DNA from: a virus
IMG/VR virus record: IMGVR_UViG_3300037189_010341
Span: 1-40,074 of that record
Length of the DNA: 40,074 bases
Strand: one strand, 5' to 3'
Under the pieces are notes generated by a model. That model had not been told where the DNA came from, searched no databases, and worked only from the letters and a program-made list of their open reading frames with translations. Positions 1 to 40,074 of this stretch are shown one piece after another. The translations under genes and the position numbers were made by a program. Position 1 is the first letter of the stretch; each line of letters starts with the position of its first letter.

Positions 1-1
1 G

Positions 2-469
2 CCGGCGCTGTCCAAGAACGGGCTCAGTGTGCGGCAGACGTTCGTAGTTAACGATGATCGGTCCATGACGCTGGTGACGAGGTTGTCCTGCAAAGGGGAG
101 TACACCACCAGTTGCATCCCGATCCCGTTCTTCGCCAACCCGCAGCACACGCATTCGTACTGCACGTACATGGCACGGCTTGGCTACAGCCGCATCCTGT
201 GCCTGTCGGTCGATGACGCCAGCGACGGCGAAGACCTTCCCAGCGAGGACGATCCTCCGAGCCCGCAGTCGCAGAACCCTCCCGACTCAGGCCCTGACCT
301 CGCCGCCATCAAGTCCGCGTTTGCTCAGGCCCCGGACGCTGATCGCGTGACGGCGTTGTGGAAGCGAGTGGGCGAGTTAACGATGAGCAAGGCCCAGATG
401 ACGCAGGCAGAGAAGGCCCGCGATGCAGCGTTAGCTCGCCTGTCAAAGTCTAGGGAGAAGCAGCCATGA
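2..469 (+). CDS. ERF-family single-strand annealing protein, 5' end cut by the window
   Basis: The frame is open from base 2 and has no start inside the window, so this is the C-terminal 155 residues of a longer protein. The visible part matches the ERF superfamily layout: an N-terminal stretch ending KNGLSV, a strand pair with an S/C-rich 'CIPIPF' segment, then 'YMARLGYSRILCLSVDDASDGED', which corresponds to the ERF 'tYaRRYal.allgia.dDDdG' signature. ERF proteins anneal single-stranded DNA during phage recombination and replication. After the domain comes an acidic, proline-rich linker (about residues 75-100 of the visible part) and a helical tail. The stop overlaps the next start as ATGA (466-469), which indicates translational coupling. 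It fits with the SSB gene at 21376 and the nucleases at 4029 and 32386. Confidence 0.72.
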   Translation, partial: PALSKNGLSVRQTFVVNDDRSMTLVTRLSCKGEYTTSCIPIPFFANPQHTHSYCTYMARLGYSRILCLSVDDASDGEDLPSEDDPPSPQSQNPPDSGPDLAAIKSAFAQAPDADRVTALWKRVGELTMSKAQMTQAEKARDAALARLSKSREKQP

Positions 470-909
470 TGCCCGGCAACGAGTACATCGAGGCGAAGCA
501 GCGAATGCTACTGGTGGCGGAAGTCTCGGACCTAATGCTGCGAACGCCAGACAAACTGCGTTTCGATGACGAGATGTTTGCGCTCGTGATGAAAGCCATG
601 GCATCAAACCGCGATGACGTTCGCACGGTGTTCGCGGAGATGGACATGCTTCGGGCCTCTCTCGGGTTGCCCGTCGTTCCAGAAGGAGTGGTGTCAGATG
701 CAGCCGGTGGATCACCTGTGGAATCAGTGCGGCCAATGGCCGGTGCCGGTGGTAGCCAAGCAGCAGGGGCTGACGCCGGCCCAGCTACTGGAGAAGTTCC
801 AGACGGCGGGTCTGATGGGAAACGGACCAAAAGACCCAAGCCCCGCCGAAATAAAAAGGGCGACACTGGAACTGCAAAGCCAGTGGACCCCGGAGATATG
901 GCAGGCTAG
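466..909 (+). CDS. Unrecognised small protein coupled to the ERF gene
   Basis: The start overlaps the ERF stop (ATGA). The first 75 residues have ordinary composition and look helical ('EYIEAKQRMLLVAEVSDLML'), with acidic and hydrophobic residues well mixed. From about residue 78 on, the protein becomes rich in Gly, Ala, Pro and then Lys/Arg. That low-complexity tail lies entirely under the next gene (698-943) in another frame. I therefore trust the N-terminal half more than the tail, which may be read-through in a stop-poor phase. I do not recognise the family; its position next to ERF suggests a role in recombination or replication, which is inference only. Confidence 0.55.
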   Translation: MMPGNEYIEAKQRMLLVAEVSDLMLRTPDKLRFDDEMFALVMKAMASNRDDVRTVFAEMDMLRASLGLPVVPEGVVSDAAGGSPVESVRPMAGAGGSQAAGADAGPATGEVPDGGSDGKRTKRPKPRRNKKGDTGTAKPVDPGDMAG

Positions 910-943
910 GTGGGTGGGGAGGCGAGATCGTTCGGTTCGCTAG
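698..943 (+). CDS. Small protein overlapping the previous gene in the +1 frame
   Basis: This 81-residue frame begins with ATG preceded by AGGAG about ten bases upstream. Its composition looks like a real protein: Trp, Gln and Leu are well placed, and the second half reads 'SPAEIKRATLELQSQW' followed by 'TPEIWQARW', a pattern like a short helical protein. It overlaps 212 bases of the gene before it. Between the two overlapping frames this one has the better composition in the shared stretch. The function is unknown. Confidence 0.55.
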   Translation: MQPVDHLWNQCGQWPVPVVAKQQGLTPAQLLEKFQTAGLMGNGPKDPSPAEIKRATLELQSQWTPEIWQARWVGRRDRSVR

Positions 944-973
944 GTTAGTAGGTTCCGCGAAGGGAGTCGCACG

Positions 974-2542
974 ATGATCGAGTCAGACACGCAATGCACG
1001 CTGTTCCCTACCGGCAAGCCGCTGCCGCTGCATCTGCGTCCCTACCAAAGGGAAGCCATCGACAACATTCGGCTGTCAATAAATGCGAGTGGGCGTACAC
1101 TGGCGGTGCTTGCCACTGGCACTGGGAAAACAGAGATCGCTGCGGAACTGATTCGGGAGTGCAAGAAGGGGGCGTTGTTTATTGCCCCTTTGATTCAGCT
1201 AGTTAGTCAGACAGCCCAGCGGCTGCGAAGCCGGGGCATCGAGTGCGGCGTCGAACAGGGGGGATCACGTTCGGACGAGAAGGTCACGGTCGCGTGCTAC
1301 GCTTCCTTGCTTTCACGCAAGCGCTGGGAGCGGTACATTGACACGGTTGACCTCATCGTCGTGGATGAAGTTCATACCAACTTCTCCAAACGCGCACTGG
1401 AGATGCTTACCAACCTGACGCAGGGAGGGGTCAGGTTGGTCGGGCTGACTGCTAGCCCGGAGCGTGGCGGCGGCGACCCGCTCACCAGCTACTACGGAAA
1501 CGTGGGGTTCTACTACCCCATCAGCCAAGCCACGGCGGACGGCTGGCTTGTCCCGGCCAAGGTCTGGCTATCGGTTATCGAGAGCATCAACCTCTCCATC
1601 CCGAATCTGAAAGGCCCGAAGTTCGGAGATTACAACTCCGAGGAACTGGCCAAGATCATGGCTCAGGAGCAGACCGTCCAAGAGATCGCATCGCTTGTGC
1701 AGCAGCACTACGAATGCGAGCCGTCTGTCGTGTTCTGCCAAGGCATCTTCCAAGCAGAAGCCCTGCGTGACAATCTCCAGCGCCGGGGAATCCTGTCGGC
1801 AATCGTTCACTCCAAGATGGACGATGTCGAGCGGCGTGCCCACCTGAACGACTTTGAGGACGGCACGGTCAGCATCATCTTGAACGTCGGTTGCCTAACA
1901 CTTGGCTGGGATTATCCGCCCGTGCGGAAACTGTTCATCGCCAAGCCGACGAAGTCCAAGGCCAAGTACGTGCAGATGTTCGGCCGTGGAACGCGGCCCC
2001 TGCCCGGCGTGGTGGATGGGTTTGCCAGCGCCGAGCTACGTAGGAAGGCTATCGCAGAATCTGCCAAAGGATTCTTTGAGGTCTTCGACATTACGGATAG
2101 CTCTCGCCATTGCGATCTGTGCAGCAGCCTTGATGTCCTCCAGCCAAACCTAGAACGCAAGCTGATGGCTCGTGTCCGCAGGAAGCAGGAGGGCGGCGGG
2201 CCCATGACGGCCGCACACCTCGACCCAATCATCGAGGAGGAGCGAGCCGCCGAGGCCGCAGAGCAGCACGCGCGCGAGCGTCTGGAATGGCACAGGCGTG
2301 CCGGCTTGGTCGGGCACGCCCGGTTCGGGAACTACGAGCGTGACATGATGGCGGAAGCGGAGGCCCGCGACCGCCGCCCGCCGGTGACGCACATGCCGTT
2401 CGGCAAATACAAGAGACAGCGGCTGGATAGCATCCCGCTGCCGTACCTGTGGTGGATCGTCAACAAGTCCGAGTGCCGTGACCGCAGGGTTTTGGAAGCC
2501 TGCAACGGGGAGATTGCTCGACGCAGGACGGGGATGGAATAG
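974..2542 (+). CDS. Superfamily 2 DEAH/DEVH helicase with a C-terminal DUF3820-like domain
   Basis: This 522-residue protein has the SF2 helicase motifs in order: a Q-motif-like 'LRPYQREAI' near residue 21, Walker A 'ATGTGKT' at 47-53, the DEVH box at 131-134, motif III 'LTAS' at 158-161, and motif VI 'QMFGRGTR' at 334-341. Such proteins use ATP to unwind or translocate on nucleic acid. Here it probably serves phage replication or recombination, since it sits between the ERF gene and nuclease genes. After the helicase core comes a Cys pair (C-x2-C near residue 377) and a charged Glu/Arg-rich coiled stretch. The last 50 residues contain 'MPFGKYKRQRLDSIP' and 'YLWWIV', which match the DUF3820 pattern of a PFGKY motif followed by a helix ending YL.W. 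The start is supported by AAGGGAG nine bases upstream. Confidence 0.9.
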   Translation: MIESDTQCTLFPTGKPLPLHLRPYQREAIDNIRLSINASGRTLAVLATGTGKTEIAAELIRECKKGALFIAPLIQLVSQTAQRLRSRGIECGVEQGGSRSDEKVTVACYASLLSRKRWERYIDTVDLIVVDEVHTNFSKRALEMLTNLTQGGVRLVGLTASPERGGGDPLTSYYGNVGFYYPISQATADGWLVPAKVWLSVIESINLSIPNLKGPKFGDYNSEELAKIMAQEQTVQEIASLVQQHYECEPSVVFCQGIFQAEALRDNLQRRGILSAIVHSKMDDVERRAHLNDFEDGTVSIILNVGCLTLGWDYPPVRKLFIAKPTKSKAKYVQMFGRGTRPLPGVVDGFASAELRRKAIAESAKGFFEVFDITDSSRHCDLCSSLDVLQPNLERKLMARVRRKQEGGGPMTAAHLDPIIEEERAAEAAEQHARERLEWHRRAGLVGHARFGNYERDMMAEAEARDRRPPVTHMPFGKYKRQRLDSIPLPYLWWIVNKSECRDRRVLEACNGEIARRRTGME

Positions 2543-2998
2543 GCCCGGTTGCCATGGATGGCCTGAAGTTCGGCTTGCCGCCTAACCGCCTGTAGCAGGG
2601 CGAGAGCGGCCCCTGCGGGGGCACGACAAGAGCAAGCGCACCCGCTGTTGACCCACCCCTCCCGGGGTAATCCAGCGGCATGTGGAATAAGCCCGGTATG
2701 CTGCCGACTCCAGCCCGGACTGAAAGGCCAAGCGGCCCATCCACACGGGGCGAAGGTTTGAAGGCCAGTGAACCCCGTGAAAAACACGCACTGCCCGATC
2801 TTGCCCGGCTCCGAAGGGTGCCTGTCAGGGCCGACTCTCCCATAACAGGGGGAGTCGGTCTGCCCTCACCCAAGGGTGCCGGCTCAAGGAATTGTCGCGC
2901 ATTTCCCGCATGTAAACTGCCCCCCAAAGTGCAGCCTAACAGCATCAGCCTCAATCTTCAGATTCACCACTATCGTTAACTACAAGCGAGAGGAAGAA
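2543..2998 (+). other. 455-base gene-free stretch rich in hairpins (candidate structured RNA)
   Basis: No frame here has a convincing start or protein-like composition. Several strong inverted repeats are visible. GCCCC/GGGGC encloses a UGCG (UNCG-type) tetraloop at 2609-2622. CACGGGG/CCCCGTG pairs at 2744-2750 with 2773-2779. A stem of about 11-13 bp pairs 2829-2841 with 2848-2860, including one or two wobble pairs. The last hairpin is flanked by two direct copies of AAGGGTGCC (2814-2822 and 2872-2880). There is no T-tract after any of these stems, so they are not simple terminators. A structured non-coding RNA, a long leader of the next operon or an origin are all possible; no known RNA class was recognised. 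Confidence 0.35.
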
Positions 2999-3316
2999 AT
3001 GGCGAGACTCGGTTCTGAACTGGACCCGATAGACTACGAGCCGAAGGGAAATGCAGTGATTGCCGCGACCAACAGCCCCACTTGCAAGACCTGCCATTTC
3101 TTTGAGAGGATTGCCGGCCGCTACGACAACAAGTACGGCCGGTGCTTACGCAATCCGCCCCAGTTCGTGGAGTATTCCGCGCTGAACGGAGACTGGCCGG
3201 TGATCAAGGAAGACCAATGGTGCGGAGAGCATGATCAACATTCAGACGTTTCGCGGCGCAGACCTCCCGCCATTCCTAGCTCAGGGGATGGTTCCTCTAA
3301 CGAACCGAAACTCTGA
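2999..3316 (+). CDS. Small cysteine-rich, probably zinc-binding protein
   Basis: The chosen ATG at 2999 follows GAGAGGAAG by a few bases. The frame is open upstream, but that part crosses the hairpin-rich stretch and looks non-coding. The protein of 105 residues has 'CKTCHFFER' (two Cys three apart), then 'GRCLRNPP', then 'WPVIKEDQWCGEH', a spacing typical of small four-Cys metal-binding proteins found in many GC-rich phages and bacteria. The last 28 residues lie under the next gene and are Ser/Pro/Arg-rich, so the functional part probably ends near the fourth Cys. The role is unknown. Confidence 0.65.
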   Translation: MARLGSELDPIDYEPKGNAVIAATNSPTCKTCHFFERIAGRYDNKYGRCLRNPPQFVEYSALNGDWPVIKEDQWCGEHDQHSDVSRRRPPAIPSSGDGSSNEPKL

Positions 3317-3674
3317 CCACAGCAGGTGGCTCACGGCAATCGGTGATGACGGCAAGTACGAGGGACTGCCGTCCGACCTGCTCTACTCGGTCTGCGAACT
3401 GGATGACAGCTTCGACATCGTGCCCATCGGATGGGCCAGCCTCTACGTGTGGAACGGGATTCCTTCGCTGGAGGCTTTCGTCAAGGAGGAGTGGCGTGGC
3501 AAAAGGATTGCGTCGGCGTGTGCGGCTACGCTCATCAACTCCATTGGTGTCTCGCTGGAGGAGATCGCGGTCTTCTCCGATGAATGCCAAGCGATTGCGA
3601 AATGGCTCGGGTGCCAAGGCATCGTCAGGTTCAAGAGGGTCGAAGACGGCTGGATCAAAACAAATGTCCAGTGA
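3231..3674 (+). CDS. GNAT-like acetyltransferase, possible
   Basis: This 147-residue protein has the build of a short GNAT fold: an N-terminal strand and helix, 'IVPIGWASLYVWNGIP' as a central hairpin, 'VKEEWRGKRIASACAATLIN' resembling the acetyl-CoA binding turn (R/Q-x-x-G-x-G/A) and following helix, and 'SLEEIAVFSDECQAIAKWLGCQGI', which resembles the last strand and helix of the fold. The RGKRIA turn lacks the second Gly of the usual motif, so assignment is tentative. The start follows GGAGAG in the coding sequence of the previous gene, which it overlaps by 86 bases. The next gene begins inside its 3' end. Confidence 0.55.
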   Translation: MINIQTFRGADLPPFLAQGMVPLTNRNSDHSRWLTAIGDDGKYEGLPSDLLYSVCELDDSFDIVPIGWASLYVWNGIPSLEAFVKEEWRGKRIASACAATLINSIGVSLEEIAVFSDECQAIAKWLGCQGIVRFKRVEDGWIKTNVQ

Positions 3675-4038
3675 GCTTGACCCAAACGAATACATGCTGC
3701 TGCACGAGCGGTGTGCCGTCTGCCACTGGCCAGCCCGCCGGCACGGCAGGTGGATGGAACTGCACCACATCGTCGGAGGGTCAGGCAGGAAGGACTTGTT
3801 TGAGAACTGGCTGGCTTTATGCAACCGTTGTCATTTCGCTGTACACAATAAGCTGCCCGGATACGGCGAGATACCGAAGGGTGCGGTGCTTGCAGCCAAG
3901 GAGGAGGAGGACGGCAGCGTTGACATCAAGACGCTGGCCTCGCTACGCAGGAGGAAGGCCCTGCCATACGAACAAGAGCCGATACCGAAGAAATTCTTGG
4001 ATGACCGAAGAAAACAGGGAGGATCACCATGGCCATAA
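3664..4038 (+). CDS. HNH endonuclease-like protein
   Basis: The 124-residue protein carries a compact HNH site: C17-x2-C20, 'MELHHIVGG' with H34-H35, N48, then C53-x2-C56-H57 and H61 in 'ALCNRCHFAVHNK'. The two Cys pairs would hold a structural zinc and the His-His/Asn/His set the catalytic metal. This is the usual layout of small phage HNH nucleases. A basic tail follows. The start overlaps the end of the GNAT-like gene by 11 bases. It is followed by a PD-(D/E)XK protein, so two nucleases of different folds are adjacent. Confidence 0.75.
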   Translation: MSSELDPNEYMLLHERCAVCHWPARRHGRWMELHHIVGGSGRKDLFENWLALCNRCHFAVHNKLPGYGEIPKGAVLAAKEEEDGSVDIKTLASLRRRKALPYEQEPIPKKFLDDRRKQGGSPWP

Positions 4039-4577
4039 ACAGCCGCCGCAAGGGGAAAAACGGGGAGCTTGAAGCAGCAGAAACCCTGCGAAATCTGTTT
4101 GGCTGGGAGTGCGCGAGAACCGCACAGCACTGCGGCAATTCCGAGGATGGCGCAGACCTGCGTGTATTAAACACGCCGGCCCTCTGGTACGAGGTCAAGC
4201 GTGTTCAGGCGTTGTCCGTACCAAAAACAATGAAGAAAGCGGTGGAGCAGTGCGGGCGCCGTTGCCCGGTCTTGCTGCACCGGACTGACCGCAGTCCGGT
4301 CGGCTGGCTACTGACCATCAGACTCTCTGATTTGCCGAGGTTAGCTCATGCCTTTGATGCTGCGGAAGGTGTCTCGCTGGCTACGCCGCCACTTCCCGAC
4401 GCGGACCCCGGTCAGGGTCAGGGTCGTGGCCAGCCTGCCGGGAATGCACGGGCTGTGTCACGTAACCGGAGAAAAAGCAAACATCCAGATCAGCAAGGCG
4501 TCGGAACACATGATGTCCGAGACGCTGCTGGAGGAATGGGCTCACGTACTGCGGCACGAATGCCCGGTTCCATATGA
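4029..4577 (+). CDS. PD-(D/E)XK nuclease, Holliday-junction-resolvase-like
   Basis: The first 110 residues show the pattern of the small Hjc/VRR-type resolvase group: 'RRKGKNGELEAAETL' with the first acidic residue E13, 'GADLRV' with D43, and 'WYEVKRV' with the E55-x-K57 pair. Lys/Arg-rich flanks fit DNA binding. Such enzymes cut branched DNA during recombination or before packaging. From about residue 112 the sequence turns Gly/Ala/Pro/Arg-rich and lies under the next gene in another frame, so that tail is probably not functional. It overlaps the HNH gene by 10 bases. Confidence 0.72.
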   Translation: MAINSRRKGKNGELEAAETLRNLFGWECARTAQHCGNSEDGADLRVLNTPALWYEVKRVQALSVPKTMKKAVEQCGRRCPVLLHRTDRSPVGWLLTIRLSDLPRLAHAFDAAEGVSLATPPLPDADPGQGQGRGQPAGNARAVSRNRRKSKHPDQQGVGTHDVRDAAGGMGSRTAARMPGSI

Positions 4578-4650
4578 CGGAGATGACGTTCACGACGCCG
4601 TCTTCTGGTCAATCCTCGCAAGGATTACCAAGGAGTACCGAGGGGAATGA
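4348..4650 (+). CDS. Small zincin-like protein with an altered HExxH motif
   Basis: This 100-residue protein overlaps the C-terminal tail of the preceding nuclease gene by 230 bases in the +1 frame. Its conserved-looking core is 'SETLLEEWAHVLRHE', followed by 'DVHDAVFWSILARI'. The layout resembles small zinc peptidases of phages (HEWAH, then a downstream His-Asp before a Phe/Trp). Here the first His of HExxH is Glu, giving EEWAH. If it belongs to that fold, it is probably not an active peptidase. The identification is inference from the motif pattern. Confidence 0.55.
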   Translation: MPLMLRKVSRWLRRHFPTRTPVRVRVVASLPGMHGLCHVTGEKANIQISKASEHMMSETLLEEWAHVLRHECPVPYDGDDVHDAVFWSILARITKEYRGE

Positions 4651-4656
4651 TCCCCG

Positions 4657-4728
4657 ATGTCGCTGCATGAACACGATGAAACGGATCGTTGCAGATTGCC
4701 TGACAGACACGAAGCAGGGGGAGGCTAG
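4657..4728 (+). CDS. Possible 23-residue peptide filling an operon gap
   Basis: A short ATG frame (MSLHEHDETDRC and onward) fills the only gap between 4650 and 4732. Its stop lies just before the next start and its 3' end contains the GGGGGAGG ribosome-binding site of the next gene. A GGGG/CCCC mini-hairpin sits right before the ATG, which would hide its own binding site. The composition is charged and without a clear fold. It may be only a spacer. Confidence 0.2.
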   Translation: MSLHEHDETDRCRLPDRHEAGGG

Positions 4729-4731
4729 CCA

Positions 4732-5031
4732 ATGCCATTCAACCAAATCACCAGCCCGCGATCATTCGCCAGAGCCGCAGTAGACGAGGAGGAACTGGAC
4801 CCGGTTATTCAGCCGGCCCACTATACTGCACACCCGTCTGGAATAGAGGCGGTCACGATTGCCAGTGGATTCTGTTTTGCCCTTGGGAACGTCATCAAGT
4901 ACGTGTGGCGTGCTGGGCTCAAGACCCCCGACCCTTTGCCCGACCTGCGCAAAGCCCGCTGGTATCTGGACTACCACATACGGGAGCTAGAGAGGAAGCG
5001 AGATGGGGGCGACGGGCGACACGGCGCTTGA
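4732..5031 (+). CDS. DUF3310-family protein
   Basis: The 99-residue protein matches DUF3310, a small family common in phages: 'PAHYTAHPSGIEAVTIA', then 'FALGNVIKYVWRAGLK', then 'LPDLRKARWYLDYHI'. The His-Tyr and the GN.IKY..R run are the family signature. Family members are often labelled nucleotide-kinase-like, but no reaction is firmly established as far as I know. A GGGGGAGG ribosome-binding site precedes the start. The next gene starts 29 bases before its stop. Confidence 0.85.
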   Translation: MPFNQITSPRSFARAAVDEEELDPVIQPAHYTAHPSGIEAVTIASGFCFALGNVIKYVWRAGLKTPDPLPDLRKARWYLDYHIRELERKRDGGDGRHGA

Positions 5032-5473
5032 GAGCGTCATTAACGAGGAGTTGGCCCCACTAAACAGGGACGAACTGTACGGCATCTGGCGATCACTCTG
5101 CGGGCTCATGCTGATGCGGACAGCCAGCCTGCTGAACTGCGAGCCGAACGACCGCCCCTTGATTGCCCGCCAGCGGCAGGCCGCGCTGCGGTGGGTGGAT
5201 GGTGCCCCTGCAATCATCACGTTTGCAGCCGTCTGCGAATGCTTCGACGTGGACGAAGACTGGGCGAAAGACGGCCTTATGCGGTATGCCGAAACCCGGG
5301 GCCAGCCTCCCATAAACAAGGGGAGTTCCGGCAGAAACCCCGTGGGAATACCAAGCCATGCCCTCCATCTCAGAGAAGATTTCGATCCTGCTCCAGTGGA
5401 GCCCGATCCTGAACTATCTGATCACCATCTCCTCGGCTCCTCCGGGCAGGGATCGGGTCTATCGGGCCCTTGA
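5003..5473 (+). CDS. Unrecognised phage protein, possibly helical and DNA-associated
   Basis: Residues 1-105 look genuine: 'ELYGIWRSLCGLMLMRTASLL', then 'ARQRQAALRWVDG', then 'FAAVCECFDVDEDWAKDGL'. The last segment resembles the end of a small phage family in which a Trp-containing helix is followed by '(F)..VCe.L.ld...', but I cannot name it with confidence. The remaining 50 residues are Pro/Ser/Asp-rich and overlap the next gene. The start is inside the DUF3310 gene and is preceded by GAGAGGAAG. Confidence 0.5.
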   Translation: MGATGDTALESVINEELAPLNRDELYGIWRSLCGLMLMRTASLLNCEPNDRPLIARQRQAALRWVDGAPAIITFAAVCECFDVDEDWAKDGLMRYAETRGQPPINKGSSGRNPVGIPSHALHLREDFDPAPVEPDPELSDHHLLGSSGQGSGLSGP

Positions 5474-5633
5474 TCTGTTGGACTTTCTCGCGGCCAAGAC
5501 CCCGTCGAGCTTCGACAACGATTCATTGGCGCTAGTCCGTGCCGTGTTGCTGACCCCGCAGGGCGGTCAACTGCTAGACTATCTGGCAGACAGCCTGCAT
5601 AAGGCGATCAACACCCCCGGACCGCAGGCGTGA
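5358..5633 (+). CDS. Small helical protein of unknown function
   Basis: The 91-residue frame has a regular amphipathic pattern: 'ISILLQWSPILNYLITI', 'RVYRALDLLDFLAAKTP', 'FDNDSLALVRAVLLTP', 'GGQLLDYLADSL'. There is no Cys or obvious catalytic motif. It overlaps the tail of the previous frame by 116 bases and is separated from the next start by one base (TGAAATG). It stands at the head of a run of small membrane or secreted proteins, and could belong to that unit. Confidence 0.6.
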   Translation: MPSISEKISILLQWSPILNYLITISSAPPGRDRVYRALDLLDFLAAKTPSSFDNDSLALVRAVLLTPQGGQLLDYLADSLHKAINTPGPQA

Positions 5634-5634
5634 A

Positions 5635-5919
5635 ATGCCAGCCATCAGCCCGCTCGACCTCGCTGTTCTAGCAGTGATTGCCCTAGTGGCCCTTGCCCCG
5701 ACTGTGATTTCTTGGGGCAAGAAGTTGGTCGCTGGTGGCATTCCGATGAGGATTCCGGGCTCTGCTCCAGCCGCCGGCGGTGATGCGTGGAGGAAGCTGT
5801 GGGTCCAGAAGCTCATGGAACTTCAGTCAGACCTTGAGGCCAAGCCAGAACAGAAGCCGGCCCTGACGCTGTGCCGGCAACTGATCTGGGAAATACTCGG
5901 CGGGGGTCCGACCAAGTGA
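5635..5919 (+). CDS. Small membrane protein, start of the putative lysis cassette
   Basis: The N-terminus holds one clear membrane segment (about residues 6-27, 'LDLAVLAVIALVALAPTVIS') followed by a soluble helical part with Trp and Lys/Glu pairs ('WRKLWVQKLMEL'). The size of 94 residues and single span suit a holin-like or envelope-associated phage protein. The stop overlaps the next gene's GTG as GTGA. The assignment to lysis rests on the neighbouring peptidase and other single-span proteins, so it is inference. Confidence 0.6.
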   Translation: MPAISPLDLAVLAVIALVALAPTVISWGKKLVAGGIPMRIPGSAPAAGGDAWRKLWVQKLMELQSDLEAKPEQKPALTLCRQLIWEILGGGPTK

Positions 5920-6341
5920 ACCGCCTGCTGCTATGCCTGCTGATCGGAGTCGGCTATCTCTTTGTGAGAGATGGCGAGACTGCCAGCCGGCCAACAGTGA
6001 AGCCGATAGGCGTCCTCGCGGAGCGCGCGCGGGCGCTCACGAAAGAGGAGAGGGCCGGGCTCTCGGAGGCTTACGCCATCCTTGCCCGCAGCATCGAGTC
6101 CAACCCGGAAGCCGACCCTGTTTACCCCGACTGCGCCGCCGTTCGCCGTGCGCACCGGGCTGCGATACAGGTTGTCTGGCACGGCGTGTTTGGAAACCAG
6201 CCGGGCAAGTACCCGGGATTGAGGGAGGCGATTGAGGGGGAGGTCGAACGTGGGCTTGGTACGGCGGACGTACCGCTGACACCCGCATTGCAGCAGCAAG
6301 CTGCGAAGACCTTCTCTGACATCAGCGCCTCCCTCAAATGA
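5916..6341 (+). CDS. Exported or membrane-anchored protein of unknown function
   Basis: The start chosen is GTG at 5916, which overlaps the previous stop as GTGA and places a hydrophobic signal or anchor ('NRLLLCLLIGVGYLFV') at the very N-terminus. An in-frame ATG further upstream would put charged residues before that segment. The rest is a soluble helical domain of about 120 residues with 'ALTKEERAGLSEAYAILARSI', 'AVRRAHRAAIQVVWHGVFGN' and 'YPGLREAIEGEVERGLG'. I do not recognise the family. It precedes the cysteine peptidase gene with an ATGA overlap, so the two are probably made together. Confidence 0.62.
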   Translation: MNRLLLCLLIGVGYLFVRDGETASRPTVKPIGVLAERARALTKEERAGLSEAYAILARSIESNPEADPVYPDCAAVRRAHRAAIQVVWHGVFGNQPGKYPGLREAIEGEVERGLGTADVPLTPALQQQAAKTFSDISASLK

Positions 6342-7336
6342 AGCCGCAGATCGTACTCGACTACGAATCGGGCAAGCTCAAGGGGTACGTTCCTGACCCC
6401 GAGGCGGATCGCGGTCTGGCCAAATACCTGACCGAGATGGGCGGCTATGCTGACGCACGCGATGCTATCTCAGACTACGGTCTGTTTAACAGCGGGGCGG
6501 GCAAGCTCTGCCTGACATACAAAGCGGCCACGACCCTGTTCCCCGGGTGCCTGCCCGGAGGATACCAGCAGCGCGGTTCGTGCGTGGCGTGGTCGAGCCG
6601 CAACGCCGCTCTGGTTTCCTACTGCGCGTACATCATGTACGGCCGCAACGAGGAACGCTTCGCCGTGCCCGTTGTTTCAGACACTGCCATCCATAACGGG
6701 GTCGCCTCTACCGAAGGGGTCTACTGGTTCAGGGCACACGGCGGGGACGGGTGGCAGTGCAGTTCAGCGGCCAAGGTTCTCATTGAGAACTGCGGTCTGC
6801 TGCTGCGAAAGAATTACCCCGAAATCAACATCGACTTGACGGTGTATGACAAGAACACCGAGGGCCGATGGGGTGCGTCTCCTCCCCCGGAGAACGTGCG
6901 AGAAGTTTGCCGCCAGCATCTCTGTTCCAACGCTACCGAAGTCAAGAGTTGGACAGCGGCCCGCGACATGCTGGCTAATGGCTATGCCCTCAGTACCTGC
7001 GGTAGCGAGGCATTCGTAGACACCCGCGATGAATGGGGCGTCTGCGACCAGAACACCCGGGACTCTTGGGCCCACGCGATGGCGGCGATAGCGGCCGATG
7101 ATCGCCCCGAGACGATTGCCAAGTACGGCTGCGGCCTGCTGTTAATCCAGAACAGTTGGCCAGTATCGTACCTGTCAGGCACCGATCTAATTCACGGGAC
7201 CAGCCAGCGGATTCCTCCCGGCTCATTCTGGGCAAGGTGGACGGACCTGCAAGACAGGTACATGGTTGCCATTGGCCCGAGCAAGGGGTGGCCAGCCAAC
7301 AAACTCCCCGACTGGGGGCTTGCTCAGATCATATGA
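6338..7336 (+). CDS. Papain-like (C1-type) cysteine peptidase, candidate lysis enzyme
   Basis: The 332-residue protein shows the papain triad in order: 'QQRGSCVAWS' with C82 (compare CGSCWAFS), H246 in 'TRDSWAHAMAAIA', and N272 in 'LIQNSW', the equivalent of the papain NSW. Q77/Q78 are placed for the oxyanion Gln, one residue closer than usual. Between them lie a 160-residue helical and loop region with several Cys (C141, C152, C191, C196, C221, C236) that may pair in an oxidising compartment. There is no signal peptide, as expected if release depends on a holin. Its neighbours are four small single-span or exported proteins. A role in breaking the host envelope is inferred from position. A virion or host-takeover peptidase is the alternative. 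Confidence 0.75.
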   Translation: MKPQIVLDYESGKLKGYVPDPEADRGLAKYLTEMGGYADARDAISDYGLFNSGAGKLCLTYKAATTLFPGCLPGGYQQRGSCVAWSSRNAALVSYCAYIMYGRNEERFAVPVVSDTAIHNGVASTEGVYWFRAHGGDGWQCSSAAKVLIENCGLLLRKNYPEINIDLTVYDKNTEGRWGASPPPENVREVCRQHLCSNATEVKSWTAARDMLANGYALSTCGSEAFVDTRDEWGVCDQNTRDSWAHAMAAIAADDRPETIAKYGCGLLLIQNSWPVSYLSGTDLIHGTSQRIPPGSFWARWTDLQDRYMVAIGPSKGWPANKLPDWGLAQII

Positions 7337-7560
7337 ACAACAACGACAAACCCGGCGTCTGGTTTTATTTCATTCATATCGCAAGCGTAGTGGTGCTGAT
7401 ATGGCAGATCGACATGGCAGTTCAAGCGGGCATCGCAGCGTCCATTCGGCCGAAGGCGCCCTCGCCTTCCAAGGAAACGCCACCACAGATGCAGCCGGCG
7501 CAGCCCCCATGTTTGCCGGGTCAGCAGTGCCCGCCAACGGCCCCGACCCCTCGCAGGTGA
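7333..7560 (+). CDS. Single-span protein with proline-rich tail (holin or spanin-like)
   Basis: The start overlaps the peptidase stop as ATGA. The 75-residue protein has one membrane segment (about residues 9-30, 'VWFYFIHIASVVVLIW') and then a Pro/Gln-rich tail with two Cys ('PPCLPGQQCPP'). Short single-span proteins with extended proline-rich tails occur in phage lysis cassettes. Whether this one is a holin, antiholin or spanin cannot be told from the sequence. Its stop overlaps the next gene's likely GTG start. Confidence 0.55.
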   Translation: MNNNDKPGVWFYFIHIASVVVLIWQIDMAVQAGIAASIRPKAPSPSKETPPQMQPAQPPCLPGQQCPPTAPTPRR

Positions 7561-7787
7561 ACCTCCATCTGGAGTTCTTCTACAAGGTGGCCGAGCGTTT
7601 CGGCGTGCCTGTAGTCCTGCTTCTGGTGGTCATGTGGTGGGCCAAGAACGATTTGGTGCAGCCATTGCTCGACGCCCACTTCGATTTCATCCGCAAGATT
7701 ACAGTTGCCCACGATAAGCAGGCCGATGAGTTGTCTGGGATAGGCGACAAGCTGGACACGCTTATCCGCATATCAGACAACAAATGA
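7557..7787 (+). CDS. Single-span membrane protein, holin-like
   Basis: Starts at GTG 7557 (GTGA overlap with the previous stop), ATG 7509 or ATG 7401 are all in frame. I prefer the GTG because the upstream part has the low-complexity look of a shadow of the preceding gene, but no good ribosome-binding site decides this. The core is a membrane segment 'FGVPVVLLLVVMWWA' followed by a charged helix ending 'LSGIGDKLDTLIRIS'. This layout is common for small membrane proteins near phage lysis genes. The stop overlaps the sigma-factor start (ATGA). Confidence 0.55.
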   Translation: MNLHLEFFYKVAERFGVPVVLLLVVMWWAKNDLVQPLLDAHFDFIRKITVAHDKQADELSGIGDKLDTLIRISDNK

Positions 7788-8305
7788 GAAAGCGCCGACG
7801 CCTGACCGTGGCGCAGCAGCGCATGGCAGAAGACTGCCTGCGTTTCTGCAAGCCGGCGATAGCCACGTTCCTGAAACGGAACCCCGACCTCCGGGCCAGC
7901 GCCCGGCGGGTGGACTTGGAGAGCGTGGCGATGCAGGCTGTGGTCATGGCGGCGACCACGTACAAGCCAGAGAGAAGTTTGCCGACAACCTACTTCGGCT
8001 CCGCTATCCGGCACGCCCTGTTTAGGGAAGTGCTGACGCAGGCCAAGCAGGACGGCAGGTATGTCACAGTAGAAAAGATACTGGACCCTGAACCGGTGGG
8101 GCACCGCACCCGTCAGGAGATGCGGGCCCTGAAAGCCATCCGCATGCTGTCCGCTTATGATCGGACGCTGCTGGAAGACCGGCTTATAGAGGCAGTCACG
8201 TTAGAACAGCTAGGTCTAGAGCAAGGACTTGACCCACGAACGATTGCCAAGCGAGTTCGTGAAGCCGTTGAGAAACTGCGGCAGGCCGAATCAAACCTTC
8301 CCTGA
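7784..8305 (+). CDS. Sigma-70-like RNA polymerase sigma factor, phage-encoded
   Basis: This 173-residue protein has the two-domain layout of a small sigma factor. An N-terminal helical region resembles region 2 ('DLESVAMQAVVMAATTYKPERS' then 'PTTYFGSAIRHALFREVL', like the 'yF..yAl.rIrRal' helix). A C-terminal region-4-like part has a helix-turn-helix ('LIEAVTLEQLGLEQG' then 'DPRTIAKRVREAVEKLR'). Such a factor would redirect host RNA polymerase to phage promoters, probably late ones. It is the last rightward gene before the leftward block and overlaps the convergent recombinase gene by 15 bases. Confidence 0.75.
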   Translation: MRKRRRLTVAQQRMAEDCLRFCKPAIATFLKRNPDLRASARRVDLESVAMQAVVMAATTYKPERSLPTTYFGSAIRHALFREVLTQAKQDGRYVTVEKILDPEPVGHRTRQEMRALKAIRMLSAYDRTLLEDRLIEAVTLEQLGLEQGLDPRTIAKRVREAVEKLRQAESNLP

Positions 8306-9043
8306 CCGCACTAGCTTCCTGACTTCTTTGTACCCCGTGACCTTGGGGTATCCGAGAGCGTGGGCATTGAGGGCCCATCGCACCGCCTCCCTGCTGCGGA
8401 ACTGCCGCTTGTTGGGGAATTGTTTCTGCGTGTAAGACCAGAGCGCGATCCTCTCCATGGACATGCCGGCAGCATGCAGCTTGGAGATATGCTCTGCCAG
8501 CACACGCTCCTGTGGGTCCGCCCGATACACCCGATGCGGCCTCCGGCCCACTGCCTTCCAGCCAACCGGCACGCCACGGCTGAACGGCAGGCCCAGCGAT
8601 TTGCGGTAGGCGATAGTTTCCCGCACTGCCTCAGAAGAAACCTCCCTCCATAGTTGATCCGCTGCCATATGCACACGCCTGACGAACCTGCCGTGGGCTC
8701 GGGTCGTGTCAATGGGCATGTCCAGAGCGTGCAGCGTCACCCGACGCAGGCTCAACTGGTGAAGCGTGTTCTCCCCGTCACGCACAGAGCGGAATGGCCG
8801 GCTCATCTTGGCAACCACCAGATGGTCGCCGGGCTGTAGGGATGCCACCACGATCCGCCCTTGCTCTCGTTCACCGAACAGGATGGCTGATGTTATGGCC
8901 TCATCGTAGAACCAGCCCGCCAACTCCACCCCCTTGGGCAGGAGTTCGCGTTCGTAGTAGCGTTGACAGATGTCAAGCTGAACCTCCTGCGTCAAGTCCT
9001 GCTTGTCTGTGCTATGTCTGCCGTAGAGAAATGCCCGTGCCAT
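8291..9043 (-). CDS. Serine recombinase of the resolvase/invertase family
   Basis: The 250-residue protein starts with 'FLYGRHSTDKQ', the resolvase catalytic motif Y-x-R-x-S-T with the nucleophile at S11 and R9. Later, 'LVVAKMSRPFRSVRDG' matches the family block K-L-D-R-x-x-R. Both arginines are kept, but the Asp is replaced by Ser. 'DTTRAHGRFVRRVHMAADQLWRE' matches the long E-helix region. The C-terminal 80 residues contain a helix-turn-helix-like stretch ending 'FRSREAVRWALNAHALGYP'. The size is that of a small resolvase, not a large serine integrase. A ribosome-binding site (GGGGAGGG) lies four bases before ATG. A strong terminator just upstream separates it from the rest of the leftward block. 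Confidence 0.85.
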   Translation of the reverse strand: MARAFLYGRHSTDKQDLTQEVQLDICQRYYERELLPKGVELAGWFYDEAITSAILFGEREQGRIVVASLQPGDHLVVAKMSRPFRSVRDGENTLHQLSLRRVTLHALDMPIDTTRAHGRFVRRVHMAADQLWREVSSEAVRETIAYRKSLGLPFSRGVPVGWKAVGRRPHRVYRADPQERVLAEHISKLHAAGMSMERIALWSYTQKQFPNKRQFRSREAVRWALNAHALGYPKVTGYKEVRKLVRSGKV

Positions 9044-9075
9044 TCAACCCTCCCCGGTTGTTTGGTTAGAGATGG

Positions 9076-9121
9076 AAAAAAGAAAGGGGCGGGGGCCACG
9101 ATGTTGTGGAACCCCCGCCCC
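9076..9121 (-). terminator. Rho-independent terminator of the leftward block
   Basis: Read leftward, a 10-bp perfect stem GGGGCGGGGG/CCCCCGCCCC, extended by CCAC/GTGG with a two-base bulge, is followed by TTTCTTTTTTCC. It lies between the stop of the 9132 gene and the start of the recombinase, so leftward transcription should largely stop before the recombinase. Confidence 0.85.
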
Positions 9122-9131
9122 GAATAGCAAA

Positions 9132-9578
9132 CTACCAACCACCGAACTCGTTCTGCTCCCGCTGCCGCCGCCATTTGTTGGCTAGCTTGGCGGCACGGAC
9201 GCGCTCCTCCATGTCGAGCATGGCCAGCAACCCCAACGCCATCTTCCTGCCCACGTTCAGTTCGACCTCGCCATCGACGGCTCGGTAGAGGTACGTGATC
9301 AGCAGCGCGTTCATCTGCACGTTCCGCCTCCGGTCGGCGTACCGATGCACGATGTCACGCAGCGGGGAGGGCACTGCCAGACTGGTGTACAAAGGATCAG
9401 CCTCGTAGATGCGGGCTAAGTCCTTGCACTGCTCGACCGTCAGCTTGAGCCGGCCACGACGCTCTCGGGAGGCGATCTCCCCGATTGCCCGGAGCGTTTC
9501 CCTCTCACTGTCCCGCATGGAGTCAACCTCACGTGCGCCTTCCAGTCGAATCTGAAGCCGTGACCAGTAGTCTCCCAT
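9132..9578 (-). CDS. Unrecognised basic helical protein, last gene of the leftward block
   Basis: The start chosen is the ATG at 9578, preceded by AAGGGGGTGAT; the frame is open a further 69 bases upstream without a comparable site. The protein of 148 residues has long charged helices ('SERETLRAIGEIASRERRGRLKLTVEQCKDLARIYEAD' in pieces), a 'LRDIVHRYADRRRNVQMN' segment, and 'DGEVELNVGRKMALGLLAMLDMEERVRAAK'. There is no clear catalytic motif. It overlaps the tail of the winged-helix gene before it and ends at a terminator. Confidence 0.6.
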   Translation of the reverse strand: MGDYWSRLQIRLEGAREVDSMRDSERETLRAIGEIASRERRGRLKLTVEQCKDLARIYEADPLYTSLAVPSPLRDIVHRYADRRRNVQMNALLITYLYRAVDGEVELNVGRKMALGLLAMLDMEERVRAAKLANKWRRQREQNEFGGW

Positions 9579-9778
9579 ATCACCCCCTTCAGCAAGAGCC
9601 CATGAATTAAAGCCATGACAGAGTTTGTAGACTTGTACTGGAACCACTTCTGGATGTCACGGTAGGTGGGCTGCACGCCCGTGTCCAAGATGCTCTTGGC
9701 CACGAGCCACAGCAACATATGCTCACGCTCCGTCAGACCCTCGGGGCAACCGTACACCTTGTCGGCCGGCACCTTCAT
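9440..9778 (-). CDS. Winged-helix DNA-binding protein (LexA-N/MarR-like layout)
   Basis: The first 75 residues read as a winged helix: 'LTEREHMLLWLVAKSILDTG', 'QPTYRDIQKWFQYKSTNSVMALI' as the helix-turn-helix, and 'GLLLKGVIWETTGHGFRF' as the wing. The 'PTYRDIQ.....S.NSV...I..L..KG' pattern is like the LexA N-terminal domain used by many phage regulators. The last 37 residues are Ser/Gly/Pro/Arg-rich and lie under the next gene, so they may not matter. The start overlaps the previous stop (ATGA) and has AAAGGGGGCGG upstream. Confidence 0.65.
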   Translation of the reverse strand: MKVPADKVYGCPEGLTEREHMLLWLVAKSILDTGVQPTYRDIQKWFQYKSTNSVMALIHGLLLKGVIWETTGHGFRFDWKAHVRLTPCGTVRGKRSGQSGRSPPESVVAGSS

Positions 9779-10119
9779 TCACCGCCCCCTTTCTGCTCCA
9801 AGCGATAGAGAGCATTGCGAACGCCGCTCACGCTCATCTTAAACCGGCGGGCCAGCGTGCGGGTGGCCATGCCCTTCTTCCGCAGCGCCAACAACTCCTG
9901 AAACTCCTGCGTCGTGAGGTTGGGGCGGCGGCGCTTGATGCGCCGACGCACGTTGATCGTCGCCTCGCCATTGCTGGCGGGACGGGGAGCCGGAACACGC
10001 GCCGGCGATTGGTCATCCAGCCACACCACATTGAAGCCAGCACGAATCAGAGCCACCAACTCGGCGGCATGCCGGTCCGTGTACACCAACTCCTTGCTCA
10101 CCAAACAGCGTCCAGTCAT
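9775..10119 (-). CDS. Helix-turn-helix protein (resolvase-C/Hin-type HTH)
   Basis: The C-terminal 50 residues form a classic HTH: 'LTTQEFQELLALRKKGMA', 'TRTLARRFKMSVSGVRNAL'. This matches the DNA-binding domain of Hin-type recombinases and related regulators, but no catalytic domain is present. The N-terminal 60 residues contain 'HAAELVALIRAGFNVVWLDD', followed by a Pro/Ala and Arg-rich linker. A small phage regulator is the likely role. The start overlaps the previous stop (ATGA) with AAGGAG upstream, and its stop overlaps the next start. Confidence 0.65.
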   Translation of the reverse strand: MTGRCLVSKELVYTDRHAAELVALIRAGFNVVWLDDQSPARVPAPRPASNGEATINVRRRIKRRRPNLTTQEFQELLALRKKGMATRTLARRFKMSVSGVRNALYRLEQKGGGE

Positions 10120-11147
10120 TCGCCATTCTCCTTGTCAAGAAACCCGGTCGGAACCTGCTCCAACCGTTTACGATGAACCACGGTGCCACGACGGAACCGT
10201 ATGCGGGGGATTTTGCGGCCATGACCCGTCCAGTAGAGGGCGGCGGGCGAGGCGGCACGAACATGAGGAACGACTTCGATGTTGCGGCCCACATTGAAAC
10301 CGTAGCTGCCACGACGAATGGCCTTGTTCACCAGACCAAGGTCGCCGGTTCGCTCAAACTTATCCTCGTCGGCCTTCAACACAATAGGCTCGACCAGATT
10401 TTTATCCTCGGCCATGAGGCACAGGGTGCAGACGATGCGGGCAACGTCACGCACGATGCTGTCGGGGTATGCCACACCGTAGTCGGCAGAGTCATGTCGC
10501 GGGATGTTCTCAAACGACCACTCGATTGTCCTTCCCTCCTCGCAAACAAGGTGCTTGTACATCATCCGGCACAGCTTCCCGTATTGGCCAACGGGATACT
10601 GTTCATCCGGTGTTTGCACCATCGGCTCGTTAATGTCCAACCACATGCCAATCCCGCGAACGAAGTGGTCCGGGTGCGTCTCCCACGTACCGTCCATCCA
10701 GCCCTGCGTATTCCGGTTGCCTCCCCTTACCAGAGACACGTTCCCGCATAACACGGCCCTGACCCTCCACTCCTTGCCCTTGTCTGTCCACACCAAGTGA
10801 TTGCCTTCCATCGGCAGACGCAGCAGCAGCACCGGCAATGGCAGGCGAAAATAGCCGGCGTCTGCATCCAGCCGCATCTTGGTGAGGGCGGGAATGATGC
10901 TGGGCCAGAGGTTGTAATAAGGCCGCTCGCCCTCATGCCACTCCGCCTCCATCTGCAACAGTGCCGGGGTCAGCGGATCGACCAGTTGGATGGGCTTGCC
11001 AGTCATCTCCAATGCCCGCTCGGAGAGCAGGCCCGTATAGCCCTTGAAGAATTCCCTTGGCGTCATGTTGCGAAACATCTTCTTCGCGCCTGCATTCGGG
11101 CTAGATTTGTGAAGCTGGAAGTGGGTACGGTAATCGTAGAACTGCAT
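10116..11147 (-). CDS. Unrecognised 343-residue phage protein
   Basis: The ATG at 11147 is chosen because GGAGGAC precedes it at the right distance and it overlaps the previous stop (TGATG). Landmarks are 'MTPREFFKGYTGLL', a hydrophobic 'GYFRLPLPVLLLRLP', 'GIGMWLDI', 'DVARIVCTLCLMAED' and a C-terminal basic block 'VVPHVRAASPAALYWTGHGRK' plus 'RFRRGTVVHRKRLEQVPTG'. The last part resembles conserved C-termini I have seen in unannotated phage proteins (PH.R.....WtG.GR..p), but I cannot assign a function. It is translated in tight succession with both neighbours, so it probably acts with them. Confidence 0.7.
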   Translation of the reverse strand: MQFYDYRTHFQLHKSSPNAGAKKMFRNMTPREFFKGYTGLLSERALEMTGKPIQLVDPLTPALLQMEAEWHEGERPYYNLWPSIIPALTKMRLDADAGYFRLPLPVLLLRLPMEGNHLVWTDKGKEWRVRAVLCGNVSLVRGGNRNTQGWMDGTWETHPDHFVRGIGMWLDINEPMVQTPDEQYPVGQYGKLCRMMYKHLVCEEGRTIEWSFENIPRHDSADYGVAYPDSIVRDVARIVCTLCLMAEDKNLVEPIVLKADEDKFERTGDLGLVNKAIRRGSYGFNVGRNIEVVPHVRAASPAALYWTGHGRKIPRIRFRRGTVVHRKRLEQVPTGFLDKENGE

Positions 11148-11374
11148 CACTTGTCCTCCACTGGGTAGATAATCGGCGCCCATGCGTCGGGGGCAGCGAC
11201 GGCACTGGCGTTGTCAGAAAGAAACCACGACGGCCCCAAGCGAAACACAACCCGAGACACAGGGCAATTGCCATTGCGCCAGTAGGCCAGCACAATTGCG
11301 CCGGCCTCTGGCATGACAGTGGCTAGCTGCCATTCGCCTAATCTTGGCGCAAGATTCAGGATGTCAGAGCCCAT
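11147..11374 (-). CDS. Small DUF551-like protein
   Basis: Seventy-five residues from ATG 11374 (AGGAGG seven bases upstream; a GTG one codon earlier is closer to the site). The pattern 'WQLATVMPEAGAIVLAYWRNG', 'WFLSDN' and 'DAWAPI' follows the DUF551 layout in which a P-x-x-G-x-x-V-L-v stretch is followed by a final T/D-x-W-x-P. DUF551 proteins are small and common in phages; the function is unknown. Both ends overlap neighbouring genes. Confidence 0.5.
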   Translation of the reverse strand: MGSDILNLAPRLGEWQLATVMPEAGAIVLAYWRNGNCPVSRVVFRLGPSWFLSDNASAVAAPDAWAPIIYPVEDK

Positions 11375-11619
11375 CACTCGTCCTCCTGTTTGGATTCCTC
11401 AACCACTTGCTGCCAATAGTCATACAGTCCAAGAGCCTTGGACAATCGCTTCCACTGTCGCGTCCGCTCCCATCCGGGGACGGTTTCCTCAAGCGTTACG
11501 CACGCCTCGGTAAGTGCGGCGGCTATCACCGCCATGTCTTTCATCACCATCTTCCAGCCCGACCTCTTGTATGTATTCGCCGCTGGTGCATGGCATTTCT
11601 TGCATCGCTCTAAAGCCAC
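11374..11619 (-). CDS. Small helical protein with a CxxC motif at the N-terminus
   Basis: The GTG at 11619 is chosen because GGGAGAGGGA lies directly upstream and because it begins just after the stop of the previous gene. An upstream frame extension has no such site. The 81-residue product starts with 'ALERCKKCHAPAANTYKR' and continues as a helix 'MAVIAAALTEACVTLEETV' and 'WKRLSKALGLYDYWQQVVEE'. I do not recognise it. Its stop overlaps the next start. Confidence 0.55.
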   Translation of the reverse strand: MALERCKKCHAPAANTYKRSGWKMVMKDMAVIAAALTEACVTLEETVPGWERTRQWKRLSKALGLYDYWQQVVEESKQEDE

Positions 11620-11635
11620 AGTCCCTCTCCCTTTA

Positions 11636-12751
11636 CTAGGTGATGTTGTTTTCGCAGATGCCGGGGAAACGCAAGAGAACATCCTTGGACGAATTGAACG
11701 GGATGTTCGACACGCTCATGCCGACGTTCCTCCCTTCGACTGCCGGCATGCCGTAGTTGATGGCAGCGATAGTGTCATACTGCTTGAGCCACGGGTTCAT
11801 GGGGTCGCGGTTGGCCATCGCCAGCAATGCCGCTTCCTCCCGCTGCCGGACGTAGAACGCGACCTCACGCAGAATTGCATCCCTCCATTCACGCTGATAC
11901 TGCACATCCCGCACGCAGTACGGCAACTCCGCGCCCACCTGTTCCATGCCGTATGCCAGATGCCTCGGGATCATGGCGACGAACCTTTTGGATCGCGGCT
12001 TCGTGACCTGCACCTTGGGCACCGTGACAGCACGATTGACGGCGAACGTGCCGCACTCGTCGGGCGTTTTGTCGGGCCGCATCTCGGCAGAGAAGAACGG
12101 CTGCATCGCAGTGATAGCACCGGCCTTGTAGTCGGCCCAGCGTGACGCAGAAGAACGCACGAATACACCAGACCAAATGGCGTGTTTGTAATCGTCGTGG
12201 TCGATAGCGCCGACGCAACCCATCGCAATGTCTTGTGTCATATGACGATGCTCGGAGTAGGCCCGCACGCCCGGACGCAGATGCGGAAGCCAGTCTTTCT
12301 TCTGCATCTGATTGGCGTTAACACCGCTGGCCGCAGCCTCTTGCAGATACCTGCCGAAATAATGCAGCACGCGGTGCGACATGACAGGAACAGGAGCATT
12401 GCCCTTCGGCGCGAATGTTCCGATCACGCCAACCCGTGCGCAGCCGCCGGCGGGCGGCGCGAATGCCTGAGCCAGCGCCGCAACCGGCGCCTTGCAAGCA
12501 CCAAAGAACGCATGGGCAAGAGTACGCACTGCCGTGGAGTGTGCCCTAGCAAGGAACCACCAAGTGAAGTGGGACGCGATTGCCAGCCGAACAATGTCCG
12601 GGCACTGCCGCAGAGCCTGCGATTCCTCGCCCGGCGGCTTCTCCAGACCGAGATTGCGCAGCCAATGGTCAGCGTCCAACAGTCCAACCTTGCCATTTGC
12701 AGTTGGCATGACGCACAGCGGATTCTCCGGCCGATAGCAGAGACTGCTCAT
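11636..12751 (-). CDS. Unrecognised 371-residue phage protein
   Basis: The ATG at 12751 overlaps the preceding stop (TGATG) and has AAGGGGG upstream, so it is preferred over the longer open frame. Landmarks: 'GLLDADHWLRNLGL', an Ala-rich helix near residue 90 ('KAPVAALAQAFAPPAGG'), 'GTFAPKGNAPVPVMSHRVLHYFGRYL', 'RPDKTPDECGTFAVN', 'KRFVAMIPRHLAYGM', and 'VQYQREWRDAILREVAFYVRQREEAALLA'. There is no visible nucleotide-binding or metal motif. The size and position make it a major product of the leftward block. The function is unknown. Confidence 0.68.
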   Translation of the reverse strand: MSSLCYRPENPLCVMPTANGKVGLLDADHWLRNLGLEKPPGEESQALRQCPDIVRLAIASHFTWWFLARAHSTAVRTLAHAFFGACKAPVAALAQAFAPPAGGCARVGVIGTFAPKGNAPVPVMSHRVLHYFGRYLQEAAASGVNANQMQKKDWLPHLRPGVRAYSEHRHMTQDIAMGCVGAIDHDDYKHAIWSGVFVRSSASRWADYKAGAITAMQPFFSAEMRPDKTPDECGTFAVNRAVTVPKVQVTKPRSKRFVAMIPRHLAYGMEQVGAELPYCVRDVQYQREWRDAILREVAFYVRQREEAALLAMANRDPMNPWLKQYDTIAAINYGMPAVEGRNVGMSVSNIPFNSSKDVLLRFPGICENNIT

Positions 12752-13170
12752 CAGATCACCCCCTTCTTGGTGTAATAGGAAACCTTCTTGCGATAGAGCT
12801 TGGCCTTCGTGGCCGCAAGTTTCTGCTTGCGTGTCCACTCCACAACCTTGGCCCGTGCAGCGATAGCCCTACGCTCGACCAGCGTCAGTGGCTTGGCGCC
12901 CTTGGCGGGCGGCTTGCGCCGTGCGGGCGGCATCGAGAACAGCGGCTCGTAGTTGTGCCGCTTGTTTCGATAAGCCTTGAACACCCGGACGATCTCGCCC
13001 TCAAAGTATTGGGCCAGACCGTCCACTCCTGCGAGGTAATCGTCGCCCGGATTGAGGGCCACGTACCCCGTCTGCCGCATGCGTTTGACAGCATTGCGGA
13101 TGGCGACCCGGCACTGCTTGCGCAGGTCGCGGGCCGCATTGCAGAACACGTACTCCGTCTTCTTATTCAC
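12751..13170 (-). CDS. Basic protein of unknown function
   Basis: A GTG start at 13170 overlaps the stop of a tiny upstream frame (GTGA) and has GGGAGG five bases before it. The 139-residue protein is strongly basic: 'ARDLRKQCRVAIRNAVKRM' at the N-terminus and a Lys/Arg-rich second half ('RKQKLAATKAKLYRKKVSYY'). Between them is 'DDYLAGVDGLAQYFEGEIVRVFKAY'. Nucleic-acid binding is plausible from charge alone. Confidence 0.65.
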   Translation of the reverse strand: MNKKTEYVFCNAARDLRKQCRVAIRNAVKRMRQTGYVALNPGDDYLAGVDGLAQYFEGEIVRVFKAYRNKRHNYEPLFSMPPARRKPPAKGAKPLTLVERRAIAARAKVVEWTRKQKLAATKAKLYRKKVSYYTKKGVI

Positions 13171-13244
13171 CGTGGCCTCCCGTTGGTGAGATAAAGGGCG
13201 ATACCGAGAAACGCAATCAGCGTGGCAATCTCATCAGCCGACAT
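13167..13244 (-). CDS. Possible 25-residue membrane peptide
   Basis: A short ATG frame begins 11 bases inside the end of the VWA gene, has GGAGGCG upstream, and ends in a GTGA overlap with the next start. The product (starting MSADEIATLIAFLGIALYL) is one hydrophobic helix flanked by acidic and basic ends. Perfect start and stop coupling on both sides is the main support. It may alternatively be only a coupling device. Confidence 0.45.
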   Translation of the reverse strand: MSADEIATLIAFLGIALYLTNGRPR

Positions 13245-14628
13245 AGCTGGGCGCCTCCTTCGTCAGGTCAACGACACGGGCCCACTTTGGAGGGGCACAG
13301 TCGTGGGCGACAGCAGCCACCACGAGACGGGCACGAGTGGGCTTGTTGGGCCAGTGCGTGCCGCAGTCAGTCACGATCACGATGCAGTCGGGACGGTACT
13401 TCGCATCGGCATACTCGATGGCATGCTGCATCCCCGTGCCGCCGCCACCGCACCACTTGAAGTCCCGCATCGAGGCAAACCGTGCGTCCCCCTGCAAGCC
13501 ATCGTCCCACGAGATGACCCGTGGATTCCGCAGCCGCCGCACACCCTGCGTGATGGCAGTCACAGCACGGGCTACGCGATCACTCTGGGCACCGCGCCCC
13601 ATTGAGCCAGACGTGTCAAGAATAATCACGCACTCCGGGTTCATGCGGATGACGCCGCGAACAGGGAAGTCATCGTGCTGCTGCATCCGGCCGGGCTTGC
13701 GGAACGTGTACTCGTCCACTCCCACTACCGTGGATGTTTCCTTGCCAACGATGGACTTCAACTGGTCATAGGGATCGGGTTGCCGGCGAAGCCGCACGTT
13801 CAGCGACTGCGACAACCTCCCCATCCCCTTGCCCATGCCCGGTCCGCCATCGTCTTCCATCTGCTGCCGGACTTCCTCCAGCCGGGCCAGATTGCCGGCC
13901 GTGCTGGCAAGATCGGACTCCAATTCGTAGTCCTGCTTGACGCCGTCAGATGCAGACCCGGACTTGCCGTGTGGCTGCTTGCCCTTGGGCTGCTTGCCAG
14001 TGCCGGGAGAACCGCCGCCGTCGCCGCTATCGTCCGATGGCTGGCCACCGGAACCCTGCTGCTGCCCCGGTTGGCTGGGCTGATTACCGGGCCCCTGACC
14101 GGGCTGTTTGCCGGGCTGCGGCTGATTGCCGGGCTGCTGACCGGGCGGCTTGGGCTGTTGCGGATTGCCGTTGTTCCACAGTATGCCGTAGTACCGCTCG
14201 GTCGAGAGTCCGGGCACCATCTCGGGGATGTGGGAGTAGTTGTCCAGTTCCACGGATGGCAGCGGACGATACTTGTCCCAGTCCGCCAGAATCTGCTGGA
14301 TGCACAGGTCTGCGGCCTCGTTCCACTTCTCCAGCATCTCCGGGGTGGCTTCGGGTATGGCCTGCTCCCGTCGCTCGGCATGGTTCAGCAGGTTGTGGCA
14401 CATCTCGTGCAGCAGAACGTAGGCGTTCTGTTCCACGCCCCACTGGTTGACCCACTCGGGGTTGATGTAGAGCCTGCCGTCGCAGTCCACGCCCATGGTG
14501 GGCACCCCGTCATCGAAGATCGTCGGGCATCCCTCCAGATACCCGCCGAGGTACTTCATCCACGCTTGGGCAATCTCCTTTGCCTTGCTCACTGCGACGA
14601 TATGCGTCGGCAGTTTGGTAGTCGCCAT
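13234..14628 (-). CDS. VWA-domain protein with N-terminal metallopeptidase-like domain
   Basis: The 464-residue protein matches the DUF2201-type layout. The N-terminal domain has 'LLHEMCHNLLNH', a zinc-binding HExxH at 74-78, and 'NEAADLCIQQIL' near 103 that could give the third ligand. Residues 155-230 form a Pro/Gly/Gln-rich linker. The C-terminal von Willebrand A domain has the metal site DTSGS at 338-342, a later Gly-rich 'GGGGTGM', and 'VIVTDCG'. Proteins of this type are partners of MoxR-type AAA+ ATPases, and the ATPase gene is the next one upstream. Together they would act as a chaperone or remodelling pair on an unknown client. The start has AAAGG eight bases upstream, and a 14-bp hairpin precedes it. 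Confidence 0.88.
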   Translation of the reverse strand: MATTKLPTHIVAVSKAKEIAQAWMKYLGGYLEGCPTIFDDGVPTMGVDCDGRLYINPEWVNQWGVEQNAYVLLHEMCHNLLNHAERREQAIPEATPEMLEKWNEAADLCIQQILADWDKYRPLPSVELDNYSHIPEMVPGLSTERYYGILWNNGNPQQPKPPGQQPGNQPQPGKQPGQGPGNQPSQPGQQQGSGGQPSDDSGDGGGSPGTGKQPKGKQPHGKSGSASDGVKQDYELESDLASTAGNLARLEEVRQQMEDDGGPGMGKGMGRLSQSLNVRLRRQPDPYDQLKSIVGKETSTVVGVDEYTFRKPGRMQQHDDFPVRGVIRMNPECVIILDTSGSMGRGAQSDRVARAVTAITQGVRRLRNPRVISWDDGLQGDARFASMRDFKWCGGGGTGMQHAIEYADAKYRPDCIVIVTDCGTHWPNKPTRARLVVAAVAHDCAPPKWARVVDLTKEAPSYVG

Positions 14629-14654
14629 GTTGCAAACCTTTCTGAGTTAGAGTT

Positions 14655-14698
14655 GCCACGGGGCGTAGCTGCGCATTCGCCTTACTACGCCCCGTGGC
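14655..14698 (-). other. Perfect 14-bp hairpin in the leader of the VWA gene
   Basis: GCCACGGGGCGTAG (14655-14668) is the exact reverse complement of bases 14685-14698, with a 16-base loop. Read leftward it is not followed by a T-tract, so it is not a typical terminator. It ends about 26 bases before the VWA start codon, close to the position that hairpins hold before other genes of this block. It may stabilise or define the 5' end of the VWA message. Confidence 0.6.
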
Positions 14699-14719
14699 GG
14701 GGAGTGAATCGACAAGGAA

Positions 14720-15817
14720 TCAAGCCATGATCTGGGCCAGCAGATTGCCGAACCGCTCCAGATAGGCGGACGGCGGACGGTAGCCGGGCTTGATCAGAGC
14801 AATCGCAGACAGCGGCTGCTTGACAGCATCGACCATGCCCTTCTCGCCAAGGGTCAGCAGCACGACGAACGCACGGTCCACCATGTCGCTCGTCAGGTTC
14901 CCCTCGTCCTTCGCCATCTGGGCGTGGAAGATGAGGGCGGACGGCAACTGGAACAGGCGGTCCAGCTTGTCGTTGAAGTTGACCTGCTTCTTGCCCTCCA
15001 TAACGTCACGAGCGGAGTACAAATCCATGGCCTCCGCGAACGTGACGAACAGGGTGGCAGCGGTCTGGCCGACGCAGCCAGACACGAACTTCACGAAGTC
15101 CTTGGACTCCGCACCGACAGCGGACAAACCAGCACAGCCCTTCTTCACGTAGTCCCACTGCCGCAGACTGGGGAACGACAAGGCATCGGGCTCCACGGCC
15201 TTGGTTTCCACGAAATCCGGCTTGCTCTCAAGGAACAGCCGAATCTTGCGACCCCACGCCATATCCCCGATCTCGCTGTTCTTCACAACGGGAATCTTGG
15301 GCTTGGGGTAGACGCCGGACTCGATGCCGATCAAGAAGTCCTGAACGGGCGTCTCCCACTTCCAGTGGAAGAACCGGTTCAGCACCGAACCCTCAAACGG
15401 GGTGGCGTTGGGGGCGATCTCCGGCGGGTTGGCAGCAGCGGTCACGATGAGGTCCGGGGCGAAACTCATGTTGCCGATCCGCCGCTCGCTCGGGTTGACG
15501 ATGGACAGCGTGACGGCACGCATCATCGAGGAACCCGTGTTGGCCTCGTCCAGATGCCACCAGCGGTTGGGCAGCGTCAGGTCGTGCATCTCCTCCAGCG
15601 GGACCATCTTCACCATGTTCTGCTCGCGGTAGATGGACGGCATGCCGGTCATCTCCTCGGGCAGGTGGTGGGTGGGCAGGAAGGCGTGGAACTTCTTCCC
15701 CGCAGCGACAGCACAAGCCTCGATAGAGGCAGTCTTCGCCACGCCAGTACCGCCCCATGCCATGGACGGTACACCGACCTGTGCCGCCACGTAGAACGGC
15801 AGGTTCTTCAGACTCAT
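14720..15817 (-). CDS. MoxR-type AAA+ ATPase
   Basis: The 365-residue protein has AAA+ motifs: a Walker A region 'WGGTGVAKT' at 21-29, Walker B 'HLDEAN' at 88-93, sensor-1 'TAAANP' with N130, and a candidate arginine finger in 'SVLNRF' (R148). The helix insert and the 'H.LPEEMTGMP' segment after the first strand are typical of the MoxR group. The Walker A loop reads G-G-T-G-V-A-K-T, with Ala where Gly is usual before the Lys. MoxR ATPases work with VWA proteins to remodel or activate clients, and the VWA gene follows. The ATG at 15817 is chosen because GGGGAG lies nine bases upstream; a GTG three codons earlier abuts that site too closely. Confidence 0.85.
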   Translation of the reverse strand: MSLKNLPFYVAAQVGVPSMAWGGTGVAKTASIEACAVAAGKKFHAFLPTHHLPEEMTGMPSIYREQNMVKMVPLEEMHDLTLPNRWWHLDEANTGSSMMRAVTLSIVNPSERRIGNMSFAPDLIVTAAANPPEIAPNATPFEGSVLNRFFHWKWETPVQDFLIGIESGVYPKPKIPVVKNSEIGDMAWGRKIRLFLESKPDFVETKAVEPDALSFPSLRQWDYVKKGCAGLSAVGAESKDFVKFVSGCVGQTAATLFVTFAEAMDLYSARDVMEGKKQVNFNDKLDRLFQLPSALIFHAQMAKDEGNLTSDMVDRAFVVLLTLGEKGMVDAVKQPLSAIALIKPGYRPPSAYLERFGNLLAQIMA

Positions 15818-15856
15818 CGGAAACACTCCCCAGTGTCAAAGGAAAGGAAACAAAAA

Positions 15857-15921
15857 CCGGGGGGGGCCGGCAACACGCCGGCCCCCCGAAAACCACTCGC
15901 CGGGGCGCCTCGCCCATGGCG
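15857..15921 (-). promoter_or_regulatory. Leader repeat copy A (before the MoxR gene), with terminator hairpin
   Basis: Read leftward: GCCATGG, then GAGGCGCCCCGGCGAG, then TGGTTTTC, then a perfect 11-bp stem GGGGGGCCGGC/GCCGGCCCCCC with a five-base loop (15861-15887), then GGTTTTTG. The T-run after the stem could also make it a terminator for the upstream gene. The hairpin ends about 44 bases before the MoxR start. Four other copies share the core (see the entries near 17335, 18078, 18261 and 18875). Confidence 0.7.
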
Positions 15922-15925
15922 ACGA

Positions 15926-16828
15926 TCACTTGCCCTGCGACTTGCGGATTTGCAGTTCCGCCAGCAGTTCGCAGGACTTGGACAACGCGGCCCGGGCAGC
16001 TTGCAGGTTCGTGCCGAACTGCGTTTCGTAGTAGTTGGCCAGTTCCGCGAACTCTGCCAACTGCTTCATCCGGGTATCCATCCCGTTCTTCCGTGGCGAC
16101 TTGTTGTTGTCGATGATGTCCTGCATCACATCGTTCATCGACTCACACTCCGTCACCAACGTGTCGTTCGTGGCCTCCAGCACCTGTTTGACCAGTTGCG
16201 GGTTGTTGCGGAGGTCTTGCGTCAACAGGACGCAAGTGCAACCAGCGGAGTTGAGGTCTGCGAAGACCTTGTCCACAGCACCGACAGCACAATCGGGAAC
16301 GAAGTACGCACCGCCCCGCTCCTTGAGCGGAATCCCCTTGTTGCGGCCGATCAGCCCGATCAGTGCATCCGTCACATCCCGGCTGGGCATGTAGGCGAGA
16401 TGCCGCTGATACAACTGATTCAGGATCGTGTCCACCTGTGGATTGGCGAAGAAAGCCGCCAAGTTGGGATGGACGCCGACCTTGACCACGAACACGGTGT
16501 TCGTATCATCGACGCCAAGCGAGAACAGGAACTCACGCTGGTTCTGCTTGTCGCCCTTGTGGGTCTGATAAAACTCCACGCCGACGCCGGTCCGCGACAA
16601 GCTGTCATGCTTGACGGGGGCCTTGCGCTGCTTGATGTTTGCAGCACCCACCACGTTCTTGCCAGTCTCGACCAGAGCGTCGAAGTTGTCGATGGCGGGG
16701 ATGTTCTCCTCGCCAACCGCCTTCAGCGCGTTCAGCACCGTCTGCCGCAGCACACGGTGTGCCGTCCAGAGTGCCACACAGCCGACTGTGGCAATCATGA
16801 CGCCAGTAAGAGGAATCTTCTGAGCCAT
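15926..16828 (-). CDS. Membrane-anchored protein of unknown function next to the MoxR gene
   Basis: The ATG at 16828 follows AAAGGACAG and directly exposes a hydrophobic segment ('IPLTGVMIATVGCVALW'), so it is preferred to the longer frame that crosses a terminator. The 300-residue product continues with an extended soluble domain: 'REFLFSLGVDDTNTVFVVKVG', 'SRDVTDALIGLIGRNKGIPLK', 'GAYFVPD', and a C-terminal coiled stretch ('QDIIDNNKSPRK', 'RMKQLAEFAELANYYETQFG', 'AARAALSKSCELLAELQ'). The layout resembles uncharacterised proteins of about 300 residues that accompany MoxR/VWA genes, but I cannot prove a family. It is likely a client or partner of the ATPase pair. Confidence 0.65.
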   Translation of the reverse strand: MAQKIPLTGVMIATVGCVALWTAHRVLRQTVLNALKAVGEENIPAIDNFDALVETGKNVVGAANIKQRKAPVKHDSLSRTGVGVEFYQTHKGDKQNQREFLFSLGVDDTNTVFVVKVGVHPNLAAFFANPQVDTILNQLYQRHLAYMPSRDVTDALIGLIGRNKGIPLKERGGAYFVPDCAVGAVDKVFADLNSAGCTCVLLTQDLRNNPQLVKQVLEATNDTLVTECESMNDVMQDIIDNNKSPRKNGMDTRMKQLAEFAELANYYETQFGTNLQAARAALSKSCELLAELQIRKSQGK

Positions 16829-16860
16829 CGCAAAACTGTCCTTTCGTATCGCAGGGAGTG

Positions 16861-16907
16861 GAAAAAGAACCGCTGCCAGTGAGACTCCCGCACTCACTGG
16901 CAGCGGT
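16861..16907 (-). terminator. Rho-independent terminator / leader hairpin, 15-bp perfect stem
   Basis: ACCGCTGCCAGTGAG (16869-16883) is exactly complementary to 16893-16907, with a nine-base loop. Read leftward it is followed by TTCTTTTTCC, so it should terminate transcripts of the small acidic protein gene (16931-17290). It also ends about 40 bases before the start of the next gene (16828), the same position as the leader hairpins of this block. Confidence 0.8.
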
Positions 16908-16930
16908 CAAGCTGCACCGACGTACACTCA

Positions 16931-17290
16931 CTAGCCGACGATCTTGAGGATCAGGGCCACAGCGTCACGCAGAGCCAGCAGGTCAGCGATGCTGATCCCG
17001 TTGGCATACGCAGCCGTGTCGATCTCCTCGGCGGTGGGGTCCACGTAGCAGACCTTGGCACCGGAGAGGTTGGAGAACGTCGTGGCATCGTCCAGCACGA
17101 CCACCGGAGTGGTAACGCCGGACTCGGCCTTGGCAACAGTCGCCGCCACGGGCTTGACCACGACGGGCTCGGGAACAGCAGCAACCGGGACCGCAGCGGG
17201 CTCCTTAGCCTTGGCAGCGGACTTCTTGGGCTCCACGGCAGCAGCACCTGCCGCCATCTCACGCAAACGGGCCAGAATGTCATCGGACAT
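16931..17290 (-). CDS. Small Ala/Val/Pro-rich acidic protein
   Basis: A 119-residue protein with AGGAGG nine bases before ATG. Residues 15-60 are Ala/Val/Pro/Lys-rich and look like a flexible linker. The ends are more ordered: 'DDILARLREMA' at the start, and 'AEEIDTAAYANGISIADLLALRDAVALILKIVG' (in two pieces) as C-terminal helices. The linker plus terminal helices suggests an adaptor or scaffold-like protein, but this is a guess. It is flanked by leader repeat B upstream and a terminator downstream, so it is probably transcribed in part as its own unit. Confidence 0.65.
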   Translation of the reverse strand: MSDDILARLREMAAGAAAVEPKKSAAKAKEPAAVPVAAVPEPVVVKPVAATVAKAESGVTTPVVVLDDATTFSNLSGAKVCYVDPTAEEIDTAAYANGISIADLLALRDAVALILKIVG

Positions 17291-17334
17291 AGCAACGAAC
17301 CTCCTGAAACATGGGGAAACCGAACCACTAACCA

Positions 17335-17394
17335 GCGGGGCAGGCTACGCTGCCGGCCCCGAAAACCCCTCGCCGGGGCGCCTCGGCCATGGGC
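17335..17394 (-). promoter_or_regulatory. Leader repeat copy B
   Basis: Read leftward: TAGCCCATGG, then CCGAGGCGCCCCGGCGAG, then GGGTTTTC, then GGGGCCGGC/GCCTGCCCC with a six-base loop and one mismatch. The hairpin ends about 46 bases before the start at 17290. The bases before the start (GGTTC... then AGGAGGTTCGT) also resemble the stretch before the 18045 start. There is no T-run after the stem, unlike copy A. Confidence 0.7.
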
Positions 17395-17403
17395 TAAGGC
17401 GTA

Positions 17404-17613
17404 CTAACGACTCCTGCGGTAGCACCGCAATGCACGCTGTTCGGAGCCTCGGGGCACAATCACGGCGTATCCGGCCGTCTTGTGCCCGTACTCCATCAGC
17501 ACCATACGCGGCGTTTCCCCGGAACAAGCAATGCAGCACACTGCCTTGCCTTGGTTCTTGAGAACACGAACCCGCTCTCTCGGGATGGGCTGCGAGCAAT
17601 AGGGGCACTTCAC
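17404..17613 (-). CDS. Small zinc-ribbon protein
   Basis: The GTG at 17613 has AAAGGAG six bases upstream and is 12 bases after the previous stop. The 69-residue protein has 'KCPYCSQPIPRE' and 'AVCCIACSGETP', two CxxC knuckles about 22 residues apart, which would bind one zinc. The rest, 'MVLMEYGHKTAGYAVIVPRG' and 'RALRCYRRSR', is basic. It may bind nucleic acid or another phage protein; no family was recognised. Confidence 0.65.
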   Translation of the reverse strand: MKCPYCSQPIPRERVRVLKNQGKAVCCIACSGETPRMVLMEYGHKTAGYAVIVPRGSEQRALRCYRRSR

Positions 17614-17625
17614 GATGGGCTCCTT

Positions 17626-18045
17626 TCAGTTATTGTCGAACTCGCGGGGATTGGTGCTGATCTCGATGATGTGGAACTTGCGATCCTCGGCATACGTGCA
17701 GTGCGCATTTACCCAGCCTGACGCCTGCTGTTCGGAGTCAAACGGCCCGACGATGCACTCCTCGTTGAAGTTCTGCCCGTCCTCCTCCATGAAGTGAACC
17801 ACCCACGCCCCGACCACCGGAATGTCGCCCTCTTCCAACTCCATCTCCATCTCGCTGTCGAAGACTGCGGTGATTTCGTCCACCCGCAGAACCAGCGTGC
17901 GGATCAGCGTGCGGATGGTGCGGTCATAGTCCGGGGCCTTCGGATCGAGCTTCCACAGTTCGTGGGCAACATCCCGGGCGGCGTAGACCATCCGTTGCAG
18001 GGTCAACAGCCGCATCGTCACAGCCCGGGCCATCTTCGTGAACAT
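17626..18045 (-). CDS. Unrecognised protein, first gene of the leftward block
   Basis: The ATG at 18045 is chosen (GCGAGG upstream); the frame stays open further upstream but only because it runs through leader repeat C. The 139-residue product has a basic helical N-terminus ('MARAVTMRLLTLQRMVYAARDVAHELW'), a helix 'RTIRTLIRTLVLRVDEITAVFDSEME', and then a domain with 'VVGAWVVHFMEEDGQNF', 'CIVGPFDSEQQASGWVNAH' and 'FHIIEIS'. The second part resembles small alpha/beta domains that often end phage regulatory proteins. No catalytic motif is visible. Confidence 0.62.
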   Translation of the reverse strand: MFTKMARAVTMRLLTLQRMVYAARDVAHELWKLDPKAPDYDRTIRTLIRTLVLRVDEITAVFDSEMEMELEEGDIPVVGAWVVHFMEEDGQNFNEECIVGPFDSEQQASGWVNAHCTYAEDRKFHIIEISTNPREFDNN

Positions 18046-18077
18046 GACAAACCTCGCAGGTTGAAGAACCAAGTACC

Positions 18078-18135
18078 GTCGCCGGCGACACTGCCGGCCT
18101 CCGAAAAACCCTCGCCGGGGCGCCTCGGGCATGGG
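18078..18135 (-). promoter_or_regulatory. Leader repeat copy C
   Basis: Read leftward: GCCCCATGCC, then CGAGGCGCCCCGGCGAG, then GGTTTTTC, then GGCCGGC/GCCGGC(G) with a six-base loop. The hairpin ends about 33 bases before the start at 18045. Just upstream is GCTATCGCCTATAG (to about 18152), which also occurs in shorter form before copy E as GCTATCTATAG, so the conserved unit may include a promoter-like part. Confidence 0.7.
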
Positions 18136-18235
18136 GCTATAGGCGATAGCAAACCCAACGCCATGCGGCCAAAACGGCCCGAACGCCCATCCGCCCATGG
18201 GGGCACTCCCGGCCACGCTCTACCTGCACCTGTAC

Positions 18236-18255
18236 CTGTACCAGTTGCGGTACAG
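18236..18255. promoter_or_regulatory. Operator-like 7-bp palindrome in the divergent region
   Basis: CTGTACC and GGTACAG are exact reverse complements separated by six bases. A second CCTGTA half-site lies just before it (about 18229). It sits between the divergent leftward start (18045) and rightward start (18346), where a dimeric repressor such as the small HTH proteins of the leftward block might bind. No protein can be assigned to it from sequence. Confidence 0.4.
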
Positions 18256-18260
18256 ATACA

Positions 18261-18313
18261 CGCCATGGCAAGCCGGCCCCGGCGAGAGCTTGTTGCCGGG
18301 GCGAGTGCCCCGC
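18261..18313 (+). promoter_or_regulatory. Leader repeat copy D (rightward)
   Basis: On the forward strand: CGCCATGGCAAGCCGGCCCCGGCGAG (in two parts), then AGCTTGTT, then a hairpin CGGGGC/GCCCCG with a four-base loop (GAGT). The hairpin ends about 33 bases before the start at 18346. It is the same element as copies A-C in the opposite orientation, matching the opposite direction of the gene it precedes. Confidence 0.65.
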
Positions 18314-18345
18314 TAGCGACGTTTCCCTTAACTTTGGAGGCTACC

Positions 18346-18693
18346 GTGGCAATGCAAGAGCGAACCGTGACGATCATCAAGCAGGACGGATGGGACGAGT
18401 ACATGGCCGAACACCACGGCCACACGGCGTTCACCAACGCGATTGGCTACCTGTCCGAATGGAACATGTGGGCCAACCGCTTCGACAGCGTTCGCATCAC
18501 CTGCTCCCTTGGTCGCAATGGGGACCAGCCGGAGATCGGCGCCAGCTACACCCGCACCGAGTATGACTGCGGCAATGGCCGGAAGTCGGCCACAGTGACG
18601 GACGGATACTTCATCTGCGCCATCTTCCAGCCGCAGCAGTCGGCGTCAGAAGACGAACAGGCCCGTCTCGCCCGCTTCTCGTTCCACTCTTGA
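18346..18693 (+). CDS. Unrecognised small protein behind leader repeat D
   Basis: GTG at 18346 has GGAGG five bases upstream; an ATG two codons later is also possible but farther. The 115-residue protein begins with 'RTVTIIKQDGWDEYMAEHHG' and continues with 'NAIGYLSEWNMWANRFDSVRITCSLG' and 'ATVTDGYFICAIFQPQ', an alternation of strands and short helices. No catalytic or binding motif was recognised. It is the first rightward gene after the divergent region. Confidence 0.6.
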   Translation: MAMQERTVTIIKQDGWDEYMAEHHGHTAFTNAIGYLSEWNMWANRFDSVRITCSLGRNGDQPEIGASYTRTEYDCGNGRKSATVTDGYFICAIFQPQQSASEDEQARLARFSFHS

Positions 18694-18874
18694 ACCGCCC
18701 CACTGTGCCAAACACCGGACCAACAACCCATGTACATGGCTGCTTGTTCCAGTTGTTCCGGCCACAACGGTTCAAACGCCCTCAAATCCGGCCCAAACGC
18801 CATGATCCCACGTTGGGTGGGCATGGCATGGGCCGGTATTCGACAAGCTATCTATAGTCGCCGTTCCGCTATTC

Positions 18875-18931
18875 CAGCGGCGCCCCGGCGAGAGCTTTTC
18901 AGCCGGAGCGGTCGCCGGCAGTATCGACCGC
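18875..18931 (+). promoter_or_regulatory. Leader repeat copy E (rightward)
   Basis: On the forward strand: AGCGGCGCCCCGGCGAG, then AGCTTTTC, then a region that can pair as GCCGG/CCGGC or, more strongly, as GCGGTCG (18908-18914) with CGACCGC (18925-18931). It ends about 26-38 bases before the start at 18957. Upstream lies GCTATCTATAG, similar to the sequence upstream of copy C. The CCATGG part seen in copies A, B and D is not present here. Confidence 0.65.
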
Positions 18932-18956
18932 AGAGTTTTTAAGAGGGAGTTTCACA

Positions 18957-19379
18957 ATGGCCCGTATTACTTCCACCCCTTCCCCGGTCCAGCACCAGCC
19001 CGCCGACATGGCTGCGCTTTTGAAAGAGTTGGCCGACCTGCGGTCCGCCCTGTCTTCGGCGCAGTCCCGGGGAGCCCGCAAACCGGGTTTCCATGTCCGG
19101 CCTGTCCCCGTGCCCAAAAAGCCGGGTACGCCGCCTGCCCGGGCTCTGGCCGACGTGGTACTGCCGGGCGGCTCGATCACCCTGTCGCTCTACGTGGGAG
19201 CCCACGGGAAAGCGACGTTCGGGGGTGGGTTCGGTTCGCGGGGGTTCGGCTTGTGGGGGGAGGACGTTGGCCCCTTCTGCGATTGGTGCGAGTCGGGGGC
19301 GCTCCGTGCGGCTCTGAGTCGGCCGGAAATCGCGGCTCATCTGGAGCCCCGTTGGAACGGCACTGGCGCCGCGGAGTGA
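18957..19379 (+). CDS. Unrecognised protein behind leader repeat E
   Basis: A good site (AAGAGGGAG) precedes ATG. The 140-residue protein has an N-terminal helix 'MAALLKELADLRSALSSAQS', a basic Pro-rich linker, and a Gly-rich second half ('LPGGSITLSLYVGAHGKATF', 'GSRGFGLWGEDVGPFCDWCES') with a C-x2-C pair. Function unknown. A strong terminator follows. Confidence 0.6.
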   Translation: MARITSTPSPVQHQPADMAALLKELADLRSALSSAQSRGARKPGFHVRPVPVPKKPGTPPARALADVVLPGGSITLSLYVGAHGKATFGGGFGSRGFGLWGEDVGPFCDWCESGALRAALSRPEIAAHLEPRWNGTGAAE

Positions 19380-19423
19380 TGCCCGGACAACCGGGACGGG
19401 CATGATGCCCGATGGATCGACAG

Positions 19424-19466
19424 CCGGCCCGGGGCGCATGGAAGCGTCCCGGGCCGGTTTCATTTC
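19424..19466 (+). terminator. Strong Rho-independent terminator
   Basis: CCGGCCCGGGGCGC (19424-19437) pairs with 19444-19457 over 14 bp with one G-U pair and a six-base loop, followed by TTTCATTTC. It ends the two-gene rightward unit before the late region. Confidence 0.85.
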
Positions 19467-19665
19467 ATGCGCCGCACGGCACGCCGTCCCCATGGGCGGC
19501 GCGGCGCCGTGGCCGAAGGTACGTTCGGCCACACTCTAACGCCGTCCCCATGCAGCACATACGGCACAGACGGACCCCGCCCACCCCCAATGGGCGACCC
19601 AAGGAGCCCACGTACCCCCTCTGGATTTTTTCCCAAATACCTCACTGCCCCTCGGCTGGGGGGGA

Positions 19666-19739
19666 TGCTGACTCTGGCGTCAAGTTTTTTTGCCATAAAA
19701 CGTGACATGCTGACGTGCTGACGCTGCTGACATGCTGAC
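19666..19739 (+). repeat. Iteron-like array of TGCTGAC
   Basis: Five exact copies of TGCTGAC start at 19666, 19708, 19716, 19725 and 19733. The last four are nearly head-to-tail with 8-9 base spacing. An AT-rich patch lies between the first copy and the other four. Such arrays bind initiators or regulators in other systems; the protein for this one is unknown. Confidence 0.65.
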
Positions 19740-19745
19740 ACCGAC

Positions 19746-19774
19746 TTCCCAGATACAGGCAGGCCCGCTATAAC
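19746..19774 (+). promoter_or_regulatory. Candidate promoter giving a leaderless message
   Basis: TATAAC (19769-19774) matches five of six bases of the -10 consensus. TTCCCA lies 17 bases upstream (19746-19751) and matches four of six bases of the -35. The ATG of the HNH gene begins eight bases after the -10 box, about where transcription would start, and there is no ribosome-binding site in between. Confidence 0.4.
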
Positions 19775-19781
19775 CCCCGCC

Positions 19782-20093
19782 ATGCTCCAGTGGCTAAAAG
19801 AACGGTGGTCGGAGTTTGAGGCTTACCGCACCGGGCGGTGGAGTTCTTGGAGGAAGCGGCACCTTGAACGGGAGCCCGAGTGTCAGGCGTGCCGGACGGT
19901 GGAGGAGTTGGAAGTCCACCACATCCTGCCTGTGCATGCCGGCGGGCCGGAGCTTGCTCCCCCGGAGGGCATGATCACGCTGTGCCGGGAATGCCACTTC
20001 TATCTGGGGCACGCCTGCGACTGGTCGGCTTGGAGGCCGGATGTCCGGCATTTAGCAGAAGTCATTCGGACAGCCGAAGTCCGAAGGTTGTAG
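19782..20093 (+). CDS. HNH endonuclease
   Basis: The 103-residue protein has the standard HNH layout: C34-x2-C37, 'LEVHHILPVHAGG' with H46-H47, then C68-x2-C71-H72 in 'LCRECHFYLGH'. Small HNH proteins are often encoded close to phage packaging genes and may assist terminase cutting. Here it is the first gene of the rightward late unit, some 8 kb before the large terminase. It is a different protein from the HNH at 3664, although both share the 'C..CH' end. Confidence 0.8.
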   Translation: MLQWLKERWSEFEAYRTGRWSSWRKRHLEREPECQACRTVEELEVHHILPVHAGGPELAPPEGMITLCRECHFYLGHACDWSAWRPDVRHLAEVIRTAEVRRL

Positions 20094-20124
20094 TTCAGTA
20101 GTCCCCTGCAACAAGGAGTTCTTC

Positions 20125-20280
20125 ATGCGTTCGCTCGTTCTCGCGCTCGCCCTGTCCGGCTGCTGTTCGGTGTCGATGGCTGGCCATTGCTGCCACCCGG
20201 TTCGCTCGGGCGTTGCCCGGGTGTTCCACGCCGCCAAGAAGATCGTCAAGGCCCCGTTCAGGGCGGTGCGGTGTCGCTAG
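20125..20280 (+). CDS. Small exported Cys-rich protein
   Basis: Too short for most gene finders: 51 residues with AAGGAG seven bases before ATG. It has a signal peptide ('MRSLVLALALSGCCSVSMA'), where 'ALSGC' could also serve as a lipobox, then His/Cys and a basic helix 'VARVFHAAKKIVKAPFRAVR'. A mature peptide of about 30 basic residues or a small lipoprotein is possible. It overlaps the next start by ten bases. Confidence 0.6.
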   Translation: MRSLVLALALSGCCSVSMAGHCCHPVRSGVARVFHAAKKIVKAPFRAVRCR

Positions 20281-20750
20281 ACATCCTGACCCCCAAGGGC
20301 CAGAAATCTCTGGAGTACGCCCGGCGTGCTGCGGAGATTTGGACTAAGTACAGCACCGGCTGGCAGTACGCCCGGACCCCAGAGGATTCGGACTGTCCGT
20401 TCGACGCGGTGTTGATAGACCCCGATGGAACGGTCCGGGCCATCGTGGAGCAAAAGTCCCGTGATTTGTCGAGAAGCCAACTGGCCGAGTTCAACTACGA
20501 GTGGCTGGTCACCATGGACAAGATCGTCCAAGCCAGCCAGTGTGCCCGGCTGTTCAGAGTCCCCCTCATCGGGTTCCTGTACCTTATCCCAGACGATACC
20601 CTGCTAACCCGGGTGATCGCTGACAACAAGGGGTTGTTCTGCGTACCGTTCCGGTGTGAACAGACCGTCACGCAGCAAACGATTAACGGCGGGCTTGCCC
20701 TTCGCGGCAACGCATACATGGACATGCGGGAAGCACGGTCTATCCCCTGA
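20271..20750 (+). CDS. PD-(D/E)XK-like nuclease
   Basis: The GTG at 20271 is chosen because the upstream extension is only a shadow of the exported-peptide gene. In the 159-residue product, 'FDAVLIDPDGTVRAIVEQKSRD' (in parts) gives the nuclease pattern: an Asp at the end of one strand, then E-x-K at the end of the next. A helix follows ('SRSQLAEFNYEWLVTMDKI'), then 'VPLIGFLYLIPDD', as in restriction-type folds. It may process DNA ends or degrade host DNA. The fold assignment is from the motif only. Confidence 0.6.
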   Translation: MSLDILTPKGQKSLEYARRAAEIWTKYSTGWQYARTPEDSDCPFDAVLIDPDGTVRAIVEQKSRDLSRSQLAEFNYEWLVTMDKIVQASQCARLFRVPLIGFLYLIPDDTLLTRVIADNKGLFCVPFRCEQTVTQQTINGGLALRGNAYMDMREARSIP

Positions 20751-20806
20751 CAGACCAGTGGCCCGGTTTTGCTGGGTTCCGTGGCCAAAAATCCAGCTAA
20801 ATCACC

Positions 20807-21097
20807 ATGCTTGAACGGATCGACGCTATGCCTGTGATTGCCGACATAGCTGTAATCATCTCGTTCTGCTGCGGTTTCTACTGCGGCTGGAACATGTATA
20901 CGGAGAAAGCCAATGAGCGACATCGTGACGAGACTTCGGGACAGGGCTTATTCCTCCAAGGGGAAGGACACGCTCTGCGAGGAGGCGGCGGACGAGATCG
21001 ACCGCCTGCGGGAAGCGGTGAAGTTGCAGGCCCTTTCGCCGTTCTCTATAGACCTCGACAGCATGACTATCGTCAGCGAGGAATTCACAGAGGATGA
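20807..21097 (+). CDS. Small membrane protein
   Basis: A single membrane helix ('PVIADIAVIISFCCGFYCGW') occupies residues 9-28. The following part becomes Gly/Arg-rich and overlaps the next gene by 185 bases in the +1 phase, so the useful protein is probably the first 40 residues. A second ATG at 20828 is in frame. No clear ribosome-binding site is seen for either start. Confidence 0.4.
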   Translation: MLERIDAMPVIADIAVIISFCCGFYCGWNMYTEKANERHRDETSGQGLFLQGEGHALRGGGGRDRPPAGSGEVAGPFAVLYRPRQHDYRQRGIHRG

Positions 21098-21146
21098 GGA
21101 TGACCAGAGAATCTACGTTTCCACCCAGCATCCGCTTCCCGACTGA
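20913..21146 (+). CDS. Small phage protein with an Ead/Ea22-like N-terminus
   Basis: GGAG lies seven bases before ATG. The 77-residue product starts 'MSDIVTRLRDRAYSSKG' and has 'CEEAADEIDRLREAVK', a helix pattern found at the start of many small phage proteins with D-x-L.R..E blocks. The C-terminal part is acidic ('EEFTEDEDDQRIYVST'). Function unknown. Confidence 0.6.
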   Translation: MSDIVTRLRDRAYSSKGKDTLCEEAADEIDRLREAVKLQALSPFSIDLDSMTIVSEEFTEDEDDQRIYVSTQHPLPD

Positions 21147-21156
21147 CGGAGCCAAG

Positions 21157-21219
21157 ATGACGATTTTGGGGGTGGCCTTGGCGCTTGGGGTCATATTTGC
21201 AATCTTGTGCGGCGGGTAG
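21157..21219 (+). CDS. 20-residue hydrophobic peptide
   Basis: A tiny frame (MTILGVALALGVIFAILCGG) follows the previous stop by ten bases and has GGAG six bases upstream. It is one membrane helix with no charged residue. Peptides like this are easily missed. It could be a small membrane regulator, but the evidence is only the ribosome-binding site, spacing and hydrophobicity. Confidence 0.45.
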   Translation: MTILGVALALGVIFAILCGG

Positions 21220-21279
21220 TCCGGCTTGGCTTGGAAGCCAACCGGCAGGAGTTCCAGAGCTTTCACAGGGAGTAGCCTC

Positions 21280-21372
21280 ATGGCCAAGACCAAGTCCTCG
21301 TGCCAGAACAAGACCCCGGCCGGCAAGACCAGCATGGCCCAGAAGTCGATGCCCAAGGGCAAGAAGAAGTAA
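21280..21372 (+). CDS. 30-residue lysine-rich peptide
   Basis: AGGGAG precedes ATG. The product starts MAKTKSSCQNKTPAGKTS and ends in KGKKK, with no acidic residue. The stop is three bases before the SSB start. A strongly basic peptide in front of SSB might bind nucleic acid, but no family is known to me. Confidence 0.5.
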   Translation: MAKTKSSCQNKTPAGKTSMAQKSMPKGKKK

Positions 21373-21375
21373 TCC

Positions 21376-21777
21376 ATGATCCAAGCAACCGTCACCGGCA
21401 ATCTGGGCCGTGATCCAGAACTGAAGGACACCCGTACCGGCAAGAAGATGGCTACCTTCTCGGTGGCCAGCACTACGAAGCGGGACGGGAAAGACCCAGA
21501 GACTACGTGGCTGGATGTCGTTTGCTTCGACAGGCTGGCAGAGGACGCCGCCGGAAATTTCCGCAAGGGGATGAAGGTGATCGTTCTCGGCCAGTTGTCG
21601 ATGGAGACGTTCGCCCGCAAGGACGGGACCGAAGGTTCTGCTTTGCGGATGGTCGCCAACGACATTGGGCTGATGGTTCGCACCAAGCAGGAGCGTGACG
21701 AGGGCGACGATCAGCCGCCCGCCCGTCAGGCCCCGCCGCAGAGCAAGCCGGCTCGATCCAGAAACGAGCCTTGGTAG
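21376..21777 (+). CDS. ssb: Single-stranded DNA-binding protein (SSB)
   Basis: The 133-residue protein has the bacterial SSB OB-fold signature: 'TVTGNLGRDPELKDT' at the start, 'MATFSVASTTK', 'TTWLDVVCFDRLAEDAAGNFRKGMKV' (in parts), and 'LGQLSMETFARKDGT'. SSB coats single-stranded DNA in replication and recombination; it would work with the ERF annealing protein and helicase encoded at the left. The tail is short and ends 'RSRNEPW' instead of the acidic D-D-x-I-P-F tip used by bacterial SSBs to recruit partners. Its place among late genes, not with the replication genes, is uncommon. Confidence 0.88.
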   Translation: MIQATVTGNLGRDPELKDTRTGKKMATFSVASTTKRDGKDPETTWLDVVCFDRLAEDAAGNFRKGMKVIVLGQLSMETFARKDGTEGSALRMVANDIGLMVRTKQERDEGDDQPPARQAPPQSKPARSRNEPW

Positions 21778-21785
21778 GTTTGGAT

Positions 21786-21829
21786 GACCATAAAAGGGGA
21801 GAGTCCACGGAGATTCCCCCTTTATGGTC
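21786..21829 (+). promoter_or_regulatory. Hairpin that pairs the start codon of the next gene
   Basis: Bases 21786-21800 pair with 21815-21829 in 14 of 15 positions. The ATG of the following gene (21824-21826) lies in the 3' arm and its likely ribosome-binding site (GGAG) lies in the 14-base loop. As RNA this would hold the start codon closed until the stem is melted or bound. Confidence 0.6.
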
Positions 21830-22201
21830 GATCCGGCATACACGGCGTTTCAGGACGAAGTCTTCGACCGCCTGCCCCTGCGCAAGCATCTCGCTGGCAG
21901 AGAGCGAGTCCGCGACTGCATTTCCGTAGTCGTGCAGGAGTGGCCTGACGAGCAGTTCGCTCTGGCCACAGGCGATTCCAAGGCTGAAGCCACCTGTGTT
22001 CGGGACTTGATGAAGTCCAGCAAGCGGCATCTTCATCTGGCCTACGGGGACAGAGAGTTTGGCTTTATCTGGGCCACGATCCTGTCCGCTTTGCTCTACG
22101 AACTGATCATCATTCTGATCGAATGGTGGAGGAGTAAGCGGGAAAATCGCATGGCTTTGCTGCACTGGCAGGAGCAGTGGAGGTCTGGAAATGGCGGGTA
22201 G
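21824..22201 (+). CDS. Membrane protein of unknown function with a sequestered start
   Basis: The 125-residue protein has a soluble N-terminal part ('RERVRDCISVVVQEWPDEQF'), one membrane segment near residues 87-104 ('FIWATILSALLYELIIILI') and a basic C-terminus ('EWWRSKRENRMALL'). Its start codon lies in the arm of a stable hairpin, which suggests translational control. The next gene starts 11 bases before its stop. Confidence 0.6.
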   Translation: MVDPAYTAFQDEVFDRLPLRKHLAGRERVRDCISVVVQEWPDEQFALATGDSKAEATCVRDLMKSSKRHLHLAYGDREFGFIWATILSALLYELIIILIEWWRSKRENRMALLHWQEQWRSGNGG

Positions 22202-23147
22202 ACAGCCACGGTTCTACAGGGGCAAGCCACAGAACCTCGACGCCAGCAAGGCCAACATCGTTGAATGGGGCGCGTCCCCGCTAAACAAGGCTCTGGAGAA
22301 AATTGTCGAGCCCGTCCCTCCAAGGCAGACCCTCCCGCCGCCGGCTGCTTTCAGCAGCGACGAATGGCTGCACCGGGGCATCCAGCAGGCCGTCGATGAA
22401 GGCATTCCCGGCGGTTCGCTCCAAGAGCGCGTGACTCCTCCGTACCTGCGGAGCGTTGCCGATGACAGGGAGTTCCTGTGGAACCTCCAGAAATTGCTGG
22501 AATCCAAGGGCGTACACGGGCTGGACCCATACGGACAGAACGGGCTACCACAGCGAGGCGCATTCAAGGCGACGTTCAGTTCCGGCGACAACGTCGTGAA
22601 GTTCGGTGATCCGGGCGCATCGGAGTGGGAGGGGGCAGCGCTTCCTGAAGGCGTGTGGGGTGTAAATGCCCTGACGGACTCCTTCGATTACGGCCCAATC
22701 CACACAGAAGACAATCCGTACACGCCCCACAGCGGCCTGAGCGTGTACCTCCAGCCCCGCACCGAGCTAGTGCATCCGAAATGGGGCTCGCCTCTCGATG
22801 ACATGCTGCACCACAAGACCCTGTCCCGAGCCTTGGAAAAACAGGGCTGGATGTGGACAGACGATCACCGCAGAAACATGGCGTTCCTGAAGGGAGATGA
22901 CTACAACCCCGTAGTCATTGACGGGGAAGTCAGGCCATATGGCGGCATGGTTGAGCCGCCTGTCGGCCAGCGGCAAAACCCTCCACCCGGATACGGCGCA
23001 CCGGGGGCAGTTCCGGCGCCATTTGTGCCGCCTGTCCAGCCAGACTGGTACTACAGCGTTCTGGCCCCGCTGCTTATGTCAGCCGCAGCCGGCCAGCAGC
23101 AGCAGCAGCAGTCCAACCCACTAACCGGCCTGACGGAGAGTTACTGA
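22191..23147 (+). CDS. Protein with kinase-like motifs, role unknown
   Basis: In this 318-residue protein, 'DNVVKFGD' (K137) could be the ATP-binding Lys strand of a protein-kinase fold. 'WMWTDDHRRNMAFLK' could be the catalytic loop, with D224 and N229 five residues apart as in D-x-x-x-x-N. 'NPVVIDGE' (D244) could be the metal-binding Asp that follows. The N-terminal lobe lacks a clear Gly-rich loop, so it may be a degenerate kinase. The C-terminus is Pro/Gly-rich and ends in a hydrophobic stretch and a Gln run. It sits just before head genes; an internal virion protein is an alternative. Confidence 0.45.
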   Translation: MAGRQPRFYRGKPQNLDASKANIVEWGASPLNKALEKIVEPVPPRQTLPPPAAFSSDEWLHRGIQQAVDEGIPGGSLQERVTPPYLRSVADDREFLWNLQKLLESKGVHGLDPYGQNGLPQRGAFKATFSSGDNVVKFGDPGASEWEGAALPEGVWGVNALTDSFDYGPIHTEDNPYTPHSGLSVYLQPRTELVHPKWGSPLDDMLHHKTLSRALEKQGWMWTDDHRRNMAFLKGDDYNPVVIDGEVRPYGGMVEPPVGQRQNPPPGYGAPGAVPAPFVPPVQPDWYYSVLAPLLMSAAAGQQQQQQSNPLTGLTESY

Positions 23148-24730
23148 TGCAGACCTCGCCAGAAGCATGGGGTGGTGGTGGCGTTGGCCCCGGCGGGGCG
23201 CCACTGCCGATGAGGAAGCGGTCGCTCACCGAGGATTTCAACGAGGTGTCGCCCGAGCAGGGTCAGTACCTGCAAATGGCCCGGGATGCCTTCTACACCG
23301 CCCCGTCCATCCAGCCGACTCTCCCAGACTCCCCTCGCGTAACCCCTGCCCAGTATCTTCGGGAGGAGATCGTCGGCCGTGCCCGAAAGCGTGGGGCCGA
23401 GCTTTCCCCAGAGGCAATCGAAGCAGCCTTGGGGAACATCTTCAACCACATGACAGGCCAGAAGGCTGGCGACCCGCTTACCGTCGAACTCTCACAATAT
23501 GCCCTGCGGCGGCTCAAGGGCGAGTCCCCGGTGGGCGATGCTCCGACTAAGGCGTTCGCCGGGCAGACCCTGAGCCAGCGGGCAGACCGCCGGCGTGACG
23601 GATTCCAAGACGGGCGGTTCATCACGAGCCCGGGGCTGGACACGCAGCTAGAAGCACTGCGTGCCTACACGCTGCTTGGGGCGATGGAAGATTCCCCGGA
23701 CTTGCAGTTGCCGATGTTCAACCTCTCCGGCAACATCAACTCGGTTGTCGCCCTGCCCTACGCTGTCGGCAACCCCATGAACTGGGGCACTTCGGACCCG
23801 ACCGTAGACGCCGGTGCCGGGATTCGGCACTTGATCGGGCTTCGGAACGGCTATTCGTTCGTTGATCCCGTGGGGGCGCGGAGGTCCGAGGCCGAATACT
23901 GGGCACGTCTGGGGGACAAGGCCAAGGCTCAAGAGGGGCAGTACAAGAGTTCTGCTGAAGGCGGCTACTACTGGCCGTATTCTTTCATGTCCGACGCCGG
24001 CATGGCCCACCAAGGCGAGACTGACTGGGCCAATGCCCTGACAGCCGTGGACAAAAAGAAGGACATGGTGCTGTCCGACATGAATATGTGGGGCGGCGAA
24101 GAGGGCAAACGGCTGATGCACTTGGGGAATCAGCTAAACCGCGAGGTTCCCATCGTTCCCGAAGGCGCCACCCCCGAGGAAACACGCCAAGCCAGAGAGC
24201 TTTTCCGGCAGCTAACCAACCAGACCGAAAACCGGATGATTGACGAATACCCGCTGTACCAAGAGGCGTGGAACAAGGCCATGCCGGGCACGGCCATGGA
24301 TGTCAAAGAGTATTCGTTCCCGTCTCCGGCGTGGAACACCGTGGCTAATGCACCGAAGTACAGCGTTGACTTGCCAACGATCCTTTCGTTTGGGTCGGCC
24401 GCACCGGGGATTATCCGCAAGTCTGGCATCAGAGGGCTTGCCAGCCTGTATGCAGCCGACGCTGTCTTAGATCAAGCGACCATGGAACAGCCGTATGCTA
24501 TGACGTTGCACAGCGCCAACAATGACGGCGACCTGTCCAACTACTTCAAGCCGTTCCCGCAAAGCAACGTCTCCGACGATCCGGGGCGCCCCGGGGACAG
24601 CACATACAGGGCTGATTTTGGCCAATTCAAAGAAAAGCAACGCGATTCGATTCGCAAATTGCTGGAATACCAGCAGAGACACCACCCCCTAGACAAGCTG
24701 CAAATGGAGCCAAGAAAGGCTGGTTTTTAG
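23147..24730 (+). CDS. Unrecognised 527-residue protein, probably a virion component
   Basis: The start overlaps the previous stop (TGATG) with GGAG upstream. There are no enzyme motifs. The sequence is globular and mixed, with aromatic- and Gly-rich parts ('EGGYYWPYSFMSDAGMAH', 'LRNGYSFVDP'), a helical 'ELFRQLTNQTENRMIDEYPLYQEAWNKAM' stretch in pieces, and a C-terminal charged helix. Its length and place immediately before the scaffold and capsid genes suggest a structural or ejected protein, but this is by position only. Confidence 0.6.
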   Translation: MQTSPEAWGGGGVGPGGAPLPMRKRSLTEDFNEVSPEQGQYLQMARDAFYTAPSIQPTLPDSPRVTPAQYLREEIVGRARKRGAELSPEAIEAALGNIFNHMTGQKAGDPLTVELSQYALRRLKGESPVGDAPTKAFAGQTLSQRADRRRDGFQDGRFITSPGLDTQLEALRAYTLLGAMEDSPDLQLPMFNLSGNINSVVALPYAVGNPMNWGTSDPTVDAGAGIRHLIGLRNGYSFVDPVGARRSEAEYWARLGDKAKAQEGQYKSSAEGGYYWPYSFMSDAGMAHQGETDWANALTAVDKKKDMVLSDMNMWGGEEGKRLMHLGNQLNREVPIVPEGATPEETRQARELFRQLTNQTENRMIDEYPLYQEAWNKAMPGTAMDVKEYSFPSPAWNTVANAPKYSVDLPTILSFGSAAPGIIRKSGIRGLASLYAADAVLDQATMEQPYAMTLHSANNDGDLSNYFKPFPQSNVSDDPGRPGDSTYRADFGQFKEKQRDSIRKLLEYQQRHHPLDKLQMEPRKAGF

Positions 24731-24731
24731 C

Positions 24732-24773
24732 ATGCCAATGAACAACCGTTTGCTTCGCCCAAAGAAGAAATAG
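24732..24773 (+). CDS. Possible 13-residue basic peptide
   Basis: MPMNNRLLRPKKK is encoded two bases after the previous stop, with AAGAAAGG about 13 bases upstream. The 'N.RLLRP' opening resembles the N-terminus of some longer phage proteins, so this might be a remnant. Evidence is weak. Confidence 0.25.
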   Translation: MPMNNRLLRPKKK

Positions 24774-24884
24774 CAGGCTCCGGCCTATATTCCCTAAATG
24801 CAGGCTTGCCATATTGGGCAGGATTACTGCATATTGTTTGCAAGCCGCCCACAGGGAATGGGCGAAACACGGAGGGCCACACGC

Positions 24885-25931
24885 ATGGACGATGTTTCTG
24901 CCGTTGCCGAAGAGGTCGAGTCTCTTCCGGCCGTTTCATCGGACCCGCCGGCTATGCCGGAGTCGCCGCCAGAAGCCCCGCAATCCTCCGAGCAGCAGTC
25001 TGATGTCTGGGCTTCGTTCCGGCAGATGCCGCAGTTCCAGAGCATGCCGGACCAAGAAATCGCCGCCCGCTTGCAGAACAGCATGCAGCGAGAGCAGCAG
25101 GCGATCCGGGCTCTCCAGCAGTACCAGTCAATCGTGCCGGCCGCTTCTGAGTACCTGTCCAACAGGGAGATGTACCAGCAGTGGCTCCAGTCCCGCTCGC
25201 AGCCGCAGCAGGCTCCCATGCAGGCTGCTCCCGCCCAGCGCGAAGAATCGTGGTGGAATCCGCCCAAGGTCAACGACGCCTACAAGCAGTACCTCGTCCG
25301 CGATGCCAACGGCCGCGAGGTTATTTCTGAGAACGCCCCGCTAGACGCCCAGCACCAGTTGGCGGCGTACCAAGCCTACAAAGCCGACTTCGCCCAGAAG
25401 TTCCTGACCGATCCGCAGGCCGCTCTGGGGCCCATGATCGAGAAAATTGTCAGCAGCCGGGCCCAAGAAATTGCCGAAAGCCAGCTTTCCGGGTTCAAGG
25501 AAGAGGCTCTGGTACAGCGTATTGAGGCTGAAAACAAGGACTGGCTGTACGATCAGACAGGGAATGTATCCAGAGAGGGACTTCTAGTCCAAAAATTTAT
25601 TGAGGACGCAAGGGGCTTAGGCATCAAGGGTGCCGAGGCTCGCTGGGACTACGCTACGAAAATTGTCGAACGGGAGTTGGCACTGTCCAACCTCCAGCAG
25701 GCCGTTCAGCCGCGAGCCCAGACGGCGCCGCCACAAGCGGCACCGGTTGCCCCTCAAGCGGTCCAGCAGGCACCACAGGATTCGGCCCAGCGAAACATGG
25801 AATACCTGCGTCAGCAGGCTTCCAGAACAGCAACGCGACGGCCAAGTTCAACCACCGACTCAAGAGTCCCCCAAAAGCCGATGTCCTTCGCAGAACGGAT
25901 GTACTCCAATCTGCAAGGGCTTCCCGACTGA
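24885..25931 (+). CDS. Scaffolding-like protein
   Basis: The ATG at 24885 (GGAGGG eight bases upstream) is preferred to an in-frame ATG at 24798, whose extra residues look like leader. The 348-residue protein is rich in Gln, Ala, Glu and Pro. It has a disordered acidic N-terminus, then long helices ('EIAARLQNSMQREQQAIRALQQY' in parts, 'MIEKIVSSRAQEIAESQLS'), a Gln/Ala/Pro-rich linker, and a C-terminal 'PMSFAERMYSNLQ' helix after a basic stretch. This is the usual layout of phage scaffolds, whose basic C-terminus binds the coat. It lies directly before the major capsid gene, as scaffolds do. Confidence 0.68.
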   Translation: MDDVSAVAEEVESLPAVSSDPPAMPESPPEAPQSSEQQSDVWASFRQMPQFQSMPDQEIAARLQNSMQREQQAIRALQQYQSIVPAASEYLSNREMYQQWLQSRSQPQQAPMQAAPAQREESWWNPPKVNDAYKQYLVRDANGREVISENAPLDAQHQLAAYQAYKADFAQKFLTDPQAALGPMIEKIVSSRAQEIAESQLSGFKEEALVQRIEAENKDWLYDQTGNVSREGLLVQKFIEDARGLGIKGAEARWDYATKIVERELALSNLQQAVQPRAQTAPPQAAPVAPQAVQQAPQDSAQRNMEYLRQQASRTATRRPSSTTDSRVPQKPMSFAERMYSNLQGLPD

Positions 25932-25952
25932 TAAGAAAGGGTTATCAAAGCC

Positions 25953-27119
25953 ATGGCTTCGCCAAACGACTGGGCACGCGCAATTGCCACGACCATCGTC
26001 CAGCACACGCGGGAAGAAGAGATCGCCGTTTTCCGGCGGTTCAAGGTCTTCACGATGCTGGAAGCGTCGGGCAACATTCTCATGAACCAGTCTGGACGAG
26101 GCTTTGACTGGAATGTTCGCTATCGCAACGCTCCGGTAACCGGCAATACCGGAGACACGCCCCGGACATTCTCTCGTACCAACATGTGGAAGAGAGCAGA
26201 GCTTCCGTGGCGCGGGTTCACGACCACGGACTCCATCTACCGCCGCGAGTTGCTGGAGAACCGTGGCAAAGAAGCCCTCGTCAACGTGGCTTCGCAGATG
26301 GCGCAGCGGCTGCAAGAGTCGCTTGAGCAGTACCTGAGCTATCAGCCCTACGTGGACGGTAACGCCTCGGGGAACGAGAATTTCTTCCACGGTGCGCTGT
26401 CGTTCCTCGGATACGACGGCACGCTGGACGAGGATGGCCCGAGCGCCAAGCAGCAGGACACGACGGCCAGCGGCAACTACAAGGGCGGCACGGGCGACCG
26501 GTTCGGCTTCCCGACCGACACCTACGCGGGCCTCTCGACCCAGTTGGGCTACTACGGCGGTGGCCGGCTCAACGCCACTTCCGGTGTTTTTCCGGACGTT
26601 CCGGTAGACCCGGAGTTCGACTTCTATTCTCCCATCATCGTGAACTACAACGCCTCGGGATGGAAGAACAAGCGAACATGGGCGGACAACTGCATTCAGG
26701 CGACCCGAGAGGGCATCGTCCAGTGTAAGCGAAACGACTCCAAGGAAAGCCAGATCGACATGGTTGTCCTTGATCGCAAGCTGTTCATCCAGTACCTGAA
26801 CCAACTGGAGAGCAAGGAGCGGGCGATCATCACCCGCGAGAACGGCCTCCGGTCGTTTGGCTACGCAGATGTATTTGAACAGGACGGCTGCGAAATCTGC
26901 CACGAGACGGCTGTTCCGTCCGGTTTGGGCTTCGGCCTGTCCATCGGGAACATGGAACTCCGCTGCCTTGAGAACCAGTTGTTCATGGCAGAGGGGCCCT
27001 ATTTCTCGGAGGAGACGCAGGCATATAGGTACGCCTGTTCAACGCTCGGGAACATGCGTTTCAAGAGCCCGCGCAATTTCTTCCTGCTGGCTCCGGTGAC
27101 GGCGCCCGCCACGGTCTGA
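25953..27119 (+). CDS. Major capsid protein (HK97-fold type)
   Basis: The 388-residue protein follows the scaffold gene. It starts with 'WARAIATTIVQHTREEEIAVFRRFK', the N-terminal helix region, then 'MNQSGRGFDWNVRYR' and 'RAELPWRGFTTTDSIYRRELLEN', like the strand and spine helix of coat proteins. 'SQIDMVVLDRKLFIQYLNQLESKERAI' fits the A-domain and spine helix, and 'CHETAVPSGLGFGLSIGNMELRC' the later strands. Size, order and these features make the coat protein the best call. No maturation protease is seen in this window. Confidence 0.75.
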   Translation: MASPNDWARAIATTIVQHTREEEIAVFRRFKVFTMLEASGNILMNQSGRGFDWNVRYRNAPVTGNTGDTPRTFSRTNMWKRAELPWRGFTTTDSIYRRELLENRGKEALVNVASQMAQRLQESLEQYLSYQPYVDGNASGNENFFHGALSFLGYDGTLDEDGPSAKQQDTTASGNYKGGTGDRFGFPTDTYAGLSTQLGYYGGGRLNATSGVFPDVPVDPEFDFYSPIIVNYNASGWKNKRTWADNCIQATREGIVQCKRNDSKESQIDMVVLDRKLFIQYLNQLESKERAIITRENGLRSFGYADVFEQDGCEICHETAVPSGLGFGLSIGNMELRCLENQLFMAEGPYFSEETQAYRYACSTLGNMRFKSPRNFFLLAPVTAPATV

Positions 27120-27151
27120 CCCATAATCACCACCACTCCACAGGAGTAGAC

Positions 27152-27778
27152 ATGTCCACGATTTTCTCTGATCCGGGCTGGCGGCGTGGAAGCACCCTGC
27201 TGAACCGTGAGGCCATCGAACTCGACGCCGATAGTCGGCCGATTGCTGGCCGGGAGCTGATCGGTCAGGTCAAGGTCTTCCAAGACGTTGATCCGTCCAG
27301 CGGCCAGCGGTACAGCAACCGCCTCGTCTACTGCGTTGCCGCCCGGTACACGGGCTCGACCACTCTGACGAGTGCGGATGCCGGCAAGGTGGTGTCGTTC
27401 AACACCGTCGCCGCCTCCGGGCCGCTGATTTCGCCCAGCGTCTATGACCTCACGGACGGGCCTCTGTCCGAGTTTGGCGGGGTGGCCACGACCACCGACG
27501 TGAACACGAACTTCCGTACCTACGGGGTTCTGGACGAGTACCTGACCGAGGACGTGCGGCAGAACGACATCGTCTGGGTGGTGATGAAGGGGCCCACTTC
27601 GGTGCAGTCCGCCGGCACGGCCGTTGCGGCCGGCGGGGTTGTCGAAGTCACCGGTACGGCGGGCCGAATCCAGACCCGCTCGTCTGGTAGCATCATCGGC
27701 ACCCAGCTTAACGGTGCTTCGGTCGGCGGTACTGCCGGTGCCCTCATCCGCGTCAACCTGCACAACGACCGCATCTAG
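27152..27778 (+). CDS. Probable capsid decoration or head-completion protein
   Basis: AGGAG precedes ATG and the gene follows the coat gene by 32 bases. The 208-residue product is strand-rich and Gly/Thr/Val-rich ('RYTGSTTLTSADAGKVVSFNT', 'TAVAAGGVVEVTGTAGRIQT'), with many short turns. This composition and place suit a protein that decorates or completes the head. No family was recognised. Confidence 0.5.
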   Translation: MSTIFSDPGWRRGSTLLNREAIELDADSRPIAGRELIGQVKVFQDVDPSSGQRYSNRLVYCVAARYTGSTTLTSADAGKVVSFNTVAASGPLISPSVYDLTDGPLSEFGGVATTTDVNTNFRTYGVLDEYLTEDVRQNDIVWVVMKGPTSVQSAGTAVAAGGVVEVTGTAGRIQTRSSGSIIGTQLNGASVGGTAGALIRVNLHNDRI

Positions 27779-27809
27779 TCGGTTGCTGTCGCGCTCAACG
27801 CCACGATAC

Positions 27810-27845
27810 AGCCCGCTGGGGAAATCCCCGGCGGGCTGCTATCAT
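27810..27845 (+). promoter_or_regulatory. Terminator hairpin followed by an extended -10 box
   Basis: AGCCCGC-T-GGGG pairs with CCCC-G-GCGGGCT over 12 bp (27810-27821 with 27826-27837). TGC-TATCAT follows at once; TG-n-TATCAT is an extended -10 pattern. The ATG of the next gene starts eight bases after the box, as at 19782, so a leaderless message is again possible. The stem could end transcription from the capsid genes and the box could start the terminase unit. Confidence 0.45.
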
Positions 27846-27853
27846 TTACGGGC

Positions 27854-28531
27854 ATGTCACAGCCTTGTATCCACTGCGGGACCATATTCCCGCCGGACCG
27901 AGAGCATTTCCATTGGCACAAGAAGGACGGCTTGACAAGCGTCTGCCTGTCCTGCCATAAGGCTCAACGTCGCCACCAGAAGAAGCGGGAGCAGGCCAAA
28001 CGATCCGCCGGCCTCAAGAAGATCGAGGCTTCGGCCGTAGACCTGTACTCCAAGCTGGCCCAAGCTGGCGGGTCGAATATCCCGCATTCGGCCGAGTTGG
28101 TGGAGAAACTGTGCGAGTATTTCGGGGGAGTTTCTGGGTTTGCCGCCATCGTGGTGAAGCAGTATTACGACGCCAAACCCGGGACTAGCACCAGAAACAA
28201 GGTACTGGAAACGATTTGCCGGCTAATTCAGACAAACGTGGACAGCGGCGGGGCCAAAAAGCCACTGACGCTCTGGAGCGAGGAAGAACTTGAAGCCGAA
28301 CTGCAAGAGCGTTTCCGGGTTGCCGTCTTGTCACAGCGGATGCTGATAGATGCCACGCCGACACCCGAAAGCCAATCCTCCGAAGATTCCCAAGATTCCG
28401 AGCCTGTCCCAGCACCAACTGGACAAGATCAAGGAACTCCAGAACGAACTGCGGGAGCGGCAACTGGAGGGGCTGAAGCTCTACCAGCCGACGCCGCCGC
28501 AGGAGGAAATCCACAAGTGCTTGGCGAGTGA
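27854..28531 (+). CDS. Small terminase-like protein with an N-terminal zinc ribbon
   Basis: The gene immediately precedes the large terminase. The N-terminus is a zinc ribbon ('CIHCGTIFP', then 'SVCLSCHKAQRRHQKKR') with a basic helix after it. A helical core follows ('SAELVEKLCEYFGGVSGFAAIVVKQYYDAKPG', 'STRNKVLETICRLI'), which would suit a DNA-recognising small subunit. The last 65 residues are acidic and Ala/Gly/Pro-rich and overlap the large subunit gene by 182 bases in the +1 phase. The zinc ribbon and position support the call, not a family match. Confidence 0.62.
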   Translation: MSQPCIHCGTIFPPDREHFHWHKKDGLTSVCLSCHKAQRRHQKKREQAKRSAGLKKIEASAVDLYSKLAQAGGSNIPHSAELVEKLCEYFGGVSGFAAIVVKQYYDAKPGTSTRNKVLETICRLIQTNVDSGGAKKPLTLWSEEELEAELQERFRVAVLSQRMLIDATPTPESQSSEDSQDSEPVPAPTGQDQGTPERTAGAATGGAEALPADAAAGGNPQVLGE

Positions 28532-30041
28532 AATCCTCGTCATCGGCGGCAATCGCTCCGGCAAATCGCTCTCGACGTTTGTCGAAGACGCACGGGCCGT
28601 AACCGGGCAAGACCCCTACAAGAAATACCCCGAGCGAGACGGCGTACTCGTCATCATCGGGAAGGACTGGAAGCACATAGGGCTGGTCGTTTACCCGTGC
28701 TTGTTCCGTCCCGGGGCGTTCAAGATCATCAAGGACTTGGCCACTGGAGAGTGGAGGCCCTTCAACCCCGCCACCGACGAAGACCGCCGGTGGGAATCCC
28801 GGCCAGCGCCGCCGCTAATCCCGAAGCGGCTGGTCAAATCCACGTCGTGGGTTTTGAAATCGGCCCAGTACATCCAGCAATGCACCCTGCACACCGGCTG
28901 GACAATCTACTTCTTCTCCAGCGAGGGCGACCCTGTACAAGGCTTTAGCGCAGACAGAGTCCACATAGACGAAGACATTAACAACGAGAACTGGGTGCCA
29001 GAGATGCAGGGGCGCATCGTGGACCGCCGTGGACGCTTGTGCTGGTCGGCCATGCCCCATAGCACCAACAACGCTCTAATAAGCCTGAAGGACAGGGCTG
29101 ACGAGCAAGAGGCCCTGCATGGCGAAGAGTCTTCTATCCGGTTGTTCAAGCTGCGGTTCTTGGACAACCCCTATCTAAACGAAAAAGAGAAGCAAAAGTC
29201 CATCGAGCGGTGGGCTGCTGTGGGCGTGGACACGCTGCGGCAGCGTGCGGAGGGCGACTTCATCACGGACTCCGTGCTGATGTACCCGTCATTCGACATG
29301 AGCATCCACGGCTACGCCAGAGAAAACTTGGAGGACGGCCAAGTCCCGCAGAATTGGACCCGCTACGCCGTAATCGACCCGGGCCACACCGTCACGGCCG
29401 TGCTTTTCGCCGCTGTTCCCCCAGACGAGAGCATGATCCTGCTGTATGACCAGCTATATCTGCGGCAATGCAATGCCTCGGTGTTTGGCGAGCAATTTGA
29501 AACGAAGGTCAAAGACCACCAGTTTCACGCCTTCATCATCGACGCCCACGGTGCCCGCATCAGAGACATCGGCTCCGGCAGGTTGCCCAGCGAGCAGTAC
29601 ACCGAACAGATGATGCAGCGAAACATTCGCTCCCAAGTTACCGGCTCAAGTTTCATTGCGGGGTGCGATGACATCCCGGCACGCACAGAGGCCACCCGGG
29701 TCAGCCTGCACATCCGGGCCCAAACAGGCACGCCGCTGCTGCGGGTGCTGAAGAGCGCAATTCCCGATTTAGAGCGGGAAATCAAGCGATACCGCAAAAA
29801 AGTCAACTACGTGGCCGGCGTGCCTGTCGTTACAGACATGCCCAATACCCGAGGGGAGTGCCACATAGTTCAGTGCATGGAGTACCTGTGCGCTTACAGG
29901 CCACGCTATCATGCTCCACCGGAGAAGCCGGAAGCGGAGCCGTGGTGGGTAAAACTGCTGGAACGCCGCAAGAAGCGGCTTGGCGAAGAAGAAGGTGGTT
30001 ACGTAAACTTGGGCCCAACCTATGGAGGAGGATACGGTTAG
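28350..30041 (+). CDS. terL: Large terminase subunit (packaging ATPase and nuclease)
   Basis: The 563-residue protein has Walker A 'GGNRSGKS' at 66-73, Walker B 'VHIDED' at 204-209, and the RNase H-like nuclease residues D343 in 'YAVIDPGH', D398 in 'FIIDAHG' and a last acidic or His-containing helix near 'GECHIVQCMEYLCAY'. It powers packaging and cuts the DNA. A basic N-terminal 20 residues ('RRHPKANPPKIPKIP') precedes the ATPase. Its start is inside the small-subunit gene. Its C-terminus is Gly/Tyr-rich and runs into the next ribosome-binding site (GGAGGAGG). Confidence 0.92.
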   Translation: MPRRHPKANPPKIPKIPSLSQHQLDKIKELQNELRERQLEGLKLYQPTPPQEEIHKCLASEILVIGGNRSGKSLSTFVEDARAVTGQDPYKKYPERDGVLVIIGKDWKHIGLVVYPCLFRPGAFKIIKDLATGEWRPFNPATDEDRRWESRPAPPLIPKRLVKSTSWVLKSAQYIQQCTLHTGWTIYFFSSEGDPVQGFSADRVHIDEDINNENWVPEMQGRIVDRRGRLCWSAMPHSTNNALISLKDRADEQEALHGEESSIRLFKLRFLDNPYLNEKEKQKSIERWAAVGVDTLRQRAEGDFITDSVLMYPSFDMSIHGYARENLEDGQVPQNWTRYAVIDPGHTVTAVLFAAVPPDESMILLYDQLYLRQCNASVFGEQFETKVKDHQFHAFIIDAHGARIRDIGSGRLPSEQYTEQMMQRNIRSQVTGSSFIAGCDDIPARTEATRVSLHIRAQTGTPLLRVLKSAIPDLEREIKRYRKKVNYVAGVPVVTDMPNTRGECHIVQCMEYLCAYRPRYHAPPEKPEAEPWWVKLLERRKKRLGEEEGGYVNLGPTYGGGYG

Positions 30042-30042
30042 C

Positions 30043-30372
30043 ATGGCAAACAACGAAACTTGGACGATGCCCCGGCCGGCTATTGGAGACATCGTGCTGT
30101 TCAGCACTGACATCCACACGTTCAGCAACCCGACCATCGGGTTCGTCGTGCAGGAGCCCGGAGACAGCACCGTCAGAATCCTGACGTTCACGCCCCACGG
30201 CTGGGTAGACAGGCCGTCAGCCCACCACCGCGATGACCCCGAAATCCACGGCGACCACGGCTGGGAGGATTTGGGTGTGTGGCAGTTCGCGCCCATCACC
30301 GAAGCCGTCTACAAGGGCGCCGCGCTAGCAGCCGCCGCGAAGGAGAAGCCAGCACATGTCGGCAGTAAGTGA
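30043..30372 (+). CDS. Small protein between terminase and portal
   Basis: GGAGGAGG lies ahead of the ATG at 30043 at good spacing. An earlier ATG at 30022 is within the large terminase gene. The 109-residue product reads like a compact beta protein ('AIGDIVLFSTDIHTFSNPTIGFVVQEPGDSTVRILTF' in parts) and ends with an Ala/Lys helix. A small SH3-like fold is imaginable. Function unknown. It overlaps the portal start by 17 bases. Confidence 0.6.
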   Translation: MANNETWTMPRPAIGDIVLFSTDIHTFSNPTIGFVVQEPGDSTVRILTFTPHGWVDRPSAHHRDDPEIHGDHGWEDLGVWQFAPITEAVYKGAALAAAAKEKPAHVGSK

Positions 30373-32386
30373 CCTCCTGCGTCAGCTAACCCACACTTGG
30401 GTGAAAAAGCTGAACGCCGCCGTCAAGTACAAGAAGCCCTTCACGGAAGACGCGAAGGAAGCCTCGATGTTTTTTGATGGCGAGCATAACTGGATGTGGC
30501 GGGACAATTACGCGCGCGGTGACAAGGGGTACAACTCCAGCATTGCGCCGCCTAATTTCCGCATTCAGGTGAACAAGGTTTTTGAACTGGTGGATATATA
30601 CGGCGCAGTCATGTACCACCGCAATCCGGTGCGTACCGTGAGCGTGATGGATCATCCAGACCTTCCCCCGGAAGTGTTTGGCATCCACCCAACGCCGGAC
30701 ATGGACATCCGCATGCTGCCCCCCGAGCAGCAGCAGATTCTGCAAATGGCCCTTCAGGAGGCTTCCCTGAAGGAGCAGCGGCGCGGCACCGCGATGATCC
30801 TAGAGAAGTATTTGAACTGGACGCCGCAGGAACTCGACCTGAAGAAACAGGGCCAAAAGTGGGTCAGGGAAGCGCTCATCAAGGGCATGGGCATCATGTG
30901 GACCGAGATGATGACGCTCGACACGTCCACTGACGGCCAGCAGCCGCCGGTGCGGATGGTCGGGTCGTTCTACGACACGGTCGATAACTTTCTCATGGAC
31001 CCGGACTGGGACAACATGGACGATATTCTCTGGTGCGCCAGAAAATGCGTCTATCCGCTGGAGCAGGTCGCGGAAGAATACGGCATCCCAGAAGAAGAAC
31101 TCCGCAAGGCCGTAGACCGCGACTCCGAGATCAAGCTGGACCGCGAGCCAAAGGGCAAGCGAACCAAGGCCAATCTGGAAAACACCAACGAGCTTCTGAC
31201 CATCTACAAGGTTTGGTCAAAGTGCGGGATGGGCGACCGGTTCAAGAACGCCCCGAAGGAACACCGTGGTGTCTTCGACCAGCTTGGCAAATACTGCTAC
31301 GTGGTAATTTGCGAAGGTCTGGATTACCCGCTGAACATGCCGCCAGAGCTTCTGGAGCAGGCCATGTCGGGTGGCGATGACGGTTCTGGGCAACTGCCGG
31401 CCGAGCTAATCGCCAAGACGGCGTGGCCGATTCCCTTCTACTGCGACAATTTCGGGTGGCCGTTCACCCCGCTCTGGTTCCACTGGAAGCCGGGCTACAG
31501 CTACCCCATCAGCCACATTCGTCCGGCTATCGGAGAATTGCGGCTGTTGAACTGGGCGATGTCGTTCGCCGCCACCCGCATCGCCACGTCATGCGAGACG
31601 ATGATTGCCGTGCAGAAGGCTGCGGACCAGACAATCAAGGATCAGATTCTTGCCCCGTCCGAGGGCGGTTTCAAAATCATCGAGATTTCGGAGCTTCTTG
31701 GTCGTGGCATTGGCGACATCATGTCGGTTTTCCAGATGCCGCAGGTTACCAAAGACTTGTGGGACATAATTACCTCGGTTTCAGACCTGTTTGCGCAGCG
31801 CACCGGACTATCTGAATTGGTCTACGGCTATTCACGCTCGGCCTTCAGAAGTGCCAGCGAGGCGCAAATTAAGCAGGAAAATATCAGCGTCCGCCCCGAT
31901 AACATGGCAAACCAGCTTGAAGATGCCATGTCCCTGCTAGCGCGGCGAGAGGCGTTGGCCTGTCGCTGGCTGTTGGAACCTGAAGACGTTGTCCCCGTGC
32001 TTGGCCCCATGGGTGCCATCGCGTGGAAGCAGAACGTGGCGAGCATGGACTTGGTGTCTCTGACACGAGACTTCATCTACCGTATCGAAGCAGGGTCTGC
32101 GAGAAAGCCGAACAAGGCTACTCGCGTCGAGCAGATGCAGATGGCCGTGCAGACGCTCGGGCCAATCGTGTCGAGTCTCATTGGCTCCGGTGTAATTGAG
32201 CCATACAACGCTTTGATGCGCGACTGGGCCGATTCCTTAGACATCGACCCGTCCGCTTATCTGATTTCTCCACCCCCGCCCCCGCCCGTCGCGCCGCCCA
32301 ACGGTCCTCCCCCCGGAGAGCAGGACGCGGCGGGCGGGGAGGGCCCGGCCCCAGAGCCGGCGCCGGCTGCGGAGGAGCCGGCCTAG
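30356..32386 (+). CDS. Portal protein
   Basis: The 676-residue protein has the size and build of a podovirus-type portal: an N-terminal helical part ('VSDLLRQLTHTWVKKLNAAVKY'), 'FFDGEHNWMWRDNYARG', 'NKVFELVDIYGAVMYHRNPVRTV', a strand-rich core with 'YDTVDNFLMDPDWDNMDDI', and a C-terminal helical stem ('AQIKQENISVRPDNMANQLEDAMSLLARREALACRWL' in parts). The last 40 residues are Pro/Ala/Glu-rich, probably disordered. It follows the terminase gene and precedes tail genes, as usual. Confidence 0.85.
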   Translation: MSAVSDLLRQLTHTWVKKLNAAVKYKKPFTEDAKEASMFFDGEHNWMWRDNYARGDKGYNSSIAPPNFRIQVNKVFELVDIYGAVMYHRNPVRTVSVMDHPDLPPEVFGIHPTPDMDIRMLPPEQQQILQMALQEASLKEQRRGTAMILEKYLNWTPQELDLKKQGQKWVREALIKGMGIMWTEMMTLDTSTDGQQPPVRMVGSFYDTVDNFLMDPDWDNMDDILWCARKCVYPLEQVAEEYGIPEEELRKAVDRDSEIKLDREPKGKRTKANLENTNELLTIYKVWSKCGMGDRFKNAPKEHRGVFDQLGKYCYVVICEGLDYPLNMPPELLEQAMSGGDDGSGQLPAELIAKTAWPIPFYCDNFGWPFTPLWFHWKPGYSYPISHIRPAIGELRLLNWAMSFAATRIATSCETMIAVQKAADQTIKDQILAPSEGGFKIIEISELLGRGIGDIMSVFQMPQVTKDLWDIITSVSDLFAQRTGLSELVYGYSRSAFRSASEAQIKQENISVRPDNMANQLEDAMSLLARREALACRWLLEPEDVVPVLGPMGAIAWKQNVASMDLVSLTRDFIYRIEAGSARKPNKATRVEQMQMAVQTLGPIVSSLIGSGVIEPYNALMRDWADSLDIDPSAYLISPPPPPPVAPPNGPPPGEQDAAGGEGPAPEPAPAAEEPA

Positions 32387-32976
32387 TGGATGCAAAACAG
32401 CGAAAACGGTGGCAGAACTTCTGGGTTCGCTATCGGATTAGCAAAGCAGCATTCGACAGGATTGCGTCCAGAAACAACGGTAGATGCGAGATATGCAGCA
32501 GCAATCGCCGCATCTGCGTGGATCACTGCCATGAAACGAAAGCCATCCGGGGCCTACTCTGCACGGGCTGCAACGCAGCCCTCGCGCGATTTGGGGACAA
32601 CCTCGCGGGAGTCCTCCGCGTCACCAAGTACCTCAAGGCACACCTCTCAAGAGCTTCCCGCCAGCATCGTAAGGGCAGGAACAGAGGTGCAGCAGATGTA
32701 TTTGCGTATGTTGTCTGCCGGCCAGACCCCGATGTTCGCGGAAATGTGCGCCCTTCAGCAGCCGCCCGGAACAAGGGGGACGGATCGGGCGTTCATGCAG
32801 GGAAGATCAAATCAAGAGTGGCTAGGCGATATGCCAAAGGATCACGCCGACCGCATCCTGCGAGAGGCGAGGCTGTCCGGCATCAACGTGAGCGGTCGCT
32901 ATTACATGAGTGGACTCGCGGACAAAAGAGGCCACCGCGATCCGGCCGCATGGGTGGACTCCATCGCGGACGTTAA
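32386..32976 (+). CDS. Recombination endonuclease VII-like protein
   Basis: The GTG start overlaps the portal stop and has GGAGGAG upstream. Residues 20-85 match the T4 endonuclease VII domain: C34-x2-C37, 'ICVDHCHETKAIRGLLCTGCN' (in parts) with D46-H47-H49, 'RGLLC' and C62-N63, then D71-N72 and 'YLK'. Endonuclease VII resolves branched DNA before packaging. From about residue 88 on, the sequence is Arg/Gly-rich and lies under the next gene in another phase, so the functional part is likely the first 85-100 residues. Its insertion between portal and tail genes recalls a free-standing mobile nuclease, but this is inference. Confidence 0.72.
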   Translation: MDAKQRKRWQNFWVRYRISKAAFDRIASRNNGRCEICSSNRRICVDHCHETKAIRGLLCTGCNAALARFGDNLAGVLRVTKYLKAHLSRASRQHRKGRNRGAADVFAYVVCRPDPDVRGNVRPSAAARNKGDGSGVHAGKIKSRVARRYAKGSRRPHPARGEAVRHQRERSLLHEWTRGQKRPPRSGRMGGLHRGR

Positions 32977-33190
32977 GAAAGTCGCCGTTGAAAGAAACTT
33001 GTCGGTGTCGGGGATCGTTGACCACAAGGGCGTGCCCCAGCCGCCGCCCCCGCCGAAGCGGCTTTCTGCCTCCCTGACCAAGCGAATGATGGCGGTTGAG
33101 AGGGCGAAAAACCCCGGCATGAAGATGAAGGACCGTGACCTGAAGGAAATGGTCAAGGACAAGTACGGCTACAAAAGGCCAAAGCTATGA
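32687..33190 (+). CDS. Unrecognised virion-region protein
   Basis: The GTG at 32687 (AGGA six bases upstream) is chosen; ATG 32696 is the alternative. The 167-residue protein begins 'VQQMYLRMLSAGQTPMFAEM', then 'MPKDHADRILREARLSGINVSG', 'YYMSGLADKRGHRDPAAWVDS', and 'VAVERNLSVSGIV', and ends basic. This is a soluble helical protein with a Pro-rich loop (PQPPPPP). It begins within the endonuclease VII frame and ends four bases into the next gene. Function unknown. Confidence 0.55.
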   Translation: MQQMYLRMLSAGQTPMFAEMCALQQPPGTRGTDRAFMQGRSNQEWLGDMPKDHADRILREARLSGINVSGRYYMSGLADKRGHRDPAAWVDSIADVKKVAVERNLSVSGIVDHKGVPQPPPPPKRLSASLTKRMMAVERAKNPGMKMKDRDLKEMVKDKYGYKRPKL

Positions 33191-34560
33191 ACACCGCCCA
33201 AGACGTTGTCGATTACCTCCTGACGGCAACCGGCGGTGGGGCCCAAGACGGCGAGCATCGTGCAGTCCGGTCTGCGGTAATCCACGCCTGCCGGGAGGTT
33301 CACCAGACACGCGACTGGCTCTGGTACACGCGCAGCGAGTCGTTCCGTACCGTGCAAACCTCGACCACGGCCTACATTGCGCCGGGCATCCAGTACATCA
33401 CGGTCGCCAGCCAAGAGGGGCTGGTTGTCGGCCGCATCGTGGCGCCGTCCAACATCAGCCTGTATTCGACAACCAGCCGTGTAGCGGCACTGCTTGCCAA
33501 CAACGTCGTGCAGGTAAACCAGTCAGCCGTATCTACCGTGCCGTGTATTACCAAGGCGGCAAACACCACGTCCGGCTCGGCTGTCATTCAGTGCGCCAAC
33601 AACACTGACTTCGACAAGATCGAGGTCAACGCCATCGTCAGCGTTGGCTCCGGCGGAACTGACACCAGCTTGTTTGCCCAGCCTCTGCGGGTCATTGCGA
33701 AGAACTCCGGCGCATCGACCATCACGCTGTCTGGCAACGCCACGGCAACGACCACTGGCACGTACTTCAACTTCGGCCTGCCGTACACGCTGCTGGCGCA
33801 GACGTTCTATGACCTCCCTGCCAACGTCAAGGACATCGACGCCTTGATGACAGAAACGGTTGGCACGATGCACTTCTACGTGTCGCCGCAGGAGTGGCAG
33901 CAGCTTCAGGTCAATACTCGCGGTGCCGGCGAGCCGTACTACTACACGATCATGCGGAGCGACACGAGTTCTGACCGTTACCAAATCCGCTTCGTTGGCG
34001 TGCCGACTGACGGCACGATTGTTTTTTACACGTACCGTTACTTGCCTGACGCCATCCGGCTGATGGGATACGAGCCGTCGTGCAGGCAGGGAACCGCCAC
34101 TGTTTCGGCCAACTCCACGACAGTGACGCTTACCGGCACCACGCTGCCAGTAGACCTGTCGAACAGCGTCATTCGGTTTGGTACTGCCCTGACGGACGCG
34201 GACCCGCTTGGGGCCCTTAGTCCGTTTGTCTACGAGCGAAGAATTGTCTCCCGCACGGGCGACACGACGCTGACGGTGGACTCGCCCCTGCCGGCCATGA
34301 CCAACGTCAAGTACGCGATTTCCAGCATCATCGACGCCAGCCCCACCATGTACACCGCGATTCTGTCGGCTACGGAGATGTGGTACGCACGGCTGGCCGG
34401 CAAGGACGCCGGGTCGGCAACCGCTCTGTTTAACCGCGACATGCGGCTGGCGATGGAGAACGATGTGGTTAGCCCGCTCAACGGCCGGATGTACATGCGG
34501 CACTATCCCACGCCCAGAACCATGGGATACCACTCGCCAATCATGCCGGACAGAGGGTAA
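33187..34560 (+). CDS. Head-tail adaptor / tail tubular A-like protein with inserted beta domains
   Basis: The N-terminal 60 residues ('AQDVVDYLLTATGGGAQDGEHRAVRSAVIHACREVHQTRDWLWY', in parts) and the C-terminal helices ('ILSATEMWYARLAGKDAG', 'NRDMRLAMENDV') fit the helical ring adaptor that joins portal and tail tube in short-tailed phages. Between them, residues of about 118-197 and 301-380 are strand-rich Ser/Thr/Val repeats ending 'TITLSGNATAT' and 'TTLTVDSPLPA'. The same repeat type occurs in the next gene. At 457 residues it is larger than a typical adaptor (about 200), which the inserts explain. Confidence 0.6.
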   Translation: MNTAQDVVDYLLTATGGGAQDGEHRAVRSAVIHACREVHQTRDWLWYTRSESFRTVQTSTTAYIAPGIQYITVASQEGLVVGRIVAPSNISLYSTTSRVAALLANNVVQVNQSAVSTVPCITKAANTTSGSAVIQCANNTDFDKIEVNAIVSVGSGGTDTSLFAQPLRVIAKNSGASTITLSGNATATTTGTYFNFGLPYTLLAQTFYDLPANVKDIDALMTETVGTMHFYVSPQEWQQLQVNTRGAGEPYYYTIMRSDTSSDRYQIRFVGVPTDGTIVFYTYRYLPDAIRLMGYEPSCRQGTATVSANSTTVTLTGTTLPVDLSNSVIRFGTALTDADPLGALSPFVYERRIVSRTGDTTLTVDSPLPAMTNVKYAISSIIDASPTMYTAILSATEMWYARLAGKDAGSATALFNRDMRLAMENDVVSPLNGRMYMRHYPTPRTMGYHSPIMPDRG

Positions 34561-34562
34561 TC

Positions 34563-37500
34563 ATGGGAAAGGCTTTGGTGCAGAATTGGGTCGGCTTGGG
34601 CACGGCTATCAGCCCGTATGTCCTGCCACCGGGGGCGACAGTCCGCCAGAGCAACCTTCAGATCAAGCGCCCCGGCGAGCTTCGCCAAAGGCCCGGCATG
34701 GACTCTGTCTACATGTCGGCGGACTACAGCGAAATCTTGGGCATGTACCGGGTCAGCAATGGCTCTGTCGCGCTCAATGATCTAATCGTTAGCGCACGCA
34801 CGTCTGCAACTGCGAACACCCTCCGCTACCAGACGCCGACTGGGGTGGACGATAGCTGGTCTGTTACTCCCGCATACACAATCACCACCTCGTCTCTGGT
34901 CAGCCCGTCGTTTGCCGAAGACCGGCACGGGCGGATTTATGTGTTTCACGGCAACGGCGTGGACCCGCTGGTGGTGTCCAGAAAAACCAAGCTGGCAACC
35001 ACGGCCGGGCTCGTCGCGCCGACGATTGCCCCGACAGTGACGCCATCTGGGAACGGTTACTTCATCGAGCGTGTCGATGTTCTGGAGGGCGGCGGTTCCT
35101 ACTGGGCGGCTCCAGACATTGTGGTGACGGGCGGCGGTAGCCGTACTCGCGGTGCCAAGCTCAAGGCCATCGTCCAAGGCGGCTCTGTGGTTGCCGTTGA
35201 TGTTGTGGACGGCGGCTCTGGATACCAGACAGCACCGACCCTTACCGTAGACGAGTCTGGCGTTAAGGGCGTTGGCTTTCGCGGCTACGGAGTGATTGGC
35301 GTAGACCCCGGCATCCAAGGGCTTGAGCCGGTATTCATCAGCAGCGCGTCAATCACCAACACCAGCACCAGCGTCTCCAGCGTCGGCCAGATCGAGAGCG
35401 TGCGTGTCGGCGCCACCGTCTCCGGCAATGGCATTCAGTCTGGCACCACAGTGCTTTCCCGCGACCCTGTTGCCCGCAGCCTCACGCTTTCGCTCGCCGC
35501 CCAAGCGACCAACGCCTCGGCGCAGCTTACGTTCAACGAGGGCGTTCGCACCGGCAGCACCGGCAGCACGTCGCACGGCCTTAGCCTAGACGTGTCGGCA
35601 ACTACGATAGCGTACTCATTCACGTCTACTGTGACGCTGACCAACGGTCAGGCCGTAATCAGCAACGTCGCCAGCCTCTCGCGTTTGCTGGTCGGCGCCA
35701 TCGTGATTGGCGGCACTGGCGTAGTAGTAGGCACCACGGTGACCGCGATCAACGCCGACACCGGCCAAGTCACGCTATCTGCGAACGCCACGTCGAGCGG
35801 CACGCAGACCCTGACGTTCATGCAGGGTGCTATCGCTACCTATGACGGCGTGAACGGGAAGTACACAGCCCTTATCCCGCTGACTGCCGGAACCAACGCC
35901 AGCACAAGCGTCCAGTCTGTGGGCGCTGGAGCGTCGGCGCTAGTCTCCTTTACCGTGCTGCTCGACACGCTGTCGCGGAACGTCAACATCGGCGGCTCGG
36001 CGGATTCAAGCTGGCCGCTGCAATATAGCTGGCTGGGGGCATCTGCCTCCACGCTAACCACAGCCAACGACTACTGGGTTAACACAGACGATTGCTCGCA
36101 AATCGCCACGAACACCACGATCACTTGGGCATACGCTCCTTATCAGTGGAAGAACAACAACTGGGATTTCTTTGCGTCATTCGCACCAAGTCCTCGCGTT
36201 AATTTCCACAGCCGCTGCCCAATCGCTGTAAAGCAATATCAGACTTCTGGGACGGGCGGCACCACATACACGCCGTTCACGGTTTACTCGGACCTGTACG
36301 CCTACGATTTCGGCTACATCTCGCTGCGGTACTTTACCGGCGGCAGGACGGAACTGGAGACGGCTTCAGACACCAGCGACAAGTGGGTGTGGGTAACGCT
36401 GCCTGTTGGCGTGTCGGTCGCGGGCGTGCCATACGTGGACGTGACGCTGACTCCGGCCAAGAAAACCAGCACAACCAACTACACCACGTACTCCAACTAC
36501 ACCCCTCCTGTTGTCCGCGTGTGGCTCACGTACTGCCCCGACAGTTGGGTCAGCGGAGTCAACGACAACCAGATCAACGTGGGGTGGCGGCGGACAGTGG
36601 GCTCTACACGTCCGGGCACCACCGGGAACTCCACGAACGCCGCGACTGTCACGACTGCCAAGGGGTGGTGGAGCGCTGGCGCTGCCGAAACCGGCGTGTC
36701 ACGTCGCCCAATCGTCAACTTCCGGCAGGGACCGAACCTCGCTGACGGCGTGGGCCTCACGTCCCAAAGCGTGCAGGTGCTGAACACCGGCTCTGGCATG
36801 GAGCTTCAAACCTTCTTCGCCATACAGTTCGACCAAGTAAACGCCTCCCGGCTGTTTGAAGGCCCGAACTTTCGTGAAACCACTGCCGCGTCTAACTACA
36901 CAGACAACTCCATTCTTCGTCCTTCGCCCGGCAATCCGGCAAGCATCGCCTATACGATCAACGACTTGGAGTTTGCGCCGGCTTCTCCGGCGTTTTCGGA
37001 CGAGTGGAACCAGACGTTTAACACAGCCCGATTCAACAAGACGTTCAGCCAGTACAGGCAGCGACTGTACTTCTGGGCAGACAGCATCGACGCGGGGCAG
37101 CAAGGCCCGCCGGGCTTGGTGATGGGAACGCCATCGGTCACGGTGCCGGGCAGCAACTTCCTGACCGGAGACAGGGCGTCGTTTACCCTGCAACAGCGAA
37201 GCGACCTGACCTCGTCGGCAACTTTTAGCCCGAGCTACACATACACGTTCACCGCCCGGCAGATCACGCCTGCCGCCAGCACAAACTCCATCACGTCAGT
37301 AGTGGTGTCCAGTTCTGGGACCAACTACTACGGCACTCCCACGCTCACGTTTACTGGCGTTGGCTATGGGCTGGAGATGGACGCTGTCATATCCGGCGGT
37401 GCAATAACGCAAGTCAACGTGCTGAACGGTGGCTCTGGGTTCACCACATCGCCGGTGGTGACGGCAGTGGCCGAGAAAGCCAAGATCATCCCCGTCATGC

Positions 37501-39557
37501 GGCCGGCTATGCGTGGAGCGTACCGCTGCGCGTATCGCTACGCCGACTGGACCGAGACGGAGGTGGCCCAAACCACCATCACGACCGTGCAGGGCTCCAC
37601 GTCTGCGACAGTTGCGAGCGCAGCGGAAATCGAGCCCGGCATCGTCATTCAGTCGAACAACACGCCATTCATGGCAAGGGTGGTGTCGAGGTCTGGAACC
37701 ACCATCGTGCTGTCTGCTGCGGCCACAGCTACCGGCTCGACGCCGGCCATCGCCCGCGACATGACCAAGCCCATTTATTACTCCAACTTCTCCCCGATAA
37801 CGGACATCAACACTCTTGATTTTGCCGCCAATCCACGCCCCACAACGCTGACGTGGAGCTTGGCTGGCGTGACTCCACCAAGCAGGGCAAATGTCGTGGA
37901 GTTCTTTCGGACAAGCGGCGACCAATCGCTGGTCTTCTATCGTCTGGAGCAATACGGGCAAGTCAGCGGAAACTCTGTCAGCATCGTTGGGTCAGACACG
38001 ATGACGGACGAGGATTTATTCAATCCGAGCCGCCCTTTCTACGCCGCCCTGCCAGTAGTGTTGCCAAACGGTGGGCTCAATGCTTATCGATTTGGCGTGC
38101 CACGCGCTGACATGTCTGCCTGCGCGGCCTACGGCGACCGGCTTTGGTATGCCGTCAGCACCAGCGGCGAGTACGCAAACAGCATCTTCTTTTCCGAGTA
38201 TGACGAGTTTGAATCGTGCCCCGCCGAGAACGAGGTGTCGATCCAGAACAACCAGAAAAGCACGGATTCGCTGACCGGGCTCATCCCGTTTGCCAGCTAC
38301 CTGCTGTGCATGCAAAACGCGCACTGCTACGGGTTGTCCTACAACACCGACCCCGTCCTCGACTCCAGCATTCAGTTGTTGGCTCACCGAGGAATGCTGT
38401 CGCAGACGTGTCACGATTTGTTCGATGACGTTGTGTTCGCCATGGACGAGCGTGGCGTTTACAAGATGGACCGCTCCGGCAGTGTCGAAAGCCTGTCGGA
38501 CAACATCCGCAATTACTTCGACAACAACCTCCTCGACCTGACGTACCGCAAGCGGTTCTTCCTGAAAGTCGATCAGAGGACGAGCATCCTCCGGGCGTTT
38601 GTTGTCACCAAGGATTCGGGAGCCTCGTCACCGAATGTCGCCCTCTGCTACCACATCAACTTGAAGGCGTGGTGGACCGAGTCGTGGCCGACTGGGCTGA
38701 CGTGCGGGACCGACTACCGCAAGGCCGCAGGCGAGCAAGACCAGCCGGTGTACGGGTCTGTGGACGGCGACATCTACCGCGAGGGCGGGCTGCGGGATTA
38801 TCCCTACCGATCCATCCGCAGCGTCACCGTCACGAGCGGCGGCAGCAACTACCAGTCGGCCCCGGCCGTCACCGCTTCTAGCGGCCAGCCGGGCTGCGGT
38901 GCCAAGTTCACGGCTATTCTGAAAGACGGTGCCGTAAGCGAGATTTTGATTGACGAGGCTGGATTCGGGTACGGGACACTGGCTGGCAGCACTTTGACCG
39001 ACACTGTCAACCTCACTATCCAGCCCCCGACAAGCGGCACTACCGCTACCGCCACGGCGACGTGCAGTCCGCTGGCGCTGGGAACAGGCGCGTTTCCGCA
39101 GACTTCGGTGCCGTATGCCGTCCGAACCGGGGCCATGGAGTTGGTCAACGACGGGAACTCCAATTCCCGTGACGCTCTGATCGACCGCAGCGTGTCGGTG
39201 GTTTACCGGCCCACGGCCACAAACAGCACCCTGAATCTGCGGGAGTTTTTCAACAACTCCGCACAGCCTCGCGTCAATGCCATGCCGAGAGATCGGGGCA
39301 CTGGGTTTGTCCACAGCACGACAGGGGCCCAAACCAGCCTCAACATGTCTGCTTCTCGCTCGCCGCTGGGGCAGGCCACCGGTGTGGCAAAGGCTCAGTT
39401 TGCCGGCCGGAATTACTCCGACATGGGTGGTGCAGACAGGCACGTAGCTGTTGAGCTATCCGGCAATGCCGTAGACGCCAACGCCACCGATCCGACTCCA
39501 TCGGAGGTACTGCTGTACGCGATGGAGATCAACGGAGTCATCGAAAATGGCGGTTGA
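34563..39557 (+). CDS. Very large tail nozzle-like protein with repeated beta domains
   Basis: The 1664-residue protein follows the adaptor gene as tail tubular B (nozzle) genes do. Its start ('GKALVQNWVGLGTAISPYVLPPGATVRQSNLQIK' in parts) and a C-terminal part with 'YGDRLWYAVSTSGEY', 'FSEYDEFESCP' and 'DDVVFAMDERGVYKMDR' are nozzle or propeller-like. It also contains repeats. Type 1, near residues 167-230, 909-969 and 1417-1489, has a 'GGSGY..aP.vT' core. Type 2, near 257-322, 352-420 and 1000-1060, has the pattern '.vGa.V.g.gi..gT.V....' then 'TLS..at'. There are no catalytic motifs. The repeats may mediate receptor or carbohydrate contact. Confidence 0.68.
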   Translation: MGKALVQNWVGLGTAISPYVLPPGATVRQSNLQIKRPGELRQRPGMDSVYMSADYSEILGMYRVSNGSVALNDLIVSARTSATANTLRYQTPTGVDDSWSVTPAYTITTSSLVSPSFAEDRHGRIYVFHGNGVDPLVVSRKTKLATTAGLVAPTIAPTVTPSGNGYFIERVDVLEGGGSYWAAPDIVVTGGGSRTRGAKLKAIVQGGSVVAVDVVDGGSGYQTAPTLTVDESGVKGVGFRGYGVIGVDPGIQGLEPVFISSASITNTSTSVSSVGQIESVRVGATVSGNGIQSGTTVLSRDPVARSLTLSLAAQATNASAQLTFNEGVRTGSTGSTSHGLSLDVSATTIAYSFTSTVTLTNGQAVISNVASLSRLLVGAIVIGGTGVVVGTTVTAINADTGQVTLSANATSSGTQTLTFMQGAIATYDGVNGKYTALIPLTAGTNASTSVQSVGAGASALVSFTVLLDTLSRNVNIGGSADSSWPLQYSWLGASASTLTTANDYWVNTDDCSQIATNTTITWAYAPYQWKNNNWDFFASFAPSPRVNFHSRCPIAVKQYQTSGTGGTTYTPFTVYSDLYAYDFGYISLRYFTGGRTELETASDTSDKWVWVTLPVGVSVAGVPYVDVTLTPAKKTSTTNYTTYSNYTPPVVRVWLTYCPDSWVSGVNDNQINVGWRRTVGSTRPGTTGNSTNAATVTTAKGWWSAGAAETGVSRRPIVNFRQGPNLADGVGLTSQSVQVLNTGSGMELQTFFAIQFDQVNASRLFEGPNFRETTAASNYTDNSILRPSPGNPASIAYTINDLEFAPASPAFSDEWNQTFNTARFNKTFSQYRQRLYFWADSIDAGQQGPPGLVMGTPSVTVPGSNFLTGDRASFTLQQRSDLTSSATFSPSYTYTFTARQITPAASTNSITSVVVSSSGTNYYGTPTLTFTGVGYGLEMDAVISGGAITQVNVLNGGSGFTTSPVVTAVAEKAKIIPVMRPAMRGAYRCAYRYADWTETEVAQTTITTVQGSTSATVASAAEIEPGIVIQSNNTPFMARVVSRSGTTIVLSAAATATGSTPAIARDMTKPIYYSNFSPITDINTLDFAANPRPTTLTWSLAGVTPPSRANVVEFFRTSGDQSLVFYRLEQYGQVSGNSVSIVGSDTMTDEDLFNPSRPFYAALPVVLPNGGLNAYRFGVPRADMSACAAYGDRLWYAVSTSGEYANSIFFSEYDEFESCPAENEVSIQNNQKSTDSLTGLIPFASYLLCMQNAHCYGLSYNTDPVLDSSIQLLAHRGMLSQTCHDLFDDVVFAMDERGVYKMDRSGSVESLSDNIRNYFDNNLLDLTYRKRFFLKVDQRTSILRAFVVTKDSGASSPNVALCYHINLKAWWTESWPTGLTCGTDYRKAAGEQDQPVYGSVDGDIYREGGLRDYPYRSIRSVTVTSGGSNYQSAPAVTASSGQPGCGAKFTAILKDGAVSEILIDEAGFGYGTLAGSTLTDTVNLTIQPPTSGTTATATATCSPLALGTGAFPQTSVPYAVRTGAMELVNDGNSNSRDALIDRSVSVVYRPTATNSTLNLREFFNNSAQPRVNAMPRDRGTGFVHSTTGAQTSLNMSASRSPLGQATGVAKAQFAGRNYSDMGGADRHVAVELSGNAVDANATDPTPSEVLLYAMEINGVIENGG

Positions 39558-40074
39558 CAACAACGCTCTTGTACAAGCGTTGACTGACGGCGGCATTACG
39601 CCAGCCGCCGCCAGAATTATTGCCAACGCTCTGGCGAACGCGAACACTCCCCAGTATGCGCGCACTAGGGACATCGCAGACGCAACACCCCGCGACCAAC
39701 TCCGGCTCATAGACGCCGACACCCGGCGATACCTGCTGACGAATCTGGACTACTCCAGCGAGACTCCCTATCAGTCCAGCCTGCAATCAAATCCGGGCCA
39801 GTATGCGGGCGGGCCGGCGGACCATCCCTACAAAGACGCCCAGCCCGTGGCTCCCGTGCCGCCGCTTTCCCAGAACGCCGTGGCGGCTGGCGACTACATC
39901 AGCGTGGACAACGGGGTGCAAGACAGCGCTCAGGTTGCCACCGTCAGCCTGAAGCTCGGAGCGAAGACCGGCCCGCACATGCGGATCAACTCGGCCACAA
40001 AGGCGGTCGAGGCCGTGCCGATTGTTTTTAATTCTCCGCAAGGGCTGGTAACAGGCTCCATTTCCATAGACCCC
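39547..40074 (+). CDS. Tail-region protein, 3' end outside the window
   Basis: The frame begins 11 bases before the previous stop with ATG and stays open to the right edge, so 176 codons are visible. The N-terminus is helical ('ALVQALTDGGITPAAARIIANAL') with an Asn/Ala-rich region and a YLLTNLDY motif. A Pro-rich linker follows, and then strand-rich sequence ('QDSAQVATVSLKLGAKTGPHM'). It probably continues as a tail or fibre protein; no family was recognised. Confidence 0.6.
   Translation, partial: MAVDNNALVQALTDGGITPAAARIIANALANANTPQYARTRDIADATPRDQLRLIDADTRRYLLTNLDYSSETPYQSSLQSNPGQYAGGPADHPYKDAQPVAPVPPLSQNAVAAGDYISVDNGVQDSAQVATVSLKLGAKTGPHMRINSATKAVEAVPIVFNSPQGLVTGSISIDP

Follow-up and report, generated by a model that had tools for sequence, protein, structure and literature searches.

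Lambdoid phages head their divergent early operons with phage-specific leader elements that include hairpins, namely the nut sites (boxA and boxB) and, in HK022, the put sites. In phage N4, the promoters used by the virion RNA polymerase are themselves hairpins, with short stems and three-base loops, close to gene starts. The stoperators of Cluster A mycobacteriophages (L5, Bxb1) are short and oriented with transcription, and both their consensus and their specificity differ between related phages (PMC6550527). Cluster K mycobacteriophages possess Start-Associated Sequences (SAS), which recur ahead of the starts of non-structural genes, for the most part in a single orientation; in the extended form (ESAS) the consensus of the inverted repeat differs between subclusters, and departures from the repeat do not support RNA pairing (PMC3203893). 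Stoperators and SAS/ESAS are the closest known systems to the element described here, which belongs to an uncultured family of bacterial viruses that place a short signal and a hairpin directly before several of their genes. The version of the signal is peculiar to each virus or close pair of viruses, and hence the regulator that reads it probably differs between viruses.

The window, that is the whole stretch of 40,074 nucleotides analysed, matches the final 40,074 bases of IMG/VR record 3300032318_001284 (G001, 62.5 kb) at all but one base. Its genes, which are simple ORF choices backed by homology and not the output of a gene finder, form a leftward block from ~18.1 kb to 8.3 kb and a rightward block from 18.26 kb, with other genes mostly rightward. 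A first-pass annotation had reported five copies of a repeated leader element that follow gene direction on both strands, and we located an exact core, GCCCCGGCGAG, in all five, each oriented with its downstream gene: 15896-15906(-), 17369-17379(-), 18111-18121(-), 18276-18286(+) and 18882-18892(+). Read 5' to 3' along that gene, each copy has the layout CYATK-N8-GCCCCGGCGAG-N-G, followed by a hairpin and then by a start codon with a Shine-Dalgarno-like stretch. The upstream CCATG claimed for four of the five copies was likewise found, the fifth having CTATT, and a hairpin does lie 3' of every core. The divergent start lies between copies 3 and 4; gaps in the leftward block hold copies 2 and 1, and one in the rightward block holds copy 5.

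Copy 3 (18081-18134, minus strand; CCATG box 18130-18134, core 18111-18121) stands at the head of the leftward operon, on the left flank of the divergent region, with a hairpin at 18081-18098 that reads GCCGGC AGTGTC GCCGGC. The ORF downstream of it (17626-18045, minus) is the first of the operon and is fast evolving, with 29% identity in the relative G002; a 69-aa CxxC...CxxC protein (p17404; 17404-17613, minus) has an orthologue in all nine element-bearing phages. Copy 2 (17337-17392, minus; CCATG box 17388-17392, core 17369-17379, hairpin ~17337-17361) forms the leader of a small ORF (16931-17290, minus). Copy 1 (15861-15919, minus; CCATG box 15915-15919, core 15896-15906) forms the leader of a MoxR-type AAA+ ATPase gene (14720-15826, minus; phrog_1297 ATPase, E 3e-27), whose likely ATG start lies 78 bases past the core. 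MoxR-type ATPases also occur in Escherichia phages of 49-71 kb, at ~24% identity. The hairpin of copy 1 (15861-15887) is GGGGGGCCGGC GTGTT GCCGGCCCCCC, followed by GGTTTTTG, and its 5' arm is the one annotated previously; among the window copies it alone has the clear look of an intrinsic terminator, with a GC-rich hairpin and a T tract directly after it. Two other gaps of the leftward operon contain hairpins without a core, one before a conserved ORF (15926-16897, minus; terminator-like hairpin), whose true start codon is probably later than the listed one, and one before the gene for a DUF2201 metallopeptidase/VWA-like partner (13234-14628, minus). The core is therefore a feature separate from the hairpin.

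On the right flank of the divergent region, copy 4 (18263-18311, plus; CCATG box 18263-18267, core 18276-18286) precedes a 115-aa ORF (18346-18693, plus) with orthologues in G009 and G020, and copy 5 (18869-18931, plus; CTATT box 18869-18873, core 18882-18892) precedes a 140-aa ORF (18957-19379, plus). In both, the core supplies one arm of a helix: GCCCCGGC in copy 4 pairs with GCCGGGGC at 18295-18302, with an alternative pairing, GGGGC/GCCCC, that reaches 18311, and the core arm of copy 5 pairs, with one mismatch, with GCCGGAGC at 18902-18909, the alternative hairpin GCGGTCG/CGACCGC spanning 18908-18931. The earlier argument that neither rightward copy follows the end of a co-directional gene holds for copy 4 and fails for copy 5; a gene ends at 18693, 189 bases upstream of the latter, so copy 4 is the only rightward copy strictly without an upstream co-directional gene. 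A sixth exact match to GCCCCGGCGAG, at 34669(+), falls within a large tail gene and has neither flanking box nor hairpin.

Repetition on this scale exceeds chance. A third-order Markov model predicts ~0.1 occurrences of GCCCCGGCGAG(N)G per window, and among 200 simulations of the window 182 contained none, 16 contained one and two contained two; no 11-mer of any kind reached six copies in 200 such simulations. Scanning with two mismatches allowed gave no enrichment (26 observed vs 32.8 expected), so that the signal consists of the exact core plus its context.

Further phages were recruited through searches with the terminase, p17404 and MoxR, and the sample is composed of metagenomic contigs throughout, several of them partial. 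The terminase search of genome contigs returned one short contig, from a Planctomycetia assembly, which may be a weak hint at the host or may be misbinned. One relative, IMG/VR 3300032050_000141 (G002, 61.1 kb), is probably complete because it has a terminal repeat of ~127 bases, and shares ~75% nucleotide identity with G001 over much of the genome. It carries the same core as the window at five syntenic places, together with one extra copy. Across the 11 copies of this pair, 12 of 13 core bases are invariant while most of the rest drifts and the flanks diverge, and a CYATGG-like box lies 8 bases upstream of the core in ten copies and 9 in the other. The genes between copies have been partly exchanged, G002 having, in place of ORF 18346-18693, two different genes that both come with a copy of their own.

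Seven further related phages have repeated leader elements at equivalent genes, with cores that differ from that of the window: GTCGGCAAGTGCC in G006 (two copies, on a contig that starts at p17404), TTCGCTGCCAAAC in G009, TTCCGGGCCAAAC in G020, GTGCGGTGRG in G023, GGGGGCGAGGG in G024, GGCGGCAGGGC in G025 and CCACGGTT in G026. When all cores were counted in all genomes, each was found chiefly in the genome or pair to which it belongs and scored 0 to 2 in the others. The MoxR leader has an element in seven of the nine phages (G001, G002, G006, G023, G024, G026, and G009 at a contig end); no core was found in the leaders inspected in G019, whose MoxR is 33% identical. In the nine phages almost all core copies are followed, at 37-84 bases, by a start codon on the same strand, and the copies without a matched start are contig ends or missed Shine-Dalgarno matches. 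Across IMG/VR, a pattern scan with the window core matched only a longer record of the same phage and a G009-type pattern found multiple copies in G009 and G020 only; BLAST of the region against isolate phages gave no match. A sequence-only model (R1) built from the 11 copies of G001 and G002 found no strong copies outside these two, because the other phages carry different cores at the same places. Such different cores at equivalent places make the case for a shared leader unit stronger. The unit proposed by the first-pass annotation, which was to include the MoxR ATPase gene, survives as regards the genes on both strands, the same genes in relatives and a hairpin that is significant across the family, and is not supported as regards covariation in the window copies or a sigma-70 promoter.

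G009 and G020 provide a near-ideal natural experiment: their proteins are 90-98% identical through most of the region that was compared, and one and the same three-base change separates the copies of these two very similar phages. At four syntenic copies GCT in G009 is CGG in G020 and the flanks remain alike; in the fifth copy the difference falls at that position too, G009 having the variant TTATCT there. Independent drift is not a plausible source of the GCT/CGG switch. Co-evolution with a reader can produce it, and so could recombination between copies.

We assign a probability of about 45% to the reading of the element as an oriented regulatory site, specific to each phage, at the heads of early transcription units, probably acting on elongation or on the nascent leader. 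Repetition, placement, orientation, phage-specific identity, concerted switching and the hairpin after the core were all observed directly. The core, of ~11-18 bases, uniform within one phage and different in most relatives, would be bound by a factor of phage-specific specificity, most simply a putative phage-encoded protein. Recognition would occur at the start of the unit, on DNA or on freshly made leader RNA, and the core and the hairpin after it would then set either the continuation of transcription or the strength of ribosome starts at the gene ~40-85 bases downstream. Elongation control, whether a stoperator-like block or an attenuation/antitermination switch, would be the most likely form, because sites are found both at the divergent start and inside operons, where they directly follow stop codons, and because the behaviour of stoperators is comparable (PMC6550527). 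A T tract follows the hairpin in only about half of the internal copies and in hardly any divergent copies, and attenuation by intrinsic termination is therefore not general. What we infer are a reader protein, its action on DNA or on RNA, the early timing and the sign of the effect. It is possible, although we would not favour it, that these elements constitute a new class of phage leader, structured and bearing an identity tag that switches rapidly, in which a lineage rewrites the same few bases in all its leaders at once and so tracks a putative phage-encoded RNA- or DNA-binding regulator. Were this true, closely related phages would not read each other's early genes.

A rival account confines recognition to RNA. 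On this account, which we regard as doubtful, the core and hairpins make up a 5' leader to which a phage RNA-binding protein attaches, or polymerase itself as in nut and put; the leader would serve antitermination, mRNA processing or translation, while the DNA itself goes unread. Over 33 copies in seven phages the hairpin 3' of the core is significant, with a summed energy of -651 kcal/mol against a shuffled mean of -514 and minimum of -553 (200 sets); this counts for the favoured regulatory site as well, as do the compensatory changes described next. Individually, 14 of the 33 copies fell below 0.06; since many phages and patterns were examined, the family-level patterns are the evidence and such weak per-copy statistics are not to be over-read. 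Compensatory pairs occur in an upstream hairpin of G023-G026, CCCC-GAA/TTC-GGGG, in which 98.7% of cells are paired and the covariation score is 0.255 vs 0.078 when shuffled (0/500), for alignment rows that are few, related, chosen for matching the hairpin core and typed in from their contexts. CCCCGAAGGGG, considered as the core of G023 and G024, was rejected; it is a separate upstream hairpin, present in leftward copies only. The overlapping alternative hairpins possible in the rightward copies, and an arginine-rich stretch in the candidate regulator described below, would also suit an RNA substrate. However, G024 has rightward copies with the core, no upstream hairpin and a weak downstream one, and the invariance of the core spans stem and loop alike. 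Nor does G001/G002 show covariation, which had been suspected from the differing hairpin arms: for the window copies and those of G002, RNAalifold found compensatory change in 1 of 17 pairs in leftward copies and 0 of 13 in rightward copies, with unfavourable covariation terms. Three rightward copies have a strong helix between core arm and downstream sequence (hairpin 1); the leftward ones are not individually significant. Rfam gave no covariance-model match at gathering score and otherwise chance-level matches only.

Under the favoured reading, that of a phage-specific regulatory site, a reader might be sought among the proteins of the phage. Family searches of most, not all, predicted proteins detected no phage RNA polymerase, and host polymerase is therefore presumed; the same type of search named no N-like protein, and the largest proteins resemble tail or ejection proteins. 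A candidate regulator (9775-10119, minus) combines the arginine-rich stretch with a C-terminal helix-turn-helix; AlphaFold gave a poor model overall (mean pLDDT 67.5) with a confident three-helix C-terminus (~90 over residues 71-100). Orthologues occur in G002, G006, G023 and G024; G019, in which no element was seen, gave no match. The G024 orthologue has an extra core copy in its own leader, which would fit autoregulation, and a link between this protein and the core may be proposed from these distributions. G006 and G001 have an almost identical helix-turn-helix in this protein although their cores differ, so the protein alone cannot explain specificity and was rejected as sole reader. A sigma-70/ECF-like protein (7784-8305; TIGR02937, E 1e-10, 41.5 bits vs a cut-off of 42.9) varies little between phages (89-91% conserved), including one with a different core, and was rejected as sole reader on the same ground of excessive conservation.

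This protein nonetheless features in a further, unlikely explanation, that of a phage-specific promoter with a structured leader, in which CYATGG is a -10-like box, the core is the start region, and transcription depends on host polymerase with a phage factor or on the sigma-70-like factor itself. The near-constant spacing of box and core in the 11 copies accords with this, as do an ATGG/TTGG box likewise at a fixed distance in G009/G020, the presence of a sigma-like gene, and a copy at the beginning of each unit. Yet no sigma-70 promoter-like site was found at the copies, internal copies start 7-14 bases past the preceding stop codon, a terminator-like hairpin lies immediately 3' of copy 1, and the sigma-like protein is both conserved across differing cores and encoded by G019, which has no element. 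Very unlikely, too, are recombination linkers, that is, homologous patches kept alike by recombination that permit exchange of gene cassettes and have no regulatory role: the replacement of ORF 18346-18693 is the kind of exchange they would allow, but the copies follow gene direction and keep a set distance to start codons, the hairpin is kept while its sequence varies, and the G009/G020 switch is limited to three bases. Ordinary intrinsic terminators with GC-rich arms alike by chance are scarcely credible, for although copy 1 scores as a terminator and other leftward-operon gaps carry core-less hairpins, no gene in the same direction lies upstream of copy 3 or copy 4, T tracts are mostly missing, and the core is repeated far above chance and conserved in G002.

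The regulatory site that we favour resembles stoperators in being asymmetric and oriented with transcription, and in having a consensus that differs between related phages. Stoperators number 20-30 and are genome-wide, whereas G001 and G002 have 5 or 6 leader copies near the divergent region; furthermore, a hairpin follows the core of the element. Stoperators are bound by the phage immunity repressor, and the helix-turn-helix protein is the candidate for such a reader here. SAS lie 3-7 bp from the start codon and contain AGGAG, while the core of the element ends 37-84 bases away and is not a Shine-Dalgarno sequence; departures from the ESAS repeat speak against RNA pairing, whereas the element keeps its hairpins. 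Given this copy number and distribution, and this distance from the start, the element is filed in neither class, although it would work like them. From general knowledge, it is also like nut and put in being phage-specific and in standing, with hairpins, at the heads of divergent early operons, but no boxA was recognised, no N-like protein was named by the family searches, and several copies per operon precede individual genes. G023-G026 recall N4 in having short stems and three-base loops close to gene starts, although most, not all, predicted proteins were scanned and no large virion RNA polymerase was among them. By analogy, then, the element may work like stoperators or nut sites. Because the core can be discovered genome by genome without homology, this suggests a route to regulatory units in uncultured phages, and the family offers, alongside the immunity systems of mycobacteriophages, a second and unrelated case in which the sites at early genes seem to be separating into specificity classes.

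The window phage encodes a sigma-70/ECF-like factor (7784-8305, + strand), identified through a match to TIGR02937 that falls slightly under the curated cut-off (E = 1e-10); at 67-91% identity across the related phages, it ranks with the most conserved non-structural proteins in the group comparison. The leftward block ends with a small serine recombinase of the resolvase/invertase type (8291-9043, - strand), which is likewise conserved in the group and hints at integration or inversion. In the related phage G023, the helix-turn-helix candidate regulator is adjoined by an ORF (14332-14823 of G023 sequence L113, - strand) that has a match, at E = 2.6e-8, to the LexA DNA-binding domain.

All nine element-bearing phages possess a 69-aa CxxC...CxxC protein without known family (window 17404-17613, - strand), in which the stretch VLMEYGHKTAGYAVIVPRG is very conserved. 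Between ORFs 16931-17290 and 15926-16897 there is a near-perfect inverted repeat (16851-16921) whose tail, on the leftward strand, is rich in T; G002, G006 and G019 have similar hairpins in the corresponding gap. In a further, apparently non-coding stretch of about 400 bases (19380-19781), a strong hairpin is accompanied by short TGACATGCTGACG-type repeats; the stretch is possibly a replication origin or terminator region.

The leftward strand also carries a MoxR ATPase paired with a DUF2201/VWA-like protein (13234-15826); this ATPase has a distant homologue, of approximately 24% identity, in a group of Escherichia phages.
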